Below are positions 1 to 64,000 of a stretch of DNA of 64,000 bases, in pieces (positions within the stretch are counted from its first letter, which is position 1; every line of letters begins with the position of its first letter). Both the position numbers and the translations under genes were made by a program. The notes beneath the pieces were generated by a model, which did not search any database, was not told the DNA's origin, and worked only from the letters and a program-made list of their open reading frames with translations. The DNA comes from Rubrivirga marina (lineage in GTDB: Bacteria > Bacteroidota > Rhodothermia > Rhodothermales > Rubricoccaceae): contig NZ_MQWD01000001.1 in the NCBI RefSeq assembly GCF_002283365.1, positions 497,694-561,693 of the forward strand, read 5' to 3'.

Positions 1-149
1 TCGGCGTAGTCGTCGGCCGGGGACGGGAAGCCCGCGGCGACGTCCGAGGCGAAGAACGGGAGCCACGGGCCGGGCGGGAGGTCGGCCGCCGTCCCGATGA
101 CGGTGACGCGGCCGGACGTAGCCGGCGGGGGTGTGAGCGCGAGGGGCAT
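1..149 (-). CDS. umuD: UmuD-like translesion polymerase V accessory protein (N-terminal part)
   Basis: This gene starts with ATG at 149 and runs off the left edge, so only about 49 residues are visible. The readable end contains the stretch AGFPSPADDY, which matches the region before the cleavage site in UmuD and LexA/UmuD-type S24 peptidases (GFPSPAADY in E. coli UmuD). In the family, RecA filaments trigger self-cleavage after this segment and the product UmuD' joins the UmuC polymerase. The Ser-Lys dyad lies outside the window and cannot be checked. UmuC is expected further left. I saw no recognisable SOS box upstream, but the LexA motif of this lineage is not known to me. Confidence 0.75.
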   Translation of the reverse strand, partial: MPLALTPPPATSGRVTVIGTAADLPPGPWLPFFASDVAAGFPSPADDYA

Positions 150-561
150 GAGTAGGGGGATGAGTCCGCCCTGACGGCCCTACGCGGTCCACGGCGCCCC
201 CTGAGCTCGTCCGCCCCCCTCACCTGTGGGGTCCCCCTTCCCAGGAGTTCCCCTCCCCTGGAGCACTGCCCCGTTTCCGTCAGGCGTCGACGCCCGGTCC
301 CCGTGACGAAGCCAGGAGGGAGCACCTCGAAGTTCTTGACCGACCTCAATCAACTGTAGCCAGGCTGGTTTCCGCATTCTACCGTTCCAAGGGCTGGGGC
401 AGGCAGACCTTTCACCCTGCCGTTACCCCGGATCCACAAATCGGCCTTTGGACACCCATTTTTACCGATTTTGAGGGGAGCGCTGTGCCCCCACTCCGGG
501 CACAGGACGGCGGACCCGTCCACCTCGGCGAGGCGACCGCCGAGCGCGGGGTGAGGGAGCG
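150..561. other. 412 bp gene-free gap with an AT-richer island
   Basis: No convincing gene lies between the umuD start and the metal ATPase stop. Roughly 330-480 is clearly less GC-rich than the flanks. It holds an inverted repeat (438-444 and 465-471) and, on the minus strand, open frames without a recognisable domain. It could be a transcript end, a small RNA or the remnant of a transferred segment. Confidence 0.5.
438..471. terminator. Inverted repeat, possible terminator or RNA hairpin
   Basis: AAATCGG at 438-444 is the exact reverse complement of CCGATTT at 465-471, separated by 20 nt. It lies downstream of the minus-strand metal ATPase gene (stop at 562), so it could form the 3' hairpin of that transcript. 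There is no clean U tract. Confidence 0.3.
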
Positions 562-3066
562 TCAGCCCCGGTAGGCCAGCAGGCGGAGCGCGTTGCCCAC
601 CACGACGAGCGTGCTCCCCTCGTGGAGCGCGACGGCCGGCCCGATCCCCAACCCGAAGATCGTCGCCGGGACGAGGAAGGCGACCATCCCGAGGCTCAGC
701 CAGAGGTTCTGGCGGATGATCCGGCGGGTCTTCCGGCTGAGTCCGACGGCGAACGGGAGCTTGCTCAGGTCGTCGGCCATGAGCGCGACGTCGGCCGTTT
801 CGAGGGCCACGTCCGAGCCGGCCGCGCCCATCGCGATGCCGACGGTCGCGTTCGCCAGCGCCGGCGCGTCGTTGACGCCGTCGCCGACCATCGCCACCTC
901 GCCGCGCTGGCGGAGCGCCTTGACGGCCGCCACCTTGTCGTCCGGTAGGAGGTCGCCGCGGGCCTCGTCGATGCCGACCTCGCGGGCCACGGCGTCGGCC
1001 ACGGCCTGGGCGTCGCCCGAGAGCATGACGGTCGTCTCGATGCCGAGCGCGCGGAGCCGGCGGAGCACGTCGCGGGCCGCCTCGCGCGGCGTGTCCATCA
1101 GCCCGACGACGCCGAGCACGCGGTCGCCGCGCTTGACGAGCATCGTCGAGCGGCCATCGGCCTTGAGTTGGCGGTCGCGGTCGAGGAGCGCGTCGGGAGC
1201 GGGCGCCCCGCCGTCGAGCGTGAGGAGCGCCGGCTTGCCCACGACGACCGGTTCGCCACCGAGGGTGGCGCGGACGCCGTGGCCCGTCACGCTCTCCAGG
1301 TTCTCGGCTGCGGCCCCGCCCGCGCGGTCGCCGAGGTCGCGGACGACGGCCCGTGCGAGCGGGTGCTCGCTGAGGCGCTCGACGGCGACGACGGTCTCGA
1401 CCAGCTCCGCCTCGGTCGCTCCGTCGGCCGGGACGACGTCGGTCACGCGCGGCTCGCCCTCGGTCAGCGTCCCGGTCTTGTCGAACGCGATGGCCGTCAG
1501 CCCGCCGAGCGCCTCGAGCGGGCCGCCCCCTTTGACGAGGACGCCGCTCCGCCCGGCCTGCGCCACGCCCGACAGGACGGCCGACGGCGTGGCGATGGCG
1601 AGCGCGCACGGAGACGCCGCCACAAGCACGGCCATCGCGCGGTAGAACGACTCGGCGAACGTCTCGTCCACGACGACCCACGCGAACAGGAGGGCGACGA
1701 CGAGGGCGAGCACGGCCGGCACGAAGACCGTCTCGAACCGGTCGGTGAACCGCTGCGTCGGGCTCCGCTCCGTCTCCGCCTGGGCCACCATCTGGACCAC
1801 CCGCGCGAGCGTCGTCTCGCCGGCCGGCCGCGTCACGACCACGTCGAGCGCGCCGGCCCCGTTGAGCGTCCCGGCGAACACGCGGTGCGCAGCGTCGACG
1901 TCCTCGGGCGCGGCCACTGCGGCGTCGAGGTCGTCGGCGGGCCGCTTGTCGACGGGCACGCTCTCCCCCGTCACCGGCGCCTGGTCGACGGCGCTCGTCC
2001 CCTTGGCCACGATGCCGTCCGCCGCGATCCGCTCGTCGGGACGGACGACGACGGTGTCGCCGACGCGGAGCTCTTCGACCGGTACCTCGCGCTCCTCGCC
2101 GTCGCGGCGGACACGGGCCGTCGCCGGGGCCAGATCGGCCAGCGCTTCGATGGCGCGGCGTGCGCGCCCCATCGCATAGCCCTCGAGCGCGTGGCCGATC
2201 GAGAACAGCGCCAAGAGCAGCCCTCCCTCGAACCATTCGCCGAGCGCTGCCGCGCCGGCCGCGGCCACGATCATCAGGAAGTCGATCTCGAACCGCCCGG
2301 CCCGGATCGAACCCCACGCCTCGCGGACGGTGAACCACCCGCCGAAGACGTACGCGCCGATGAAGAGGGCCAGCGGAATCGACTCGGCGACGCCGGTGAA
2401 CGTCGCCAGTCCCCACCCGACGGCGACGCAGACGCCCGCGAGGATCGCGAAGATCAGCTCCGTCCGCTCGCCGAAGACGCCGCCGTGCGTGTGACCGTGA
2501 GCGCCCGGCGCGTGGTCATGCCCCGCGTGGCCGTCGGCTCCGCCCGCCTCGGCGCTGTGCTCGGCGTGATCGTGGCCCGCGGGGTCGTGCGTCGCCGTCG
2601 TGACCTCAGGGGGCGCGTCCCCCCGGACGGTCACACCGAGGCCGGCGAGGGCGCGGCGGAGGTCGGCCTCCGTCGTCGCCTCCCGGTCGAACTCGATGCG
2701 GAGGGGGCCCGTCGCGTTGGCCTCGGCCTCGACGACGCCGGGCGTCTTCTGCAACCGCGCGGCGACGGTCCGCGCGCGGCGTTGGTGGCCAAGCCCGTCG
2801 ACGGGCCAGAGGACGTGGCCGTAGCGCTCGGTGAGGTGCGCGCCGGCCCGCTCGGCAGCGCGGCGGAGGCGCGGGAGCGCGACGGCGCCGGGGTCGTAGT
2901 GGAGGCAGAGCCGGGCCGGCTGGCCGTCCTCGGCCGGCAGCACGTGCGCCCGCTCGACGCCCGACGTCGCGGCCATCGCGTCGGTCAACCGTGCCACGCA
3001 GGCGTCGCGGGCGTCCGGCGCGTCGGGCAGGAGCACGGCGAGATCGAGGCGGAGGGGCTCAGGCAT
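562..3066 (-). CDS. P1B-4-type heavy-metal-translocating ATPase
   Basis: An inner-membrane P-type ATPase of 834 residues that should export a transition metal using ATP. Core motifs are present: DKTGTLTEGEP (phosphorylated Asp), SEHPLARA (HP motif) and MVGDGVNDAPAL (hinge). The membrane metal site is SPC (ASPCALAIATP) rather than CPC, and the last membrane helix carries HEGSTLVVVGN. The SPC plus HEG pair defines subgroup P1B-4 (CoaT/CtpD-like), linked in the literature to Co2+, Fe2+ or Zn2+ export. The N-terminal half has two ferredoxin-like segments without the usual CxxC pair, followed by a His-rich linker around residues 160-200. The ATG overlaps the methyltransferase stop by 8 nt, so the genes are co-transcribed. 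An ArsR/SmtB sensor heads the unit. Substrate is inferred, not shown. Confidence 0.9.
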   Translation of the reverse strand: MPEPLRLDLAVLLPDAPDARDACVARLTDAMAATSGVERAHVLPAEDGQPARLCLHYDPGAVALPRLRRAAERAGAHLTERYGHVLWPVDGLGHQRRARTVAARLQKTPGVVEAEANATGPLRIEFDREATTEADLRRALAGLGVTVRGDAPPEVTTATHDPAGHDHAEHSAEAGGADGHAGHDHAPGAHGHTHGGVFGERTELIFAILAGVCVAVGWGLATFTGVAESIPLALFIGAYVFGGWFTVREAWGSIRAGRFEIDFLMIVAAAGAAALGEWFEGGLLLALFSIGHALEGYAMGRARRAIEALADLAPATARVRRDGEEREVPVEELRVGDTVVVRPDERIAADGIVAKGTSAVDQAPVTGESVPVDKRPADDLDAAVAAPEDVDAAHRVFAGTLNGAGALDVVVTRPAGETTLARVVQMVAQAETERSPTQRFTDRFETVFVPAVLALVVALLFAWVVVDETFAESFYRAMAVLVAASPCALAIATPSAVLSGVAQAGRSGVLVKGGGPLEALGGLTAIAFDKTGTLTEGEPRVTDVVPADGATEAELVETVVAVERLSEHPLARAVVRDLGDRAGGAAAENLESVTGHGVRATLGGEPVVVGKPALLTLDGGAPAPDALLDRDRQLKADGRSTMLVKRGDRVLGVVGLMDTPREAARDVLRRLRALGIETTVMLSGDAQAVADAVAREVGIDEARGDLLPDDKVAAVKALRQRGEVAMVGDGVNDAPALANATVGIAMGAAGSDVALETADVALMADDLSKLPFAVGLSRKTRRIIRQNLWLSLGMVAFLVPATIFGLGIGPAVALHEGSTLVVVGNALRLLAYRG

Positions 3067-3715
3067 CGGTCGGGTCGGGGGCGGACGGCGGCTTGCGGGC
3101 GAGCGCGGCCTCGAACAGCCCGCCGAAGAGGACCGGCTCGCGGCGCTCCAGCACCAGCCCGGCGCCCTCGAGGAGCGGGCCGAGTTGGCGCGTCAGGTCG
3201 GTGGCGACGACGCGGGCGGCCGCGCTCGCGGCGCGGCGGCGGAGCGACGGGCGTGCGCCGTCCGGCAGGAACTTGTCGAACACGGCCACGCGCCCGCCGG
3301 GCCGGAGCACGCGCGCGGCCTCCCGGATGGCCGCATCGGGATCGGGGACGACGGCCAGCAGCAGGTGGAGCAACACGACGTCGAACGAGCCGTCCGGCAG
3401 GTCGAGCCGGTGGGCGTCGAGGTCTCCCACCTCGGCGTCGAGGCGGAGGGCCTCGGCGCGAGCGCGCGCCGCCCGGACCATCCCCGGCGCCACGTCCCCC
3501 GCGACGACGGCGACACCGGCCGGCAGGTGCTCGAAGTCGAAGCCGGTCCCGCACCCCGGGATCAGGACGCGCTCGCCGGGCCGGAGGTCGGCCAGCGCCA
3601 GCGACCGGCGGCGCCCGACGTCGAGACGCCGGACGACCGGGTCGTAGACGGGCGCGTAGAGCGTGTAGCGGATCCGGTCCCAGGTGGACCGGCGAGCGGG
3701 GGGCGGCACGGGCAT
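3059..3715 (-). CDS. Class I SAM-dependent methyltransferase (UbiE-like)
   Basis: A 218-residue Rossmann-fold methyltransferase. Motif I is VLIPGCGTGFDFEHL, with a downstream acidic strand (VVAGDVAPGM) and the post-motif FDVVLLHLLL, typical of the Methyltransf_11 family. There is no signal peptide or membrane helix, so it is cytosolic. It begins at the nucleotide after the ArsR stop codon and overlaps the ATPase start, so it sits in the middle of a metal-export operon. A methyltransferase in this position is odd. It might modify a metalloid or a metal-binding metabolite, or it might be an unrelated passenger. The substrate cannot be told from the sequence. Confidence 0.8.
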   Translation of the reverse strand: MPVPPPARRSTWDRIRYTLYAPVYDPVVRRLDVGRRRSLALADLRPGERVLIPGCGTGFDFEHLPAGVAVVAGDVAPGMVRAARARAEALRLDAEVGDLDAHRLDLPDGSFDVVLLHLLLAVVPDPDAAIREAARVLRPGGRVAVFDKFLPDGARPSLRRRAASAAARVVATDLTRQLGPLLEGAGLVLERREPVLFGGLFEAALARKPPSAPDPTDA

Positions 3716-4090
3716 CTACTCGCCGGCCTCGGCGACGTGCTCGGCGGCCACGTCGAGGAGCGCCCCGACGTGGGCGTCGTCGAGCCGGTGGTACACCACG
3801 CGCCCGTCACGGTCGCTGGCGACGAGGCGGAGCGCGCGGAGGCCCCGGAGCTGGTGGCTCACGGCCGACTCCGTGACGCCGAGCGTCGCGGCGAGGTCGC
3901 ACGTGCAGAGCGGGCCGCCCTGCAGCGCGGCGAGGAGCCGGAGCCGCGTCGGATCGCCCAGCGCGGCGAAGAGGGCGCGGGCGCCGTCGAGCGCGCCGGC
4001 CCGCTCCGTGAGGCGCGCACGGGCGGCTTCGACGGCGTCCGGGTGGACGCGCCGGACGTCGCAGGCGAGAGCGCTTGATGTTTGAGCCAT
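3716..4090 (-). CDS. ArsR/SmtB-family metal-sensing repressor
   Basis: A 124-residue winged-helix repressor, starting at ATG 4090 (a GTG one codon upstream is possible). Two family metal sites can be read. Helix 3 has LCTCDLA, the CxC motif of ArsR/CadC-type sensors. The last helix has D-x-H-x10-H-x2-E (DDAHVGALLDVAAEHVAE), the alpha5 interfacial site of SmtB/CzrA/NmtR-type Zn/Co/Ni sensors. There is also a Cys near the N terminus (ALACDVRR). In the family, metal binding releases the protein from its operator. It is the first gene of the ArsR-methyltransferase-ATPase unit, and an inverted repeat overlaps its start codon, which suggests autorepression. Which of the sites is functional is unknown. 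Confidence 0.9.
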   Translation of the reverse strand: MAQTSSALACDVRRVHPDAVEAARARLTERAGALDGARALFAALGDPTRLRLLAALQGGPLCTCDLAATLGVTESAVSHQLRGLRALRLVASDRDGRVVYHRLDDAHVGALLDVAAEHVAEAGE

Positions 4091-4098
4091 CACTCAAA
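4081..4098 (-). promoter_or_regulatory. Probable ArsR/SmtB operator overlapping the arsR start codon
   Basis: TTTGAG at 4081-4086 and CTCAAA at 4093-4098 form a perfect inverted repeat with a 6-nt spacer. The half-site resembles the TGAA/TTGA-type imperfect repeats bound by ArsR/SmtB repressors. It covers the ATG at 4088-4090, so bound repressor would block the start of the gene itself. Confidence 0.6.
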
Positions 4099-4153
4099 CG
4101 TACGACCGGGCCGAGCGCTCGTTCCGCCGAGCGCCGGGCCGAGGCGGGCGGGG

Positions 4154-5068
4154 TCAGGTAAACGTGTGGGGCACGTCGGAGCCCAGGGTGACGACGCCGC
4201 CGTGGCCCTTCCCCTTGTGCTCGGGCTCGACGTGGATCGTGACGCTTGACTCCGGCACGGCCGCGTGGACCGCCGTCTCCAGCCGGTCGCAGAGCGCGTG
4301 CGACTCGGCGACCGTCGCCTCGCCACGGACCACGAGGTGGAACTCGACGAACGTGTGCCGCCCGGCGTGGCGGGCCCGGAGCGCGTGGACCTCGAGCGCG
4401 TCGCCCATGTGCGCTCGGATCGCCTCGTGGACGGCCTCCATCTCGGCCGGCGGCACGGCCTCGTCCATCAGCCCGGCGACGGACTCCCGCAGGAGCCGGA
4501 CGCCCACGACGACGACGTTGACGGCCACCGCGACCGCCAGGAGCGGGTCGAGGATCCACCACCCGGTGAGCGCCGCCAGCCCGATCCCGACCAGCACGCC
4601 GACCGTCGTGACGACGTCGGCCCAGAGGTGGCGGCCGTCGGCTTCGAGGGCGGGGGAGCGGTGCCGCCGGCCGGTCCGCACGAGGACGGCGGCCCAGGCC
4701 CCGTTGATCGCCGTCGCCGCGACCGAGACGGCGAGGCCGACCCCGAGCCCGTCGAGCGCGACCGGGTCTTCAAAGCGCCCCCACGCCGCGCGCACGATCT
4801 CGACGGCGGCCCACACGATGAGTGCGCCCTCGACGACGGCCGCGAGGTACTCGGCCTTGGTGTGGCCGTACGGGTGGTTCTCGTCCGGGGGCCGCGCCGC
4901 GACCCGCACCGCCACCAGCGCCACGCCCGCCGCCGCCACGTTGACGACCGACTCGAGCGCGTCGGAGTAGAGCGACACCGACCCCGTCAGCCAGTACGCG
5001 AGGCCCTTCAGCGCGAGCACGGCGAGCCCGACGGCGACGCTGACGCGGGCGACGGTGGTAGGGCGCAT
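4154..5068 (-). CDS. Cation diffusion facilitator (CDF) metal exporter
   Basis: An inner-membrane metal/proton antiporter, 304 residues from the ATG at 5068 (an upstream ATG at 5131 would add a polar 21-residue extension and is less likely). About six membrane helices are followed by a cytosolic ferredoxin-like domain. TM2 carries SDALESVVN and TM5 carries HLWADVVTT, the positions that form metal site A in YiiP/FieF-type proteins. The C-terminal part has His-rich stretches (SSVTIHVEPEHKGKGHGG). It lies 60 bp upstream of the arsR unit in the same direction and diverges from trxA, so it probably belongs to the same metal response. Zn2+ or Co2+ is likely but inferred. Confidence 0.88.
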   Translation of the reverse strand: MRPTTVARVSVAVGLAVLALKGLAYWLTGSVSLYSDALESVVNVAAAGVALVAVRVAARPPDENHPYGHTKAEYLAAVVEGALIVWAAVEIVRAAWGRFEDPVALDGLGVGLAVSVAATAINGAWAAVLVRTGRRHRSPALEADGRHLWADVVTTVGVLVGIGLAALTGWWILDPLLAVAVAVNVVVVGVRLLRESVAGLMDEAVPPAEMEAVHEAIRAHMGDALEVHALRARHAGRHTFVEFHLVVRGEATVAESHALCDRLETAVHAAVPESSVTIHVEPEHKGKGHGGVVTLGSDVPHTFT

Positions 5069-5196
5069 GGATGGGAGACCGGATCGGGCGGGGCGGCCTC
5101 CTCCTACGGTCGCGCGCGCCATCCGCTCCACGCCCCCCTCCGCCTCGACGCCGCGGTGGACCGGGCGGACGGCGGGAACGCGCGCCCGCCGTCCGG

Positions 5197-5204
5197 TAGT
5201 TGGA
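5197..5204 (+). promoter_or_regulatory. Candidate -7 box of trxA
   Basis: TAGTTGGA lies 30 nt upstream of the trxA ATG. It fits the TAnnTT-type box that recurs at this distance from other starts in the window. No clear -33 TTG accompanies it. Confidence 0.35.
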
Positions 5205-5226
5205 CCTAGACACCGCCCCTGGCCCC

Positions 5227-5553
5227 ATGCCCGACGCCGCGCCCCCTGACCGATTCCAGACGGAGGTCCTCGACAAGAGCCACGAGAAACCCGTCCTCGT
5301 CGACTTCTGGGCGCCGTGGTGCGGCCCGTGCCGCGTGCTCGGCCCGACGATCGAGACGCTGGCGAAGGAGAGCGGCGGGCGGTGGCGGCTCGTCAAGATC
5401 AACACCGACGCGCACCCGGCGCTCGCCCAGCGGTTCGGCATCCGCGGGATTCCGGCCGTCAAGCTGTTCGTCGACGGCACCGTCGCGGCCGAGTTCACGG
5501 GCGCCCTCCCCGAGCCGCAGCTCCGCCAGTGGCTCGCGGCGAACGTGCCGTAG
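5227..5553 (+). CDS. trxA: Thioredoxin
   Basis: A 108-residue cytosolic thioredoxin with the active-site motif WAPWCGPCR and the cis-proline stretch GIRGIPAVKLF. It reduces protein disulfides and is itself reduced by thioredoxin reductase. The chosen ATG at 5227 gives the normal family length; the frame stays open upstream to 5200. It diverges from the CDF exporter and converges on tssA across a hairpin. There is no signal peptide, so it is not a cytochrome-maturation or periplasmic type. Confidence 0.93.
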   Translation: MPDAAPPDRFQTEVLDKSHEKPVLVDFWAPWCGPCRVLGPTIETLAKESGGRWRLVKINTDAHPALAQRFGIRGIPAVKLFVDGTVAAEFTGALPEPQLRQWLAANVP

Positions 5554-5651
5554 GTCCCCAGCTCGGCGGGCTCGGGCTGGTGCGGATGCTCGCTCGGCGG
5601 TTGACGCGCGGTGCGCCCGGGCCGGAGGGCGCCGCGGCCGGAGCCTGTCCA

Positions 5652-5671
5652 CCTCGGCGATCTCACCGAGG
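5652..5671. terminator. Hairpin between convergent trxA and tssA
   Basis: A CCTCGG arm and a CCGAGG arm enclose CGATCTCA, just before the tssA stop codon. It resembles the palindrome found at many gene ends here, with a longer loop, and could end transcription from both sides. Confidence 0.45.
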
Positions 5672-5680
5672 CGGCCGGGG

Positions 5681-7297
5681 TCAGGGCTTCGGCGGCGGCG
5701 TGCTCCGCATGGCGAGGGCCGGATCGAGGCGGGCCAGTCGAGCGAACGCCTCGTCGGCGCGGTCCGTCAGATCGGTCTTGCGCTGGGGGGTGCCGGCGGT
5801 GTTGCGGAGCGCGGTGCACGCCGTGTGGAGCAGGCGGAGCGCGGAGGCCGCCGCGTCGGCGTCCCACACGTCGAGCCGGTGGGCGCGGACGGCCTCGTCG
5901 GCGTCATCCAACAGCGCGAGGGCCACGTCGGGGCGGCCGGCGCCGAGGCACATCTCGGCCGCGGCGACGCCCCGCTCGAACCGGTCGCGCGGGTTGCCCG
6001 CGCCAACCATGAGCGCGGCCACGGCGCCCGGCACGTCGCCACCGGAGGCCGTCTCGCGGGCCTCGCGGATCGCGTCGGCGCTGGCGCTGTCGGCGCCCCC
6101 TCCTCCCCCGCCGCCAGCGCCCGGCGCAGCGATCTCTTGGAGCCACGCGACCGTCAGCGGGTCGGCGAACGGCGTGCCGTCGAGAAACGTCACCGTCGTG
6201 AGCGACGGGACGCGGCGGACGAGCGACGCCGTCGCGTCGACGACCGTGGCGTGGGCCGCGGCGGCGGGGGCGCCGAGCGCCTTGAGCGCGCCGGCCACGA
6301 GCCGCTGGAGGTCGAGCCAGAAGTGGAACGGGCTCTGCTGGAACGACGCCTCGGCCTCGCGCACGAGCACGGCGTGGTTGCCGGCCGTCAGCATCCCCGC
6401 GAGCGCGTCGCGGCGGGGCTTCGGCGGCGGCGGGATCTTGCCCGTCGGCGGCGCCCCTGGGATCGCGTTCCACCGGACGGCGCGGACGAGCCCGAACGCG
6501 ACGGCGTCGTAGGGATCCTCGTCGCGGAAGAACTGGGCCACCTTCATCACCACGATCCCGGCCTCCTTGGCCGTCGAGAACGAGGCGTCCCCTCCCCCGC
6601 CCGACGGCGCGGCCGAGGCGGAGGGAGCCGGCGTGCTCGGCGCGCTGGCGGTCGGGGTGGGCTCAGCGGCGGCAGGAGCGTCCACCTCGGGGGCCGGCGG
6701 GACCTCCTCGGGCGGCGGCTCGGGCTTGGGCAGGCGGCGGAGCTGCTCGCGGATCTCGCGGAGGACGCCACTGAAGGCCGGCGCGTCCTCGCCCATGGCC
6801 TCCGTCACGAACTCCTGGAGCGCGGAGGTCTCCGCCTCGGCGTGTTCGAGCGACTCCCGGTCCTCCGGCTCGGCGCGGTTGTTCTGGATCCACGCGCTCG
6901 TCCGCTCGGCGACGAACTGGAGGGCGGCTTGGCGCCCGCGCATCCGGCGGACCGGCGGGAACGCGTCGTCCCAGAACCCCTCCGTCACGGCGCGCGTGGC
7001 CGCCAGCCCCTCCGCGATCCCGGAGTAGCCGGCCGTCCGCGTGAGGCCGAGGACGAGGTAGCCGGCGACCGCGAGGTCCTTCGAGCGCTCCGAGAGGATC
7101 TTGGTCGAGAGGTCGACGATCGCGCTGAAGTCGACCTCGCCTGTGGCCGCGCCGAGCTCGTCGACCTCGGCCTTGAGCGTGAGGAAGTCGTCCTCGTACT
7201 TCATGTCCTCGCCAGCCGGGTTGTCGCCGGGGATCGGCGCGCGGATGGCCTCCAGGCGGGGCGTCGTCAGGGGCTCGAGGGTCTCGTCGTCGGCCAT
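5681..7297 (-). CDS. tssA: Type VI secretion protein TssA
   Basis: A 538-residue TssA. The N-terminal ImpA_N domain (about residues 10-130: RAPIPGDNPAGEDMKYEDDF and then SKDLAVAGYLVLGLTRTAGY) is the hallmark of the family. A Pro/Ala/Ser-rich linker (about 195-240) leads to a VasJ-like C-terminal part. TssA caps the growing sheath or contacts the baseplate, depending on its C-terminal type, and acts in the cytosol. It is the last gene of the T6SS locus, 11 nt downstream of tagF. A poly-Gly stretch near residue 395 separates the final helical region. Function is well supported; the exact TssA class is not. Confidence 0.88.
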   Translation of the reverse strand: MADDETLEPLTTPRLEAIRAPIPGDNPAGEDMKYEDDFLTLKAEVDELGAATGEVDFSAIVDLSTKILSERSKDLAVAGYLVLGLTRTAGYSGIAEGLAATRAVTEGFWDDAFPPVRRMRGRQAALQFVAERTSAWIQNNRAEPEDRESLEHAEAETSALQEFVTEAMGEDAPAFSGVLREIREQLRRLPKPEPPPEEVPPAPEVDAPAAAEPTPTASAPSTPAPSASAAPSGGGGDASFSTAKEAGIVVMKVAQFFRDEDPYDAVAFGLVRAVRWNAIPGAPPTGKIPPPPKPRRDALAGMLTAGNHAVLVREAEASFQQSPFHFWLDLQRLVAGALKALGAPAAAAHATVVDATASLVRRVPSLTTVTFLDGTPFADPLTVAWLQEIAAPGAGGGGGGGADSASADAIREARETASGGDVPGAVAALMVGAGNPRDRFERGVAAAEMCLGAGRPDVALALLDDADEAVRAHRLDVWDADAAASALRLLHTACTALRNTAGTPQRKTDLTDRADEAFARLARLDPALAMRSTPPPKP

Positions 7298-7308
7298 AAA
7301 AACGGGAG

Positions 7309-8238
7309 TCAGCGGATCGTGTGGAGGCGAGCGAGGACGTCGGCGACGGAGGCGTCGGGGTCGCGGAGGAGGCGCCGGAACGCGGGCGGGAGTTGGGTCG
7401 CAGCCCGACGGGCCGCCTCGGCGGCGCCGCGGTCCACGTGGGCGACGCGGTCCGGATCCGCGCGTCCGCCGAGGAGGGCGCGGAGGGTCGACGCGGGCGG
7501 CGTGGTAAAGAAGACGTAGAGGGCGTAGGGCGGCCCCTCGGCCCAGAGGATCGTCAGGCCGGAGCCGACGGTCGAGAGGAGGTACCAGCAGACGGCGAGC
7601 CAGACGGCCACGGCGTCGCGGCTGCGGAAGTCGGGCGCGGGCGGTGGGAGGGGGAAGCGGAGGCCGTACGGCGGCGGCGCGGGCGGCGCCTTGGCCAGCC
7701 GGTGGAACACGACCGCCGCACCGGACGCACCCGACCCGCCCCAGATCCGGTGCCAGAGGTCGTGGGCCTGGAGCCGCGCGATCGCCCGGACGTGCGTGTC
7801 GACCTCGGCCGACCGGCCCTCGGTCGACGCGAGCTCCGGGAGGTGCCCGAGGCGGTCCTCGACGTCCTCAAGCGGCGCGCCGCGGAGGGCGCCTTCCACG
7901 AGCCAGGCCGCGGCGTCGAACAAGGGCCCCCAGCGGAGCGGCCACGACGCGGCCGCGCCCTGGTCGAGCCCGTCGCGCAGGACCGTCCGCCCGGCCACGA
8001 GCGGGTACGCGCGGCCGACCTTGTCGCGGCTCAGGCGCACGGCGCCGACAATGGCGTGCGGACCGGGCGGGGCGTAGACCATCCGGTACAGCGGCCCCCG
8101 CGTGGTCCGCGCACCCGACTGGAGCGCCCGCTGCACGAGGTCGTCGAAGGCGTCGATCGCCGGGCCGGACGGGCCGCGGCGGACGAAGTCGGCGCGCGCG
8201 GGGAGCTTGCCGAAGAGGACGGGGCCCGTGTCGGTCAT
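7309..8238 (-). CDS. tagF: T6SS-associated protein TagF (ImpM family)
   Basis: A 309-residue protein starting at ATG 8238 with VLFGKLPARADFVRRG, the characteristic opening of the TagF/ImpM family (DUF2094). In Pseudomonas and Agrobacterium TagF represses T6SS assembly after translation, in part by binding the FHA protein. An FHA gene is present in the same locus, so the same antagonism is plausible. The open frame extends about 130 codons upstream without homology, and the MTDTGP start fits the family better. A hairpin lies just upstream (8251-8274), between tssM and tagF. Confidence 0.85.
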   Translation of the reverse strand: MTDTGPVLFGKLPARADFVRRGPSGPAIDAFDDLVQRALQSGARTTRGPLYRMVYAPPGPHAIVGAVRLSRDKVGRAYPLVAGRTVLRDGLDQGAAASWPLRWGPLFDAAAWLVEGALRGAPLEDVEDRLGHLPELASTEGRSAEVDTHVRAIARLQAHDLWHRIWGGSGASGAAVVFHRLAKAPPAPPPYGLRFPLPPPAPDFRSRDAVAVWLAVCWYLLSTVGSGLTILWAEGPPYALYVFFTTPPASTLRALLGGRADPDRVAHVDRGAAEAARRAATQLPPAFRRLLRDPDASVADVLARLHTIR

Positions 8239-8250
8239 CCCAGCGTGGCG

Positions 8251-8274
8251 CCGAGGCGGGCGCTCCCGCCTCGG
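8251..8274. repeat. Inverted repeat between tssM and tagF
   Basis: CCGAGGCGGG (8251-8260), the 4-nt loop CGCT and CCCGCCTCGG (8265-8274) make a perfect 10-bp stem. It uses the same CCGCCTCGG core as the gene-end palindromes, with the arms in the opposite order. It may dampen readthrough from tssM into tagF and tssA. Confidence 0.55.
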
Positions 8275-8345
8275 TCGGCTGGCGGGGCACCTCGCAGGGC
8301 GTCCCGACCGCGAGAGGCCCGCGTGCGAGCGGCGGGGCGGCGCAT

Positions 8346-11300
8346 CTAGTTGGCCGTCCGCGGCAGCGAGAAGCGGAGGAACGAGGCGGGGTTGGCGAGC
8401 GGCGTCGCCTCGGTCGTCGTCCGCATCTCGTACTGCGCCGTGACGGAATGCGGGCCGTCCCGGAAGGTCCACGTCACGTCGTAGAGCGTCCCGCCGCGGG
8501 GGCGGACCGTCGCGTCCTGGAACAGCCGGAAGACGGCCCAGTCGCCCTCGTACTCCGTCGCGAGGGGTCCGAGCTGGCGCTGGACCGTGACGAACGCGCC
8601 TGGCGTGCCGGGCCAGCGGAAGTCGGTCCACCGCGTGCTCCCGAGCCGGTACACGCTGTTCGAGCCGTGGATGCCGACGGCGACGGCGTCGACGGCGAGC
8701 GCGCGCTGGGCGGCGTCGGACGAGTAGGTCGGGAGGTCGGGGCGGAGGCGGAACGTGAGGTCGCCGGAGAAGAGGGCGCGGCCGATCTCCTGGCCCCGCG
8801 CGACGGCGCGGCGGAGCGCGGGCGACCCGCCCCCGTCGCCGAGCGCCTCGGCGAGCGTCGCCAGTTCGCCGCCGGCGGGGTCGAAGAAGGCGCGCGCGTC
8901 GTCGATGGCCGCGTCGCGCGACGAGCTCGGGTCGAACGGGTAGCGCCCGGCGATCCGGCCGTAGGCCTCCAGGGCGACCGAGAGCGCCTCGGCCGCAGCC
9001 TCCTCGGCGGCGCCGGACGCGGCCTCGGCCGCCTCCGTCGCGGCCGACGTCACGGCGAGGGTGGTCGTGATGTCGAGCGGCTCGAAAAAGAGGTTCGAGC
9101 GCGTCTGGCGGTCCATGCCGCGCGTGCCCTGCTCGATCTCGTCCTTCGTCACGGCCAGAAGGTCGGCGGCCATGGCACGGTCGCCGGCGGCGCCGAGGAT
9201 CCGGCGGCCGAACTGGGCGAGCGCCTCGAGGGCCGCATAGAGCCCCTCGTCGGCCTCGCCGGCCGGGAGGCCGGCCGCGTTGAGCCGGTGGATGCCCGCG
9301 AACGCCTCGGCGATAGGGTTGGGCGAGGCCGTCGTGTCCGCCTCGGCGTTGTCGCCGAGGCCGACGGCCGCGGCGGCGCGGTCCATGAACCCACGCGAGC
9401 GCGGCGCCGTGTCTTCCGCCGGCAGCGTCGTCTGCTCCGACACGACGGCCAGCAGCCAGCCGATGGGCGAGTCCGTCGCCGAGCCGAGGATCGCCAGCCG
9501 CTCCTCAGCCGCGGCGCCCGAGACCTCCTTGTAGTGGACCGAGTGGAGGAAGCGCGTCCAAGCGTTGACGTAGTCGGACTGGTAGCGCGTCATGAGCGCG
9601 TCGTACACCACGTCCGGGTCGCGGAGCTCGGGCGGGAGGTCCTCGGCGGTCCGCCCCAGCACCCAGTACTCGCCGGCCGGGTTGTCGGAGGCCTGCTGGA
9701 AGCGGCTCTTCACGACGCGGTCCCAGCCGTCACGCGTAAAAAAACCCGGCACGATCCCCGCCGGAGCGAACAGCGGGAGGTGCTCGGGCTTGACGGCGTC
9801 GGCGAGCCCGAGGGGGGGCAACCTGGCCAGGGCCTCTCGCCGGATCCGTTCGTACAACCCATCGAGGGTCGGCGGGATGTCGACCACGGCGATGGCCGCG
9901 TTGATGAGCGAGCGATCGGCGTCGAACGGCTCGACGAGCCCGGCCGCCAGCCCGTCCACGAAGGCGTCGGTCTGGCGGACCACGAGGCCGGCCATCTCGT
10001 CGTTGTCGCCAGCGGCGTCGGCGAGCGCGTTGCGGGGCGCGATCTCGGCGAGGCGCGTCTTGAGCGCGTCGCGGAAGTACTCGCTGCTGCGGAGCGAGTC
10101 GGCGTGGGTCGTCAGGAGGAGGTACGCCTCGAGGTCGTTCTCGATGTCGACGCGGCGGGCGGCCTGCTGAGCGGCGAGCGTCTCGCCCGGCGTGTCGAGC
10201 GTGTCGGCCTCGTCGAACCGCCGCGACCGTTCCAGCGACGCTCGAAGCTGGCGCATCGCGTAGACGGCCACGAGGTCGCGGACCTCGCCGTAGTACACGC
10301 GCGACGCCGGCTCACGGACCGTGTCGCCCCGGTCGAGCCCGAGGCGGAGCGCCCGGCTCAGCGGGCGAGGCGAGTTCAGCCGCACGACCTCCTCGCGCAG
10401 CCGCTCCAGCCGGTTCACGTCGGAGTACCGCGCGCCCTCGACGCGGAACGAGGCGCCCGTCGCCTCCTCGGCCCGGTCCATGACGCGCTTGAGGTCGAGG
10501 CTGCTCCGGGCGCCCGCGAAGCCGAGCAGGATCGCCACGAGGGCCGCCGTGCCGAGCGCCGCGAGCCCGGTCCGCGTCATGGCCCGCCACGTGGCCCCGG
10601 CCGCCCGCTTCGTCCGCCGCGCGACGTAGCGGTCGGGGAAGACGACGTCGGTGAAGACGTCCTTGAGGAAGTAGCTCTTCGGCGTCTCCGGCGGGCGCGG
10701 CGGCGGCGGCGTGCTGAGGCCGAACTGCTTCGCCAGCGCGCCGATCACGCGGTCGATGGGGGCGCCCTCCTGCGTGCCGCTCGTGAAGTAGAACCCGCGG
10801 AAGAGCGGGCCGTCGGCGAGCGGGGTCGGGGCGAAGACGCGCGCCGAGAACCGGGCCAGCCGGTCGCGGAGCGCGCCGAACTCGAGCGGGAAGTCGTAGA
10901 TCCGCTGGCGCTCCTCGCGGCGGAGGTTCCGCGAGAGCCGCTGCATCCGGACCGGCCGGAGCGCCTTCATCAGCCCGTCGAACTCGCGCTCGACGACCTC
11001 GTCCGGCGCCGCCGTCGAGTACGGCTCGACGGTCGCGCCCCAGACCTGCTCGCGGTCCTCGCGGTCGAGCTCGCCGAAGGTCTCGACGAAGCCCGGCACG
11101 AGGTCGGTCTTGGTCACGACGAGGTAGACCGGCAGTCGGAGCCCGAGCTGCGCCACGAGTTCGTCGACGCGGCGGCGGACGTTGTCGGCGTGGTCCTCCA
11201 GCTCGCGCTCGTCGCCCAGCAAATCCTGCGCGCTGATGCCGACGAGGACGCCGTTGATGGGCCGGTCGGGCCGGCTCTCCTTGAGCGCGTCGAGGAAGGC

Positions 11301-11864
11301 GTTCCACTCCTCGCGGTCCTCGTCCTCGGTCGTGTAGCGGCCGGCGGTGTCGAGGAGGATGGCCTCGTCGGTGAAGAACCAGTCGCAGTTCCGCGTGCCG
11401 CCGACGCCGCGGACGCGCTCGGCGCCGGCCGGGAAGCGGAGGCCGCTCTCAAGGAGCGCCGTCGTCTTGCCCGCGCCGGGCGGGCCGACGAAGAGGTACC
11501 ACGGCAGCGCGTAGAGCGCCTTCTTGCCGCGACCGAACCGGCTCGACCCGCCGAGGCTCGACGCCTTGAGCTGTTCGACGGCCCGGTCGAACGACTCCTG
11601 CATCCGCTGGATCTCGGCCTTCCGGTCGGGCGCCATCTGCGCGGCCTCCCGCGCGGACTGCTCCTTCAGGGCGTCCTCGATGTTGCCGCCCGACCGCCGC
11701 GCCTTCATCGCCGAGGCGGCCAGGGTCCCGACGGCGGCCACCAGCAGCCCGATCACGATGAGCAGCAGCGTCGTCATCGGGACGCCGTAGCGGAGCAGCA
11801 TCAGGAACGTGCCGCTGATGCCGACCGCGCCGAGAAGCGAGAAAATGATCTTGCGAGGCGACAT
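8346..11864 (-). CDS. tssM: Type VI secretion membrane protein TssM (IcmF)
   Basis: A 1172-residue inner-membrane protein, the usual size for TssM. Two N-terminal helices (about residues 6-24 and 30-50) are followed by a cytosolic P-loop domain with FVGPPGAGKTTALLESG (residues 126-141) and LLDTAGRY as the DxxG motif. A third membrane helix is near residue 430 (LAALGTAALVAILLGFAG), and the large remainder is periplasmic and ends in the family's beta-rich domain. TssM spans the envelope and, with TssL and TssJ, forms the membrane complex. Here the Walker A motif is intact, which is not so in all homologs. The gene follows tssL by 12 nt. Confidence 0.93.
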   Translation of the reverse strand: MSPRKIIFSLLGAVGISGTFLMLLRYGVPMTTLLLIVIGLLVAAVGTLAASAMKARRSGGNIEDALKEQSAREAAQMAPDRKAEIQRMQESFDRAVEQLKASSLGGSSRFGRGKKALYALPWYLFVGPPGAGKTTALLESGLRFPAGAERVRGVGGTRNCDWFFTDEAILLDTAGRYTTEDEDREEWNAFLDALKESRPDRPINGVLVGISAQDLLGDERELEDHADNVRRRVDELVAQLGLRLPVYLVVTKTDLVPGFVETFGELDREDREQVWGATVEPYSTAAPDEVVEREFDGLMKALRPVRMQRLSRNLRREERQRIYDFPLEFGALRDRLARFSARVFAPTPLADGPLFRGFYFTSGTQEGAPIDRVIGALAKQFGLSTPPPPRPPETPKSYFLKDVFTDVVFPDRYVARRTKRAAGATWRAMTRTGLAALGTAALVAILLGFAGARSSLDLKRVMDRAEEATGASFRVEGARYSDVNRLERLREEVVRLNSPRPLSRALRLGLDRGDTVREPASRVYYGEVRDLVAVYAMRQLRASLERSRRFDEADTLDTPGETLAAQQAARRVDIENDLEAYLLLTTHADSLRSSEYFRDALKTRLAEIAPRNALADAAGDNDEMAGLVVRQTDAFVDGLAAGLVEPFDADRSLINAAIAVVDIPPTLDGLYERIRREALARLPPLGLADAVKPEHLPLFAPAGIVPGFFTRDGWDRVVKSRFQQASDNPAGEYWVLGRTAEDLPPELRDPDVVYDALMTRYQSDYVNAWTRFLHSVHYKEVSGAAAEERLAILGSATDSPIGWLLAVVSEQTTLPAEDTAPRSRGFMDRAAAAVGLGDNAEADTTASPNPIAEAFAGIHRLNAAGLPAGEADEGLYAALEALAQFGRRILGAAGDRAMAADLLAVTKDEIEQGTRGMDRQTRSNLFFEPLDITTTLAVTSAATEAAEAASGAAEEAAAEALSVALEAYGRIAGRYPFDPSSSRDAAIDDARAFFDPAGGELATLAEALGDGGGSPALRRAVARGQEIGRALFSGDLTFRLRPDLPTYSSDAAQRALAVDAVAVGIHGSNSVYRLGSTRWTDFRWPGTPGAFVTVQRQLGPLATEYEGDWAVFRLFQDATVRPRGGTLYDVTWTFRDGPHSVTAQYEMRTTTEATPLANPASFLRFSLPRTAN

Positions 11865-11876
11865 GCCAGTCTGGGG

Positions 11877-13430
11877 CTACTCCGCCGAGGCGGCGGTGAG
11901 GGCGCGGAGGTCGTCGGCCGTGTCGTTGGCGGCGCCCGACAGCGAGAAGCTGAGGCCGAGGTAGAGGAGCGCGACGAGGACGGCGGCGCCGACCCAGAGG
12001 GCCCATGTCGGGAGGCCGTCCTTCTCCGCCTCGGCGGGCACCTCGCGGGACCGGCCGCGCGGCGACAGAGCGCCGGGCGCGCCGTAGGCCCGCTCCAGCC
12101 GACCGTGGAGGTCCTCGACCAGCCGCCGCAGCACCTCGCGCCCATGGATCGCGTAGCGGCCCTTGAAGCCGAGTGCGAGGCAGAGGTAATACACCTCGAG
12201 GACGCCGGTCCGCGTGGCGCCCTCGTCGAGGAGGCGCTTGAGCCGGTCGAAAAAGCGCTCGCCCGCGTCGTAGCGGTCGTAGTGCGTGAGTTGGAGCGGC
12301 TGGGACGACCACGCGTCGTGGCCCGGCCAGTCCGTCGCGAGGATGGCCTCGTCGAGGAACGCCACGAGGCAGAACGTGGCCTCCTCGATGTCCTCCTCCG
12401 GCACGTTGTAGGAGCGGGCCGTCCGGGCGGACTCCGCGAGAAGCCGCTCGATCCGCTGGCGGAGCGCCTGCCCATCGCCGAGGCGCTGGGCCGCGCGGAT
12501 CTGGAGGACGAGCGAGAACACGGGCGTGAACGCGCCCGCCAGCGTCCGCTCAGTCCCGAACGACTCGGGCAGTTCCATCTCGTCCCCGCCCGCGTACGGC
12601 GTTCCGTGGAACGACGAGTCGTCGTATCCCCCCCCCCCACCGCCACCAGCGCTTTTGAGGGAAGCGAACGGGTCGCTGGTCTCCGTCGACGGGCGGGCGG
12701 CGAAGGGGTCCTCGCGGTCGCGGGGCTGCGGCGCGGGCGCCTTTGGAGCCGGTGCGAACGGGTCGGCCGCGCCGAGCTCGAACGGATCGTCCTTCGGCTC
12801 CGGCTTCGGGGGCGCCTTCGCCTCGGGCGGAGGGCCCGCCGAGAAGGGGTCGGGAGTCGAGGGCGGCGACGGCGCGAACGGGTCCGGCGATCCGCCGGGG
12901 CGCGGGGCGAACGGGTCGTCGCCGGTCTCGGGCGCCCGGAACGGGTCCGGGTCCGGCGTCGGCGCGGCCGTCGGCGGCGGCGCGAAGGGATCGCCCCCCG
13001 AGACGAGGTCGGCCGCCTCGGGCGGCGCGGCGAACGGGTCATCGGCGGGTGGACCGTCCGAGGAGGGGCCCGACCCGAAGTCGATCGGCGGCCCGAACAG
13101 GTCGGTCGCGTCTCCGCCCGACTTGTTTTCCAAAGCCGACGGTTTCGACGGCGGCGGGGCGAAGGGGTCGGGGGACCCGCTCGGGCGTGGGGCGAACGGG
13201 TCGTCGGCGGGAACCGTCGACGGCTCGGGAGCGAACGGGTCGGCGTCCGGCGCGAACGGGTCCTTCGAGGTGGGCGCGGGCCGGGACGGGGCGAACGGGT
13301 CCGCCGACGGCTCGCCCGAGGCGGGCGGGTCCGGGGCGAACGGGTCGGGCTCGTCGGCGTCGGGCGGTGGGCTCCCGTAGGGGCGGTAGATCCGCGTCGC
13401 GTCGTCGTCGGGGCGGGGGTCGTCGGCCAT
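11877..13430 (-). CDS. tssL: Type VI secretion membrane protein TssL (DotU) with a long DPFAP-repeat N terminus
   Basis: A 517-residue protein from ATG 13430. The C-terminal 240 residues are a DotU/TssL domain (TLAGAFTPVFSLVLQIRAAQ, EEATFCLVAFLDEAILATDW, LEVYYLCLALGFKGRYAI) ending in one membrane helix (about 475-497), as in TssL, which is tail-anchored in the inner membrane. There is no OmpA-type peptidoglycan-binding domain. The N-terminal half is disordered and holds 16 DPF tripeptides, ten of them exactly DPFAP, plus one DLFGPPIDFG. The latter recurs as DLFGPPVD in the FHA protein of the same locus. A poly-Gly stretch joins the halves and is encoded partly by an 11-base G run. Typical TssL proteins are about 220-450 residues, so the extension is unusual. 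Confidence 0.9.
   Translation of the reverse strand: MADDPRPDDDATRIYRPYGSPPPDADEPDPFAPDPPASGEPSADPFAPSRPAPTSKDPFAPDADPFAPEPSTVPADDPFAPRPSGSPDPFAPPPSKPSALENKSGGDATDLFGPPIDFGSGPSSDGPPADDPFAAPPEAADLVSGGDPFAPPPTAAPTPDPDPFRAPETGDDPFAPRPGGSPDPFAPSPPSTPDPFSAGPPPEAKAPPKPEPKDDPFELGAADPFAPAPKAPAPQPRDREDPFAARPSTETSDPFASLKSAGGGGGGGYDDSSFHGTPYAGGDEMELPESFGTERTLAGAFTPVFSLVLQIRAAQRLGDGQALRQRIERLLAESARTARSYNVPEEDIEEATFCLVAFLDEAILATDWPGHDAWSSQPLQLTHYDRYDAGERFFDRLKRLLDEGATRTGVLEVYYLCLALGFKGRYAIHGREVLRRLVEDLHGRLERAYGAPGALSPRGRSREVPAEAEKDGLPTWALWVGAAVLVALLYLGLSFSLSGAANDTADDLRALTAASAE
12628..12638 (-). repeat. Homopolymeric G(11) tract in tssL
   Basis: Eleven consecutive C on the plus strand are eleven G in the tssL coding strand, encoding Gly between the repeat region and the DotU domain. 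A gain or loss of one base would shift the frame before the functional domain. Confidence 0.9.
12664..13347 (-). repeat. DPFAP-coding repeat region of tssL
   Basis: The plus-strand sequence GCGAACGGGTC or a close variant recurs across this stretch, each copy encoding DPFA on the minus strand. Spacing is irregular (about 4-40 codons), so this is a scattered motif array rather than a strict tandem repeat. Spacers are rich in Pro, Ala, Ser and Gly. Confidence 0.85.
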
Positions 13431-13440
13431 GGGTGAGGGG

Positions 13441-14799
13441 TCAGCCCGGCGTCGGCGCGAGCAACTCGTACTCGGCGTCGGCGAACTCGATCGGGGTGAA
13501 GAGGGCGACGGCACCGGCGTCGCGGATGGCGTCCCAGAAGGGACCGCTCCGGCGCGGCACGAAGTAGGCGGCGCGGGGGTCGACCGGGAGGCCCGAGGGC
13601 GGCGTCGGCGCGGCCTGGAGCGGGAGCGCGAGCGTGGCCGACCGGATGACGGCCTCGATCGTGTCGGGCGAGGCCACGCGGAGCATCTGCGGGAGCTGCT
13701 GGCGGAGGTGCTCCGGGCTCACGCCGTCGCGTCGGACGGCGAGCACGAGCGCGGCGGCGTCCATGACCTCCGGCGCCAGCTCGGCGTGGAACAGGTTGGC
13801 GCGGCGGCGCACGAGCGGGACGCGCGTGTAGTTCTGCTTCGGCGCCCGCCCGCCGAGCAACTGGTCGATGGCCGCGGCGAGGTCGCGGAACGGCCCGGTC
13901 GGGTCGGCGTGGTCGTACGTCGGGAGGTCGCTCGGGGAGGGCCCGGCGTCGGGGACGGCGGCCCAGAGGCGGCCCGCGAGGCCGGCCATCTCGCCGAACA
14001 CGGCGCACGGGTGGGCCTCCGTCCGGCGCAGGTGGTCCAGCCTCGGCGTGTACTCGGCGGTGGCCGCGAGGAGCGCCTGCGCCGTCACGTCGGCCGGCGA
14101 GATCTCGCGCTGGTTCCGGACGGCCTGCCAGCGGCGGCCGAACTCGCCGGCCCGCGCCGCCAGCCGCTCGGTCGTCCGGCGGACGAGCGCGTCGAGCGCG
14201 CCAGTCGCGCCCGTCTGCACCGACGGCGCGATGAAGGACGGGTCGGCGGCGAAGCTCCCGTCGGGGTCGCGCGTGACCTCGGCGATGGGGAGCGTCACGT
14301 AGTCCTCGCGCGGCTCGCCGTCGAACAGGATCCGCGCGTTGAGCCGGCCGACTTGCACGTCGCGCTCGTCGGCGCCCGTCGTGTCATCGGGGACCGCGAC
14401 GGTCTCGGCGATGAACCGCGTCTCGCGCCGCGCGGCAGCGCCCTCGAGCAGCACGTTCGACCCGCCCACGCGGACCGACGGCACCGCCAAGTAGACCCGC
14501 ACGCGGTCGGCCGTCGGGCCCAGCCCGTCGCGGACGTCGCGGGTGGCGGGGACGGGGCCGTCCTGGGGAAACCGGAACGGGAGCCCGTCGGGCATCACGC
14601 CGCGCGCGGCGCCGAGCGCGAACTCGCCGTTGGCGAGCCGGTCGGCGTCGATCTCGAGGTGCGCGAGGCCCCAACCGTAGCGCGCGGCGGCGTCGACGCG
14701 GGCGTCGAGGTCGGCGCGGACGGCGCGGTCCCACTGCTGGAGATGGTGGGGGTCGAGGGTCATGCCCTCGTACCAGACGACTCGACGGCGGTCCGACAC
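13441..14799 (-). CDS. tssK: Type VI secretion baseplate protein TssK
   Basis: A 452-residue TssK (VasE/ImpJ family). The start chosen is GTG 14799, because it gives MSDRRRVVWYEGMTLDPHHL, which matches the family opening (VxWxEGMxLxPQHFQQ). The ATG at 14856 overlaps a promoter-like box. TssK is a trimeric adaptor that links the TssFG wedge of the baseplate to the TssM/TssL complex. Family features include the TRFIAETVAVP segment and the C-terminal head domain ending in a hydrophobic strand. It is the first gene of the tssK-tssL-tssM-tagF-tssA unit and is followed 10 nt later by tssL. TssE, TssF and TssG are absent from this window. Confidence 0.88.
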   Translation of the reverse strand: MSDRRRVVWYEGMTLDPHHLQQWDRAVRADLDARVDAAARYGWGLAHLEIDADRLANGEFALGAARGVMPDGLPFRFPQDGPVPATRDVRDGLGPTADRVRVYLAVPSVRVGGSNVLLEGAAARRETRFIAETVAVPDDTTGADERDVQVGRLNARILFDGEPREDYVTLPIAEVTRDPDGSFAADPSFIAPSVQTGATGALDALVRRTTERLAARAGEFGRRWQAVRNQREISPADVTAQALLAATAEYTPRLDHLRRTEAHPCAVFGEMAGLAGRLWAAVPDAGPSPSDLPTYDHADPTGPFRDLAAAIDQLLGGRAPKQNYTRVPLVRRRANLFHAELAPEVMDAAALVLAVRRDGVSPEHLRQQLPQMLRVASPDTIEAVIRSATLALPLQAAPTPPSGLPVDPRAAYFVPRRSGPFWDAIRDAGAVALFTPIEFADAEYELLAPTPG

Positions 14800-14854
14800 G
14801 GGCGGGGTCAGGGGAGATGGATTCCGGCGCGGCACGTGCGCGCGCCGCCTCCCC

Positions 14855-14862
14855 ATCAAATA
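14855..14862 (-). promoter_or_regulatory. Candidate -7 box for tssK
   Basis: On the minus strand TATTTGAT lies 56 nt before the tssK GTG start, in a short AT-rich patch directly after a terminator-like hairpin. It suggests that tssK begins its own transcription unit. Confidence 0.35.
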
Positions 14863-14874
14863 CTGAGAACCGAC

Positions 14875-14894
14875 GGGCGGAGCGTCATCCGCCC
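14875..14894 (-). terminator. Hairpin after the T9SS-sorted propeller gene
   Basis: GGGCGGA, a 6-nt loop and TCCGCCC form a perfect 7-bp stem directly downstream of the stop codon at 14899. It would separate the upstream sigma-kinase-FHA-tssJ-propeller unit from tssK. Confidence 0.5.
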
Positions 14895-14898
14895 TCGG

Positions 14899-16455
14899 CT
14901 ACCGAACGACCGTTAGCCGCGCGCTGACCTCGCCCGCCTCGGACGCCGCGCGGACCGTGTAGACCCCGGCCGGCCACCCGCTCCCGTCGACCGCGACCCG
15001 CTGGCCGTCCCGCGCCGCGCCGTCCCACACGACGGCCACTTCGCGGCCCAGCACGTCTAAGACCGTTACTCGCACGGCGACCGGCCCCGCCTCGGCCACG
15101 GTCACGACGACCTCGGCCCGGCCCCGCGACGGGTTCGGACGGACCGACAGCCCGAGGCCCGACGGCGCCCCCGGACCCGCCTCCGAGGCCACCGCCCACG
15201 CCGGGCACGTCGTCCGCCACACCCCGTTGTCCGTCCCCGCCCAGACCCGGCCGTCGCGGTCCACGCGGAGGTGCTTCGGCCCCCACCCCGGCCACGCCCC
15301 GCCCGGGCACGCCCGCTCGCACGCCCCGGCCGGCGGCCGCGCCCCGAGCCACGGCGCCTCCGGCCCCAGCGCCGACCACGTCCGCCCCCCGTCGCCCGAC
15401 CACACGACCGTCCCGACGTACCGTTGAGGCGGCGTTCCATTCTGGACCAGCCCGACGACGAGCGACCCGTCCCCGAGCGCGACCATCTCCGGCTCCCCGC
15501 TGTTCCGGTCCAGCCCGTTCTCGCCGTACACGAACCGGTGCCGCTCCGCCCACGTCGCCCCGCCGTCGTCGGAGGCCAGGACCACGTTGTACGCCCGGTC
15601 CTCGAAGTAGAAGTCCCGGGCGAGGACGTACACGGTCCCCCCGTACGGGTGGGCCCCGTCCGGGACGAGGACGAGGTCGTGGCCCACCCACCGGAACTCC
15701 TGGTAGAGCGACGTGGCCTCCCACACGTGGCCCCCGTCGTCGGACGTGAGCACCCCGCTCCCGACGCCGAGCACGAGCCGGCCCTCGGGGAGCATCGGCG
15801 ACGGCGGGAGCTCGACGAGGTCCCGGCGCCGGACGTACTCGGGGGCCGACCGCTGCTCGACGGCCCGCCACGTGGCCCCCTCGTCGTCGCTTCGGCAGAG
15901 GTAGGCGAGGAGCCAGAGCGCCCGCTCGCGGCCCGGCCCGTACGTCCGGACGATCCGGTCGTCCACCGAGTCCCCCCGGCACGCCTCGGTCTCGACGTCG
16001 GCCCACGTCTGCCCCCCGTCGGTCGACCGGGTCAGCGACCCCCCGCCCGACCCCTCCACGGCGATCACGAGCCCGCCCGGGGCCGCGTAGATCCCGTACG
16101 GCGCCTCGCGCTCCTCGGCGTAGGCCCAGGCCGAGTCGGGCGGGACGGCCGGACTCGGGGCGCCGTCGTGGAGCCGGGCGAGCCCGAACGAGACCGGGTA
16201 CGGGTACTCCCCGCCGGGGTAGAGGTACGGGGGCGGGTAGTAGAGCGTGGCGTAGACCGCGTCGGCGAGGCCGAACGGCCGGCCGTCGGCGGGGTCGAGG
16301 AGGGCGAGGGCCGCGACCCGGGCGCTGTCGGCCCCGACGAACTCCCACGCGACGTCGGGCGGCTCGGGCACGGCGGGCGGGGCCTGGGCGCGCCCGGCCG
16401 CCGCCCCGAGCGCGAGCGCGGCGGCGAGGAGGCCGAGGCGGAGGGAGCCGGGCAC
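14899..16455 (-). CDS. Secreted Asp-box (BNR) beta-propeller with T9SS sorting domain
   Basis: A 518-residue exported protein from GTG 16455. A signal peptide (LGLLAAALALGAAAGRAQA) is followed by a propeller with at least five Asp boxes (S-x-D-x-G-x-x-W), for example STDGGQTWAD, SDDEGATWRA, SDDGGATWAE and SGDGGRTWSA. The last 85 residues (LSVRPNPSRGRAEVVV ... VLDVLGREVAVVWDG ... GWPAGVYTVRA ... RLTVVR) are a type A T9SS sorting domain, so the protein should cross the outer membrane by type IX secretion. Sialidase catalytic residues were not recognised, so it is probably a binding or structural propeller rather than a sialidase. It sits 17 nt after tssJ, inside the T6SS locus. Confidence 0.88.
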   Translation of the reverse strand: MPGSLRLGLLAAALALGAAAGRAQAPPAVPEPPDVAWEFVGADSARVAALALLDPADGRPFGLADAVYATLYYPPPYLYPGGEYPYPVSFGLARLHDGAPSPAVPPDSAWAYAEEREAPYGIYAAPGGLVIAVEGSGGGSLTRSTDGGQTWADVETEACRGDSVDDRIVRTYGPGRERALWLLAYLCRSDDEGATWRAVEQRSAPEYVRRRDLVELPPSPMLPEGRLVLGVGSGVLTSDDGGHVWEATSLYQEFRWVGHDLVLVPDGAHPYGGTVYVLARDFYFEDRAYNVVLASDDGGATWAERHRFVYGENGLDRNSGEPEMVALGDGSLVVGLVQNGTPPQRYVGTVVWSGDGGRTWSALGPEAPWLGARPPAGACERACPGGAWPGWGPKHLRVDRDGRVWAGTDNGVWRTTCPAWAVASEAGPGAPSGLGLSVRPNPSRGRAEVVVTVAEAGPVAVRVTVLDVLGREVAVVWDGAARDGQRVAVDGSGWPAGVYTVRAASEAGEVSARLTVVR

Positions 16456-16472
16456 CGGGCGACCGCCCGCCC

Positions 16473-16976
16473 TTACTCCGACGTCACGACGATCCCGCCC
16501 TCCGTCACGGTCACGCGCACGGCCCGGCCGCGGACGCGCGACGCCGGCAACACGGCCCGCCAGCCGTCGCCCTCGGGCGTCCGGAGGTCGGCGGCGACGC
16601 CGAGGAACGCGGCCCCGTCGAGCGTCACCTCCTCGAGCGAGTCGGTGCTCCCCGGGCGGACCGTCGCGTCGCGGACGGGCCCGCCGAGGTCGGCGCCGAG
16701 CGCGCCCTCGGGGTCCTCCCAAAAGACCTGGACCGGCGTGGCGAGGAATGTGGCGTCGCTCACGAGCGGGTAGAGGTACACGCGCGCCGCGTTGCCGCCC
16801 GCGTTCATGTCGGCCGCGCCGACGAGCGTCATCGAGGTCGGGCCGGGCGGGAGCGGCGGCGGCTCGTCCGGGCCGGCGGCGACCGGGGCCGCCTCGGTGT
16901 CGCCCCCGCCGAGGCCGAGGAGGCTGCACCCGCCGAGGGCGAACGCGAGGGCGACGAGGAGCGAGAAGCGGATCAT
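16473..16976 (-). CDS. tssJ: Type VI secretion outer-membrane lipoprotein TssJ
   Basis: A 167-residue lipoprotein. The signal sequence is MIRFSLLVALAFALGGC with the lipidated Cys at position 17, followed by an Asp/Glu/Pro-rich linker and a small beta-sandwich. The segment TSMTLVGAADMNAGGNAARVYLYPL matches the TssJ/VasD pattern of a residue pair followed by an Asn- and Ala-rich loop and a strand. TssJ anchors the TssM periplasmic domain to the outer membrane. Its ATG overlaps the FHA stop codon (ATGA), which implies translational coupling. TssJ is found in T6SS class i and is normally absent from the Bacteroidota class iii system. Confidence 0.85.
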   Translation of the reverse strand: MIRFSLLVALAFALGGCSLLGLGGGDTEAAPVAAGPDEPPPLPPGPTSMTLVGAADMNAGGNAARVYLYPLVSDATFLATPVQVFWEDPEGALGADLGGPVRDATVRPGSTDSLEEVTLDGAAFLGVAADLRTPEGDGWRAVLPASRVRGRAVRVTVTEGGIVVTSE

Positions 16977-18307
16977 GAGTCGGAGGCGGCAGCGGCGCGG
17001 GCGTGCGCCAGGGTGTCGAGGTAGGCCCGCGAGAAGATCGGGCGGTAGACGCGACGCTCGGCGGCGGCGAAGTCCTCGCCCCGCATCATCTCGCACCGCT
17101 GGCGGACGAGGTCGAGGAGCGCGCGCTCGCGGGCGCCTGGCATCGGCCCGGCCTTGACCTGGTCGCCGATCCGGTCGGGGTCGAGCCCGTTGACGAGGAC
17201 GGCGGCGCCCTCGCGGGCCGCCGCGCGGTAGCCCTCCAGCAGGCTCTGGTGGTGCTGGAGGACCGCCTCGGTGGCGTCGACGAGGAGGTCGAGGCGCTGG
17301 GCCCGGAGCGCCGGGTCGTCGGTCATGAGGTGCCGGAGGAGCGCGCCCTCGTCGGCGTCGAAGAGGAACGCGGTCTCGGGGGCGTGGATGATGGTGTGCC
17401 CCAGGAACTCGTGCCGGAACTTCCCGGGCATGCTGATGAGCCGGACCACGACGCCCGCCAGCGCCCGGTGGAGGTCGTCGGGGCCCGCCGGCGTGGCGGC
17501 AAGCGGTGAGGCAGCGGGCGGCGGGCTGGCGGCCGGCGGCGAGGCGAACGGATCGTCCCCGGCCGGCGCGGCGAACGGGTCGGCCGACGCGTCGCCCCCT
17601 TCGCCGAGCGGCGGCCCGAACAGGTCGTCGAGATCGCCGTCCCCGTCGGCGTCGACCGGCGGGCCGAACAGGTCGTCGAGGGCCTCCGGTGGCGTCGTGG
17701 TCGGCACGACGGGCGGCTCGTCCGACGGGTCTCCCGAGGCGGGCGGGGCCGGGTCGGGCTCGGCGAGCGCGGCGTCGGGGTCGACGAGCGGGACGATCCC
17801 GCGGAGGTCAGCCTCCGGCCCGAGCGCGTCGCGGAGGGCCATCCGGAGCGCGTCGGCGCGGTCGCGGTAGTCGACCTGCTGGAACGCCTGACGGAGGCCG
17901 CCGAGGGCGACCGCCACCGCCTCGGCCGGGTCGACGAGCGGGTTGGCGAAGGCGGCGCCGAAGACGGTCCGGTCGAGGTCGTCGGCCACGAGGACGTCGC
18001 GGTCGAGCTCGACGGTCACCTGGAACGGACCGAGCTGGATCTGGTCGCCGTCGCGGACGGCTCGGGGCTCGGTCCCCACGCGCTCGCCGTTGAGGAACGT
18101 GTGGTTCTTGCTGCCGAGGTCGGCGATCCGGATGGCGTCGCCCTCGACGCGGAGCGCGGCGTGCTGCTTGCTCACGACGCGGTCGGGGTCGTCGAGCGGG
18201 AGGTCGCAGGTGCCGGCTCGGCCCATCACGATCGTCTCTTGGTCCAGCACGTACGTCCGCGGCTCCCCCCCGCGCTCGGTGTGGACGACGATCAGCTTGA
18301 CTCTCAT
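16973..18307 (-). CDS. tagH: T6SS FHA-domain protein (Fha/TagH type)
   Basis: A 444-residue cytosolic protein from ATG 18307. The N-terminal FHA domain (about residues 18-100) has the phosphothreonine-binding signature GRAGTCDLPLDD, SKQHAALRV and GSKNHTFLNGERV. The middle is disordered and contains DLFGPPVD, DLFGPPLGE, DPFAAP and DPFASP, motifs shared with the N terminus of TssL. The C-terminal 170 residues are helical and match the T6SS FHA C-terminal domain (FRHEFLGHTIIH, RVYRPIFSRAYLDTLAHA). In Pseudomonas Fha1 is phosphorylated by PpkA and triggers T6SS assembly. The kinase gene directly upstream fits that scheme. No PppA phosphatase gene is visible. Confidence 0.88.
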   Translation of the reverse strand: MRVKLIVVHTERGGEPRTYVLDQETIVMGRAGTCDLPLDDPDRVVSKQHAALRVEGDAIRIADLGSKNHTFLNGERVGTEPRAVRDGDQIQLGPFQVTVELDRDVLVADDLDRTVFGAAFANPLVDPAEAVAVALGGLRQAFQQVDYRDRADALRMALRDALGPEADLRGIVPLVDPDAALAEPDPAPPASGDPSDEPPVVPTTTPPEALDDLFGPPVDADGDGDLDDLFGPPLGEGGDASADPFAAPAGDDPFASPPAASPPPAASPLAATPAGPDDLHRALAGVVVRLISMPGKFRHEFLGHTIIHAPETAFLFDADEGALLRHLMTDDPALRAQRLDLLVDATEAVLQHHQSLLEGYRAAAREGAAVLVNGLDPDRIGDQVKAGPMPGARERALLDLVRQRCEMMRGEDFAAAERRVYRPIFSRAYLDTLAHARAAAASDS

Positions 18308-18359
18308 GGGTAGGCGCGACGGCGGAACGCGACGGGAGGGCGGGTCCGGACGTCTCGGC

Positions 18360-19340
18360 TCAGGCGAGGCGGGTCCCGTCCATGACCGCGTCGAACACGT
18401 CGTCGAGGGCCTGCGCGAGCGCGCCGGCCGTCGGGAAGCGCCGTGCCGGGTCGGTCTGGAGGGCCGTCCGGAGGAGGCCCCCAACGTAACGCCCCAACGG
18501 GACGCCGGACGGCGCCCGCGCGTCGTCTGGCAGTTCGATCGTCACGTCACCCTCGCCGCCCGCGGCCCACGGGAGGTGCCGCCGCCGGCCCTCCAGCACC
18601 TCGCGGATCACGAGGCCGAGCGCGTACACGTCGGCCTCGCGCCCGACGTCACCGCCGAGGATCTGCTCGGGCGCCGCGAACTCGGGCGTGAGGCCCAGGC
18701 GCCGGGCCGCCCCGTCGGGCGTCGGGTGGCGGAGGTCGCGGGCCAGCCCGAGGTCGAGCACGGCCACGGTCCCGTCCGCGCGGACGAGCAGGTGGTCGGG
18801 CTTGAGGTCGCCGTGAACGACGTCTTCCAGGTGGATCCCCTCGACGGTCTGGCACACGCGCCACAGGAGGAGCAGGCGCTCCCACGCGTTCCGGCTCCGG
18901 GCGTACGCACTCAGCCGCTGCCCCTCGATCCGCTCGAGCGCGATGTAGGGGCGCCCATCGTCGTGCGTCCCGGCGTCGAGCAGGCGGGCGAGACCGGGCG
19001 CGCGGAGCCGGCCAAGGAGGCCCGCCTCGTGCGAAAACAAAGACTCGGTGGCAGCGCCGAGCCGCTTCGCCAACTTCACTGCCGCACGCTCCGACCCGGC
19101 CGGCGCCGGACGGACGGCCTCGTAGACGGTGCTCAGCCCGCCCTGCCCGATCCGCTCGCCCAGCTCCCAGTCACCGACCCGCTCCGGCGCCTCCGGCCCC
19201 ACGGGGTCGGCGAGGCGGAGCGGGCCGTCCATGAGCCGGTCGAACAGGGCCTCGGCCGCGGCCGCCTCGGGCGGCGGCTTGTCGGAGTCGGGGGCCGGGG
19301 CGCCGCCGCTCCCGGCCGGAGCCGTGGGGCGCGACGGCAT
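18360..19340 (-). CDS. Cytosolic Ser/Thr protein kinase with atypical catalytic loop
   Basis: A 326-residue protein that is almost only a Hanks-type kinase domain, with no membrane helix. The Gly loop is GERIGQGGLSTVY (61-73), the ATP-binding Lys is K89 (AAVKLAK) and the helix C Glu is E105. The catalytic loop reads VVHGDLKPDH (174-183): Asp178 and Lys180 are kept, HRD is HGD, and the Mg-binding Asn is replaced by His183. The Mg loop is DLG (196-198) instead of DFG. An APE-like AAPEQILGG is present. The gene lies 3 nt after an ECF sigma gene, a pairing known for ECF43-type sigma factors, and 52 nt before the FHA gene. It likely phosphorylates the FHA protein, the sigma factor or both. Confidence 0.85.
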   Translation of the reverse strand: MPSRPTAPAGSGGAPAPDSDKPPPEAAAAEALFDRLMDGPLRLADPVGPEAPERVGDWELGERIGQGGLSTVYEAVRPAPAGSERAAVKLAKRLGAATESLFSHEAGLLGRLRAPGLARLLDAGTHDDGRPYIALERIEGQRLSAYARSRNAWERLLLLWRVCQTVEGIHLEDVVHGDLKPDHLLVRADGTVAVLDLGLARDLRHPTPDGAARRLGLTPEFAAPEQILGGDVGREADVYALGLVIREVLEGRRRHLPWAAGGEGDVTIELPDDARAPSGVPLGRYVGGLLRTALQTDPARRFPTAGALAQALDDVFDAVMDGTRLA

Positions 19341-19343
19341 GGC

Positions 19344-20006
19344 TCAGGCCTCGGCGATCTCGGCGTCGGCCGACAGCTCGCGGTAGAGCCACACCCGGAC
19401 CTCCCGCCAGCACCGCGTGACGGTGGCCGGCGAGAGCCCCAGCGTGGCCGCCGTCTCGTCGACGGTGAGCCCGGCGAAGAACCGGCACTCGACGACGCGC
19501 GCGCCGCGCTCGTCGACCTTCTCGAGCCGCTCGAGCGCCTCGCCGATCCCGGCGATCTCGAAGGCCTCGTCGTCGGTCACGACCACGGCGGAGGTCTCGT
19601 CGAGCGGCAGCGGGCGCTGGCCGCCGCCGCGCTTCTGCGCGCACCGAGCCTCGGCGTACGTCAGGAGCACCTGGCGCATGGCCCGCGAGAGCGTCATCAT
19701 GAAGTGCGACCGGCTCCGGAAGTTCATCGACGACTGCGCCAGCTTGAGGTACGCCTCGTGGACGAGCGCCGTCGTGCACATCGACGGCGTGCCGAAGTAA
19801 CGGAATCGGTGGGCCGCCGCCATCCGGCGGAGCTGTTCGTAGATCCGGGCGCCGCGCTCCGGCGCGTCGTCGCGGTGGCCGAGCACGCCGAGGAGGAGGG
19901 CGACGTCGCCGTCGAGCGCCGCGTCGTCGACACCCGGCTCGGCGGGCGGATCGAGGCGTTTGAAGGAGCCGGCCTTCGGGGCCGGGGGCGGGAGCGTGGC
20001 AGGCAT
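19344..20006 (-). CDS. ECF-family RNA polymerase sigma factor
   Basis: A 220-residue ECF sigma factor from ATG 20006. Region 2 contains CTTALVHEAYLKLAQ and the following SHFMMTLSRAMRQVLLTYAEAR; region 4 has VVECRFFAGLTVDETAATLGLSPATVTR, a helix-turn-helix for the -35 element. The pattern (MAAAHRFRYFGTPSMCTTALVHEAYLKL) is that of the TIGR02999 group, often encoded beside Ser/Thr kinases and regulated by phosphorylation instead of an anti-sigma factor. No anti-sigma gene is next to it here. It heads the T6SS locus and probably drives that locus or itself. An N-terminal stretch of about 40 residues is Pro/Ala-rich. Confidence 0.9.
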   Translation of the reverse strand: MPATLPPPAPKAGSFKRLDPPAEPGVDDAALDGDVALLLGVLGHRDDAPERGARIYEQLRRMAAAHRFRYFGTPSMCTTALVHEAYLKLAQSSMNFRSRSHFMMTLSRAMRQVLLTYAEARCAQKRGGGQRPLPLDETSAVVVTDDEAFEIAGIGEALERLEKVDERGARVVECRFFAGLTVDETAATLGLSPATVTRCWREVRVWLYRELSADAEIAEA

Positions 20007-20115
20007 GAGATGGTGGCCAGGGGGCGCCGTGCGGGCCGGCGCGGCAGGGAAGGCGTCGAGACGATCGAAGAGGCCACGCACCGCTGCATCTCCCGGGCCT
20101 GATCGAACGCAGGGG

Positions 20116-20145
20116 CCAGGATAGGCGGGCGGTGCCGAACGGCAA
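20116..20145 (-). promoter_or_regulatory. Candidate promoter of the sigma-kinase-FHA-tssJ unit
   Basis: On the minus strand TTG (20143-20145), a 19-nt spacer and TATCCTGG (20116-20123) match the layout of Bacteroidota promoters (TTTG-N19-TAnnTTTG) at the -33 element and partly at the -7 element. It lies 110 nt upstream of the ECF sigma start. Confidence 0.4.
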
Positions 20146-20248
20146 TGGGCCATCCAGCCCAAATCCAAGGCGGCCCCTCAGACGTACTACCGCATTCGCC
20201 CCCCGCAGGGTGTCATGTGATCCTAACGCCTTCGACCGAACCCACCTC

Positions 20249-20941
20249 ATGCGTACCCTCCCCCTTTTCATCACGTTAGCCACCCTCTCGCTCACCGGCT
20301 GCGACGTCTCCGGGCGCGTCGAGGCCGAGATCGAAGCGGCGCTTCCGGCGGCCCTCGGCCCGGCCGCCCGCTACGACGCCGAGGTCGAGGGCCTCGCCCT
20401 CCGCGACGCCTCGGCCGAGACGGTCCGCGTCGTCGGCGAGCGCGTGGCGCGGGAGGACGCGCCGGTCATCGACCGGCTCGACGTCGAGCTCCGGGGCGTC
20501 ACGTTCGACCGGTCGGAACGGCGGCTCACCCGGGTCGACGGCGCCCGGGCCACGGCCCGCCTCCTCCCGGCCGACCTCGCGGCCTACCTCGGCACCCAGC
20601 GTGGCATCGCCGACGCCGACGTGGTCCTCGCGGCGCCGGACCGGGCGTCCATCCGCGTGCGCGGCGAGTTCGAGGGCCTGCGGATCCCCGTCGGCGCCGA
20701 GGTCCGCGGGCGGCTGGCAGCGTCCGACGGGCGCGTCCGCCTCGACGTGGAGTCGGTGCGGGCCGCGGGCATCGGGCTGGGCGGCACGATCGCCCGGCGC
20801 GTGGACCAGCAGATCAACCCGGTCGTGGACCTGACCGACGAGGACCTGGAGCTCCGCGTGACAGACGTCCGCGTCGAGGGCGGCGCGCTCGTGGTCGAGG
20901 CCACGGGCGACCTCACCGGCCTCAGCCTGCGTCGGCGCTAA
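20249..20941 (+). CDS. DUF2993-family lipoprotein
   Basis: A 230-residue lipoprotein with signal sequence MRTLPLFITLATLSLTGC and the lipidated Cys at 18. The rest follows the DUF2993 (LmeA-like) pattern: repeating beta strands with alternating Arg/Asp, VDQQINPVVDLTDEDLELRVTDVRVEGGALVVEATGDL near the C terminus. LmeA in actinobacteria is a periplasmic factor for lipoglycan mannan synthesis; whether that role holds here is unknown. The gene diverges from the T6SS sigma factor and overlaps the 3' end of hutG by 20 nt on the other strand. Confidence 0.75.
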   Translation: MRTLPLFITLATLSLTGCDVSGRVEAEIEAALPAALGPAARYDAEVEGLALRDASAETVRVVGERVAREDAPVIDRLDVELRGVTFDRSERRLTRVDGARATARLLPADLAAYLGTQRGIADADVVLAAPDRASIRVRGEFEGLRIPVGAEVRGRLAASDGRVRLDVESVRAAGIGLGGTIARRVDQQINPVVDLTDEDLELRVTDVRVEGGALVVEATGDLTGLSLRRR

Positions 20942-21809
20942 ACCGCTCCGCCAGCCCGCGGAGGACGTGCCACACGGTGAGCGCGGCCAGGACGGCCGTC
21001 CGCCCGTCGGGGTCGTGGAGCGGGTTGAGTTCGACGACGTCCACCGACCGGACGTGCGGGCTCCGGCCGCACGCCTCGGCCGCCGCCAGCCACACGCCCA
21101 CGGGCAGCCCACCGACGCCCGGCGCGCTCACGCCCGGCGCGGCGTCGACGGCGTCGAGGTCAAACGAGGCGAGCGCCGGCCCGTCGAGCGCGGCCACCTC
21201 CGCCTCAGCGCGCGCGGCGTCGAGGTCGTCGGCCCAGACGACGCGGTCGGGCACGGCGGCGTGCGCCGCGTCGACGCGCCACGGGTGGAGCCCGGCGACG
21301 GTGTAGCCGGCGCACAGGCCGGACGGGTGGTCGAGCATCTGCCGGAACGGCGAGCCCGAGTGGGCCTTCCCGTCTCTGAGCGGCCGCACGTCGGCGTGGG
21401 CGTCCCAGTTGAGCGCGCGGACGCGCTGGCCGGCCGCGACGTAGCCGAGGAAGTGGCCGAACGCCGTCTCGTGCCCGCCTCCCAGGATCACCGGGACCAC
21501 GCCCGCCGCCAGCAACTCGCCCACGGCCTCCCCGAGGCGGGCCTGATCGGCCTCGACGTCGCCCGTCGCGGCCACGTCGCCGAGGTCGGCGGCGTGCTCC
21601 AGGAGGCAGACGAACGGCGCGGGGTCCCGGGCGTCGGGCGTCATCTTGACCAGCGCCTCGCGGATCGCCGCCGGGCCCTGCGCGGCGCCGAGGCGCCCGC
21701 CGTTGCGCCGGACGCCCTCGTCGGACGGGAAGCCGAGAATCGCGACGCGCGTGTCGTCGGCGAGGGCGGAGTCGCGGAGCCAGTCGCCGAGGCGGGGGTC
21801 GTCAGACAT
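20922..21809 (-). CDS. hutG: Formimidoylglutamase / arginase-family ureohydrolase
   Basis: A 295-residue ureohydrolase. Manganese ligand motifs are GGGHETAFG, NWDAHADVRPL and SFDLDAVD. It should hydrolyse N-formimino-L-glutamate to glutamate and formamide, the last step of histidine degradation. The assignment as HutG rather than arginase or agmatinase rests on the other hut genes nearby and on the HutG-like opening FPSDEGVRRNGGRLGAAQGP. It lies downstream of hutI in the same direction, but the 209 bp between them hold an inverted-repeat element. The 3' end overlaps the convergent DUF2993 gene. Confidence 0.88.
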   Translation of the reverse strand: MSDDPRLGDWLRDSALADDTRVAILGFPSDEGVRRNGGRLGAAQGPAAIREALVKMTPDARDPAPFVCLLEHAADLGDVAATGDVEADQARLGEAVGELLAAGVVPVILGGGHETAFGHFLGYVAAGQRVRALNWDAHADVRPLRDGKAHSGSPFRQMLDHPSGLCAGYTVAGLHPWRVDAAHAAVPDRVVWADDLDAARAEAEVAALDGPALASFDLDAVDAAPGVSAPGVGGLPVGVWLAAAEACGRSPHVRSVDVVELNPLHDPDGRTAVLAALTVWHVLRGLAERFSADAG

Positions 21810-21857
21810 CGAGGGATCGGGCGAGGTCAGATCCGGTGAGTGGCAAGGTCTCCCGGT

Positions 21858-21993
21858 GTCATCCTGAGCGAGCGGAGCGAGTCGAAGGATCTCTGGCGAG
21901 CACGGCGTTCGGTCGACGCTCTCGTCGCCAGTTTGAGACCGAGCCGCACCAGAGCCCCTTCGACGTCGGGCTTCGCCTCCCGCTCAGGATGAC
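21858..21993. repeat. 136 bp inverted-repeat element between hutI and hutG
   Basis: GTCATCCTGAGCG at 21858-21870 is the exact reverse complement of CGCTCAGGATGAC at 21981-21993. Inside, the left side has TCGAAGG and the right side CCTTCGA-like sequence, so the whole can fold into one long imperfect hairpin. From memory, GTCATCCTGAGCG near GAAGGATC is an intergenic motif I have seen in several phyla. No open frame is inside. It may be a small mobile repeat or a transcript-end structure. Confidence 0.7.
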
Positions 21994-22018
21994 GCTCCTC
22001 CACCCACAGCGGATCCTC

Positions 22019-23242
22019 CTACTTCGGCATCCACGCCCACACGGTCTCCCCGCCGACGACGGTCCGCACCGCCGGCTCGGCGCGCCAACCGGCGAGCCAC
22101 GTCGCCAGCGACGGCGCGTCGAAGACGGCGAGGTCGGCCGGGGCGCCGGGGACGAGCGAGCCCGTGCCGTCGTCGAGGCGGAGGGCGCGGGCGGCCTCGG
22201 CGGTGGCCCCGCGGAGGGCCTCCTCGGGCGTCATCTGCTGGCGGGTGCAAGCGAGCCAGAGCGCGAGGCCGAGGCTGCTCGACGGCGCCGAGCCCGGGTT
22301 GAAGTCGGTCGCCACGGCCACGTGGGCGCCGGCGTCGAGGAGCCGCCGCGCCGGGAGCGGCTCCTGGCCCAGCACGAGCGTCGCGATTGGCAGGCTGACC
22401 GCGACCACCCCCGCCTCGGCGAGTCGCCGGACGCCCTCGTCGGACACGCACTCGAGATGATCCGCCGACGCCGCGCCGACCTCGGCCGCCAGCGCCGCCC
22501 CGCCCGTGTCGGTGAGCTGGTCGGCGTGGAGCTTGGCGCCGAGGCCGTGCTCTGCTCCGGCCTCGAACACCGCCCGCGCCTCGTCGGCGGTGAACGCGCT
22601 GTCCTCCACGAACACGTCGACGAACGCCGCGAGGCGCTCGGCGGCGACGGCCGGGATGATCTCCTCGCAGATCAGGCGGACGTACGCGTCGCGGTCGTCG
22701 GCGTACTCGGGCGGGACGATGTGGGCCGCCAGCAGCGTCGACACGATCCGTTGTGGGCCAGCCGCATCCAGCTGTCGGTAGAGGCGGAGGACGCGGAGTT
22801 CGTCGTCGAGTGTCAGCCCGTAGCCGGTCTTGGCCTCGACGGTCGTAACGCCCTGGCGGAGCATGGCGCCGAGGCGGGCGCGGGCGGACTCCGCCAGTTC
22901 GTCGTCGCTCGCGGCCCGCGTCGACCGGACCGATTTCTGGATCCCGCCGCCGCGCCTCGCGATCTCGAGGTACGACGTGCCTTTCAGCCGCTCCACGAAC
23001 TCGTCCGCGCGGTCGCCGGCGTGGGCGAGGTGCGTGTGGCAGTCGACGAGCCCCGGCACCACGAGCCGCCCGCCGGCCGACTGGCGCTCCGCCTCGGCGT
23101 AGTCGTCGGGGAGGTCGGAGGCGGGGCCGGCCCAGACGATCCGGCCCGCGTCCCAGACGAGCGCGGCGTCGTCGACGAGGCCGGCGTCGGTGCTGGCGGA
23201 CGGGCACGTGGCGAGTTGGCCGATGTCGGTGAGAACGGTCAC
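22019..23242 (-). CDS. hutI: Imidazolonepropionase
   Basis: A 407-residue amidohydrolase. The metal motif is VDCHTHLAHAGDRADEF, followed by the HutI-specific TSYLEIARRGGGIQKSVRSTR, VEAKTGYGL and AHIVPPEY, and late ATDFNPGSAPSSSLGLALWLACTRQQMTPEEALRGAT. It opens the imidazolone ring to give N-formimino-L-glutamate, using Zn or Fe. The start is GTG 23242, overlapping the stop codon of the upstream lipoprotein gene (GTGA), so the two are translationally coupled. hutG follows downstream. Confidence 0.95.
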   Translation of the reverse strand: MTVLTDIGQLATCPSASTDAGLVDDAALVWDAGRIVWAGPASDLPDDYAEAERQSAGGRLVVPGLVDCHTHLAHAGDRADEFVERLKGTSYLEIARRGGGIQKSVRSTRAASDDELAESARARLGAMLRQGVTTVEAKTGYGLTLDDELRVLRLYRQLDAAGPQRIVSTLLAAHIVPPEYADDRDAYVRLICEEIIPAVAAERLAAFVDVFVEDSAFTADEARAVFEAGAEHGLGAKLHADQLTDTGGAALAAEVGAASADHLECVSDEGVRRLAEAGVVAVSLPIATLVLGQEPLPARRLLDAGAHVAVATDFNPGSAPSSSLGLALWLACTRQQMTPEEALRGATAEAARALRLDDGTGSLVPGAPADLAVFDAPSLATWLAGWRAEPAVRTVVGGETVWAWMPK

Positions 23243-23949
23243 GGGGCGGGGCAGGCGATGGGCGTCTCCGGGTTCACGGCGAGGACTTCCAGCGCGACGG
23301 CCTCGCGGGCCTCAAACTCGGCGACGTACTGGCCGAGGTGGCCGTACACCTCGCCCGGGCGGACGTCGCCGGTGAGCGTGGCGGCATAGACCACCCGAAG
23401 CCCCCGGCCTTCGTCGCCCGTCGTGTGCGCCTCCTGGAGCGCGAACATCCGGTCCGCAACGGCTTCGCTCGGCGTGAGCCACCACCGCTCGTCCGACCCG
23501 TCGCACGGACGGAAGGCCGACGTCTCGAAGCCCGTCTCGACGATCCCGCGAACCGTTCCCGTCTCGACCTCCGCGCGGGCGAGGAGGTGATCCGCCCCCG
23601 CGCACGGCCGGATGCCGCCCTCGACCGCGTCACCTACCACGCGGACCCGGTCGCCCGGCGCCAGGTCGGAGACGAGGCTGAGGCCGGCCGCCTCGCAGAG
23701 GTTCATCCGGGCGGCGACGAAGATCGTCTGTCGCGGGCCGCGGTCGGTCTCGACCTCGATGCGCGCGTCGCCGTCGGCCGCCATCGGGCTGAGGTCGACG
23801 GAGAGCACGGTGCCCGCCAGCCGCGTGGCGTCGGAGGGCGGGGCCTCGTCGGCCTCCGCCGGCGGGGCCGACTCGTCGACGGGCGGGTCGGGCGGGGGTG
23901 TGCGAGAGGCACAGCCGACGAGGAGCATCAGGGCGAGGAGGCGGGTCAT
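23239..23949 (-). CDS. Lipoprotein of unknown function, coupled to hutI
   Basis: A 236-residue lipoprotein with a very short signal (MTRLLALMLLVGC, Cys at 13) and a Pro/Glu-rich linker to about residue 40. Two beta-rich segments follow: one with PRQTIFVAARMNLCEAAGL and DRVRVVGDAVEGGIRPC, and one with GIVETGFETSAFRPCDGSDERWWL, a pattern seen in COG3650/NlpE-like envelope proteins. Four to five Cys residues suggest disulfides. It overlaps the hutI start by 4 nt, so it is translated with a histidine-degradation enzyme although it acts in the envelope. No function is assigned. Confidence 0.7.
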   Translation of the reverse strand: MTRLLALMLLVGCASRTPPPDPPVDESAPPAEADEAPPSDATRLAGTVLSVDLSPMAADGDARIEVETDRGPRQTIFVAARMNLCEAAGLSLVSDLAPGDRVRVVGDAVEGGIRPCAGADHLLARAEVETGTVRGIVETGFETSAFRPCDGSDERWWLTPSEAVADRMFALQEAHTTGDEGRGLRVVYAATLTGDVRPGEVYGHLGQYVAEFEAREAVALEVLAVNPETPIACPAP

Positions 23950-23996
23950 AGGCGGGCCGGTGGGTCGGGGTAAACTCGTTCGTCTCCTACGCCGCC

Positions 23997-24587
23997 ATGT
24001 CCGACCGCCGCGTCCCCGTCGCCGCCATCCTGCTCGAAGCCGCGTTCGTCGTGCTCGGCGTGTTCCTCGCACTCGTCGCCAACGACTGGCGGAGCGAGCG
24101 CGACGCCCAGGACCGGGCCGCCCGCGCCCGCGTCGGGCTGATCGACGAGGTCCGGCACAACCGGGAGGCGTTCCAGGAGTCGCTCGCCTACCACAGCGCC
24201 GTCCTCGACTCGCTCGGGACCCGGGCGCAGCGGGGCGCCCCGCCCCCGACGCCCGGCCTGTTCCCCCAGGGGTTCATCAACCCCGCCACCGCGCGGTCGA
24301 CGGCGTGGGACGCGGCGACGGCCACCGACGCGCTCGCGGCGATGGACTACGGCGACGTCCTGACCTTCTCCCAGCTCTACGCCGCCCAGCAGCGCTACGG
24401 GCTCGTCGTCCAGGAGGCGGGCGGGGTGATCTACCAGGCCCTGTTCGACATCGGCGCGCGGGGCGTCGCGGCCAACGCGGGCAACCTCGCGAGCATGATC
24501 GGCTCGTTTCAGTACCTCGAGGCCGAGATGGTCGCCGAGTACGACGCCGCGCTCGACGCCCTCGGCGCGGACGATCCGGGGCGCTGA
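23997..24587 (+). CDS. Single-pass membrane protein, unknown function
   Basis: A 196-residue protein. One hydrophobic helix near the N terminus (AAILLEAAFVVLGVFLALVANDW, about 8-31) is followed by charged helices (RSERDAQDRAARARVGLIDEVRHNREAFQESL). The pattern of a helix ending in NDWR and then a coiled region resembles small inner-membrane proteins common in marine bacteria. The C-terminal part has GVIYQALFDIGARGVAAN and no catalytic motif I can name. It lies alone on the plus strand inside the hut region, divergent from the lipoprotein and convergent with hutH. Confidence 0.65.
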   Translation: MSDRRVPVAAILLEAAFVVLGVFLALVANDWRSERDAQDRAARARVGLIDEVRHNREAFQESLAYHSAVLDSLGTRAQRGAPPPTPGLFPQGFINPATARSTAWDAATATDALAAMDYGDVLTFSQLYAAQQRYGLVVQEAGGVIYQALFDIGARGVAANAGNLASMIGSFQYLEAEMVAEYDAALDALGADDPGR

Positions 24588-24592
24588 GCCGC

Positions 24593-26122
24593 TCACGGCA
24601 GCGGCCCCACTTCGGCCTCGGCCGCCTCGACGAGCCTCCCGAGGCGGACGAGGTCGGCGGCGGCCTCAAGGTCGGGCTCGAACGCCGTGTCGTCGGTGCG
24701 GAACGGGACGCGCGCACGGATCGCGGCGTGGGCGGCCTCGACGCCGCGCCCAGCTCGAAGTGGACGCCGCAGGTCGAGCGCCTGCGCCGCGCACAGCGCC
24801 TCGACGGCCAGCACGCGCTCCGCATTCTCGACGATCCGCAGCGCCTTCCGCGCACCCCACGCGCCCATCGACACGTGGTCCTCCTGCCCGCGGCTCGACG
24901 GGATCGAGTCCACCGACGCCGGGTGCGCGAGCGTCTTGTTCTCACTGACGAGCGACGCTGCCACATACTGCGGGATCATGAAGCCGGACTGGAGGCCGGA
25001 CCGCTCCACCAGGAACGGAGGGAGCCCGTCACCACCATCCACCAGCAGGTACGTCCGGCGCTCGGAGATCGACGCCCACTCGGCGACCGCGACCGAGGCC
25101 GTGTCCATCGCGATCGCCAGCGGCTGCCCGTGGAAGTTGCCCGCCGAGACGACGTCGGGCTGGCCGTCCCGGTCGAACACGAGCGGGTTGTCCGTCACGG
25201 CGTTCAGCTCGCGCTCGACGACGTCGGCGACGTACGCCAGCGCGTCGCGGCTGGCGCCGTGGACCTGCGGCACGCAGCGGATCGAGTACGGGTCCTGCAC
25301 CCGGTCGCAGTCGGCGTGGCTGGGTCCGATCTCGGAGCCCTCGAGGAGCCGCCGCACCGCCTCCGCCGACTGGGCGTGGCCCGGGTGGCGGCGGACCTCC
25401 GCGACGCGCGCGTCGAACGGCCGCGCCGAGCCGAACCGGGCCTCCAGCGTCAGCGAAGCGACGACGTCGGCCGTCGTCGCGAGGCGTCGGGCGCGGGTCA
25501 CGACCTCGACGGCGTGGGCCAGCATGAACTGCGTGCCGTTGATGAGCGCGAGCCCGTCCTTGGCGCCGGGCGCCACCGGCGCCACGCCCGCCTCGGCGAG
25601 CGCGCGGGCCGCCTCGACCGGGCCCTCGGTGCCCCACACCTTGCCTTCGCCGAGCAGCACGAGCGCGAGGTGCGAGAGCGGCGCGAGGTCGCCCGAGGCG
25701 CCGAGGCTCCCCTGCTCCGGCACGACCGGGATGAGGTCGTGCTCCAGCAGATCCAGCAGCCCGCGGACGACGTCCGGCGACACGCCGGACACACCGAGCC
25801 CGAGCGCGTGCGCCTTCAGCGCCACCATCCGCCGCGTGATCGCCTTCGGCACCGGCGCCCCGACCCCACACGCGTGCGACCGCAGCAGGTTGACCTGGAG
25901 CTGCGCCGTGTCCGCCGGCCCGATCCGCTCCGACTTCAGCGCGCCGAAGCCGGTGTTGAGGCCGTAGTGCGCGCGGCCGTCGGCGAGCGCGGCCTCGACG
26001 AGCGCGCGGCTCCGCGCGACGCGGCCGTCCGGCCGGCGGAGGTCGTCGGCGAGCGACGCGAGCGACGCGTCGAGATCGGCGTCGAGCGTGTCGAGGCGGA
26101 GGGTCTGGATCGTGTCGGTCAT
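24593..26122 (-). CDS. hutH: Histidine ammonia-lyase
   Basis: A 509-residue enzyme that turns L-histidine into urocanate and ammonia. The Ala142-Ser143-Gly144 triad (GSLGASGDLAPLSH), which cyclises to the MIO electrophile, is at exactly the position known in Pseudomonas HAL. Also present are YGLNTGFG near residue 53, QEDHVSMG and NFHGQPLAIAMD. The start ATG 26122 gives the family length; the frame stays open upstream without homology. It lies 151 bp downstream of hutU, but three hairpins fill the gap, so its expression may be uncoupled from hutU. Confidence 0.96.
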   Translation of the reverse strand: MTDTIQTLRLDTLDADLDASLASLADDLRRPDGRVARSRALVEAALADGRAHYGLNTGFGALKSERIGPADTAQLQVNLLRSHACGVGAPVPKAITRRMVALKAHALGLGVSGVSPDVVRGLLDLLEHDLIPVVPEQGSLGASGDLAPLSHLALVLLGEGKVWGTEGPVEAARALAEAGVAPVAPGAKDGLALINGTQFMLAHAVEVVTRARRLATTADVVASLTLEARFGSARPFDARVAEVRRHPGHAQSAEAVRRLLEGSEIGPSHADCDRVQDPYSIRCVPQVHGASRDALAYVADVVERELNAVTDNPLVFDRDGQPDVVSAGNFHGQPLAIAMDTASVAVAEWASISERRTYLLVDGGDGLPPFLVERSGLQSGFMIPQYVAASLVSENKTLAHPASVDSIPSSRGQEDHVSMGAWGARKALRIVENAERVLAVEALCAAQALDLRRPLRAGRGVEAAHAAIRARVPFRTDDTAFEPDLEAAADLVRLGRLVEAAEAEVGPLP

Positions 26123-26165
26123 CGGTTGGGAAGCATCAGTCTGGCGTGGCCTCCAGTACGGAGTC

Positions 26166-26189
26166 CCCCCTCCTCCGATGAGGAGGGGG
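26166..26189. terminator. Perfect 10-bp stem hairpin between hutU and hutH
   Basis: CCCCCTCCTC, loop CGAT, GAGGAGGGGG. It is followed by a second G run (CAGGGGGGGT). It lies 44 nt before the hutH start, so it may also act as a leader structure. Confidence 0.5.
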
Positions 26190-26219
26190 ACAGGGGGGGT
26201 CCGTCGCGGCGGCCCCCTT

Positions 26220-26239
26220 CCGCCTCGGCGCCGAGGCGG
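26220..26239. terminator. Gene-end palindrome downstream of hutU
   Basis: An exact copy of CCGCCTCGGCGCCGAGGCGG, a perfect 20-bp palindrome, the consensus of a family found at gene ends throughout the window. Confidence 0.55.
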
Positions 26240-26252
26240 GCGCGGCCGGGCC

Positions 26253-26273
26253 GGGCGCACCGCCGGTGCGCCC
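26253..26273 (-). terminator. Hairpin directly after the hutU stop codon
   Basis: GGGCGCACC, loop GCC, GGTGCGCCC form a perfect 9-bp stem whose last base touches the hutU stop codon at 26274. It lacks a U tract. Confidence 0.55.
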
Positions 26274-27941
26274 CTACGGGGACGGCACGCTCGGCAGGTC
26301 GACGCCGCGCTCGGCGGCCGTCTCGATCGCCGTCTCGTAGCCCGCGTCGGCGTGGCGCATGACGCCCGTGCCGGGGTCGGCCGTGAGGACGCGCTGGAGG
26401 CGCCGGCCGCCGGACTCGGTCCCGTCGGCGACGCAGACCATCCCCGAGTGCATCGAGTACCCGATCCCGACGCCGCCGCCGTGGTGGAGGCTCACCCACG
26501 AGGCTCCGCACGCCGTGTTCAGCATGGCGTTGAGGAGCGGCCAGTCGCCGATCGCGTCCGACCCGTCCTTCATCCCCTCGGTCTCGCGGTTCGGGGAGGC
26601 GACCGAGCCCGTGTCCAGGTGATCGCGGCCGATCACGAGCGGCGCGCTCACCCGGCCCTTCTCGACGAGCCAGTTGAACCGCTCACCGGCCTCGGCGCGC
26701 TCGCCGTACTCGAGCCAGCAGATCCGCGCCGGGAGGCCTTGGAAGTGGACCTTCTCGCGCGCCATCGTGATCCAGCGGCGGAGGTGCTCCTTCTCGGGGA
26801 AGAGGTCGAGGATCGCGTCGTCTGTGACCGCGATGTCGGCGGGGTCGCCGGAGAGTGCGGCCCAGCGGAACGGGCCGGAGCCCTTGCAGAAGAGCGGGCG
26901 GATGTACTCGGGCACGAAGCCCGGGATCTCGAACGCGTCGGCCCGGCCACGGCGGTCGGCGACCTGCCCGCGGAGGTTGTTGCCGTAGTCGAAGGCGACG
27001 GCGCCCGCCCTCTGGAGCGCGAGGAGCGCGTCGACGTGGGCCTCCATGCTGTCGAGCACGGCGTCCTCGTACGCCACCGGATCCGCCTCCCGAAACGCCG
27101 CGGCCTCGTCGAGGCCGGTGCCCGCCGGGACGTAACCCACGCGGAGGTCGTGCGCCGAGGTCTGGTCCGTGACCACGTCGACCTCGGTGCCGCGGCGGAC
27201 CAGCTCGGGCAGGACCTCGGCCGCGTTTCCGACGAGCCCGACCGACAGCGCCTCGCCCTTGGCCCTCGCGCCCTCGACCCAGCCGAGCGCCTCGTCGAGG
27301 TCGTGCGAGAGGCGGTCGCAGTAGCCCTGCTCCACGCGGCGCCGGATCCGGGCCTCGTCCACGTCGACGCCGAGGAAGGCGGCCCCGTTCATCGTCGCCG
27401 CGAGCGGCTGGGCGCCGCCCATGCCGCCGAGGCCGGCCGTCACGACCAGCCGGCCGCTCAGGTCACCGCCGAAGTGCTGCCGGGCACAGGCCGCGAACGT
27501 CTCGAACGTCCCCTGCAGGATCCCCTGCGTGCCGATGTAGATCCAGCTTCCGGCCGTCATCTGGCCGTACATCGTCAGGCCCTCAGCCTCGAGCTGGCGG
27601 AAGGTGTCCCAGTTGGCCCAGCGCGGGACGAGCCATGAGTTGGCGATCAGCACGCGCGGCGCCTCGTCGTGCGTCCGGAACACGCCGACGGGCTTGCCCG
27701 ACTGGACGAGCAGCGTCTCGTCGTCTTTCAGCCGCTTCAGCGTGTCCACGATCGTGTGGAACGACGGCCAGTCGCGGGCGGCCTTCCCGGACCCGCCGTA
27801 GACGACGAGGTCCTCGGGCCGCTCGGCGACCTCGGGGTCGAGGTTGTTCATGAGCATCCGCATCGCGGCCTCCTGGTGCCAGCCGCGGCAGCTCAGATCG
27901 CTCCCGCGCGGCGCGCGGACGGTCGGGACGGTCTCGGTCAT
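26274..27941 (-). CDS. hutU: Urocanate hydratase
   Basis: A 555-residue urocanase that adds water to urocanate to give 4-imidazolone-5-propionate, using tightly bound NAD+. The sequence shows [24 protein letters not shown] at the start, the Rossmann stretch [17 protein letters not shown], and the signature region [33 protein letters not shown] and [22 protein letters not shown]. The start ATG 27941 fits the family; the frame extends further upstream without homology. It is the first hut gene and diverges from an Lrp/AsnC regulator, with an 18-bp palindrome between them. Confidence 0.97.
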
Positions 27942-27962
27942 GGGCGGCGAGTCGGGGTTCGC

Positions 27963-27970
27963 ATCCAGGG
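27963..27970 (-). promoter_or_regulatory. Candidate -7 box of hutU
   Basis: On the minus strand TACCCTGG lies about 30 nt before the hutU ATG, the usual distance in this window. It is close to the TATCCTGG proposed for the T6SS sigma gene. Confidence 0.35.
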
Positions 27971-27977
27971 TAGAGCG

Positions 27978-27995
27978 GTCGGCCCCGGGGCCGAC
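27978..27995. promoter_or_regulatory. 18-bp perfect palindrome between hutU and the Lrp/AsnC gene
   Basis: GTCGGCCCCGGGGCCGAC is fully self-complementary and lies just upstream of the hutU -7 box, where an activator or repressor would act. It is a candidate operator for the divergent Lrp/AsnC protein. A hairpin role is possible but less logical between divergent genes. Confidence 0.5.
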
Positions 27996-28074
27996 AGAGG
28001 GATTCGAAGGTTCTGGACCCGATCCGCCGTCGATCCGTCGGAGACATCCCCCAATCCCGCGCCAACCCTCCGGC

Positions 28075-28518
28075 ATGGACCCCATCGACCATCGGATCCT
28101 CGACGAGCTTCAGCGCGACGCGCGGCTCACCTTCGCCGAGCTGGGTCGCCGCGTCGGCCTCTCGCCGCCAGCCGTCTCCGAGCGCGTCGCCCGCCTCGAA
28201 GCCGACGGCGTGATCACGGGCTACCACGCCGCGCTCGACCTCGCCCGCCTCGGGCGCCCCGTGCAAGCGGTGCTCCACCTCCAGGTCGACCGCGCGCGCT
28301 ACGGGCGGGCGCTCGAGAAAGTCCAGGAGCTCGACGAGGTCCTCGTTTGCTACCGCACGACCGGGAGCTCGTCACTGCTTATGATCGTGGCCGTCCCCTC
28401 GATGGAGGCGATGGAGGTCCTCATCGACAAGCTGCTCCCACTGGGGGAGCCGGTCACGCAGATGATCCTCTCGACGCCCATCGCGCGGCGGCCCGTGACG
28501 CCGACGTGCCGTTCGTGA
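28075..28518 (+). CDS. Lrp/AsnC-family transcriptional regulator
   Basis: A 147-residue regulator. The N-terminal helix-turn-helix is [38 protein letters not shown], a very typical Lrp/AsnC opening. The RAM (amino-acid-binding) domain follows, with [18 protein letters not shown] and [33 protein letters not shown]. Such proteins sense amino acids as octamers or dimers. Because it diverges from hutU over a 133-bp gap with a palindrome, it is a good candidate for the histidine-utilisation regulator, in place of the HutC repressor of other bacteria. The ligand is not known. Confidence 0.9.
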
Positions 28519-28594
28519 CGGCCTCGCGGGGACTGGTGCATAAAGACGGGCGGAGCCCTCCATGAAGGGGAAGCGGCGCCCGGGGAGGGCGCTC

Positions 28595-28602
28595 TAGTTT
28601 CC
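28595..28602 (+). promoter_or_regulatory. Candidate -7 box upstream of the STAS-like gene
   Basis: TAGTTTCC lies 33 nt before the ATG at 28628 and matches TAnnTT. Confidence 0.4.
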
Positions 28603-28627
28603 CTTCCCTTCCCCGATCCTCCTCCGG

Positions 28628-29029
28628 ATGCCGTACGACGTCACGATTCTGCCGGATTCCCGCACCGGGCTCGCCGTCGGCACGGGAGACGTGACCGGGA
28701 CGGACCTGGCCCACGCCTGCGGGGCGATCGTCCACCACGCGCTGTGGGAGAACGGCTTCAACGAAGTATGGGACCTCTCGGCCGCCGTCCAGGTCGACGT
28801 CACGCCGGAGGAGCTCGAGCGGCTCGTCGAGGTCGCCTACGAGCACGCCGACGAACTCGGCCAGAACCGCGTCGCGTTCGTCTCGACGCGCGACGCCGTG
28901 GCCGTGCTGATCCGGCTGTTCGAGCGGCGGACGGCCGACCTCGGCCGGACGTACCGGGTCGTCCGCACGCGCGCCGAGGCGGCCGAGTGGCTCGGCGTCG
29001 CGCTCCCCCCCGACGGCAGGGCCGGCTAA
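28628..29029 (+). CDS. Small SpoIIAA/STAS-like protein, unknown function
   Basis: A 133-residue soluble protein. The alternating pattern (YDVTILPDSRTGLAVGTGDVTGTDL, FNEVWDLSAAVQVDVTPEELERLVEVAYEHA, RVAFVSTRDAVAVLIRLFERR) looks like the SpoIIAA/STAS fold, in which a strand, the D-L-S segment and a long helix are conserved. In related proteins an Asp-Ser turn serves as a regulatory or phosphorylation site; here DLS is at about residues 49-51. It stands alone between the Lrp gene and the convergent ppc. The role is unknown. Confidence 0.6.
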   Translation: MPYDVTILPDSRTGLAVGTGDVTGTDLAHACGAIVHHALWENGFNEVWDLSAAVQVDVTPEELERLVEVAYEHADELGQNRVAFVSTRDAVAVLIRLFERRTADLGRTYRVVRTRAEAAEWLGVALPPDGRAG

Positions 29030-29052
29030 GGCCACGACGACGCCGAGGCCGG

Positions 29053-31878
29053 CTACCCCGTCGACTGCATCGCGGCAGCGATGGCGTTGACCGACAGGAG
29101 GAGCGCCCGGCGGAGCGCGTCGTCGCCCTCGGCGCCGGCGCGCCAGCGGCGCATGAGGTCGAGCTGGACGAGGTTGAGCACGTCGGTCGCCGGGTTCCGG
29201 TAGCGGATCGTGGCGGCGATGGCGCGCGTCGGGTCCAGCAGCTCGTCGCGGCGGGCGACGCGGAGGAGCGCGGTCTCGGCCCGCGAGAACTCGGTCTCCA
29301 CGGCCTCGAACGGCGCGCGACTCGCGCCCGACGCCTCGGCGAGCCGGCTGTAGCGGCGCCCGACGACGAGCCGCGCGCGGGCCATCTCGCGGAGCGCGTT
29401 GCCGGTGATGGCCTGGAAAAAGGGCCACTCGTCCTGGAGGGCGCGCAGGAGCTCGAGGTCGTCGCCGGTGATGGCCTCCGCCAGCGCCGCGCCGACGCCG
29501 TACCAGCCGGGCGCCGTGAACCGCGGCTGCGTCCATGAGAAGACCCACGGGATGGCCCGGAGCCCGTCGAAGTCGAGCTCCCCGACGCCCTTCCGCGAGA
29601 TCGGCCGGGAGGCGATGGAGAGCCCGGCGATGTGGGCGATGGGCGTGGCGCTCGCGTACCACGGCCAGAAGTCGTCGGCGTCGATGAGGGCGCGGTAGGC
29701 GTCCATCGAGCGGTCGGCGAGGCGCTCCATGAGCGCGTGGGCGTCGTCGGAGGGCGCGGCGGCCGTGGCCGCCTCGGCGTCGAGGCGGGCCTGCTCGGCG
29801 TCGGCGAGGGCGCCGAGTTGGGCGTGGACGATCTGCTCGAGGTGCCGCCGCGCGATGCCGGGCAGCGCGTAGCGGAACGAGATGACCTCGCCCTGCTCCG
29901 TGAACCGGATCCGCCCCGTCTGCGCGACCGGCGGCATGGCGCGGATGGCCTGGCCCGCGCGGCCTCCGCCCCGCCCCACGGTCCCGCCGCGGCCGTGGAA
30001 AAAGCGGAGGTCGACGCCGTGCCGGCGGCACGTCTCGGCGATGGCGCCCTGCGCCTTGTGGAGCGACCAGTTGGCCTGCCAGTAACCGCCGTCCTTGTTC
30101 GAGTCGGAGTAGCCGAGCATGACCTCCTGCATCCCGCCCCGCGCCTTCAGGTGCTCGGCGTAGACCTCGTTCTCGAACAGGGCCGACAGAAGCGCCGGAC
30201 CCGCCTCGAGGTCGGCGATCGTTTCGAGCAGCGGGACCGCGTCGATGGGGCTCTCCACTCGCCCGTCGGCGTGCCGCCGCCACAGCCCGACTTCCTTCGC
30301 CAGCAGGAGCACTTCGAGCACGTCGCTGACGGCGTCCGTCATCGACACGATGTACGAGCCGATGGACGCGGGCTCGTCTTCGATGGCGCGCTTGGCGACG
30401 CGGAGCGCGCTGAGGATCCGGTCGGTGGTCTCGCCGACCTCGCCACCGAGGCGGATGAACGGCCGCGGGTTCTTCAGTTCGCGGGTCAGAAGCTCCAGCC
30501 GCTCGTCTTCCCCGAGGCGGGCATAGTCGGCCTCGACGTCGGCGCGCGCGAGGAGGTCGGCGACGGCCTCCTCGTGGAGGCGCGAGTGCTGGCGGAGGTC
30601 GAGGGCGGCGAGGTGGAACCCGAACGTGGCGGCGCGGACGCGGGCGTCGGCCAGCGGCCCGGACTCGGCGAGCGGGGCCAGCCCGGCCTGCCGGAGCGCG
30701 TCGGCGATGAGGTCGAGGTCGGCGCGGAAGGCGGCGCCGTCGTAGGCCGGCGCGACGCCGGGGCCCCGCGTCTGGCCGGAGTCGCCGTCGGGGAGCGTCT
30801 CGATGAGGCGGTCGAGCTTCGAGGCCATCTGCATGACCTTGAGCCGGACCGGCTCGCGCGCGTTCTGGCGCCACCGCCGCTCGGGCAGCCGGACCGTCTC
30901 CCGGTCGGCCTCGACCGAGTCCCACAGCTCGGGCGGGAACTCGACCTGGTGGTCGCTCACGGAGAGGTCGCGGCGGAGGACGTCGAGGCCGCGGCGGTGG
31001 AGGCGGAGCGCGTCCTCGCGGTGCGCGCGGAGCGTCCACTCCGTGACCTCGGCCGTCACGTTCGGGTTGCCGTCGCGGTCGCCGCCGATCCACGACCGGT
31101 ACTTCAGGAACGCGAGCGGCTCGCCGGGCGACTCGCCGTAGGTCTCGCGAAAGGCCCGCCGGAGGTCGGCGTGGATCTTCGGGACGACGTCCCAGATGCT
31201 CGTCGCCACGAAGTAGAGCCCGTGGCGGACCTCGTCCTGGACGGTCACGGCGGCCGGGCGAACCTCGTCGGTAGCGAGGAGCAGGCGGAGCCGGTCGAGC
31301 GCCTCCTCCTCGGCCTCGGCGGCCTCGGCCGGCGTGAGCGGGGCCTGGCCCGTGAGCCGGTCGAGCGCCTCGGCGGCCTCCTGCTGGTGGAGCAACACGC
31401 TCCGGCGGCGGGCCTCCGTCGGGTGCGCCGTCAGCGTCGGCTGGATGTCAAGCGTGGCGACCAACTGGCGGGCCTCCTCCGCGGACCGGCCGTCCTGCCT
31501 GAGCACGGCGACGGCCTCCTGGATCGACTCCCCACGCGGCCGCTCGGCCGAGGCGCCCATCTCGCGCTCGCGGTTGACGCGGACGATCTCGATCTGCTCG
31601 GCCTTGTTGACGAGGTGGAAGTAAGCCGTCAGCGTTCGGAGCACGGCCGCCAGCGTGTCGACGGACGCACCCTCGATGTCGTCGGCGAGGGCGTCGAAGG
31701 CGGCGGGGCCGTCGCCGCGGACGCGGGCGAGCCAGCCGGCGGCGAGGTCGGTCGGGCCGTCGCCGTAGCGCTCGCGGGCGACCTGGAGCACGAGCCGCTC
31801 GACGAGGGCGACGCGGCGGGCGTGGACGTCGGTGAGGCCGGCGGCGGTGGCGGCGTCGAGGGCGGCGGGGTCGGGCAC
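29053..31878 (-). CDS. ppc: Phosphoenolpyruvate carboxylase
   Basis: Adds bicarbonate to PEP to make oxaloacetate, refilling the TCA cycle. The protein is 941 residues from the GTG at 31878; a second GTG at 31944 would add 22 residues, but a TACTTTGG box at 31903-31910 lies 25-32 nt before 31878 and favours the shorter form. Catalytic motifs are LTAHPTEARRRS (active-site His), GGDRDGNPNVT, MLGYSDSNKDGGY and FFHGRGGTVGRGGG. The family normally ends in QNTG; here the end is QSTG. A cytosolic tetramer in the family. It diverges from an outer-membrane protein gene. Confidence 0.95.
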   Translation of the reverse strand: MPDPAALDAATAAGLTDVHARRVALVERLVLQVARERYGDGPTDLAAGWLARVRGDGPAAFDALADDIEGASVDTLAAVLRTLTAYFHLVNKAEQIEIVRVNREREMGASAERPRGESIQEAVAVLRQDGRSAEEARQLVATLDIQPTLTAHPTEARRRSVLLHQQEAAEALDRLTGQAPLTPAEAAEAEEEALDRLRLLLATDEVRPAAVTVQDEVRHGLYFVATSIWDVVPKIHADLRRAFRETYGESPGEPLAFLKYRSWIGGDRDGNPNVTAEVTEWTLRAHREDALRLHRRGLDVLRRDLSVSDHQVEFPPELWDSVEADRETVRLPERRWRQNAREPVRLKVMQMASKLDRLIETLPDGDSGQTRGPGVAPAYDGAAFRADLDLIADALRQAGLAPLAESGPLADARVRAATFGFHLAALDLRQHSRLHEEAVADLLARADVEADYARLGEDERLELLTRELKNPRPFIRLGGEVGETTDRILSALRVAKRAIEDEPASIGSYIVSMTDAVSDVLEVLLLAKEVGLWRRHADGRVESPIDAVPLLETIADLEAGPALLSALFENEVYAEHLKARGGMQEVMLGYSDSNKDGGYWQANWSLHKAQGAIAETCRRHGVDLRFFHGRGGTVGRGGGRAGQAIRAMPPVAQTGRIRFTEQGEVISFRYALPGIARRHLEQIVHAQLGALADAEQARLDAEAATAAAPSDDAHALMERLADRSMDAYRALIDADDFWPWYASATPIAHIAGLSIASRPISRKGVGELDFDGLRAIPWVFSWTQPRFTAPGWYGVGAALAEAITGDDLELLRALQDEWPFFQAITGNALREMARARLVVGRRYSRLAEASGASRAPFEAVETEFSRAETALLRVARRDELLDPTRAIAATIRYRNPATDVLNLVQLDLMRRWRAGAEGDDALRRALLLSVNAIAAAMQSTG

Positions 31879-31902
31879 GGGACGGGCGGAAGAGATGGGC
31901 CT

Positions 31903-31910
31903 CCAAAGTA
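31903..31910 (-). promoter_or_regulatory. Candidate -7 box of ppc
   Basis: On the minus strand TACTTTGG is one of the closest matches in the window to the Bacteroidota -7 consensus TAnnTTTG and is well placed for the GTG start at 31878. Confidence 0.45.
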
Positions 31911-32040
31911 CCCGGCGGCCCCACCGGCGGTCCCCTCGATCCACGGAAGCGCTTCGTTCCCAGCGGCTCGGCCCACCTCGACGGCAGCGGGGGAACGCTT
32001 GCGCCTCCCCAAGGGCAGCGCCCGTCTTTAGCCTCCGACC

Positions 32041-32574
32041 ATGCGCCCTCTCCTACTCGCCCTCCTCTGCGCTGCGGCGCATGCACAGCCCGCCGTCGAC
32101 GTGTCCACCGCCGGGGGCGTCGTCGTGACGGAGTACGACGCCGCGAGCGTTCCGTCTACCGTCGCTGGGATCGGGGCGGTCGCCGCGACGATCGCGCCCG
32201 GTCTGCCACGCGGGCTCCGCGGTGTAGCGACGCTCGCGTTCGGGCCGGGCACCGGACGCTTCGACCACGGGAGGCTGGCGGCGATCGGGTTGAGCGTCGA
32301 GGCGCCGCTCAGCGGCGGACGAAACGGTGCGTACGTCGCCCTCGGCGGCGCCTGGCTCGACTTCGACAACTACGACCCATCGGGGTGCCATCCCGACGAG
32401 GGGTGCCTGTACGAGAGCATCTCCATCCAGCCCCACGTGGGGCTGGCCGTGACGGGCGGCCTCGGCGCCCGCGTCCCCCTCGGCCGGTTCTACGTCGAGC
32501 CGGCGCTCTCCGCGACGGTCTGGGACGACGTGCTGGTCGGCGCCCGGCTCGGCCTCGGCTGGCGGCTCCGGTAG
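32041..32574 (+). CDS. Small outer-membrane beta-barrel-like protein
   Basis: A 177-residue exported protein with signal peptide MRPLLLALLCAAAHAQ. The mature part alternates short polar turns and amphipathic strands (GVVVTEYDAASVPSTVAGIGAVAATI, NGAYVALGGAWLDFDNYD, HVGLAVTGGLGARVPLGRFYVEPALSATVWDDVLVGARLGLGWRLR) and ends in a strand with a C-terminal Arg, as expected for a small outer-membrane barrel. Two Cys in SGCHPDEGC could form a loop disulfide. There is no functional motif. It diverges from ppc. Confidence 0.65.
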   Translation: MRPLLLALLCAAAHAQPAVDVSTAGGVVVTEYDAASVPSTVAGIGAVAATIAPGLPRGLRGVATLAFGPGTGRFDHGRLAAIGLSVEAPLSGGRNGAYVALGGAWLDFDNYDPSGCHPDEGCLYESISIQPHVGLAVTGGLGARVPLGRFYVEPALSATVWDDVLVGARLGLGWRLR

Positions 32575-32585
32575 ACCGGCTCGCC

Positions 32586-32605
32586 CCGCCTCGGCGCCGA
32601 GGCGG
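32586..32605 (+). terminator. Gene-end palindrome after the 32041 barrel gene
   Basis: An exact copy of the 20-bp palindrome CCGCCTCGGCGCCGAGGCGG, 12 nt after the stop codon. Confidence 0.55.
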
Positions 32606-32711
32606 CCGGGGTCCGTACCCTCCGGCCGGTCCACCCGCACGTTCAGGCTCACCGACAGCCTCTTCGTCGCCGCCGCGCTGTGCACGATCGTCGCCCTCAG
32701 GGAGCGGCTCC

Positions 32712-32915
32712 ATGCCCGAGGCGCCCGTGCCCGTCCACGACGACGCGTTCTCGATCCTCGACCCGCCCGCCATCTTCCGGCTGCTCCTTGGCGCCGGCCT
32801 CCGCACCGTGGCGAAGGCGGGGCCGGCCACCCTCATCGGCTCGCTCGGGACGGCGCTCGGAACGTTCGTCGGGGTCTGGGTGGCCGGCGTGGTGCTCTCG
32901 GCCCTTCTCGGCTAG
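32712..32915 (+). CDS. Putative 67-residue membrane microprotein
   Basis: An open frame from ATG 32712: an acidic N terminus (MPEAPVPVHDDAFSILDPP), an amphipathic stretch (AIFRLLLGAGLRTVAKAG) and one clear membrane helix (LIGSLGTALGTFVGVWVAGVVLSALLG). Codon use resembles the neighbours. Its stop codon overlaps that of the convergent glycosyltransferase (CTAG). The 97 nt upstream can also be read as a hydrophobic fragment (RLTDSLFVAAALCTIVALRERL) in another frame, so a decayed longer gene is possible. Confidence 0.45.
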   Translation: MPEAPVPVHDDAFSILDPPAIFRLLLGAGLRTVAKAGPATLIGSLGTALGTFVGVWVAGVVLSALLG

Positions 32916-33988
32916 GCCGCCACGGCGGCGGGCACACGAGCAACGGGAGCCGGCACGACTCGAACGGCCCGCGATGGCACCTCGACCTCGAGCAGCCGTT
33001 CCCAGTCCGCGACCACGCGACTCGTGCGGAGGAACAGCGGGCACATGACCGGCGGGCGGCCCTCCTCCCACCACCGCGCCAGACGCCGTGCGGCGGCCGT
33101 CGGGTCGCGCGCATCGACGAGCTGCCCCTGCGCGCCCGGCGACTCGGCGAGCGCCTCGCGGACGGCGGCGTGCGCGTGCGCGAGGACAGGCGTCCCGACC
33201 GCGTTGGCCTCGGCAAACAGCCGGCCGGAAATGACCTCGGCGCCGGCCTGCGGCTGGAACACGGCGAACGCCTCGCGGACGTGCCGCATCACCTCGCGGT
33301 GTGGGAGCGGACCGAGCGGGACCACGCCCGGAGACAGCCCTCCCTCCATCCGCCCCTCGCCCACGACGTACAGCCGCACGCCCGGTCGCGCGGTGCGGAC
33401 ATGCGCGAACGCCGCCAGGACCTCGCCGAGCCCACCTCCAAGATTCGCGACGGCGACCAGCTTCGTTCTGTCGGGCACCGTCCCGTCCGGCTCGGCCGTG
33501 TCGTCTACGGGGTCGTGGATGCGGGCCGTCCGTGCCCAGCCGTCGGCCCCGTCGAGGAGGTCGCGGACGGCGGCGCGGTGGGCATCGGAGACGCAGACGA
33601 CGGTCGCGTCGGCCTCGGCGGCGGTCGAGCCGAGCGAGCGGCGACGGCGGCCGGGCACGTCGCGGAGCCACAGCGCCAACCGGGCCTCGGGGAACTGGCG
33701 GCGGACGCGCGGGAGCACCTTGTGCTGCTCCACCACGACGACCGCGTCGGCCGACGGGAGGTGGCTCCAGGAGCCGTAGAACGCGAACGGGACGTAGGCC
33801 ACGCCGCCCGGCGACCGCGACGGCCACGACCGGTGGCACTGGGCCACCGTCACGCGGTGGCCCCGCTGCGCCAACCCTTCCGCCACGCGGACGACGCTGG
33901 TCGGCGTCGCGCCGGCGGCCCGGTCGTAGAGCGTGCGCGGCTGGTAGGGGTGCGAGGTCGTCGGGTCGATAAAGAGGAGGCGCGTCAC
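32912..33988 (-). CDS. Glycosyltransferase, GT4-like (group 1)
   Basis: A 358-residue GT-B fold enzyme. The N-terminal domain begins with LLFIDPTTSHPYQPRTLYDRA and has the pattern GLAQRGHRVTVAQCH. The C-terminal donor-binding domain has KLVAVANLGGGLGEVLAAFAHVR, VGEGRMEGGL and GPLPHREVMRHVREAFAVFQPQAGAEVISGRLFAEANAVGTPVLA, where the E-x7-E-like segment is that of GT4 enzymes. It should transfer a sugar from a nucleotide donor to a glycan or lipid at the inner face of the membrane. Neither donor nor acceptor is predictable, and no polysaccharide cluster surrounds it. Confidence 0.75.
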   Translation of the reverse strand: MTRLLFIDPTTSHPYQPRTLYDRAAGATPTSVVRVAEGLAQRGHRVTVAQCHRSWPSRSPGGVAYVPFAFYGSWSHLPSADAVVVVEQHKVLPRVRRQFPEARLALWLRDVPGRRRRSLGSTAAEADATVVCVSDAHRAAVRDLLDGADGWARTARIHDPVDDTAEPDGTVPDRTKLVAVANLGGGLGEVLAAFAHVRTARPGVRLYVVGEGRMEGGLSPGVVPLGPLPHREVMRHVREAFAVFQPQAGAEVISGRLFAEANAVGTPVLAHAHAAVREALAESPGAQGQLVDARDPTAAARRLARWWEEGRPPVMCPLFLRTSRVVADWERLLEVEVPSRAVRVVPAPVARVPAAVAA

Positions 33989-34418
33989 GGGTCGGGAGGC
34001 GTCCGCCCGCCAGCGATCGCCCTGGGGCGTCGGGTCGGCGGAGCGGGAGGGGTCCGAGACGGGGCCGGGGCCATACGGCCCGTCGTCGGTGGAGGGATCG
34101 GAGGAGGCGCATGTCTGCTCGGGCGCCGTCGAGGATGGATACCAAGCCGGAAGCGCTTCCGATCCCAGTCGTTCCCTGAACCCGCCGTTCCCGAAACGGG
34201 ACTCAGGCCTCCCCCCAAACGCCTCCCGTCGCTGCCGCCCGTGGACCCAAACGCCCGCTCCGCCTTACCACCGAGGCGCGCCGGCGGCGTGACTGCAGGG
34301 CCACGTGCCGCGGTCGCGCTCGGACAGATCGCGGCATGCTGTGGTCTGTCCCGCCGGTGCGCGCTGGCCCCCTCCGCCTCGGCGCCGAGGCGGAACGAGC
34401 CAGCCGAGGCGGAGCGAG
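33989..34418. other. 430 bp gene-free stretch
   Basis: No supported gene was found; frames of 67-116 codons inside have no recognisable domain. It holds a 12-bp palindrome GGAAGCGCTTCC (34149-34160), a short hairpin TCCCG-AAA-CGGGA near 34190-34203 and the gene-end palindrome at 34373-34394. It is upstream of the glycosyltransferase and downstream of the DUF971 gene, both on the minus strand. Confidence 0.5.
34373..34394 (-). terminator. Gene-end palindrome downstream of the DUF971 gene
   Basis: The 20-bp core CCGCCTCGGCGCCGAGGCGG is extended by one matching T/A pair on each side, giving a 22-bp palindrome that ends 24 nt downstream of the DUF971 stop. Confidence 0.5.
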
Positions 34419-34754
34419 TCAGTCCCGGCGGACGTCGTCGTACTGGCGGAGCGTTTCCCAGCGAAAGAGGCCCGATCCGTGGCCGTCGCCCCACACGATC
34501 TGGAGCGCGTAGTGGCCGGCCGGGCGAAGCTCCTTGACCTCGTACGTCATCAGCGACGGGAGGTCGAACACGATGGGGTCGACGGGATCGGCCATGTTCG
34601 CGTGGCCGCCGCGGCATTCGGCGCACGGGCAGGCCCGCCGGAGGCCCTCGTATGAGTAGTCGGAGACCCGCCCGTCGGCCCACTCGACGGTGAGCGTCTG
34701 GTCGTCCGCGTTCGATTCCAGGCGGACAGGGCGGGTCTGGAGGTCAGCGTTCAC
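34419..34754 (-). CDS. DUF971-family protein
   Basis: A 111-residue protein from GTG 34754 (an ATG at 34796 would add 14 residues). The DUF971 (gamma-butyrobetaine hydroxylase N-terminal-like) fold is shown by LTVEWADGRVSDYSYEGLRRACPCAECRG and YALQIVWGDGHGSGLFRWETLRQY. The CPCAEC motif with the following His is a likely Zn site. In bacteria these are often encoded near iron-sulfur or P-loop Mrp genes, which are not seen here. Cytosolic; function unknown. Confidence 0.85.
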   Translation of the reverse strand: MNADLQTRPVRLESNADDQTLTVEWADGRVSDYSYEGLRRACPCAECRGGHANMADPVDPIVFDLPSLMTYEVKELRPAGHYALQIVWGDGHGSGLFRWETLRQYDDVRRD

Positions 34755-34826
34755 AGGTCGGCGTTCAGGGTGGCAGGTCGGGCCCGTGGCAGCCAACTCC
34801 GAGCGGAGGGCTCCCGGCCCTGAACT

Positions 34827-35660
34827 CTACAAGAACAGGTCCGGCATGAACTCGGTCGCGCCGGGCGTCACGGCGTACTCCGAGAGGTCGGTCTTCCCAG
34901 CTCTCGCCAGCACCTCGTCGTCGATGAAGAAGTGGCCGGTCGTCGTGCTCGGCTGCGTGAGGACCCAGTGCGCGGCGTCGGCCATGATCTCGGGCGTCCG
35001 GCTCATGTTCATCATGGCGTCGCCGCCGAGGGCGTACTTGACGGCCGCCGTGGCGATCGTCGTCCGCGGCCAGAGCGCGTTCGCGGCGATCCCGTCGTCC
35101 TGGAACTCCTCGCCCCAGCCGAGGACGCACATCGACATGCCGTACTTCGAGATGGTGTACGCCACGTGCGGACCGAACCACTTGGGGTCGAGGTTGAGCG
35201 GTGGGCTGAGCACGAGGACGTGCGGGTTTCGCCCCGCCTTCGCGCTCGCCTTGAGGTGCGGTAGCGCGGCCTGCGTCGTGCAGAACGTGGCCCGCGTGTT
35301 GACCTGCTGCATGAGGTCGAACCGCTTCATCGGCGTGTTCTCGGTGTCGGCCAGCAGGATCGCGCTCGCGTTGTTGACGACGATGTCGATCCCGCCGAAC
35401 CGCTCGGCCGTCTCGGCGACGGCCTCCGCCACACGATCCTCGTCGCGGGCGTCGACCTGGAGCGCCAACGCGTGCCCCCCCGCCGCCTCGATCTCCTCGG
35501 CGACCGTGTGGATCGTGCCGGGCAGCTTGGGGTGCGGCTCGGCCGTCTTGGCCGCGATGGCGACGTGGGCGCCGTCGCGGGCCGCCCGGAGCGCGATGGC
35601 CCGGCCGATGCCGCGGCTGCCGCCGGTGAGGAAGATCGTTTTGCCGGAGAGGGACGCCAT
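34827..35660 (-). CDS. Short-chain dehydrogenase (SDR), HSDL2-like
   Basis: A 277-residue NAD(P)-dependent oxidoreductase. Coenzyme motif TGGSRGIGRAIALRAA, structural NNAS and the catalytic YTISKYG (Tyr and Lys) are present. The pattern AAKTAEPHPKLPGTIHTVAEEIEAAGG and WPRTTIATAA matches the HSDL2/SDR family, in which the substrate is thought to be a lipid or fatty acid derivative. The start ATG 35660 gives the normal length. It is downstream of the class V aminotransferase gene and 73 nt upstream of DUF971, all on the same strand. Confidence 0.88.
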   Translation of the reverse strand: MASLSGKTIFLTGGSRGIGRAIALRAARDGAHVAIAAKTAEPHPKLPGTIHTVAEEIEAAGGHALALQVDARDEDRVAEAVAETAERFGGIDIVVNNASAILLADTENTPMKRFDLMQQVNTRATFCTTQAALPHLKASAKAGRNPHVLVLSPPLNLDPKWFGPHVAYTISKYGMSMCVLGWGEEFQDDGIAANALWPRTTIATAAVKYALGGDAMMNMSRTPEIMADAAHWVLTQPSTTTGHFFIDDEVLARAGKTDLSEYAVTPGATEFMPDLFL

Positions 35661-35752
35661 GCGGGTGCGGGAGAGGGACGGGACGGTGGGACGACGGCGC
35701 CCGCGCCGGGGTCCAGCCCCGCCCGCCTCGGGGCTGAGGGGCGCGGGGCCGC

Positions 35753-36913
35753 CTACGAGCGCGCGGCGCCGAGGGCGGCGAGGAGGGCGTCGGCGTCCGC
35801 CTCGGTGTTGTAGACGTGGGGCGAGACGCGGACCGAGCCGCCGCGGATCGACACCGACACGTTCCGCGCGCCCAGCGCCTCCGCGAGCGCGTCGAGGCGG
35901 ACGGACTCGGGCGGGCGGAGGCCGAACAGGTGGCCGGCCCGCTCGTCGGCCTCGGCGGCGGCGTAGCCGAGGGCGCGGGCGCCGTCGACGACCCGCTCCG
36001 CCAGCCCGGCACACGTGGCCTGGACCGCCTCGGGCGTCCACTCGAGGACCTGCTCGATGCCGGCCGCCAGCATCGGGAGGAGGATCGGGTTCGACCGCTC
36101 GCCGACGTCGAAGCGGACGGCGCCGGGCGCGTACGCGTCCTCGTAGCTCGTGAGCCCGGCGAACTCGTCGCTGCCGGCCCGGCCGATCCAGTTTTCTTCC
36201 AGCGGCCGCCCCTCGCGGAAGCGCTCGCCGAGCCACAGCGCGCCCATCCCGTACGGCCCGAGCAGCCACTTGTAGCCGGCCGCCGCGAGCGCGTCCGGCC
36301 GCGCCCGCTCGACCGAGAACGGGAGCGCCCCCACCGACTGCGTCCCGTCGACCACGAACGCCGCGCCGACGGCGCGACACTGCTCGCCCACGGCTTCGAG
36401 ATCGAAGACGGTCCCGTCGGCCCAGTGGACGTTGGGGACGGCCACGAGCGCGGCGTCGGCGTCGATGGCGTCGAGAAGGCGTGCGTTCCAGTCGGCGCCC
36501 CGCCCCGGCGTGCCGAGCGGGGCCGGCGGCTCGACCGTCCGGATCGTGGCGCCAGCGTCGTCCGCCAGCCGGCGCCACGGGTAGACGTGGCTCGGGAACT
36601 GCTCGGCCACGACCACGATCGTCTGCCCCCGCTCCACGTCGAGGTTCTTGGCCACCGTCGCCATGGCGTACGAGACGGCCGGGACGAGCGCGACGTGCTT
36701 CGGCTGCCCGCCCACGAGCTGCGCGAACAGCTGGCGGACGCGGTCGGCCGACGTGAAAAAGTCCGCCGGGCCGAAGTCGGTGGGCACGCGCTTGAGGCGG
36801 ACGCCCTCGACCCCGGCCGCCTCGACGCTCTTGAGCAGCGGGCTCATGTAGGCCGCGTTGAGGTAGTGGAGGCCGTCGGGGAGCGAGAAGCGGCCTTTCT
36901 GGGAGGGGAGCAC
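35753..36913 (-). CDS. Class V aminotransferase-family PLP enzyme
   Basis: A 386-residue enzyme from GTG 36913 (MLPSQKGRFSLPDGLHYLNAAYM). The family pattern includes FVVDGTQSVGALPF (Asp and Gln that contact PLP) and AAAGYKWLLGPYGMGALWL with the Schiff-base Lys. It resembles the cysteine desulfurase/isopenicillin epimerase superfamily, but no Cys loop typical of desulfurases is visible, so it is more likely a transaminase, lyase or epimerase. It diverges from a FMN-binding protein gene. The substrate is unknown. Confidence 0.82.
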   Translation of the reverse strand: MLPSQKGRFSLPDGLHYLNAAYMSPLLKSVEAAGVEGVRLKRVPTDFGPADFFTSADRVRQLFAQLVGGQPKHVALVPAVSYAMATVAKNLDVERGQTIVVVAEQFPSHVYPWRRLADDAGATIRTVEPPAPLGTPGRGADWNARLLDAIDADAALVAVPNVHWADGTVFDLEAVGEQCRAVGAAFVVDGTQSVGALPFSVERARPDALAAAGYKWLLGPYGMGALWLGERFREGRPLEENWIGRAGSDEFAGLTSYEDAYAPGAVRFDVGERSNPILLPMLAAGIEQVLEWTPEAVQATCAGLAERVVDGARALGYAAAEADERAGHLFGLRPPESVRLDALAEALGARNVSVSIRGGSVRVSPHVYNTEADADALLAALGAARS

Positions 36914-37005
36914 GGGGCGACAGGAGAGAAGGGGGATGCAACCGCGGGTGCCGATCCGTAAGGGCGACTCGGCGAGCCGCCCCAATCTGGCGCACGGCCC
37001 CAGTC

Positions 37006-37013
37006 TAGCTTCC
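37006..37013 (+). promoter_or_regulatory. Candidate -7 box upstream of the FMN-binding protein gene
   Basis: TAGCTTCC lies 29 nt before the GTG start at 37035 and matches TAnnTT. Confidence 0.35.
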
Positions 37014-37034
37014 CGCCGCACTCGCCGCTCGCCC

Positions 37035-37643
37035 GTGGCCGCCCCCCGACACGCCTCCGCCCTCGCCCGCGCGGCCCGCCAGCCGGCCGCCGACCTCCGC
37101 CGCCGAGACCGCGGCGCGCCCGACGACGCCTGGATCCGCGAGCGCCTCCGGGCCGCCGCCGTCGGCACGCTCGCGACCGTGCGCGACGGGCAGCCGTTCC
37201 TCAACGCGAACCTGTTCGCCTACGAAGAGGCCGTCGACGGGCTCGGCACGATCTGGCTCCACACCGCCCACGTCGGGCGGACGGCCGCCAACGTCGCGCT
37301 CGGCGCCCCGGCCCCGGTCTGCTTCTCCGTCTTCGAGATGGGCCGGATGTTGCCCGCGAGCCGCGCGCTCGAGTTCTCGGTCGAGTACGCCGGCGTCGTC
37401 GCGTTCGGGTCGGGGCTCGTGGTGGAGGACGCCGCGGCGCAGCGCCACGGGCTGGCCCTCATCATGGCGAAGTACGCCGCGCATCTTCAGCCCGAGACCG
37501 ATTACGAGCCGCCGACGGACGCCGACCTCGCGCGGACCTCGGTCTTCCGGGTCGAGATCGAGTCGTGGTCGGGCAAGACGAAGGCCGCGCCGGACGACGT
37601 CCCGGGCGCCTACCGGTGGCCCGCGACGGGCGCGCCCACGTGA
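37035..37643 (+). CDS. Pyridoxamine 5'-phosphate oxidase-family flavoprotein (NimA-like)
   Basis: A 202-residue split-barrel protein. GTG 37035 is used because a TAGCTTCC box lies 29 nt upstream; the frame remains open to 36936. The core GTLATVRDGQPFLNANLFAYEEA, IWLHTAHVGRTAANV and VCFSVFEMGRMLP follow the FMN-binding PNPOx-like pattern seen in NimA-type nitroreductases and heme-utilisation proteins. The first 35 residues are Arg/Ala-rich and may not be real. The stop overlaps the start of the downstream MFS gene (GTGA), so they form an operon. Confidence 0.75.
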   Translation: MAAPRHASALARAARQPAADLRRRDRGAPDDAWIRERLRAAAVGTLATVRDGQPFLNANLFAYEEAVDGLGTIWLHTAHVGRTAANVALGAPAPVCFSVFEMGRMLPASRALEFSVEYAGVVAFGSGLVVEDAAAQRHGLALIMAKYAAHLQPETDYEPPTDADLARTSVFRVEIESWSGKTKAAPDDVPGAYRWPATGAPT

Positions 37644-38800
37644 CGCTCCCCGCCTTTCTACGGACGCCCCGGCTCCGCTCGGCGGCGCTGCCGTTCGCCG
37701 CCAACGGGATTCTCTATGGCACGTGGGCCTCGCGCATCCCCGAGATCCAGACGCGCACGGGGCTGAGCGAGGGGACGCTCGGGCTGGCGCTTCTCGGGCT
37801 GGCCGTCGGGCTCGTCGTGTCGGCCGCGGCGGCCGGGCCGCTCGTGGCGCGACTCGGGGCGCACCGCGTGACGCTCGTCGCCCTCGCCCTGTTCGCGCTC
37901 GCCGTGGTCGGGCCGGGACTCGCCGTCGGGCTCGGGTCGCTGGCCGCCGTCCTCGTCGGGCTCGGCCTCACGAGCGGGCTCCTCGACGTGTCGATGAACG
38001 CGTGGGCGGCCGAGGTCGAGGCGGCCGACGGGACGACGATCCTCGGCGCGTGCCACGGGTCGTTCAGCCTCGGCGGGATGGTGGGCGCCGGCCTCGGCGG
38101 GGCCGCCGCCGCGCTCGGCGTGCCGCTCGCGCTCCACTTCGGCGCGTGCGGCCTTGCGTTCGCGGGCGCCGCGCTCGCCCAGGGCCTCGGCGTCCGCGCC
38201 CCCGCCGGCGCCGCGCCCGAGGCGGACGGAGACACGCCGGCCGTGGCCCTCCCGACCGGGCCGGTGGCCGGGCTCGCCGCGCTCGCGTTCTGCGGGCTCA
38301 TCGTCGAGGGCGCCATGGCCGACTGGGGCGCCGTGTTCCTCCGCGAGGTGCTGGCGGCGTCCGAGGCCGTCGCCGCGCTCGGGTTCGCGGCGTTCTCGGC
38401 GTGCATGGCCGCCGCGCGCTTCGGGTCGGACGTCGCGACGGCCCGCGTGGGCGACGCGCGGCTGGTCCGCCTCGGCGCCGCGCTGGGCGCGGTCGGGCTG
38501 GCGGTGTGCATCGTCGCGCCCGCCGTGCCGCTGGCCGTCGTCGGGTTCGGCCTCGTGGGCCTCGGGTTCGCGGCCGTCGTCCCGGCCCTGTTCCGGGCGG
38601 CGTCGCGGGCGCCGCTGCCGCCGGGCGTCGGGATCGCGGCCGTGGCGGGCGCGGGCTACCTCGGCTTCCTCGCCGGCCCGCCCGTGATCGGCTTCGTCGC
38701 CGAGGCGTCCGGGCTCCGGACGTCGTTCGCCCTTCTCGTCGCGCTGGCCGGGATCGTCGCCGCCGGGTCCGGCGCGGCGTTCCGCCGCGTGCGGGCGTAG
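37640..38800 (+). CDS. MFS transporter (YbjJ-like)
   Basis: A 386-residue inner-membrane transporter with about 12 helices. GTG 37640 overlaps the previous stop. The stretches FAANGILYGTWASRIPEIQTRTGLSEGTLGLALLGLAVG and GACHGSFSLGGMVGAGLGG, and the late LPPGVGIAAVAGAGYLGFLAGPPVIGFVAEASGLR, match the YbjJ group. No substrate can be named. Coupling to a FMN-binding oxidase-like protein suggests export or uptake of a compound that the partner modifies; this is inference. Confidence 0.85.
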   Translation: MTLPAFLRTPRLRSAALPFAANGILYGTWASRIPEIQTRTGLSEGTLGLALLGLAVGLVVSAAAAGPLVARLGAHRVTLVALALFALAVVGPGLAVGLGSLAAVLVGLGLTSGLLDVSMNAWAAEVEAADGTTILGACHGSFSLGGMVGAGLGGAAAALGVPLALHFGACGLAFAGAALAQGLGVRAPAGAAPEADGDTPAVALPTGPVAGLAALAFCGLIVEGAMADWGAVFLREVLAASEAVAALGFAAFSACMAAARFGSDVATARVGDARLVRLGAALGAVGLAVCIVAPAVPLAVVGFGLVGLGFAAVVPALFRAASRAPLPPGVGIAAVAGAGYLGFLAGPPVIGFVAEASGLRTSFALLVALAGIVAAGSGAAFRRVRA

Positions 38801-38807
38801 CGGTCGC

Positions 38808-39278
38808 CTACCACTCGTCGGCGCCCGTCAGCTCAGCCTCGACGCCGTCGGCCGTCGTCATCACGAGGGCGACCGTGTCGAGGAGGACCCGGTCCGAGGC
38901 GTCGGCCGGGACCGTGGTCGAGAACATGACGCGGTTGTCCGTCAGCGACCAGCTCCCGACGACGTAGCCCGCGTTGTTCCGGAGGAGCTGCTCCGCCCAC
39001 CCGCCGGAGAGCGCCTGGCCCTCCTCCATCCCCGCCGCGTACGAGAACACCCGGCGGACGTCCAGAGAGCCGGCCGTGTCCGTCCGCGGCGAGATCCACA
39101 CGAGTTGGGAGCGCTCGCCTGGGAGCGTGAAGAGGATGCGGTAGTCGCCGTTCGACTCGGCCGAGTAGCTGATGTTGTTCTGGGAGAGCGCCTGTTCGAC
39201 GCGGGCGTCCGTGGGCGCGTCCTGCGCGAGGGCGGGGGCAGCGAGGAGGACGAGGGCGAGGGGCGCGAAGCGAACCAT
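38808..39278 (-). CDS. Exported YbjN-like protein
   Basis: A 156-residue exported protein with signal peptide MVRFAPLALVLLAAPALAQ. The mature part (VEQALSQNNISYSAESNGDYRILFTL, RSQLVWISPRT, LRNNAGYVVGSWSLTDNRVMFSTTVPADAS, AELTGADEW) follows the YbjN/T3SS-chaperone-like alpha-beta fold, which often ends in an acidic GxDEF/W-type tail. Exported versions are known from Bacteroidota but have no assigned role. It converges with the MFS gene. Confidence 0.65.
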   Translation of the reverse strand: MVRFAPLALVLLAAPALAQDAPTDARVEQALSQNNISYSAESNGDYRILFTLPGERSQLVWISPRTDTAGSLDVRRVFSYAAGMEEGQALSGGWAEQLLRNNAGYVVGSWSLTDNRVMFSTTVPADASDRVLLDTVALVMTTADGVEAELTGADEW

Positions 39279-39382
39279 GGAGTCAGGAGTCGGGGTCGTC
39301 CCAACATCGCACACACCGCCCGTAGGCGGGGCGCTCGCCCCCGTTCGCGCCGTCCAGACCGGTCCCGGGGGGTCCGCATCCC

Positions 39383-41428
39383 CTAGTCGAACGCGACCGA
39401 CAGCCCGGCCGCGAGGTGCCGCCCGGGCGCCGGCTCCACGAACCGCCCGCCGAACGCGTTGACGACCACCGATCCCGCGTACTGCGCGTCGCCGACGTTG
39501 CGGACGGTCACGAACGGCGTCGCCCGCACCCCGCCAACGGCCAGCCCGGCGAGAGCCGCGCGGAGGTGGACGACGGCGTACGCGTCGGTCTCGAGCTCGC
39601 CCGCGCTGTCGGCCGCGTACGCGTCGGCGGCCTCGCCGTCGATGCCGAGCGCGAGCGGCAGCGGCCCGCCCGTGGTCCACGTCGCGGTCCACGTCGCGAG
39701 GTGGGGCGGGAAGCCGGGGACCCGGTTGCCCTCGGGCGTCTCACTGCCGGCGGGCCCGTCGAGGAACGTCCCGCGCGCGACGGTCACAGCGACAGCCGCG
39801 TCCAGCGTTCCGCCTCTGAGACGGAGGCCGTCGGCACGGAGGCCCGCCTCGGCGCCCGCGTGGCGGGCCTCGCCCTCGTTGCGGTAGACCGTCACGTCGG
39901 CGACCTCGGTGGGCAGGAGGAGGTCGCGGGCCCACGCCACGAAGGCCGCCGCGTCGAGGCCGAGCGCGCCGCCCGCGACCGGCCACGCCGCCCGCGCGCC
40001 GACCTCGCCGCCCCACGTCCGCTCCGGCCGGAGGTCGGGGTTGAAGCCTGGCGCCCCGTCGGGCCGGTTGCCCAGCTCCGTCGTCGTCGGCGCGTCGAGG
40101 GCGCCGGCGGCGTTGGCGTAGAGCGTCGCCGCGCCGCCGCCCACGCGCGTGTTGTACGCGAGGCCGACGGACGGGCTGACGGCCCCGAGCGTCCGCGACT
40201 GGGAGGGCGCGCCGGCGGGCTCGGCCGCGTACTCCAAGAGATCCGCGCGCGCGGCGGCCGACACCGTCAGCGGGCCGAGGGGCACGCCGAGGCGGGCGAA
40301 CACGGCGACGGAGCGGACGGTCTCGGTCTGGTCGGTCAGGACGGCGGCGCCCGGCTGGCCACCGTCGTTGTCGCGCTCCAGCCGGTCGTCGCGCTGCGCC
40401 TCGGCCTCCACGCCGACGCCCCACGCGACGCGTTCGCCCCCTTCGACCACGGCGCGGATCCCGCCGGAGAGCCGGTCGAGCGTGATGTAGCGCGGGATGA
40501 TCGGGTTGTCGAGCGTCCGCGCGCCGCCGGTCGCGGTCACGCGGAGGCGCGCGTCCCCGAGCGGCTGCCCGAACGAGAGCGCGACATGGCCCTGCGTGAG
40601 CCGCTTCCGCGCGTCCTGCGAGATCGACTCGGGCCGGACCTGGCGCGGGTCCTCGGCCGCCTGCGCCGACGTGATCCCGCCCGGCGACTCGGCCCGCGGG
40701 AGGTACGCCCCGAGGCCGACGACGCCGACCGTCTTCCCGCCGCCCAGGTCGGCCGAGCCCGAGAATCCACCCCGGTACGCCTCGACGGCGCTCTGCTGGC
40801 GGAAGCCGTCCTGCGTCAACGCCGAGCCCCAGGCCGTGAGGCGCCGGCCGGCACCGAGGGCAGGCCGGGCGACGGCCTCGGCCTTGGCCAACCCGTACGC
40901 CCCGCCGAGCGCCCGGACGCGCCCGCCGCCGGGGGCGCCCGCCTCGGTCGAGAGCGAGAGCACCCCGGCCGACCCGCTCCCCCAGAACGTCGAGGCGGGC
41001 CCCCGCAGGACCTCGACGCGCTCGATCAGTCCGGCCTCGATCACGTTCAGCTGGGTCTGGCCGTCGGCGAGCGTGAGCGGGACGCCGTCGAGGAGCACGT
41101 GCGTCCCGCGGACGCCGAACGCCGCTCGCCACCCGAGCCCGCGGACGAGCACGCGCTCGCCCGTCGACGGGTTGCCGCGGTCGGAGATCCACAGCCCCGG
41201 GAGGCCGCGGCCGACGGCGTCGAGCGCCGTGGCCGGGTCCGTGGCCCGTTCCGCCTCGGTCCGCTCACGAACCGCGAGGGCGAGGGGCGCGCGGGCCGGG
41301 ACGAGCGTGAACGGCGACGCCGTCACCTCGACGGCGCCGAGGTCGCGGACCGCCGTCGTGTCCGGCTGGGCGTCGACGGAGACGGCGGAGAGCGCCGCCA
41401 GCGCGGCGGCGAGAACGAGGCGATGCAT
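39383..41428 (-). CDS. TonB-dependent outer-membrane receptor
   Basis: A 681-residue outer-membrane receptor. The signal peptide MHRLVLAAALAALSAVSVDAQ is followed by the TonB-box-like region (TTAVRDLGAVEVTASPF), the plug (RVLVRGLGWRAAFGVRGTHVLLDGVPLTLADGQTQLN, LIERVEVLRGPASTFWGSGSAGVLSL) and a barrel ending in the family's C-terminal strand (LAAGLSVAFD). There is no N-terminal carboxypeptidase or SusC-like extension, so this is a classic siderophore/vitamin/metal receptor. The substrate is not predictable from the sequence. Two sugar-dehydrogenase genes lie upstream on the same strand, the nearer 49 nt away. Confidence 0.9.
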   Translation of the reverse strand: MHRLVLAAALAALSAVSVDAQPDTTAVRDLGAVEVTASPFTLVPARAPLALAVRERTEAERATDPATALDAVGRGLPGLWISDRGNPSTGERVLVRGLGWRAAFGVRGTHVLLDGVPLTLADGQTQLNVIEAGLIERVEVLRGPASTFWGSGSAGVLSLSTEAGAPGGGRVRALGGAYGLAKAEAVARPALGAGRRLTAWGSALTQDGFRQQSAVEAYRGGFSGSADLGGGKTVGVVGLGAYLPRAESPGGITSAQAAEDPRQVRPESISQDARKRLTQGHVALSFGQPLGDARLRVTATGGARTLDNPIIPRYITLDRLSGGIRAVVEGGERVAWGVGVEAEAQRDDRLERDNDGGQPGAAVLTDQTETVRSVAVFARLGVPLGPLTVSAAARADLLEYAAEPAGAPSQSRTLGAVSPSVGLAYNTRVGGGAATLYANAAGALDAPTTTELGNRPDGAPGFNPDLRPERTWGGEVGARAAWPVAGGALGLDAAAFVAWARDLLLPTEVADVTVYRNEGEARHAGAEAGLRADGLRLRGGTLDAAVAVTVARGTFLDGPAGSETPEGNRVPGFPPHLATWTATWTTGGPLPLALGIDGEAADAYAADSAGELETDAYAVVHLRAALAGLAVGGVRATPFVTVRNVGDAQYAGSVVVNAFGGRFVEPAPGRHLAAGLSVAFD

Positions 41429-41477
41429 GACGGGTCGGGGGGACTCTGTGGGGCGGACCCGTTCGGCGCGCGGGGCG

Positions 41478-42635
41478 CTACTCGGCGGGGAGCGGGGCGA
41501 GGCGCCAGACGGCCCCGTTTCCGTCGTCGGTGAGGACGTAGACCGCGCCGTCGGGGCCCTGCTCCACGTCGCGGATCCGCACGCCGAGTTCGACGGTCTC
41601 CTCGTGCGTGACCATGTCGCCGTCGAGCTCGAGGCGGACGATGCCCTGGCGGCCGAGGCTGCCCAGCATCAGGCTGCCGGTCCACGCGGGGATCGTGCTG
41701 GAGGTGTAGAACAGCATCCCCGACGGCGAGATCACCGGCGACCAGTCGCGGACGGCGACCGTCAGGTCGGGCCGCGTCGAGGGGTCGGGGATTGAGGCGC
41801 CGCTGTACTCGGAGCCGGAGCTCACGAGCGGCCAGCCGTAGTTGGCGCCGCGCTCGATGAGGTTGAGCTCGTCGCCGCCGCGCGGGCCGAACTCGGCCTC
41901 CCAGATCTCGCCCGTCGTCGGGTGCACCGCGAGGCTCTGCGCGTTGCGGATGCCGTAGGCCCAGATCTCAGGCTCGGCGCCGTCCTGGCCCACGAACGGG
42001 TTGTCGTCGGGGACCGAGCCGTCCCGGTTGAGGCGGACGATCGTGCCGACCGTGTTGCCGAGGTCCTGAGCCGGGTCCTCCTGCCCGCGATCCCCCGAAG
42101 ACACGAGCAGCATCCCGTCGGGCGCGAACGCGATGCGCGACCCGAAGTGCCGGCCGCCGCGCTCGAACGGCGCCTGCACCCACAGGTCCTCGAAGCCGAC
42201 CAGCGCGCCGCCGTCGAGCCGGCCCCGTCCGACCGCCGTCGCCGCCCCACCGCTTGGCCCGGGCTTGGCGTAGGTCAGATACACGAGTTGGTTCGTCTCG
42301 AAGTCGGGGTCGAGGGCCACGTCGAGCAGCCCGCCCTGCCCGTCGTCGGCGACCTCGGGCGTGCCGGCGACCACGTCGAGCGTCCCGTCGCCCAGGAGAT
42401 GGAGGCGGCCGGCCCGCTCGGTCACGAGGGCCCGGCCGTCGGGGAGGAACGCGATCCCCCACGGGTGGTCGAGCCCCGACGCGACCTCGTAGACGCCGAG
42501 CGTCCCCGCTTCGGTCTCGACCGTCGTCTCGGGGTCCGCCGAAGCGGCCGCCGAGGCGGGCGGGGCCGGCTCCGGTTGGGCGCACGCGCCGACGGTCACG
42601 AACAGGGCGGCGGCGAGGAGAAGGACGCGGGGCAT
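41478..42635 (-). CDS. PQQ-dependent sugar dehydrogenase-family lipoprotein (copy 1)
   Basis: A 385-residue six-bladed propeller of the glucose/sorbosone dehydrogenase (GSDH) family. The chosen ATG 42635 gives signal MPRVLLLAAALFVTVGAC with lipidated Cys18. Family motifs are GLDHPWGIAFLPDGRALVTER, GGLLDVALDPDF, HFGSRIAFAPDG, ANYGWPLVSSGSEYSG and RIRDVEQGPDGAVYVLTDD. Soluble aldose sugar dehydrogenases of this type use PQQ and Ca2+ in the periplasm. It is followed by a paralog of the same length upstream. Which electron acceptor it uses is unknown. Confidence 0.88.
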   Translation of the reverse strand: MPRVLLLAAALFVTVGACAQPEPAPPASAAASADPETTVETEAGTLGVYEVASGLDHPWGIAFLPDGRALVTERAGRLHLLGDGTLDVVAGTPEVADDGQGGLLDVALDPDFETNQLVYLTYAKPGPSGGAATAVGRGRLDGGALVGFEDLWVQAPFERGGRHFGSRIAFAPDGMLLVSSGDRGQEDPAQDLGNTVGTIVRLNRDGSVPDDNPFVGQDGAEPEIWAYGIRNAQSLAVHPTTGEIWEAEFGPRGGDELNLIERGANYGWPLVSSGSEYSGASIPDPSTRPDLTVAVRDWSPVISPSGMLFYTSSTIPAWTGSLMLGSLGRQGIVRLELDGDMVTHEETVELGVRIRDVEQGPDGAVYVLTDDGNGAVWRLAPLPAE

Positions 42636-42707
42636 CACGACAAGGGGGAGCGGGCGCACGAGACCGCGCGGCCGGCGCCTCTGTTCCGACAGAGATCCGC
42701 CGCGGGG

Positions 42708-43865
42708 CTAGTTCGAGCCGTCCGGCGGCGACGTCTCGATGGCGCGGAGGACGAGGACCCGGCCCTCCGGATTCGGCTCGTCGGTGAGGAGGTAGAGCCG
42801 GCCGTCCGGCCCCTGCTCGACCTCCCGGATCCGCGGGCCGATCGGGAGCATCTCCTGGCCCGTCACCGCGCCGTCCTCGAGCGTCATCCGGACGAGGCTC
42901 CGGTAGACGAGGCTCCCGACCAGGAAGCTCCCCTGCCAGCCCGGGACCTCGGCGCCCGTGTAGTGGGCCATCCCCGACGGCGCGATCGACGCCGTCCAGA
43001 CGGCGACGGCGTCCTCGAACTCCGGCCGCGTGGGCGGGTCGGGGATGAGCTCGCCGTCGTAGTCCATGCCCCAGCTCACGACCGGCCAGCCGTAGTTGGC
43101 GCCGCGCTCGACGCGGTTGAACTCGTCGCCGCCGAGTGGCCCCATCTCAGCCACGTAGAGGTCGCCGGTGATCTTGTCGAAGGCGGCCGCCTGGATGTTG
43201 CGGTGGCCATAGCTCCAGATCTCGGGGCCGGCGCCGTCCTGCCCCACGAACGGGTTGTCGTCCGGAACCGAACCGTCCCGGTTGATCCGTACGACGGTGC
43301 CGAGGTGGTTCGAGAGATCCTGGGCCGGGTCGAACTGGAACCGCTCGCCGGTCGCGAGGAATAGGTGGCCGTCGGGCCCGAACGCGATCCGGCTCCCGAA
43401 GTGGGCGCCGCCCGACATGTAGGGCACGGACGTGAAGAGGGGCTCGAACCCCTCGATCCGGTCGTCGACGAACCGGCCGCGGCCGAGGGCCGACGCGGCG
43501 CCCTCACCGTCCGGGTTCGGGCGGGCGTAGGAGAGGTAGACGAAGCCGTTGTCCTCGAAGTCCGGGTCGAGCGCGACGTCGAGCAGGCCGCCCTGCCCAC
43601 GGGCCCACACCTCGGGGACGCCCTCGACCGGGCCCGAGACGCCGCCGTCGGGCGTCACGATGCGGAGGTGGCCCGGCCGCTCGGTCACGAGCATCCGGCC
43701 GTCGGGGAGGAACGTCATCCCCCAGGGCCGGTCGAGCCCGTCGGCGACGGGGTAGACGCCGACGGGGCCCGCGGCGGAGAGGAACGAGGCGATCTGGTTG
43801 GGCGGCGGCTGGGCGCTGGCGGGCGCCGCGAACGCGACGGCGGCGAGGAGGAGCAGGAGGCGCAT
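42708..43865 (-). CDS. PQQ-dependent sugar dehydrogenase-family protein (copy 2)
   Basis: A 385-residue paralog of the downstream gene, with a cleavable signal peptide MRLLLLLAAVAFAAPASAQ instead of a lipobox. The same blade motifs recur (GLDRPWGMTFLPDGRMLVTER, GGLLDVALDPDF, HFGSRIAFGPDG, ANYGWPVVSWGMDYDG, RIREVEQGPDGRLYLLTDE). It should be a soluble periplasmic dehydrogenase. The two arose by tandem duplication and then differ in how they are exported. The gap to copy 1 is 72 bp. Confidence 0.88.
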   Translation of the reverse strand: MRLLLLLAAVAFAAPASAQPPPNQIASFLSAAGPVGVYPVADGLDRPWGMTFLPDGRMLVTERPGHLRIVTPDGGVSGPVEGVPEVWARGQGGLLDVALDPDFEDNGFVYLSYARPNPDGEGAASALGRGRFVDDRIEGFEPLFTSVPYMSGGAHFGSRIAFGPDGHLFLATGERFQFDPAQDLSNHLGTVVRINRDGSVPDDNPFVGQDGAGPEIWSYGHRNIQAAAFDKITGDLYVAEMGPLGGDEFNRVERGANYGWPVVSWGMDYDGELIPDPPTRPEFEDAVAVWTASIAPSGMAHYTGAEVPGWQGSFLVGSLVYRSLVRMTLEDGAVTGQEMLPIGPRIREVEQGPDGRLYLLTDEPNPEGRVLVLRAIETSPPDGSN

Positions 43866-43961
43866 GGGGAGTCGGGAGAGGTGCCCCGGGCCCACCGGTC
43901 GGCGCCGCCCCCCGTTCCGCCCCCCCGCGGGGTCAGGGCGTTCCCCGATCTCCTCCCCCCT

Positions 43962-43981
43962 CCGCCTCGGTGCCGAGGCGG
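43962..43981 (-). terminator. Gene-end palindrome downstream of the haloalkane dehalogenase gene
   Basis: CCGCCTCGGTGCCGAGGCGG, one centre base changed from the 20-bp consensus, lies 18 nt after the dehalogenase stop codon. Confidence 0.5.
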
Positions 43982-43999
43982 GGCGGGCCGGCGGCGCTG

Positions 44000-44929
44000 C
44001 TAGGCGGACGACGCCGCGTCCATGAACGCGACCACGTGATCGGCGATCTCGGCCCCGCTCGCGTCCTGCAGAAAGTGGCCGCCGCGCACGAACGTCGGCG
44101 CCGCGGCGGTCGGGACGAGGCGCTCGAACGTTTTCCAGGCGCCGCCCAGGATCGGGTCGGACGCGGACCAGACGAGGAGGCACGGCTTGTCCCACATCGC
44201 CAGCGCCGCGCGGGCCCGCACCATCACCTCGGCGACCGGGTCGGACGGGTCGCTCGGGACGAGGAGCGGCCACGTCGCCGCGCCCGCCTTGTGCCGCGCC
44301 GACGGGAACGGTGCCGTGTAGCCCTGGACGAACGGCGCCTGCCGCGCCGGCAGCGCGATCCGCATCAGCGCGCCGATGGGGAGGTGCCGGCCCAGGACCC
44401 GCACGCTCGCCTTCCACACCTTGAACCCAAGCGTCGGCCGCTCGCGGCCGGTCGGGAGGAACGTGTTCATCACCACGAGCCGGGCGATCCGGTCCGGGAC
44501 GTCGAGCGCGGCCGCCGGCAGGCCCATCAGCCCGCCCCAGTCCTGGACCACGAGCGTCACGTTCCGCAGGTCGAGCTGGCGGACGACGTCGAGGAGCGCG
44601 GCCCGGAACAACTCGTAGGTGTAGGCGCTCGTCCGCGTCGGCTTGTCGCTCCGCCCGAAGCCCGGGAAGTCGAACGCGACGGCGCGGTGGCCGGCCGCCA
44701 CGACCGGCGGAATCATCCGGCGGTAGAGGTAGCTCCACGACGGCTCGCCGTGGAGCATCAGCACGGTCTCGGCCGCGCCGCGCGGCCCCTCGTCCACAAC
44801 GTGGAGGCGGAGCGGGCCGTCGAGGCCGGGCAGGTCGGCCCAGAGGTACTGCGGCGCGAAGGGCCACTCGGGCAGCCCGTCGAAGCGGGCGTCGGGCGTG
44901 CGGACGACGTTCGGGGGGAGGTCAGGCAC
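44000..44929 (-). CDS. Haloalkane dehalogenase
   Basis: A 309-residue alpha/beta hydrolase of the haloalkane dehalogenase family (subfamily I-like). The oxyanion motif is LMLHGEPSWSYLYR, the nucleophile is Asp130 with halide-binding Trp131 (VVQDWGG), the catalytic acid is likely Asp258 (WSASDPILGG) and the His is His285 (GGHFLQD). It cleaves carbon-halogen bonds of haloalkanes with water to give an alcohol and halide. The Asp nucleophile rather than Ser rules out an esterase. It overlaps the upstream DUF4260 gene by 8 nt, so the two are one unit. Confidence 0.9.
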   Translation of the reverse strand: MPDLPPNVVRTPDARFDGLPEWPFAPQYLWADLPGLDGPLRLHVVDEGPRGAAETVLMLHGEPSWSYLYRRMIPPVVAAGHRAVAFDFPGFGRSDKPTRTSAYTYELFRAALLDVVRQLDLRNVTLVVQDWGGLMGLPAAALDVPDRIARLVVMNTFLPTGRERPTLGFKVWKASVRVLGRHLPIGALMRIALPARQAPFVQGYTAPFPSARHKAGAATWPLLVPSDPSDPVAEVMVRARAALAMWDKPCLLVWSASDPILGGAWKTFERLVPTAAAPTFVRGGHFLQDASGAEIADHVVAFMDAASSA

Positions 44930-45287
44930 GGCGGGCGGGGCCGATGGGGCCGAGGTGCGTCTGGTGAAACCCGTCGGGGAGCTTCAGGCCGTAGCCGAGT
45001 GCGCGGTCGAGCCCGATGTGCGCGGCCCAGACGAGCGCGACGGGCAGGCCGAGGGCCCACCCCGCGCTGTACGCGACGGCGGCCAGCAGGGTAGGCACGG
45101 CGTACGTGTGGGCCGCGTTGTACATCGCGGCGCCGACGTGCGGTCCGCGGAGGTAGCCGACCGCCGAGAGATCGGGCGCGAAGAGGAGCCCCACGAAGAG
45201 CCACCACGAGGCGCCCGTCAGCGCGTAGCCCCAGACGGCGACGGCGAGGGCCGCCAGCCCTTCGAGGCGGAGGAGAGTCCGGGTCAT
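44922..45287 (-). CDS. DUF4260-family membrane protein
   Basis: A 121-residue protein with four hydrophobic segments. Family pattern: WWLFVGLLFAPDLSAVGYLRGPHVGAAMYNAAHTYAVPTLL and WAAHIGLDRALGYGLKLPDGFHQTHLG. His, Asn and Asp residues in these stretches suggest a buried polar or metal site. The function of DUF4260 is unknown. It is co-transcribed with the haloalkane dehalogenase (8-nt overlap), which may be accidental. Confidence 0.85.
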   Translation of the reverse strand: MTRTLLRLEGLAALAVAVWGYALTGASWWLFVGLLFAPDLSAVGYLRGPHVGAAMYNAAHTYAVPTLLAAVAYSAGWALGLPVALVWAAHIGLDRALGYGLKLPDGFHQTHLGPIGPARRA

Positions 45288-45358
45288 CCCGGAGACTACG
45301 GCGAGCCACCCCGGGCCTCGCAGGACACAAACGCCATCGTCGCACCGTACGCACCCCG

Positions 45359-47188
45359 ATGCTCCCCGAGACCGCGCCTGCTCCGCCTGCCCCCGCCTCG
45401 GCCCCGAGGCGGGCGGACCCGCCCGAGGCCCCTGCGGTCATCGAGGTCGCGCGGCCGGCGCGGCGGCGGTTCCGGCTCGCGCGGGCCTACGCGGCGGCGC
45501 TCCGCGTGGCCGCGAGCTACCTGTGGTTCGAGGTCTGGGCCCGGCTCCGCGGGCCGCGCTGGCGGGCGCGGCGGGCGCCCGCGCTCCACGCCCGCAACGG
45601 GCGCCGCGTGCGGCGGGCCATCCTCCGGCTGCGGGGCCTGTTCATCAAGGCCGGCCAGCTGGCGAGCGTCCTCACGACGCTCCTCCCCGAGCCGTTCCGC
45701 GTGGAGTTGGAGGGGCTCCAGGACCGCGTGCCGGCGAGCCCGCCCGAGGCCGCCCGCGCCCGGATCGAGGCCGAGCTGGGCGCCCTGCCCGAGGCGCTCT
45801 TCGCCACGTTCGACGCGCTGCCCGTCGCGAGCGCCTCGCTCGCGCAGGTCCACCGCGCGACGCTCCTGACAGCGCCCGACTCCGCCCGCCTCGACGCCGA
45901 GGGGGGGCCACCCGGCGGCGACGGCGCGGCCGGCGCCCTCCGCACGGTCGCCGTGAAGGTCCAGCACGCCGACATCGACGCCATCGCGCGGCTCGACCTC
46001 AGCGCCATCGAGACCATCCTCCGGGCCGTCGGGCGCGTGTTCGGGATTCGCGGGCTGCGCGAGCAGTTCCGCGAGATCGAGGACGTCATCTTGGGCGAGC
46101 TCGACTTCGAGCGCGAGGCCGCCAGCGCCGCCGAGATCGGGCGGAATCTGGGCCGCGGCGTCTCGGTCCCGGCCGTCGTCCCCGAACGCTCGACGCGGCG
46201 CGTCCTGACGACCGACTACGTGGACGGGATCAAGGCCGGCGACCTCGGGGCGCTCGACGCGGCGGGCGTGGACCGGCCGGCGCTCGCCGAGCGGATCCTC
46301 GACACGTACGGCGCGATGATCTTCCGTGACGGGCTCTACCACGCCGACCCGCACCCGGGCAACCTCCTCGTCCGCCCGGACCCGGCGCAGCCCGACGGGT
46401 TCGAGCTCGTGTTCCTCGACTTCGGGGCCGTCGCCCGGCTGACGCCCGAGATGCGGACGGGTCTGGCCGAGATGGTCGCCGGCGTCCTCGCCCGCGACGC
46501 CACGCGCGTCACGGCCGCCCTCGACACGATGGGGTTCACGGCCGACGGCGGCTCGCTGGAGGCGAACGCGGCCGTCCGCCAGCTCATCGAGGGCGTCCAC
46601 GAGCGGATGCTCCGCGGGGCCGACCCGATGGCGTGGCGCCTCGGCGACCTCACGCTCGACATGGCGCTCCAGCACAAGATGGACGCGTTCGACGAGATGG
46701 CCGACCTCGGCGTCTCCGTGACCGACCTCGCCAGCGCCTTCCGCGTCCCGCGCGACTGGATCCTGCTGGAGCGGACGGCGCTCCTGCTCATCGGCCTGTG
46801 CGCCGCGCTCGACCCGAACGTCAACCCGCTCCGGGTGCTGGAGCCGCACATCCGGCCGCTCACGCGCGAGGCCGTGCCCGAGATCGGGCGGGCGCTCTGG
46901 GCCGAGGTCCAGTCGGCCGGTCGGATCCTGCTCGGCCTCCCGGCCCGGGCCGACCGGGTCCTCGCCGAGGCCGAGGCGGGCTCGCTCACCGTCCGCGACC
47001 CCGCAGCCGTGGCGGCGACCGAGCGGCTGGCGCGGTCGGTCCGCGGGCTGGCGTCGGCCGTCGGCGCCGTCGGGACGGGCGGGATCGCCTACGCGGCCTA
47101 CGCGGGCGGCGACGGCGGGATCGCGCTCGCGCTGGCCGCCGTCGCGGCGCTCTTCGGGATCGGGTCGCTCCGGGCGGGACGGCGGTGA
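45359..47188 (+). CDS. UbiB/ABC1 (AarF) family atypical kinase
   Basis: A 609-residue protein. UbiB-family marks are LRGLFIKAGQLASVLTTLLP (the KxGQ motif), the Ala-rich loop LPVASASLAQVHRA, DVILGELDFEREA, the catalytic HADPHPGNLLV and LDFGAVARL, and two C-terminal membrane helices (GTGGIAYAAYAGGDGGIALALAAVAALFGI). The family acts as ATPase or kinase in quinone synthesis and lipid homeostasis at the inner membrane. The N terminus (about residues 10-20) is encoded across a copy of the gene-end palindrome. A linker with SARLDAEGGPPGGDG interrupts the N-lobe. Upstream is divergent DUF4260. Confidence 0.88.
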   Translation: MLPETAPAPPAPASAPRRADPPEAPAVIEVARPARRRFRLARAYAAALRVAASYLWFEVWARLRGPRWRARRAPALHARNGRRVRRAILRLRGLFIKAGQLASVLTTLLPEPFRVELEGLQDRVPASPPEAARARIEAELGALPEALFATFDALPVASASLAQVHRATLLTAPDSARLDAEGGPPGGDGAAGALRTVAVKVQHADIDAIARLDLSAIETILRAVGRVFGIRGLREQFREIEDVILGELDFEREAASAAEIGRNLGRGVSVPAVVPERSTRRVLTTDYVDGIKAGDLGALDAAGVDRPALAERILDTYGAMIFRDGLYHADPHPGNLLVRPDPAQPDGFELVFLDFGAVARLTPEMRTGLAEMVAGVLARDATRVTAALDTMGFTADGGSLEANAAVRQLIEGVHERMLRGADPMAWRLGDLTLDMALQHKMDAFDEMADLGVSVTDLASAFRVPRDWILLERTALLLIGLCAALDPNVNPLRVLEPHIRPLTREAVPEIGRALWAEVQSAGRILLGLPARADRVLAEAEAGSLTVRDPAAVAATERLARSVRGLASAVGAVGTGGIAYAAYAGGDGGIALALAAVAALFGIGSLRAGRR

Positions 47189-47231
47189 GATCCCGTGACG
47201 ATTCGTGACGGTCGCCCCCCCAGCGGCCCGA

Positions 47232-47239
47232 TAGGTTCG
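47232..47239 (+). promoter_or_regulatory. Candidate -7 box of the serine hydrolase gene
   Basis: TAGGTTCG lies 32 nt before the GTG at 47264 and matches TAnnTTTG at seven of eight positions with the degenerate ones included. Confidence 0.4.
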
Positions 47240-47263
47240 CCCCGACCGCCGCCCCGACCCGCC

Positions 47264-48565
47264 GTGCTTCGTCCCCTCCTCGCCGCCATTCTCCTCGCAA
47301 CCGCCGCCCACGCACAGACCGACGTCCGCGCTGAGCGGGTCGCCCGGCTCGACTCGGCGCTGGCGGCTCTCCACACCGACGGCCTCTTCAGCGGCACCCT
47401 CGCCATCTCCGACGCCAGCGGGGAGATCGTCTACCGCTACGCTGCCGGCACGCACGCGGGCGAGCCGGTCACGACCGCGACGCCGCTCTACGTCGCGTCG
47501 GTCTCCAAGATGATGACGGCCGCGGCCGCCCTGTCGCTCGTCGCCGACGGCCGGATCGGGCTGGACGACCCCGTCGCCCGGCACCTCGACGCGTGGCCCT
47601 ACCCCGAGGTCACGGTCCGCCACCTTCTCGACCAGACGGCCGGCCTCCACTTCCTGACGACGATCACCGCGCACGCCGACACCACGCGGCCCGTGACGTC
47701 GGCGATGGCGCGGGCCCTCCTCGCCGAGCACCGGCCGGGCCTCGCCTTCGCGCCCGGGAGCGCGTTCGCGTACGACAACGCGAACTACGCGGCGCTCGCC
47801 TGGCTTCTCGGCGCCGTCACCGGGCAGCCGCACGGCGAGGTCCTCCGGGAGCGGGTCTTCGAGCCGGCCGGGATGACGGACGCGTTCGTCGGACCGTCGG
47901 GCGAGGTCCCATGGATTGCGTGGGCCGGCGGCGACGGCGACGCCGTCCACGCGTCGGTCGAGCACCTCCTCGCCTTCGACGACGCGTTCTGGACGGGGCG
48001 GATCGTGCCCGACTCGCTCGTCCGCGCCGCCCTCACCCCGCCGACGTTGGCAGACGGCGGGGCCAGCCGCTACGTGTTCGGCCGGTTCGTCCAGGACGAG
48101 CCGTGGCCCCTCGTGGGGCATTGGGGGGAGGGCGACGAGGTCAAGACCGGCCTCTGGCGCGAGCGCGCGGAGGGCGGCCTGCCGGGGACGACGTACGCCA
48201 TCGAGGCCACGGACGACGGCGTCCACCGGACGCCGGTCCTCGGCGCGGTCCTCTCGATCTGGAAAGGCGAGCCGTTCGAGTTCCCCCAGCCCCGCCCCGT
48301 CGCCGACGTCCCCGACGCGGTCCTCGCCCGTCACGTCGGCGACTACAGCTCGAACTTCGGCCTCCTCCACATCACCCTCGAAGGCGGCCAGCTCCACCTG
48401 GAACCCGAAGGGGCCGGCGGGTCCGAGCCGCTCATCGCCGCGTCGGAGACCGTGTTCTACTTCGGTGGGCAGGACCTCACATGGGAGTTCGTCGTCGAGG
48501 ACGGGCGGACGGTCGGGCTCCAGCTCCAGGGCCAGCCCGAGACGTACGGGGCGCGCGTCGAGTAG
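47264..48565 (+). CDS. Exported beta-lactamase-fold serine hydrolase
   Basis: A 433-residue class C beta-lactamase/D-Ala-D-Ala carboxypeptidase-like hydrolase from GTG 47264, with signal peptide VLRPLLAAILLATAAHAQ. The active-site SxxK is Ser79-Val-Ser-Lys82 (ASVSKMM). The second motif is YDN (FAYDNANYAAL) and a third HxG-like segment is VGHWGEG. A C-terminal beta domain of about 80 residues (FEFPQPRPVADVPDAVLARHVGDYSS) is typical of esterase/peptidase S12 proteins. It acts in the periplasm or at the surface. The substrate (peptidoglycan peptide, ester or beta-lactam) is not clear. Confidence 0.85.
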   Translation: MLRPLLAAILLATAAHAQTDVRAERVARLDSALAALHTDGLFSGTLAISDASGEIVYRYAAGTHAGEPVTTATPLYVASVSKMMTAAAALSLVADGRIGLDDPVARHLDAWPYPEVTVRHLLDQTAGLHFLTTITAHADTTRPVTSAMARALLAEHRPGLAFAPGSAFAYDNANYAALAWLLGAVTGQPHGEVLRERVFEPAGMTDAFVGPSGEVPWIAWAGGDGDAVHASVEHLLAFDDAFWTGRIVPDSLVRAALTPPTLADGGASRYVFGRFVQDEPWPLVGHWGEGDEVKTGLWRERAEGGLPGTTYAIEATDDGVHRTPVLGAVLSIWKGEPFEFPQPRPVADVPDAVLARHVGDYSSNFGLLHITLEGGQLHLEPEGAGGSEPLIAASETVFYFGGQDLTWEFVVEDGRTVGLQLQGQPETYGARVE

Positions 48566-48566
48566 G

Positions 48567-48588
48567 CCCGCCTCGGCGCCGAGGCGGG
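48567..48588. terminator. Shared gene-end palindrome between convergent genes
   Basis: CCCGCCTCGGCGCCGAGGCGGG is a perfect 22-bp palindrome (the 20-bp core plus one matching pair), starting 1 nt after the serine hydrolase stop and 22 nt before the pyrophosphatase stop. Confidence 0.6.
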
Positions 48589-48610
48589 CGGGGCCAGCCC
48601 GTGACCGCCT

Positions 48611-49234
48611 TCACCCCGGCCCCTCGAACTCGTCGGCGTAGTCGGCCCGGGCGGCCTCGACGACCTCGAAGGCGTGCTCGCGGCCGTAGGTCCGAGCGAT
48701 CGACGCGTCGGACTTGCTGCCGGGGACCAGCTTGTAGGTCGAGAAGTAGTGCGTGAGCCGCTCGACGAGCTTGTCGGGGAGCTGGTCGAGGTCCTCGACG
48801 TCGCCCCAGAACAGGTCGCCCTGGAGGACGGCCACGATCTTGTCGTCGGCCTCGCCGTTGTCGATCATCTGGAGCCCGCCGACGACGCGGGCGGCCAGCG
48901 TGATGTCGCCGCGGTCGATCTGGCGCTCGGAGATGACGCAGACGTCGAGCGGGTCGCCGTCGCCGCGCTCGGCCTCGGGGCCGGAGAGGGCCGCCACGCG
49001 GTCGGCGCAGTACGTCCGTGGGACGAACCCGTAGAGCGTCGGCGGGTGCGACGACGACCGCTGCGGCCGGTCGACGCGCGTGTAGCCGGTGACCTTGTCG
49101 AGCTCGTACTTGACCGCGTCGAACGGCGTGATCTCCACGTAGGCCGTGACGACGCGCGGCGCGTCGGGGCCTGCGTCGAGGCCGTGCCACGGGTGCGGGC
49201 GCCAGCGGAAGAACGGGGACGGGAAGGCGGGCAT
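48611..49234 (-). CDS. ppa: Inorganic pyrophosphatase (family I)
   Basis: A 207-residue soluble enzyme that hydrolyses pyrophosphate to two phosphates. The signature [10 protein letters not shown] with its Asp residues, the preceding YGFVPRTYC and [26 protein letters not shown] are standard family I elements. The start ATG 49234 gives a normal length; the frame is open further upstream. It diverges from an alpha/beta hydrolase. Essential housekeeping role in driving biosynthesis. Confidence 0.95.
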
Positions 49235-49458
49235 CGGGCCGGGCGAGGAAGGGCCAGGGGGACGCCCGCCGACCGTCCGGGTTGCGCGTTCGCACGGGCT
49301 TCCCGGAGCGCCGACGGCGGAAGACCGGAAGCCGACCCGGATGGAGTAAGCGTCGTCCTGAACTGCGGATGATGATTGCAAAAACCGCCAATCTGACACG
49401 GAGTGGCCGGTTGACACCCTAAGCGCCTTCGCTCCCCTCCCCCTCTTCTTTCCCTCTC

Positions 49459-50346
49459 ATGCCGCACATCACCACCACCTCCGCCCAGCCCACCGCCGAG
49501 CTGTTCTACCAGGACAACAACCCCGAGGGCACGGCCGGGACGGTCGTCCTCATCCACGGCTGGCCGCTCAGCCAGTTCATGTTCGAGCCCCAGGTCTGGG
49601 CGCTCACCGAGGCCGGCTACCGCGTGGTCGCCTACGACCGCCGCGGGTTCGGGTCCTCCGCGTTCGTCCAGGGCGGCTACGACTACGACACGTTCGCGGC
49701 CGACCTCAAGGACCTCCTCGAGACGCTCGACCTGACGGACGTCGACCTCGTCGGCTTCTCGATGGGCGGCGGCGAGCTCGGGCGCTACGTCGGGCGCTAC
49801 GGGACCGACCGCGTCCGGAGCCTCACGTTCATGAGCTCCGTCTTCCCGTACATGCTCAAGACCGACGACAACCCGAACGGCGTCCCGAAGAGCACCTTCG
49901 AGGACATGAAGGCCGGCATCAAGGACGACCGCCCGGCGTTCATGGAGAGCTTCGGCAAGCAGTTCGTCAACTACGACAAGCTCTCGGACCGCGTCTCGGA
50001 GCCGCTCCTCCACTTCCACTGGGGCATCGCGACCGGCGCCCAGCCGAAGGCGATCGTCGACTGCGTCGACGCGTTCGGCATGACCGACCTCCGCCCCGAC
50101 GCGGCCAAGATCGACGTGCCGGCCCTCTTCATCCACGGCGACGACGACCAGATCGTCCCGTTCGAGACGTCGGCCCAGACCGGCAGCGAGCTCGTCGCGG
50201 GCAGCCGCGTGCTCACGGTCGAGGGCGGCCCGCACGGGCTGAACCTCACGCACACCGACGAGGTCAACGAGGCGCTCCTGAGCTTCCTCAAGGACCCGCA
50301 GAACGCGACGGTCGGCGAGCCGGCCCGCCAGCTCGAGACCGCCTAG
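49459..50346 (+). CDS. Alpha/beta hydrolase, non-heme chloroperoxidase-like
   Basis: A 295-residue cytosolic alpha/beta hydrolase. The oxyanion motif is VLIHGWPLSQFMF, the nucleophile is Ser in GFSMGGGE, the acid is Asp in FIHGDDDQIVPF, and the His is in EGGPHGLNLTH. This pattern (HGWPLS, GFSMGGGE) is that of cofactor-free bromoperoxidase/perhydrolase-like enzymes and esterases. Peroxidase and esterase activity are both known in the family. The upstream region has a pyrimidine-rich leader and no SD sequence. A hairpin follows it. Confidence 0.85.
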   Translation: MPHITTTSAQPTAELFYQDNNPEGTAGTVVLIHGWPLSQFMFEPQVWALTEAGYRVVAYDRRGFGSSAFVQGGYDYDTFAADLKDLLETLDLTDVDLVGFSMGGGELGRYVGRYGTDRVRSLTFMSSVFPYMLKTDDNPNGVPKSTFEDMKAGIKDDRPAFMESFGKQFVNYDKLSDRVSEPLLHFHWGIATGAQPKAIVDCVDAFGMTDLRPDAAKIDVPALFIHGDDDQIVPFETSAQTGSELVAGSRVLTVEGGPHGLNLTHTDEVNEALLSFLKDPQNATVGEPARQLETA

Positions 50347-50387
50347 CGCGGCCCCGACGGCGTTCGGCCGTCCGCAGCCCTGCCACA

Positions 50388-50421
50388 CCGCCCGCCTCGG
50401 CCCCGCGCCCGAGGCGGGCGG
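50388..50421 (+). terminator. Hairpin after the alpha/beta hydrolase gene
   Basis: CCGCCCGCCTCGG (50388-50400), an 8-nt loop, and CCGAGGCGGGCGG (50409-50421) form a perfect 13-bp stem, an extended member of the gene-end palindrome family. It lies 41 nt after the stop codon. Confidence 0.6.
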
Positions 50422-50496
50422 TCTGCGTTCGTGGCGGGAGCGTGACCCCGAGCGCACGACGGCACCGGAGGAAGGGGCGGACCTTCTCGACCCGCT

Positions 50497-51552
50497 ATGC
50501 GCACCCCCGTCCTCGCCCTCCTCGTCGCCTTGCTCGCCCCGCCCGCCGACGCCCAGCTCGGCCGGGTGCTCGACCGTGCCAAAGAGACCGTCGAGGACGC
50601 CGTCCGCGACCGCGCGCCGGAGCCCCCCCCACAGGAGGCCGCGGACCCACGGCCGGTCACGGCCCAGCCCGCCGCGTCGGCCGCCGCGGACCGGGCCCCA
50701 CGCACGGGCCCGGCCCCCGCGGCCGACGCCTACGACCTCCTGTTCCACGCCGCCCCCAGGGCCGAGACGGGCGTCGCGGGGGGCACGGGGCCGTTCGCCG
50801 TCCTCTTCCCGACCGACGGGACGTACGAGCTCGCCGTCGTCGATGCCTCCGGGGCCACCGTCGCGTCCACCTCGGACACCGTGACCCCCATCGACCGGCT
50901 CCCCACCTTCGCCGTGCTCCGCTACCTCCTGTTGGACTACGAGCCGGCCCCCGGGGACTATGAGCTGGTCCTCCGGCTCGACGGCGCCCCCCTCACCGCG
51001 ATTCCCTACACCCTCTCGCGGATCGAGGGCGACGACCCGTTCAACCCGACGACGACGTGGCAGGTCGACGGGCCGTGGGCCACGTACGGCGTGCTCCGAG
51101 CCCCGACGGGCGACGCCGACGGCGACGTCGAGCTGACCTACTGGGTCCGGTCGGGCGAGGTGAGCGGCGACCGCGTGAAGGTCCGGCCGGTCCTCTTCCG
51201 GGACGGCCAGCGCGTGAGCGCGTACGAGGACGGGTCGACGGTGTTCGCGTCGCATCAGGGCTGGACCGCCCACCGGACGGCCATCAACGTCGACAACGGC
51301 GGGCGGCGGGGCAACCTCCGGCGCGACGCGCTCGTGGACGGGGACTACCGGATCGAGGTCGGCGAGGAAGGCCGGTCCCCGATCCGCGTGTTCCACTTTT
51401 CCGTCTCGGGCGGCCAGTTCGTGCCCCACGCGCGGAGCGCGCTCGAGTACGAGCCCCGCGCAGGCTTCCTGACCCCGCGCTCCGTCGCGGACGAGGCGTA
51501 CGGCCGGAACCGGTTCTCGATGGTCGACCAAGTCTGGATGGTCTCGGAGTAG
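50497..51552 (+). CDS. Exported protein of unknown function
   Basis: A 351-residue exported protein with signal peptide MRTPVLALLVALLAPPADAQ, then an Ala/Pro-rich linker to about residue 75. The rest looks like two or three beta domains: GPFAVLFPTDGTYELAVVDASGATVASTSDTVTP is Ig-like, and a later part holds DDPFNPTTTWQVDGPWATYGVLR and RDGQRVSAYEDGSTVFASHQGW. There is no T9SS sorting domain or catalytic motif, so it may be periplasmic or outer-membrane-linked. No homolog is known to me. Confidence 0.6.
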   Translation: MRTPVLALLVALLAPPADAQLGRVLDRAKETVEDAVRDRAPEPPPQEAADPRPVTAQPAASAAADRAPRTGPAPAADAYDLLFHAAPRAETGVAGGTGPFAVLFPTDGTYELAVVDASGATVASTSDTVTPIDRLPTFAVLRYLLLDYEPAPGDYELVLRLDGAPLTAIPYTLSRIEGDDPFNPTTTWQVDGPWATYGVLRAPTGDADGDVELTYWVRSGEVSGDRVKVRPVLFRDGQRVSAYEDGSTVFASHQGWTAHRTAINVDNGGRRGNLRRDALVDGDYRIEVGEEGRSPIRVFHFSVSGGQFVPHARSALEYEPRAGFLTPRSVADEAYGRNRFSMVDQVWMVSE

Positions 51553-51639
51553 CGTCGGCGCCCTCGCCCGACCGGGCGGGCGCCGTCCGGCAACTCCGGC
51601 GGGCGGCCCGTGTCTCGGGGGCGCCCCGCCTCCCGAACC

Positions 51640-51756
51640 ATGACGCTCGCCCTCGTCGCCTTCCTCCTCGTCGTCCTCGCCGCCGCGAGCACGGTCGCCC
51701 TCGGCGAGCGCCGCGCACCGCGCCGGCCCCTGCGCTGGCAGCGCGGGCTCCGGTAG
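51640..51756 (+). CDS. Putative 38-residue membrane microprotein
   Basis: A short frame from ATG 51640: an 18-residue membrane helix (LALVAFLLVVLAAASTVAL) followed by a basic tail (GERRAPRRPLRWQRGLR). The layout of a helix with a positively charged tail and the palindrome 11 nt after its stop codon make translation plausible. There is no homology evidence. Confidence 0.4.
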   Translation: MTLALVAFLLVVLAAASTVALGERRAPRRPLRWQRGLR

Positions 51757-51766
51757 CCCGCTCCCT

Positions 51767-51786
51767 CCGCCTCGGCACCGAGGCGG
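51767..51786. terminator. Shared gene-end palindrome before the Fpg/Nei stop codon
   Basis: CCGCCTCGGCACCGAGGCGG, one base from the consensus. Its last base touches the stop codon of the minus-strand Fpg/Nei gene, and it is 10 nt after the stop of the plus-strand microprotein. Confidence 0.6.
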
Positions 51787-52605
51787 TCAGTGCTGGCAGG
51801 TCGGGCAGAGGTACGTCGCCCGGTCGTACGGCGGGAGGCGGACGAGCTCGATCGGCGTGCCGCAGACGAGACACGGCTTCCCCTTCCGCTGGTAGACCCA
51901 CCGGTCATGCCCCTGCTCGCGGAGCTCGGGTGGCGTCGTCTTCGTGCGGCCGTACCGCGTCGTGCCGTCCCACATCATTGGGTGGACGGCGTCCCACAGC
52001 GCGTCGAGCTCGGCGTCGGTGACCTCCGCGGCCGGCCGGCGCGGGTCGACGCCGGCCAGGAAGAGCCCCTCGCTCGCGTAGATGTTGCCGACGCCGGCCA
52101 CCACGCGCTGGTCGAGGACCACGGGCTTGATCGGGTCGTCGCCGCGGGCGCGGATCCGGCGGGCGGCCTCAGCCCGGTCGAACGTGCCGCCGGGCGTGTG
52201 GTCGGGGAGCGGTGCCATCACGTCCGGGCCGAGGCTGGTGAGCCGCTCATGCTCGGCCAGTTCCTCCGGTGTCAGCAGCTCAACGGTCGGGCCGTGGTAG
52301 AAGACGGCCTCGTGCGCGGCGGTCTGGAGCCAGAGGCGGACGTGCTTCTCCTCTTTCCTCAGGTCGAGGGGCCGCTCGCCGACCTGCCACGAGCCGTACT
52401 GCGCGCCGTGGCAGTGGAGCGTCTCGCCCCCCGAGAGCGGGAGGAGCAGGTGCTTCCCGTGCGTCCGCGGCTCCTGGAGGTGCTGGCCGACGAGGCCGGC
52501 GGGCCGGTCGCCCCACCGCTTCGGCATCTGGACGTGCGTGAGCGGCGCGCCGACGAGCGGCGCCAGCCGCCGCGCCCAGCGGATGACGGCGTGGCCCTCA
52601 GCCAT
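51787..52605 (-). CDS. Fpg/Nei-family DNA glycosylase with Ala instead of Pro at position 2
   Basis: A 272-residue base-excision glycosylase from ATG 52605. The family opening would be MPEG; here it is MAEGHAVIRWARRL, so Pro2, the Schiff-base nucleophile of Fpg and Nei, is Ala, while Glu3 is kept. The helix-two-turn-helix QRVVAGVGNIYASEGLF, the THGKHLLL segment and the zinc finger CLVCGTPIELVRLPPYDRATYLCPTC are intact. NEIL3 of animals works with a non-Pro N terminus (Val2), so activity is possible. It is downstream of the yetF-like gene with an 8-nt overlap. A second Fpg/Nei gene with normal MPEG lies at 57877-58872. Confidence 0.88.
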   Translation of the reverse strand: MAEGHAVIRWARRLAPLVGAPLTHVQMPKRWGDRPAGLVGQHLQEPRTHGKHLLLPLSGGETLHCHGAQYGSWQVGERPLDLRKEEKHVRLWLQTAAHEAVFYHGPTVELLTPEELAEHERLTSLGPDVMAPLPDHTPGGTFDRAEAARRIRARGDDPIKPVVLDQRVVAGVGNIYASEGLFLAGVDPRRPAAEVTDAELDALWDAVHPMMWDGTTRYGRTKTTPPELREQGHDRWVYQRKGKPCLVCGTPIELVRLPPYDRATYLCPTCQH

Positions 52606-53173
52606 CCGTGCCCCCCTCATAGTCGTCCTCGCCGAGGTCCACGCGGTCGGCGTCGCGGACGCCGCGGAGCAGGCACGGGTGGAGGTCGACGCGGTCGGGC
52701 TGGCCGTGGAGGACCGAGATGTCGCCGGTCGTCTCGAGCACGACGGCCCGCACCTCCTGGGGGTCGAGCACGTTGGCCTCGCGGAGCTTGGCCCACAGAT
52801 CGCTCTCCGTCACGCGCGTCCGGCTCAGGTTGTCGTAGAGGATCCGGTCGCCGGCCATCAGCACGATCGGCTCGTTGTCGACGATGTGCTCCGCCCACGA
52901 CGTGTGCTTCCGGAGCGCCGCGATCACGAGCTGGACGCCGAACAGGCTCGCGAGGGCGACCGACGCTTGGAGGAGCGGCGGGCTCGGCGTGATGATCGTC
53001 GAGGCCAGGACCGAGCCCACGGCGACCGTCATGGCGAAGTCGAAGCTCGACATCTTCGAGAAGCTTCGGAGCCCGACGACGCGGATGAGCGCGATGAGGA
53101 CCACGTAGAGGCCGAGCGTCGAGAGGACGACGGCGACGAGCGCGGTGGGCGAGGCGGTGAACCAGTCGGACAT
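52598..53173 (-). CDS. DUF421 (YetF-type) membrane protein
   Basis: A 191-residue inner-membrane protein. Three N-terminal helices (ALVAVVLSTLGLYVVLIALIRVVG, FAMTVAVGSVLASTII, ASVALASLFGVQLVIAAL) are followed by the YetF cytosolic domain with VDNEPIVLMAGDRILYDNLSRTRVTESDLWAKLREANVLDPQEVRAVVLETTGDISVL. DUF421 proteins form dimers, have no proven function, and in Bacillus are linked to spore or membrane stability. It is upstream of, and overlaps, the Fpg/Nei gene by 8 nt. Confidence 0.85.
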   Translation of the reverse strand: MSDWFTASPTALVAVVLSTLGLYVVLIALIRVVGLRSFSKMSSFDFAMTVAVGSVLASTIITPSPPLLQASVALASLFGVQLVIAALRKHTSWAEHIVDNEPIVLMAGDRILYDNLSRTRVTESDLWAKLREANVLDPQEVRAVVLETTGDISVLHGQPDRVDLHPCLLRGVRDADRVDLGEDDYEGGTDG

Positions 53174-53199
53174 GGGCGGGGGGCCGGGGGTGAGGGCGC

Positions 53200-53219
53200 C
53201 CGCCTCGATCCCGAGGCGG
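53200..53219. terminator. Imperfect gene-end palindrome after the DHH gene
   Basis: CGCCTCG ATC CCGAGGCG: seven-base arms of the same core as the palindrome family with a changed centre, 12 nt downstream of the DHH stop codon. Confidence 0.35.
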
Positions 53220-53230
53220 AGACACCGGGC

Positions 53231-54349
53231 CTACACCGGCACGTGGGCCTCGGGTCCGAAGCCGAGCGCGTCGAGGACGCCGTTGAACACGTCCGGCGGG
53301 AGGTGGCCGCCGCTCGCTTGGTCGTGGCCGTGCCCCCACCGCCCGTTCCACCCCGGGGTGTCGATGGACTGGTACAGGACGGGCAGGCGGACGTCCCGGC
53401 GCGACGTCCGCGTCGAGAAGGCCACGATCCCGTCGAGGTAGCCGACGTTGGCGCAGATCACGGGGTAGCCCTTGAGCCGCCCGCGCCACTGCTGCGCGAT
53501 GAGCGGGTGGACCTGCGCCGGCGAGTCGATCGTGACGAGGGCGAAGCGGAGCCCGTCGGGCGCGACGCCGGCCGGCACCGTCGCGTCGCGCTCCGAGAAC
53601 ACGGGCGCGGCCTTGCGGGCCTCCGCCAGCTCCGCCTTGACCGCCTCGCGTGCCTGGCGGAGCCGGTCCACGGGCGGCGCCTCGGACTGGGCGAGGGCCT
53701 TCGAGTCGTCGAAGCGCATCAGCGCATCGAGCGCCGTCTGCGCGTCGAACGTCGGCGCCCGGCGGGCCGCGTTGACGAGCGCGACGGTCTCCTTCAGCCA
53801 CTTGGCCGTCCGCGCCTTCTTGACGGCGGGCAGCCTCGGCCACGGCGCCTTCTCGCCGAGATCCGAGATCACGCCGACGGCCGCGATCCAGTCGAGGTCG
53901 TCCACCTCGGCCTCTCCCGCGAGGAGGTCATACGCCAGCCACGCGCTGCACGGGATCGGCTCCCACTCGTAGCCGCTGACGACGAACGCGCCCTCCGGCG
54001 CTCCGCTCGGCCGGTGGTGGTCGACGTACAGCACCGGGACGCCGCTCTCCTCCAGCGTCCCGCGCGCGTTCACGCCGAGGTCGGTCACGAGGAGCGCGTC
54101 GGGCGCGAGGGCCGCCAGCCGCTCCCGGGCGCCGTCCGAAAATGCCGACTCGTCGCGGCCCGACGGCACGACGACGACCTCGCCCAGCGTCTCCCCGAGG
54201 CGGAGCAGCCCGCGGCCGAAGAGCGCGCCCGCCGCCAGCCCATCGGCGTCGAAGTGGCAGAGCACGACGACGCGGCCCGCCTCGGGGATCGCGTCGAGCC
54301 AGTCGCGGAAGGTGGCGCGGGCTTCGGCCAGGTGGGCGGCGTACGTCAT
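53231..54349 (-). CDS. DHH-family phosphoesterase (RecJ/NrnA-like)
   Basis: A 372-residue protein of the DHH superfamily. Metal motifs are VVLCHFDADGLAAGALFG, LLVTDLGVNARG, YVDHHRPSG (the DHH motif) and AAVGVISDLGEKA; the C-terminal half has GHDQASGGHLP, the glycine/His DHHA1-like signature. Family members are 5'-3' exonucleases, oligoribonucleases or cyclic-dinucleotide phosphodiesterases. Here the ATG overlaps the stop of the upstream DNA ligase gene (ATGA), so a role in DNA end processing with the ligase is plausible. Confidence 0.85.
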   Translation of the reverse strand: MTYAAHLAEARATFRDWLDAIPEAGRVVVLCHFDADGLAAGALFGRGLLRLGETLGEVVVVPSGRDESAFSDGARERLAALAPDALLVTDLGVNARGTLEESGVPVLYVDHHRPSGAPEGAFVVSGYEWEPIPCSAWLAYDLLAGEAEVDDLDWIAAVGVISDLGEKAPWPRLPAVKKARTAKWLKETVALVNAARRAPTFDAQTALDALMRFDDSKALAQSEAPPVDRLRQAREAVKAELAEARKAAPVFSERDATVPAGVAPDGLRFALVTIDSPAQVHPLIAQQWRGRLKGYPVICANVGYLDGIVAFSTRTSRRDVRLPVLYQSIDTPGWNGRWGHGHDQASGGHLPPDVFNGVLDALGFGPEAHVPV

Positions 54350-56064
54350 GCGTCTCCCGCCAGCGCCGCGACGGTCGCGAGCGTGTCGATCTCGGCGGCC
54401 GGCTTGTCCTCCCGCAGGCGGACGATTCGAGGGAAGCGGAGGGCGTAGCCGCTCTTGTGCCGCTTCGACACCTGGACGTTGTCGAACGCGACCTCGACCA
54501 CGACCTCGGGCTCGACCGTCCGCACCTTCCCGTGGGCGAACGTCTGGAGCGTGTGCTCCTCAAACCACTCGGTGAGGGCCGCCAGCTCGGCGTCGGTGAG
54601 GCCGGAGTACGCCTTCCCGACGTTGAGGAGCGTGCCGTCGGATTCGCTTGCGCGGACGGCGAACGTGAAGTCGGACAGGAGCTTCCGGCGCCCGCCGTGC
54701 CCGCGCTCGACGGCCGTCACGACGACGTCGAGCGTGGCGAGGGCCTTCTTGATCTTGAGCCAGTCGCGCCCTCGCCGGCCCGGTTTGTAGGGCGAGTCGA
54801 GCGCCTTTACCATCAGCCCCTCGTTGCCGCGCGCGCGGGCCGCGTCGAAGAGGGCGTCGAGCGTGTCGAGGTCGTGGACCTCGGCGACGACGCTGCGGCG
54901 GAGCGGGCCGGTCCAGTCGAACCGGTCGAGGAGGGCTTGGCGCTCGCGGAAGGACGCGTCGAGCGTCGGCTCGCCGTCGATGGCGAGGACGTCGTAGGCG
55001 ACGAACGCGACGGGCACGTCGCGCTGGAGCTCTTCGGACGCCGTCTTCCGCCCGAGCCGCTTCTGGAGCGCCTGGAACGGGACGACCTCGCCCTGGGGCC
55101 CGAGCGGCACGATCTCGCCGTCGAGGATCACGCCCCGGGGCGCCGCCTCCGCGAACGCCGCCAGCGGACGGACGAGGTCGGGGAAGGCGCGCTCGATCGC
55201 GTCGAGCGTCCGCGAGAAGAGCGCCACGCGGGCGCCCGCCTCGGGCACGCCGTGGAGGTCCTCGTCGCCGGGGTCGGCCGCGACGTGGGCCTGCGCGCGG
55301 ATCCCGTCGAACTTGTCCTCGACGGCGACCGGCGGCGGGACCTGTCGGGCGACCTCCTCGGCCAACGTCCGCTCGCCCTTGGCCTCGGCCGGCGAGGCCA
55401 GCATGAACGTGATCGGGTGGAACAACGTCAGGTGCGCCTCCGCCAGCCGGTCGCGCCGCGCGAGCACGGCCGCCTCGCCGACATCGCCCGTCAGCATCAC
55501 GGCCCGGCGGACGGTCGCCCCCTTCCGACCGTACAGCCTGGACAGCGCCGACACGACGCCGCCCTCGCCCATCCCGATCCGCAACTCCCCCGCGAGAAGC
55601 TTGACGAGGAACCGGGCCTCCTCCGGCGTCACGCGCGCCAGCATCCCCGCGATAAGCGCCGTCTTGGCGGTCGAGCCGCTCGTCTCAGCGACCTGCTCGA
55701 AGAAGCCCTCGGCCTCCTCGATCGTCAGATCGGATTCGACGGGGGGCACCAGGGCCTCGATCGCACCGGCGGTCACGTCGCCGGGATCCCCGAGGCGGAC
55801 GAGCGCGGCGCGGAGGTCGTCCTCCTCCGCACCCGTCGCCGCCATCGTCGCCCGGAGGAGCGCGGCGAACCCGACGCTCACGGTCCGCTGGTCCGACAGT
55901 GAGAACACGCGGCCGGCGGCCCAGCGCGCGGCACGGCGGAGGTCGGCGTCGTCCAGCTCTGCGAACAGCACGCCGAGACGGTCGGCCTTGTCGTGGCGTC
56001 CCGAGAGCGCGGCCACGTCGGCGAGCGCGAGAGCGAGGGCGGCGAAGGAAGCGGAGTCCGTCAT
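54346..56064 (-). CDS. ATP-dependent DNA ligase
   Basis: A 572-residue ligase of the archaeal/eukaryal Lig1-like type. The N-terminal DNA-binding domain (about 1-210: FVKLLAGELRIGMGEGGVVSAL) precedes motif I EDKFDGIRAQ with the AMP-linked Lys251, then GVILDGEIVPL (motif III), GNEGLMVKALDSPYKPGRRGRDWLKIK (motifs IV-V) and the OB fold (VEVAFDNVQVSKRHKSGYALRFPRIVRLREDKPA). It seals nicks using ATP. It is not the replicative LigA, which uses NAD+. No Ku or LigD polymerase/nuclease gene is nearby; the partner is a DHH phosphoesterase. Confidence 0.95.
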   Translation of the reverse strand: MTDSASFAALALALADVAALSGRHDKADRLGVLFAELDDADLRRAARWAAGRVFSLSDQRTVSVGFAALLRATMAATGAEEDDLRAALVRLGDPGDVTAGAIEALVPPVESDLTIEEAEGFFEQVAETSGSTAKTALIAGMLARVTPEEARFLVKLLAGELRIGMGEGGVVSALSRLYGRKGATVRRAVMLTGDVGEAAVLARRDRLAEAHLTLFHPITFMLASPAEAKGERTLAEEVARQVPPPVAVEDKFDGIRAQAHVAADPGDEDLHGVPEAGARVALFSRTLDAIERAFPDLVRPLAAFAEAAPRGVILDGEIVPLGPQGEVVPFQALQKRLGRKTASEELQRDVPVAFVAYDVLAIDGEPTLDASFRERQALLDRFDWTGPLRRSVVAEVHDLDTLDALFDAARARGNEGLMVKALDSPYKPGRRGRDWLKIKKALATLDVVVTAVERGHGGRRKLLSDFTFAVRASESDGTLLNVGKAYSGLTDAELAALTEWFEEHTLQTFAHGKVRTVEPEVVVEVAFDNVQVSKRHKSGYALRFPRIVRLREDKPAAEIDTLATVAALAGDA

Positions 56065-56206
56065 GTTGGGAGCGTCGGGGCCGGGGCCACCGAGGGAGCC
56101 GAGTGGACTGGCCGCGGGCCGGAGAAGGTTCCGTCCTCCTCCCGACCCCGGGGACTCCCGAGTCCGAATCCTGCTCTCGCATGACTCGAGATCCATGGGG
56201 CCGATG

Positions 56207-56214
56207 TAGCCTGC
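56207..56214 (+). promoter_or_regulatory. Candidate -7 box upstream of the 56237 gene
   Basis: TAGCCTGC lies 30 nt before the ATG at 56237, at the usual distance, matching TAnnNT only. Confidence 0.25.
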
Positions 56215-56236
56215 GGACCTCCCCTACAAATCTCCC

Positions 56237-56608
56237 ATGTCCGAGACCCTTCGTCACATTTACCGCCTCCACCCGGGCCGGCAGGCGCGGCTCCAGATGG
56301 AGATCGGGTCGGGTGCCCTCTCGCACACCCGCGTCGTCATCACGAGCGAGGTCGACGAGCGGCCGCCCCGCGTGGAGGACGTCGTGGGCGACGTGGACCT
56401 CGACCTCGGCCCGGCCCCCGAGGCCCACGGCCTCCGCGTCCGCTGCACGACGTCGCTCCACCACACGCATCCGGAAGCCCGGAACCGGATCGATTACACG
56501 CTCCACGGCGGGCTCCACCCCTGGACCGGGGCCATCAAGGAGGACCCGCCGGATCCGTCGGTGGACATCTTTTTCGCCGAGTTCGTCCTCGTCCTCCCCC
56601 TCCCATGA
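56237..56608 (+). CDS. Cytosolic protein of unknown function, coupled to a barrel-like protein
   Basis: A 123-residue protein without signal peptide. Beta-strand-rich: LRHIYRLHPGRQARLQMEIGSGALSHTRVVITSEVD, then DLDLGPAPEAHGLRVRCTTSLHHTHPEARNRIDYTLHGG. The alternating pattern suggests an immunoglobulin-like or jelly-roll fold. The ATG of the next gene lies within its stop (ATGA), so it is made together with an exported protein. I do not recognise a family. Confidence 0.6.
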   Translation: MSETLRHIYRLHPGRQARLQMEIGSGALSHTRVVITSEVDERPPRVEDVVGDVDLDLGPAPEAHGLRVRCTTSLHHTHPEARNRIDYTLHGGLHPWTGAIKEDPPDPSVDIFFAEFVLVLPLP

Positions 56609-57816
56609 CTCCGTCGCCCCGCTGGCTCCACCCCGCGGCTCTCGCCGTCACCCTCCTCACGGCGGCGGCCCCCCACGCGCAGGTCGGCGGTGCCGACACC
56701 ACCGTCACTCTCTCCTCGCTCCGGCCTCCAGACGCCCCGGGGTTCGTCTTGCTCGGGGGCTCGCCGAGCGCCGTCGAACGGCCGGGCACTCCGCGGGCGC
56801 TCGCCCTCTCGGCCGTTACGCGGGCCACGGAGGGCGACCTGTTCGACCAGTTCGCGGTGCAGGTCGCGCCGTTCTGGCTGAACGGATACCGCGGGCTGAG
56901 CTACGAGACGTACGCGAAGGCCCCGCGCCCCGACGAAGCGTTCCGTCGAACGCTCGCTTTCTCGGCCATGACGGACCGCCTGGACGTCGGCCTCGCCGAG
57001 CCCGTCCCGGCCGTCGCCCTCGGCGTCAGGTTCTCGCTGGCGACCGGGCGCATCGACACGACGTCCACCGAGTACCGCCAGCAACTCCGGGCCGCCCGGC
57101 AGATCCTCGCCACGCTCGCGGCCGACGCGGACTCGCTCCGCCGAGCGGCCGAGGCGGCAGACTCGCTGTACCAGTACCTCGTCACCGCCCAGCGCTCGAT
57201 TCCGTTCGGGGGCGACGAGTGGTCGGCCCTTGAGGCGCTCCGCGGACGCCGCTCGGACGAGCTCGTCGCGCAGATCGACCTCGACAAGACGCTCAAGCTG
57301 GCGGAGGCCACAGAGACCATCGGGACGCTCCCGGAGCGGCGCGTCGGATGGGTGTGGGACGTGGCCGGCGGAGGCGCCGTCGTCTTCCCCGACGACGAGT
57401 TCGACGCGATGGAGGTCTACCGGCTCGGTGTCTGGACCACCGCCGGCTACGAGCGGCAGGGCGGTGCCGTCCTCGGCGTGGCCCGTCTCCTCGACGAGGA
57501 CGGCCTGGCCGGCAGCGATGCTGGCCTCTCGCTCGACGTCGGTGGCCGGCTGGCGTTCGACGCCCCCGGCGGGCGGCTCTCCGCCTCGTTGGAGGGCGTC
57601 TACCGGGCGGGCCTGAGCGCCGACCTCGGCGACCGGTACCGCGTCTCGGGGCTGGTCGAGTACATGGCGGGGTCGGGCGAGACGGTCGCGCTCACGTTGG
57701 GCCGCGACTTCGAGGGCGCGCCGACGGGAAACGTGTTGGCCCTCCTCCGGCTCGTCACCGACATCGGCGGGGACGTCCGCGCGCCGATCCGGACGTTCTC
57801 GGACGCGAGCCGCTGA
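56605..57816 (+). CDS. Exported outer-membrane beta-barrel-like protein, unknown function
   Basis: A 403-residue exported protein with signal peptide ending near PHAQVGG. The opening PPDAPGFVLLGGSPSAVERPGTPRALALSAV and FDQFAVQVAPFWL resemble a group of unknown Bacteroidota proteins. A helical region (about 150-235: QQLRAARQILATLAADADSLRRAAEAADSLYQYL) precedes strands (GVWTTAGYERQGGAVLGVARLL, LSLDVGGRLAFDAPGG, RLSASLEGVYRAG, YRVSGLVEYMAGSGETVALTLGRDF) that could form a barrel. Coupled by ATGA overlap to the upstream 123-residue protein. No role is known to me. Confidence 0.55.
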   Translation: MTPSPRWLHPAALAVTLLTAAAPHAQVGGADTTVTLSSLRPPDAPGFVLLGGSPSAVERPGTPRALALSAVTRATEGDLFDQFAVQVAPFWLNGYRGLSYETYAKAPRPDEAFRRTLAFSAMTDRLDVGLAEPVPAVALGVRFSLATGRIDTTSTEYRQQLRAARQILATLAADADSLRRAAEAADSLYQYLVTAQRSIPFGGDEWSALEALRGRRSDELVAQIDLDKTLKLAEATETIGTLPERRVGWVWDVAGGGAVVFPDDEFDAMEVYRLGVWTTAGYERQGGAVLGVARLLDEDGLAGSDAGLSLDVGGRLAFDAPGGRLSASLEGVYRAGLSADLGDRYRVSGLVEYMAGSGETVALTLGRDFEGAPTGNVLALLRLVTDIGGDVRAPIRTFSDASR

Positions 57817-57876
57817 GCGGCCGTCGGCCTCATCCGCCCGGGAGCCCGGCGCCCCCCGAGGCGTCCTACCCGCCGG

Positions 57877-58872
57877 TCACCGGTCCTCCGGGTCCCGCTC
57901 GTCATCGGGCGAGGCCCACTCGGAGTCGGGCGGTCGGCGGTCCTTGTGCGGGCGGGCCGGCTTGGGCTCGACCGAGACCGGCTGGCAGGTCGGGCAGAAG
58001 TAGATGATCCGCTTCTTCTCGACCGTCTCGCCGCTCTCGTCGTCAACCCATTCGCGCGTGAGCTGGTGCTCCTGGCGAACGTAGTCGTCGCAGGTGAGGC
58101 ACGGGAGGTTGGTCCGCCGGAAGACCCAGTGGCGCGTGTTCCAGGCGTGGGCGTGGGGCGAGTAGCGGAGGTCGCGGTCGGCCGCCATCTTCGCCTGCAC
58201 GGCCTCGGGGACGGTCCGCCCACTCTGCGCGTACGCCATCTGGCTCAGGCGCGGGACCGTCTCGGCGAGGCACCCGCGCTCGGCCCCGTCGAGCTCGCCG
58301 ACCAGCCGCCACGGGTCCATCCGGCAGGCGTAGAGGATCTCCGCCCGGAGGTAGTTGCCGATGCCGGCGGCCACGGTCTGGTCGAGGAGCGCCGCGCCGA
58401 CGGTCCGGTCGGGCTCCTGATCCAGCCGGCCGAGGAACGCGTCGGCGTCGAACGGCTCGTCGAGGACGTCGGGGCCGAGGCGGGAGAGGGCGGGGATGCC
58501 CGCGTACGGGTCGCCCTGGCCGACGTCGAACTTCGGCGCCGAGTAGAGGAGGGCCGCCGCGTCGTCGGTCACGATCCGGGCCCGCTCGCGCCGGTCCTTC
58601 GTCACCACCTCCTCGGCGTCGGGCGCGACCACGTGCCACCGGCCCCACATGAGGTAGTGCGAGTGGAAGAAGAGGTCGCCCTCGACCTGCCCCACGAGGT
58701 GCTTGCCGTGGGCCCAGACGCGCTCGACGCGCTTTCCCTCGAACGCGCCCTCGTGCTCGGCTAGCCACTCGCGCGCCGCCGTCGTCCGCGCCTCGAAGGT
58801 GCGGATGGTGTGGCCGGCGAGGGCGTCGTCGAGGAGGTCCGCGGAACGCTGGACCTCAGGACCTTCAGGCAT
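57877..58872 (-). CDS. Fpg/Nei-family DNA glycosylase (endonuclease VIII-like)
   Basis: A 331-residue base-excision glycosylase from ATG 58872 with the catalytic opening MPEGPEVQRSADLLDDAL (Pro2 and Glu3 present). Also present are VWAHGKHLVGQVEGDLFFHSHYLMWGRWHV, the helix-two-turn-helix DQTVAAGIGNYLRAEIL and a zinc finger CLTCDDYV...IYFCPTC with an enlarged loop of about 30 residues between the knuckles. A charged C-terminal tail (RPHKDRRPPDSEWASPDDERDPEDR) extends beyond the finger. It should remove oxidised bases. Compare the second copy at 51787-52605, which lacks Pro2. Confidence 0.93.
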   Translation of the reverse strand: MPEGPEVQRSADLLDDALAGHTIRTFEARTTAAREWLAEHEGAFEGKRVERVWAHGKHLVGQVEGDLFFHSHYLMWGRWHVVAPDAEEVVTKDRRERARIVTDDAAALLYSAPKFDVGQGDPYAGIPALSRLGPDVLDEPFDADAFLGRLDQEPDRTVGAALLDQTVAAGIGNYLRAEILYACRMDPWRLVGELDGAERGCLAETVPRLSQMAYAQSGRTVPEAVQAKMAADRDLRYSPHAHAWNTRHWVFRRTNLPCLTCDDYVRQEHQLTREWVDDESGETVEKKRIIYFCPTCQPVSVEPKPARPHKDRRPPDSEWASPDDERDPEDR

Positions 58873-58962
58873 GGGGGGACCGTCGCAGTTCGTCCGCGTA
58901 TGGCTCGAATCGCATAGGGTTCTGCCGAAGGGATCGGTTGGGGGTCCGCCCGATGGGGCGGG

Positions 58963-58970
58963 TAGCTTCC
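58963..58970 (+). promoter_or_regulatory. Candidate -7 box of the DJ-1/PfpI gene
   Basis: TAGCTTCC lies 31 nt before ATG 58994; a TTG at 58938-58940 is 22 nt upstream of it, slightly more than the ideal spacing. Confidence 0.4.
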
Positions 58971-58993
58971 CCCTCACGCCGATCCCCCACGCC

Positions 58994-59764
58994 ATGCGTC
59001 TGGTCGCCCTCGCTCTCGCCGGTACGCTCGCGGCCTGCCAGGCCCCGCCCACGGGAACGAGCGCCGAGGCTCGGTCTGTCGAGGCACGGATCGCGGAGGT
59101 CGAGCGGAAGGGGGGGACCGTCCGCCTCGCGGCGTTCGTCGCCATCGACGGCGTGTTCAACAGCGAGCTCATGGCGCCCTACGACGTGCTCCACCACACG
59201 CGCTTCCGCGACGAGGCGGACTACGTCGAGCCCGTCGTCGTGTCGCCCGACGGCGGCCCGGTGACGACGTTCGAAGGCCTCACGGTCGCGGCGCACTACA
59301 GCTTCGACGCAGCACCTCCGGCCGACATCCTCGTGATCCCGAGCGCCGACGGGAGCATGAGCGCGGACCTCGAAGACGGCGCCTACCTCGGCTACATCGC
59401 CCGCACGGCCGAGGCCGCCGAGTGGGTGATCACGGTGTGCGACGGCGCGTTCCCACTCGCGGCGACCGGCATGCTCGACGGGCGCGTGGCGACCACCTTC
59501 CCCGCCGACCGGGCCGCCCTCGCCGATCGCTTTCCCGCCGTCGACGTCCGCGACGACGTGCGGCTGGTGGTCGACGGGAAGTACATCACCTCTGTGGGCG
59601 GCGCGATGAGCTACGAGCCGGCGTTCTGGCTGGTGGAGCACCTGTGGGGCCCGGAGCGAGTGGCCGGGAACGCCGAGGGCCTGGTCTGGCCGTGGGACCC
59701 GGCGGCGCTCCCCCACCTCGTCGTCGACCGCGACTCGGCCCGCCTCGGCGCCGAGGCGGAGTGA
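58994..59764 (+). CDS. DJ-1/PfpI-family lipoprotein
   Basis: A 256-residue lipoprotein with signal MRLVALALAGTLAAC (Cys15). The DJ-1/PfpI fold is visible as VRLAAFVAIDGVFNSELMAPYDVLHH, ADILVIPSADGSM and WVITVCDGAFPLAATGMLDGR, where the Cys in VCDGAF occupies the nucleophile elbow. Family members act as glyoxalases, proteases or chaperones; the lipoprotein form, outside the inner membrane, is unusual. The last eight residues (ARLGAEAE) are encoded by a copy of the gene-end palindrome. The TGA overlaps the next ATG, so the downstream amidohydrolase is translated with it. Confidence 0.75.
   Translation: MRLVALALAGTLAACQAPPTGTSAEARSVEARIAEVERKGGTVRLAAFVAIDGVFNSELMAPYDVLHHTRFRDEADYVEPVVVSPDGGPVTTFEGLTVAAHYSFDAAPPADILVIPSADGSMSADLEDGAYLGYIARTAEAAEWVITVCDGAFPLAATGMLDGRVATTFPADRAALADRFPAVDVRDDVRLVVDGKYITSVGGAMSYEPAFWLVEHLWGPERVAGNAEGLVWPWDPAALPHLVVDRDSARLGAEAE
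59740..59759 (+). repeat. Gene-end palindrome inside the coding end of the DJ-1 gene
   Basis: An exact copy of CCGCCTCGGCGCCGAGGCGG lies inside the reading frame, 2 nt before the stop codon, and encodes ARLGAEAE at the protein's C terminus. Confidence 0.65.
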
Positions 59765-60495
59765 TGCGGGTCTTCGACGCCCACCTCCACGTCGTCGACC
59801 CGCGCTTCCCGCTCGTCGCCAACGACGGGTTCGTGCCGGAGCCGTTCACCGTCGAGGACTACTGCCGGCGCGTGGCCGGGCTCGGCGTGACGGGCGGGGC
59901 CGTCGTCTCCGGGTCGTTCCAGGCGTTCGACACGGCGTACCTCGACGCCGCGCTCCCCACGCTTGGACCGTCGTTCGTCGGCGTCGTCCACCTGCCGCCC
60001 GACGTCGCCGACGCCGAGGTGCTCCGGCTCGACGCGCTCGGCGTCCGGGCCGTCCGGTTCGCGCTCCGGCGCGGCGCGGCGCTCGACGTGGCGCTCGCGC
60101 GGCGCGTGTGGGACCTCGCCGGCTGGCACGCCGAGCTCTACGTCGACGCCCGCGACCTCCCGGACCTCCCGCTCGCGGATCTCCCGCGCGTCGTGATCGA
60201 CCACCTCGGGCTGTCGGTGGACGGTTTCCCACAGCTCGTCCACGCCGTGGACAACGGCGCGTTCGTGAAAGCGACGGGCTTCGGTCGGCTCGCCTTCGAC
60301 CCGGCCGACGCGCTCCGCACGTTGGTCGCCGCGAACCCCGAGGCCGTCGTGTTCGGCACGGACCTGCCGTCGACGCGAGCCCCCCGCCCGTTCCGCGACG
60401 CCGACCTCCAGATCGTCCGCGACACGCTCGACGCCGGCGACGCCGACGCCGTGCTCTACCGGAATGCCGCCGCGTTGTATCGTCCAGGGAATTAA
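59764..60495 (+). CDS. Amidohydrolase-2 family (metal-dependent hydrolase)
   Basis: A 243-residue TIM-barrel hydrolase. The metal-binding opening MRVFDAHLHVVDPRFPL (HxH) and the late GTDLPSTRAPRP (Asp) are the family marks; VVIDHLGLSVDGFPQLVHA lies between them. Amidohydrolase-2 members hydrolyse or decarboxylate lactones and aromatic acids; the substrate here is unknown. TGATG overlap with the DJ-1 gene makes one operon, so the two may act on the same small molecule. Confidence 0.82.
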   Translation: MRVFDAHLHVVDPRFPLVANDGFVPEPFTVEDYCRRVAGLGVTGGAVVSGSFQAFDTAYLDAALPTLGPSFVGVVHLPPDVADAEVLRLDALGVRAVRFALRRGAALDVALARRVWDLAGWHAELYVDARDLPDLPLADLPRVVIDHLGLSVDGFPQLVHAVDNGAFVKATGFGRLAFDPADALRTLVAANPEAVVFGTDLPSTRAPRPFRDADLQIVRDTLDAGDADAVLYRNAAALYRPGN

Positions 60496-60545
60496 GCGAT
60501 CGTCCGGTTGCGACGATCCCTGCCGAGTCCCACACCCCCGGACGG

Positions 60546-60695
60546 ATGCCCCAGTCGCAGACTCCCGTCACACCGGTCCGCTGGCCGGTCGCCCCGACGC
60601 CCTCCTTCGCGGGCTGGACGCCTCCGCCCGCGCAGGCTCCGGCGAAGCCCGCAAAAGCCGCCAAGCCGGCCTCGACGACGCGCCCGCGGACCTGA
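60546..60695 (+). CDS. Trp/Pro-rich microprotein A
   Basis: A 49-residue frame from ATG 60546. Its core VRWPVAPTPSFAGWTPPPA is nearly repeated in the next microprotein (60821), separated by 125 nt of unrelated sequence. The N terminus (MPQSQTPVTP) is Thr/Pro-rich and the tail (KPAKAAKPASTTRPRT) is basic. There is no signal peptide or membrane helix. Two copies with matching DNA and protein sequence argue for selection rather than chance. I do not recognise a family. Confidence 0.55.
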   Translation: MPQSQTPVTPVRWPVAPTPSFAGWTPPPAQAPAKPAKAAKPASTTRPRT

Positions 60696-60820
60696 GCGGC
60701 CGGCGGCAGGGAAGCGCCCCGGCGCTCGAGTGGGGTCGCTCCCCATGCCGGTTCCGGGGGCTTCGGCGGCACGTCGGCGGAGGCGAGCGGTTCACACTCT
60801 GCCCAGACGACCGAACCGCC

Positions 60821-60985
60821 ATGAGCCTCGCCACTCGCTCCGCCGACGACTCACTCCCCATCACGGCCGACCGCTGGCCGGTCTCGCCGACGCCCGACTT
60901 CGCCGGTTGGACGCCCCCGCCCGCACCGGGCCCGGCGGACGACAAGGACTCCGCCACCGAACCCTCCGGCGAGGCCGACGAGTAG
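60821..60985 (+). CDS. Trp/Pro-rich microprotein B
   Basis: A 54-residue frame from ATG 60821 with the core DRWPVSPTPDFAGWTPPPAP. Outside the shared 19 residues it differs from copy A: the leader MSLATRSADDSLPITA is polar and the tail (GPADDKDSATEPSGEADE) is acidic instead of basic. The opposite tail charges of the two copies are notable. It ends 9 nt before a gene-end palindrome. No family is recognised. Confidence 0.55.
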   Translation: MSLATRSADDSLPITADRWPVSPTPDFAGWTPPPAPGPADDKDSATEPSGEADE

Positions 60986-60994
60986 CCGGGCGCG

Positions 60995-61016
60995 CCCGCC
61001 TCGGCGTCGAGGCGGG
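60995..61016. terminator. Shared gene-end palindrome between microprotein B and the esterase
   Basis: CCCGCCTCGGCGTCGAGGCGGG, with one centre base changed, lies between the convergent stops at 60985 and 61022. Confidence 0.55.
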
Positions 61017-61021
61017 CCGGG

Positions 61022-61717
61022 TCAGTCGCCGAGGAGGTGGCTGAGGAGCCACTCGTAGAGCTCCGGGTTGGCGTACGTCTCGGTCCACGAATCGTGGCCG
61101 GCGTCAGGGTAGACCGTGAACCGGACGTCACCGCCCGCATTCCGCAGCGCGCGGACCATCCCGACCGACATCTCGATGGGCACGACGGGGTCCATCGCCC
61201 CGTGGAACGCCCACACGGGCACGTCGCGCGCCGCATCGAGGCCGAGCGGGAGGCCGCCGCCGCAGATCGGGACGGCCGCCGCGAACCGATCCGGCATCTT
61301 CTGGATCGCCTCCCACGTGCCGAAGCCGCCCATCGACAGGCCCGTGAGGTACACGCGGGCCGGGTCGATGCGGTACGTCGCGAGGGCGTCGTCGAGCACC
61401 GCCGCGACGCGGCCGGCGGTCCACCGCTGGCCCGTCGGCACCTGCGGCGACACGATGACGAACGGGAGGTCGCGCCCCATCCGGCGCTCCTTGACCGGGC
61501 CGTGGACGGTGACGGCCTCAAGGCTGTCGCCGCGCTCGCCGGCACCGTGGAGGAACAGGAGGAGCGGCCACGCGCGATCGGGCTCGGCGTCGTAGCCCGT
61601 GGGGAGCGAGACGTGGGCCGTGCCGGAAGCGGTGTCGGTCCAGCCGCCGTCGTAGTCGAGCGTGGTCTGGGCGTGGGCGGCAATTGCCATGAGGAGGGCG
61701 GCGAGGACGAAACGCAT
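61022..61717 (-). CDS. Exported alpha/beta hydrolase (esterase/PHB depolymerase-like)
   Basis: A 231-residue exported hydrolase with signal peptide MRFVLAALLMAIAAHAQ. Nucleophile motif TGLSMGGFG, oxyanion LLLFLHGAGERG, likely acid in FHGAMDPVVPI and His in DAGHDSW. The order and spacing match the poly(3-hydroxybutyrate) depolymerase/feruloyl esterase-like group (Esterase_phd), and such short versions are common lipoprotein or periplasmic esterases. It diverges from the MerR regulator over a 96-bp gap containing a MerR-type operator, so it may be under its control. Confidence 0.85.
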   Translation of the reverse strand: MRFVLAALLMAIAAHAQTTLDYDGGWTDTASGTAHVSLPTGYDAEPDRAWPLLLFLHGAGERGDSLEAVTVHGPVKERRMGRDLPFVIVSPQVPTGQRWTAGRVAAVLDDALATYRIDPARVYLTGLSMGGFGTWEAIQKMPDRFAAAVPICGGGLPLGLDAARDVPVWAFHGAMDPVVPIEMSVGMVRALRNAGGDVRFTVYPDAGHDSWTETYANPELYEWLLSHLLGD

Positions 61718-61758
61718 GGAGCGGAGTGCGGAGAGACGATGAAGGTACGCGGCGGCCC

Positions 61759-61790
61759 TTGCGCCTCACGCGGCGTGAGGTCCGTACGCT
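61759..61790 (+). promoter_or_regulatory. MerR-type promoter with operator palindrome
   Basis: TTGCGC at 61759-61764 and TACGCT at 61785-61790 are 20 bp apart, the long spacer typical of MerR-activated promoters. Inside lies the palindrome CCTCACGC-G-GCGTGAGG (61764-61780). The MerR gene starts at 61814. Confidence 0.6.
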
Positions 61791-61813
61791 CCGGTCCGCA
61801 CCCCACAGAGCCC

Positions 61814-62563
61814 ATGTCCGAGATCGTCCTCCGCGTCGGCGAGCTGGCGGAGCAGGCGGGCGTCACCGTCCGCGCGCTCCACCACTACGAGGCCGTCGGC
61901 CTCCTCACGCCGGCGCGCACCGACGCCGGCCACCGGCGCTACGGCGTTCGCGAGGTCGAGCGGCTCCAGCAGATCACGTCGTTGCGGGCCCTCGGCCTTG
62001 GCCTCGACCAGGTCCGCGAGGCGCTCGACGCGCCCGACTTCGACCCGGTCGCAGTCGTGGACCGCCAGCGGGCCGCGCTCGACGCCGAGGCCGCCCGCCT
62101 CGGGGCCCTCGCCGACCGTCTCGACGCCCTCGGGAGACTCCTCCACCAACGCGCCTCCACCGGTGCGCCCGTCGACCCCGACGCGTTCCTCACCCTCACC
62201 CGGACCATGACCGATATCGAACGACACTACACGCCCGAGCAGCTGCAACACCTCGCCGACCGCAGCGAGGCCCTCGGCGAAGACACGATCCGCGCCGTCG
62301 AGGCCGAATGGCCGCGCCTCTTCGAGGCGGTCGGCGCCGAGATGGATGCCGGAACTGACCCCGCCGACTCGCGCGTCCAGACGCTCGTGGATCGCTGGGA
62401 CGAGCTCGTGGGGATGTTCACCGGCGGCGACCCCGGCATCCGGCAGTCCCTCGGGAATGCCGTCGAGGCCGACCGCGACGGGGCGTCGCAGATGATGGGC
62501 CTCGACCCGGACCGCAAGCAGGCGCTCTTCGCCTACGCACAGAAGGCCCGCGACGCGCGCTAA
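61814..62563 (+). CDS. MerR-family regulator with TipAS-like domain
   Basis: A 249-residue regulator. The N-terminal winged helix is LRVGELAEQAGVTVRALHHYEAVGLLTPARTDAGHRRYGVREVERLQQITSLRALGLGLDQVREAL, a standard MerR domain. The long helical coiled region (about 80-110) and a C-terminal domain of about 120 residues (HYTPEQLQHLADRSEALGEDTIRAVEAEWPRLFEAV) resemble TipAS, which binds thiopeptides in Streptomyces. The ligand is therefore probably an organic molecule, not a metal; no metal-binding Cys is present. Its 3' end overlaps the AAA gene on the other strand by 146 nt. Confidence 0.85.
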   Translation: MSEIVLRVGELAEQAGVTVRALHHYEAVGLLTPARTDAGHRRYGVREVERLQQITSLRALGLGLDQVREALDAPDFDPVAVVDRQRAALDAEAARLGALADRLDALGRLLHQRASTGAPVDPDAFLTLTRTMTDIERHYTPEQLQHLADRSEALGEDTIRAVEAEWPRLFEAVGAEMDAGTDPADSRVQTLVDRWDELVGMFTGGDPGIRQSLGNAVEADRDGASQMMGLDPDRKQALFAYAQKARDAR

Positions 62564-63071
62564 CCGACCGGGGGAGGCTCGACAGGAACTCCCGGACCTC
62601 CCGCCGCGACCGGAGCCGGACCACGCGGACGCCGGCCGCCGCGTCGAGCCGCCGCAGGATGCCCGGGCGACGCGTCGCCGGGTACCGCCAGATCCACCGG
62701 ACGAATTCCCACGAGAGCCGCTCCGGACAACCCCCGGCCACGTCAGGCCGCGCCCGACCGGCATAGCGCAGCCGTCGCCGAACCACCCGCCCCAGGCACA
62801 ACACCCGCGGGAGGTCGAGAAACACGACGGTGTCCGCCGCCTCGAGGCGACGCTCGAGCGTGCCGCCGTAGTTGCCATCGATCACCCACGCGTCGGCCGT
62901 GACGAGACGCTCGACGGTCGGCACCCACTCGCGGAGTGGCGTCGCCTCCCACCCCGGCCGCCAGTACAGCCGGTCGAGGTGGGCCACGGGGAGCCCGAGG
63001 CGGGCGCCGAGCGCGCGGGCCAGCGTCGACTTGCCCGCGCCTCCCGACCCGATGACGAGCACGCGGCGCAT
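62418..63071 (-). CDS. P-loop ATPase/kinase-like protein (FlaR/topology-modulation type)
   Basis: A 217-residue P-loop protein. Walker A is VIGSGGAGKSTLARALG at residue 6-22, followed by HLDRLYWRPGWEATP and WVIDGNYGGTLERRLEAADTVVFLDLPR, the pattern of the small adenylate-kinase-like group once called topology modulation proteins. That family normally ends near residue 170-180, close to REVREFLSSL (about 168). Here the frame continues with an Arg-rich tail into the MerR gene. The stop in the next frame (62563 region) after a run of five C suggests a lost stop by one-base indel. Confidence 0.75.
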   Translation of the reverse strand: MRRVLVIGSGGAGKSTLARALGARLGLPVAHLDRLYWRPGWEATPLREWVPTVERLVTADAWVIDGNYGGTLERRLEAADTVVFLDLPRVLCLGRVVRRRLRYAGRARPDVAGGCPERLSWEFVRWIWRYPATRRPGILRRLDAAAGVRVVRLRSRREVREFLSSLPRSVSARRGPSVRRRRAPACGPGRGPSSATPRRGRPRRHSRGTAGCRGRRR

Positions 63072-63078
63072 CGGCCGG

Positions 63079-63750
63079 CTACGCGGCGCGGCGAAGCGCG
63101 TTGCGCTCGGTCGGGCGGCGTGCGTCCGCGATCGCGAGAAGCCGGTCGAACTGGGCCTCCGAAATCTCCGGCGGCGTCCGCGTGTTGGGGACCGTGCCGA
63201 AGAGCGCGAGCAGGTCGTCCTGGAGGATCGGCGGCGGGTCGACCAGGTCGAGCACGCGCGTCTCGCAGGCGAGGACCACGCCGCAGTCGGCGGCGCGCTC
63301 GACGCAGACGGCGTCCCAATCGCCGTCGTGGACCTTCCCGTGGTGGAGCGTGAGCGGGACCGGCAGCGGCGGGTTTCCGGCGACGACGAGGTTGCCGGGC
63401 GGACGCATTCTTCGGGCCGCGTACAACGCGGCGGCTTCGGCGTGCGTCTCGAACCGCTCGGCCACCTCCAGCACGGCTACGAGCCGCCAGTGGGCCGGCC
63501 GTCCCGGCACGCCACCCCACTTGCCCTTGGTCGTCGTGAATACGACCGTGTCGCCCACGTGGAGGCGCGGCACGAACCCGCGGCCGCGGCTGGACGACGT
63601 GAGCGCCGGGAGGGGGTGCTCGAAGTCGGGCTCGCGGCGGCTCATGCCGTTCGCGTACGGCGGCAGCGCGTAGGCCTCGACCGCACGGCGCCCGCCGAGC
63701 GTCTTGACGAGCGGCCAGTAGGAACACAGGTAGAAGCGTCCGTCGGTCAT
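63079..63750 (-). CDS. Unknown protein, possibly PUA/EVE-like nucleotide-binding fold
   Basis: A 223-residue soluble protein. FYLCSYWPLVKTLGGRRAVEAYALPPYANGMSRREPDFEHPL, then FVPRLHVGDTVVFTTTKGKWGGV and HWRLVAVLEVAERFETHAEAAALYAARRMRPPGNLVVAGN have the feel of the PUA/EVE/ASCH superfamily, which binds modified bases in DNA or RNA, but I could not match a named family. It lies 7 nt upstream of the P-loop kinase gene on the same strand. Confidence 0.55.
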   Translation of the reverse strand: MTDGRFYLCSYWPLVKTLGGRRAVEAYALPPYANGMSRREPDFEHPLPALTSSSRGRGFVPRLHVGDTVVFTTTKGKWGGVPGRPAHWRLVAVLEVAERFETHAEAAALYAARRMRPPGNLVVAGNPPLPVPLTLHHGKVHDGDWDAVCVERAADCGVVLACETRVLDLVDPPPILQDDLLALFGTVPNTRTPPEISEAQFDRLLAIADARRPTERNALRRAA

Positions 63751-63852
63751 GGCCCAAGGATCGGGCCCCGCGTCGCCACCGTCGCGTCACTGCCCAGTCG
63801 ATGGCACCGTCGGGGGCGGCCGGCGTACTGGCCTGTCCCTGGCCCCCCTCCC

Positions 63853-64000
63853 ATGCTCGTCCTCTACAACTCGAACGCCGGCAGCGCTGCCGAGGCCGAC
63901 ATCGAGGCCCTCCGTTCGGTCCCGGGCGTCGACCTCGTGGACTGCGAGGACCCCGACGACACCATCGACGCGGCGGCCGAGGCGGCCCACTCCGGCATCG
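63853..64000 (+). CDS. Diacylglycerol kinase-family protein (N-terminal part)
   Basis: A gene starting at ATG 63853 and running off the right edge; 49 residues are visible: MLVLYNSNAGSAAEADIEAL then VDCEDPDDTIDAAAEAA. The NSNAGSA stretch after a short first strand matches the N-x-x-S/A-G motif that opens the diacylglycerol kinase/sphingosine kinase-like fold (DAGK_cat). In the family this domain phosphorylates lipids. The catalytic GGDGT motif lies outside the window. Confidence 0.6.
   Translation, partial: MLVLYNSNAGSAAEADIEALRSVPGVDLVDCEDPDDTIDAAAEAAHSGI

What the first reader, a model, noticed from the sequence alone, without database searches (positions are those of the whole stretch)
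5681..20006. TssJLM-type T6SS locus in a T9SS-bearing Bacteroidota-like background
TssJ, TssK, TssL, TssM, TagF, TssA, an FHA protein, a Ser/Thr kinase and an ECF sigma factor are read directly. Bacteroidota are known for T6SS class iii, which lacks TssJ, TssL and TssM; here the proteobacterial-style membrane complex and phospho-relay occur together with a T9SS sorting domain. Sheath, tube, ClpV, TssEFG, VgrG and PppA are missing from the window, so the system is split across the genome or partly lost.
Basis: partly seen in the sequence, partly recalled or inferred. Interest (0 to 1): 0.75.

Follow-up and report, generated by a model that had tools for sequence, protein, structure and literature searches.

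The report
Split complete T6SS in Rubrivirga genome
The window holds the membrane-anchor half of a complete bacterial 'molecular crossbow' (type VI secretion system, ordinary class i) in a marine Rubrivirga-type bacterium; the missing half lies 550 kb away on the same contig, next to an odd conserved gene module that includes a one-piece version of the normally two-piece contractile sheath protein.

Summary
All named genes are at 5681-20006: TssA, TagF, TssM, TssL, TssK, TssJ, a FHA protein, a Ser/Thr kinase and an ECF43-type sigma factor, plus a BNR protein with a T9SS sorting tail. The "missing" genes are not lost. tssB, tssC, hcp, tssE, tssF, tssG, clpV and vgrG lie on the same contig about 550 kb away, so all 13 core genes exist. 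In a congener the two halves form one 45-kb locus; here it is broken exactly between tssA and tssB. The system is T6SS class i: TssJ, TssK, TssM, TssC and VgrG pass curated cut-offs, no class-iii TssC is found, and Rhodothermales TssC sits far from class iii. The host is Rubrivirga (Rhodothermales; "Bacteroidota" only in GTDB), so nothing is a hybrid. Class-i T6SS is patchy but recurrent there.

The less ordinary part lies outside the window: an accessory module with HEAT, a single-chain TssB-TssC fusion, FHA-TM-lytic transglycosylase, kinase-TM-PEGA, two CsgG/TPR lipoproteins and a T9SS-sorted protein. The fusion accompanies the T6SS in all 16 T6SS-bearing relatives and none of the 44 others. 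It keeps the ClpV-docking helix, and related fusions occur in Nitrospirota and Acidobacteriota. No description was found in the library searched.

The parts
5681..7297 (-). TssA (ImpA_N + VasJ type), 538 aa; last T6SS gene before the break; in G001 the next gene is tssB
7309..8238 (-). TagF (N-terminal domain match); probable start at 8238
8346..11864 (-). TssM / IcmF, 1172 aa, three predicted TM helices
11877..13430 (-). TssL / DotU with a ~270-aa Pro-rich N-terminal extension starting MADDPRPDDDATRIYRPYG; this Thr-containing motif is conserved in three Rubrivirga genomes and is a candidate pThr/FHA site
13441..14859 (-). TssK baseplate subunit, 472 aa
14899..16455 (-). Secreted BNR-repeat protein with a T9SS type A sorting tail; variable insertion between tssJ and tssK (absent in G002, 32% identical homologue in G001)
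16473..16976 (-). TssJ outer-membrane lipoprotein (signal peptide with lipobox, SciN family)
16973..18307 (-). FHA-domain protein (partial TagH-like)
18360..19340 (-). Soluble Hanks-type Ser/Thr kinase, 326 aa, no TM helix predicted
19344..20006 (-). ECF sigma factor of the kinase-linked ECF43 type (motif CTTA against family consensus QTTA)

Best explanation
The window carries the membrane-complex, baseplate-docking and regulatory half of one complete class-i type VI secretion system. TssJ-TssL-TssM form the trans-envelope anchor and TssK docks the TssEFG-VgrG baseplate encoded in the remote half. TssA primes Hcp tube and TssBC sheath growth, contraction fires the spike, and ClpV recycles the sheath. 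The kinase probably phosphorylates the conserved Thr in the TssL N-terminal extension (DDATRIYRPYG), read by the FHA protein, and the ECF43 sigma factor, giving assembly and transcription control; TagF restrains the system. Shown: all genes, their families, the contiguous locus in a congener, and the break between tssA and tssB. Inferred from named homologues: assembly, firing and phospho-control. The tail of the ancestral locus, now beside tssB-vgrG, adds an accessory module (HEAT, single-chain TssBC, FHA-TM-transglycosylase, kinase-TM-PEGA, CsgG/TPR lipoproteins, T9SS-sorted protein). I infer that it couples a sheath-like ring to local peptidoglycan opening; that last step is much less certain than the rest.
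For: Curated family matches over cut-off for TssJ, TssK, TssL, TssM, TssC and VgrG and Pfam matches for B, C, Hcp, E, F, G, ClpV and VgrG at C1:1066733-1077861. G001 of the same genus carries ECF-kinase-FHA-J-K-L-M-TagF-A-B-C-Hcp-E-F-G-ClpV-VgrG-DUF2169-HEAT-BCfus-FHA/SLT-kinase/PEGA-CsgG1-CsgG2-T9SS protein in one 45-kb stretch at 62-94% protein identity for these genes, and its DNA aligns to window 5690 on one side and C1:1066671 on the other of the break. TssC tree: Rhodothermales one clade (SH-aLRT 99), separated from class iii by a branch of 6.85. ECF43/kinase control of a T6SS is experimentally known in Xanthomonas citri (PMC13147305) and TssL-pThr/Fha in Agrobacterium (PMC3953482).
Against: No expression or function data. 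No PAAR or PppA gene was identified (not searched genome-wide). The split could be a misassembly of this 11-contig genome. The FHA protein misses the TagH cut-off. The TssL Thr motif occurs only in the three Rubrivirga genomes, so phospho-control by this route is not general to the order's T6SS.
Confidence: 0.87

Rival explanations
1. The split is an assembly artefact: the real genome has one contiguous locus as in G001.
For: G001 is contiguous; in G002 the CDF/thioredoxin contig does not run into tssA, so the G000 junction is not confirmed by any relative. The assembly has 11 contigs.
Against: Both halves lie on one 4.71-Mb contig, 97% complete, with ordinary genes on both sides of each junction. 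Break-and-separate arrangements also occur in G011/G025/G036 (TssK and TssC on different contigs) and G052 (fusion gene 3.2 Mb from tssC), so this locus does fragment.
Confidence: 0.2
2. The rearrangement inactivated the system: a decaying T6SS.
For: tssB-vgrG has lost its tssA-side neighbour; related G003 shows an interrupted clpV and a reduced fusion gene.
Against: All 13 core ORFs are intact with strong coding signal. The break falls in an intergenic stretch and the conserved block upstream of tssB (CTTTCC-GTAACAC, also present in G001) stays with tssB.
Confidence: 0.08
3. The single-chain TssB-TssC protein belongs to a second contractile apparatus rather than to this T6SS.
For: It is a full sheath-fold protein with its own conserved neighbours, and it can lie far from tssC (G052).
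Against: No second tube, baseplate, TssF or TssK set: single hits for TssK and TssF in the genome. It is absent from all 44 relatives without T6SS. It keeps the helix that recruits ClpV.
Confidence: 0.1
4. A class-iii or hybrid Bacteroidota T6SS that acquired TssJLM.
For: Host is Bacteroidota in GTDB and has a T9SS.
Against: No PF17541 TssC in this genome; 24 class-iii and 17 class-i genomes in the phylum sample do not overlap. Class-iii TssC is not even found by phmmer with this TssC and lies on a 6.85-long branch.
Confidence: 0.01

Closest known systems
T6SS class i (Pseudomonadota, e.g. Vibrio cholerae, Pseudomonas aeruginosa)
   Same: All 13 core components, TssJLM membrane complex, ImpA-type TssA, TagF, FHA, Ser/Thr kinase.
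   Different: Rhodothermota host; split locus; ECF43 sigma in the locus; TssL with a long N-terminal extension; accessory module with a fused TssBC.
T6SS class iii of Bacteroidia (TssNQOPR membrane complex, PMC10781749)
   Same: Same phylum in GTDB only.
   Different: Class iii lacks TssJLM and has its own TssC family PF17541, absent here.
Xanthomonas citri PknS-EcfK control of a T6SS (PMC13147305)
   Same: Hanks kinase next to an ECF43 sigma factor at a T6SS locus; conserved Thr in sigma region 2.2 (CTTA here).
   Different: PknS is transmembrane; this kinase has no predicted TM helix. Phosphorylation not shown here.
Agrobacterium TssL-Thr14 / PpkA / Fha switch (PMC3953482)
   Same: Thr near the TssL N-terminus, FHA protein and kinase in the locus.
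   Different: Motif DDATRIYRPYG shared only among three Rubrivirga genomes; not tested.
Agrobacterium TssC40/ImpD, second TssC paralogue required for Hcp secretion (PMC3702570)
   Same: A second, divergent TssC homologue alongside a canonical TssBC pair.
   Different: TssC40 is described only as a TssC homologue; the Rubrivirga protein is a TssB-TssC fusion. I did not align the two.

Membership tests
T6SS class i | TssJ-TssL-TssM membrane complex | tested here: met
   TIGR03352 45.7/31.6, TIGR03349 186/90, TIGR03348 629/388 bits against cut-off
T6SS class i | All 13 core genes tssA-tssM in the genome | tested here: met
   A, J, K, L, M in window; B, C, Hcp, E, F, G, ClpV, VgrG at C1:1066733-1077861
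T6SS class i | TssC groups with class-i TssC, not class iii | tested here: met
   TIGR03355 641 bits, cut-off 271.5; tree. Class ii (Francisella) was not in the tree.
T6SS class i | Contractile, Hcp-secreting activity | not testable with these tools
   needs experiment
T6SS class iii | TssC of family PF17541 | tested here: not met
   no match in G000; 24 of 395 phylum genomes match
T6SS class iii | TssN/O/P/Q/R membrane complex | not tested
   no search left; TssJLM present instead
ECF43 sigma factors | Sig-70_X6 family, adjacent Hanks kinase, Thr in place of acidic residues of region 2.2 | tested here: met
   TIGR02999 144.6/126 bits; kinase adjacent; CTTA motif
TagH (T6SS FHA protein) | TIGR03354 over cut-off | tested here: not met
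   65.3 bits, cut-off 120.25; FHA domain itself clear
T9SS type A cargo (BNR protein 14899-16455) | C-terminal sorting domain over curated cut-off | tested here: inconclusive
   22.0 against 23 bits; SprA present in genome
TssBC sheath fold (remote fusion protein) | TssB and TssC homology in one chain with sheath fold | tested here: met
   VipA and VipB over cut-off in one ORF; model pLDDT 75 aligns to VipB Z 27.9, 366 residues, 3.4 A; profile hits TssB and TssC chains in the PDB
Canonical TssC (equivalog TIGR03355) | score over cut-off and VipB_2 domain, for the fusion | tested here: not met
   95 against 271.5 bits; no PF18945 match

The most novel reading that the evidence does not exclude
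Rhodothermales and some Nitrospirota/Acidobacteriota T6SS use a dedicated single-chain TssB-TssC protein as a special ring of the contractile tail (baseplate-side or terminal cap). It is recycled by ClpV and paired with a membrane-spanning FHA-transglycosylase and a PEGA kinase that open peptidoglycan under phospho-control: an undescribed sheath-to-cell-wall coupling module.
Probability: 0.35. Interest if true: 0.75.

Novelty: new variant of a known kind. Interest (0 to 1): 0.5.

Why it matters
It places complete class-i T6SS in Rhodothermota, shows that class i and class iii are alternatives within GTDB 'Bacteroidota', and gives a case of a locus broken by an apparently recent rearrangement. 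The conserved fused-sheath/transglycosylase module offers a testable answer to how T6SS outside Pseudomonadota cross the peptidoglycan and end or anchor their sheath. It also pairs a T6SS with a conserved T9SS-exported protein.

Tried and rejected
A single inversion explaining the split was tested by looking for the two outer neighbours together in relatives: the CDF transporter has no close orthologue in G001, and the gene upstream of tssB (up490) lies 108 kb from the G001 T6SS. The rearrangement is therefore not a simple two-break inversion that I can prove. The many Pseudomonadota hits of the fusion profile are separate tssB+tssC pairs in tandem, not fusions; exceptions are Nitrospirota L087/L088, Holophagae L098 and a Rhodobacteraceae ORF in L121. 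No fusion-type match covering 80% of the query was found in plasmids. Sigma-70 promoter scan found nothing (not suited to this phylum). Text searches for T6SS with Rhodothermaeota, Rhodothermus/Salinibacter and Rubrivirga gave zero papers; this covers open-licence papers only. No TssK or TssM tree was built; TssC was used instead.

Full report
WHAT IS IN THE WINDOW. TssJ is hidden by a longer overlapping ORF in another frame; its true start gives a lipoprotein signal with lipobox, and it passes both the Pfam and the TIGR cut-off. TssL carries a long Pro-rich extension starting MADDPRPDDDATRIYRPYG.

WHERE THE REST IS. The window is C1:497694-561693 of a 4.98-Mb, 97%-complete genome. TssC and TssF searches hit C1:1067584 and C1:1070079. 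The gene run there is tssB, tssC, hcp, tssE, tssF, tssG, clpV, vgrG, then a DUF2169 gene, a candidate effector ORF (only a sub-cut-off AHH nuclease match) and an Imm11 immunity gene. Together with the window all 13 core genes exist; TssK and TssF were each found once in the genome.

HOST. A congener contig (G002) is recorded as Rubrivirga sp. SW42617_bin_3: Rhodothermales, phylum Rhodothermota in NCBI, which GTDB places in Bacteroidota (own knowledge, in line with the phylum sample holding class-iii genomes). SprA, the T9SS translocon, is present.

HOW THE SPLIT AROSE. In G001 (same genus) the whole set is one 45-kb locus. DNA alignment runs without interruption across tssB-tssA in G001, while in G000 it stops at window 5690 on one side and C1:1066671 on the other. 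The break is in the intergenic stretch. A conserved block just upstream of tssB stays with tssB, so its promoter may have been kept (inference). The junction is not seen in other relatives, and misassembly cannot be excluded. About 9% of class-i T6SS were reported in multiple loci (Abby et al., PMC4793230), so splitting itself is not unusual.

CLASS. TssC, TssK, TssM, TssJ and VgrG pass class-i equivalog or subfamily models. In a 395-genome phylum sample, class-i TssC (PF05943) occurs in 17 genomes and class-iii TssC (PF17541) in 24, with no overlap; G000 has only the former. TssM (PF14331) is found in the same 17 genomes as class-i TssC. In the TssC tree the Rhodothermales form one clade (SH-aLRT 99), far from class iii (branch 6.85). 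Within the order 16 of 60 genomes have the system, and the T6SS of G003, though same genus, groups with other families: patchy presence and replacement suggest transfer (inference).

CONTROL. Hanks kinase plus ECF43 sigma (TIGR02999; motif CTTA for consensus QTTA) matches the PknS-EcfK pair that controls a Xanthomonas T6SS. FHA protein plus a Thr-bearing TssL N-terminus resembles the Agrobacterium TssL-Fha switch. The motif DDATRIYRPYG is the same in G000, G001 and G002 while the repeats after it vary, and it is absent from short TssL of other Rhodothermales. That the Thr is phosphorylated is inference.

ACCESSORY MODULE. Next to the remote half: a HEAT protein (TIGR02270-like); a 604-aa protein with VipA and VipB homology in one chain; FHA (cytoplasmic) - one TM - SLT transglycosylase (periplasmic by topology); kinase - one TM - PEGA; two CsgG/TPR lipoproteins; and a T9SS type A tailed protein. 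The fusion occurs in all 16 T6SS genomes of 60 relatives (reduced in G003, truncated by a contig end in G027) and in none of the other 44; these counts are not phylogenetically independent. Its AlphaFold model (pLDDT 75.2, pTM 0.73) matches VipB over 211-583 (Z 27.9, 3.4 A, 366 residues), and single-chain phage-type sheaths over 33-583. The helix by which TssC recruits ClpV (GSLLDSILAKVD in this genome's TssC) has a counterpart in the fusion linker (e.g. LDNLLGLV, LDRLMGMVD) in all 13 aligned copies (ClpV role, PMC5048182). Nitrospirota L087 has HEAT, FHA-SLT and fusion together. The Holophagae L098 fusion lies divergently beside tssB. Fusions from three phyla form one clade, with a long-branch warning. 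The module's T9SS-tailed protein passes the curated cut-off in G000 and in all five tested Rhodothermales proteins. I infer that the fusion is a minor ClpV-recycled sheath ring and that the FHA-TM-transglycosylase opens peptidoglycan for the machine, as the MltE transglycosylase does for the E. coli system (own knowledge). A second TssC homologue being required has a precedent in Agrobacterium TssC40.

VERDICT. The finding is a real, complete, class-i T6SS in an under-studied phylum, ordinary in kind; the split is local; the T9SS/T6SS 'mixture' at the stated gene is incidental. The remote fused-sheath module is what deserves follow-up.

Noticed in passing
G000:C1:1082683-1096478 (loci L006, L007, L009): Conserved module HEAT / fused TssB-TssC / FHA-TM-SLT transglycosylase / kinase-TM-PEGA / two CsgG-TPR lipoproteins / T9SS-tailed protein, tied to T6SS presence in Rhodothermales.
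   Followed up: yes
window 14899-16455: BNR-repeat T9SS-tailed gene sits exactly between tssK and tssJ, is cleanly absent in G002 and replaced by a 32%-identical gene in G001: a variable insertion spot in a T6SS operon.
   Followed up: partly
L006:10280-12385: Candidate VgrG-linked effector ORF with lower G+C at its 3' end (weak, sub-cut-off AHH nuclease match) followed by an Imm11 immunity gene.
   Followed up: partly
L121:19357-21333 (also L107, L117 ends): Rhodobacteraceae T6SS loci carry a second TssB-like domain, in L121 in the same ORF as a TssC-like part, just after clpV.
   Followed up: no
G003:C1:626001-669859: Same-genus genome with a divergent T6SS (38-69% identity for most core proteins), clpV in two pieces and a reduced fusion gene: replaced and possibly decaying.
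   Followed up: no
G213, G235, G252, G311, G356 (L197-L206): Other classes of GTDB Bacteroidota carry class-i-like TssC with unusually long, divergent TssM-like ORFs (1319-1476 aa).
   Followed up: no
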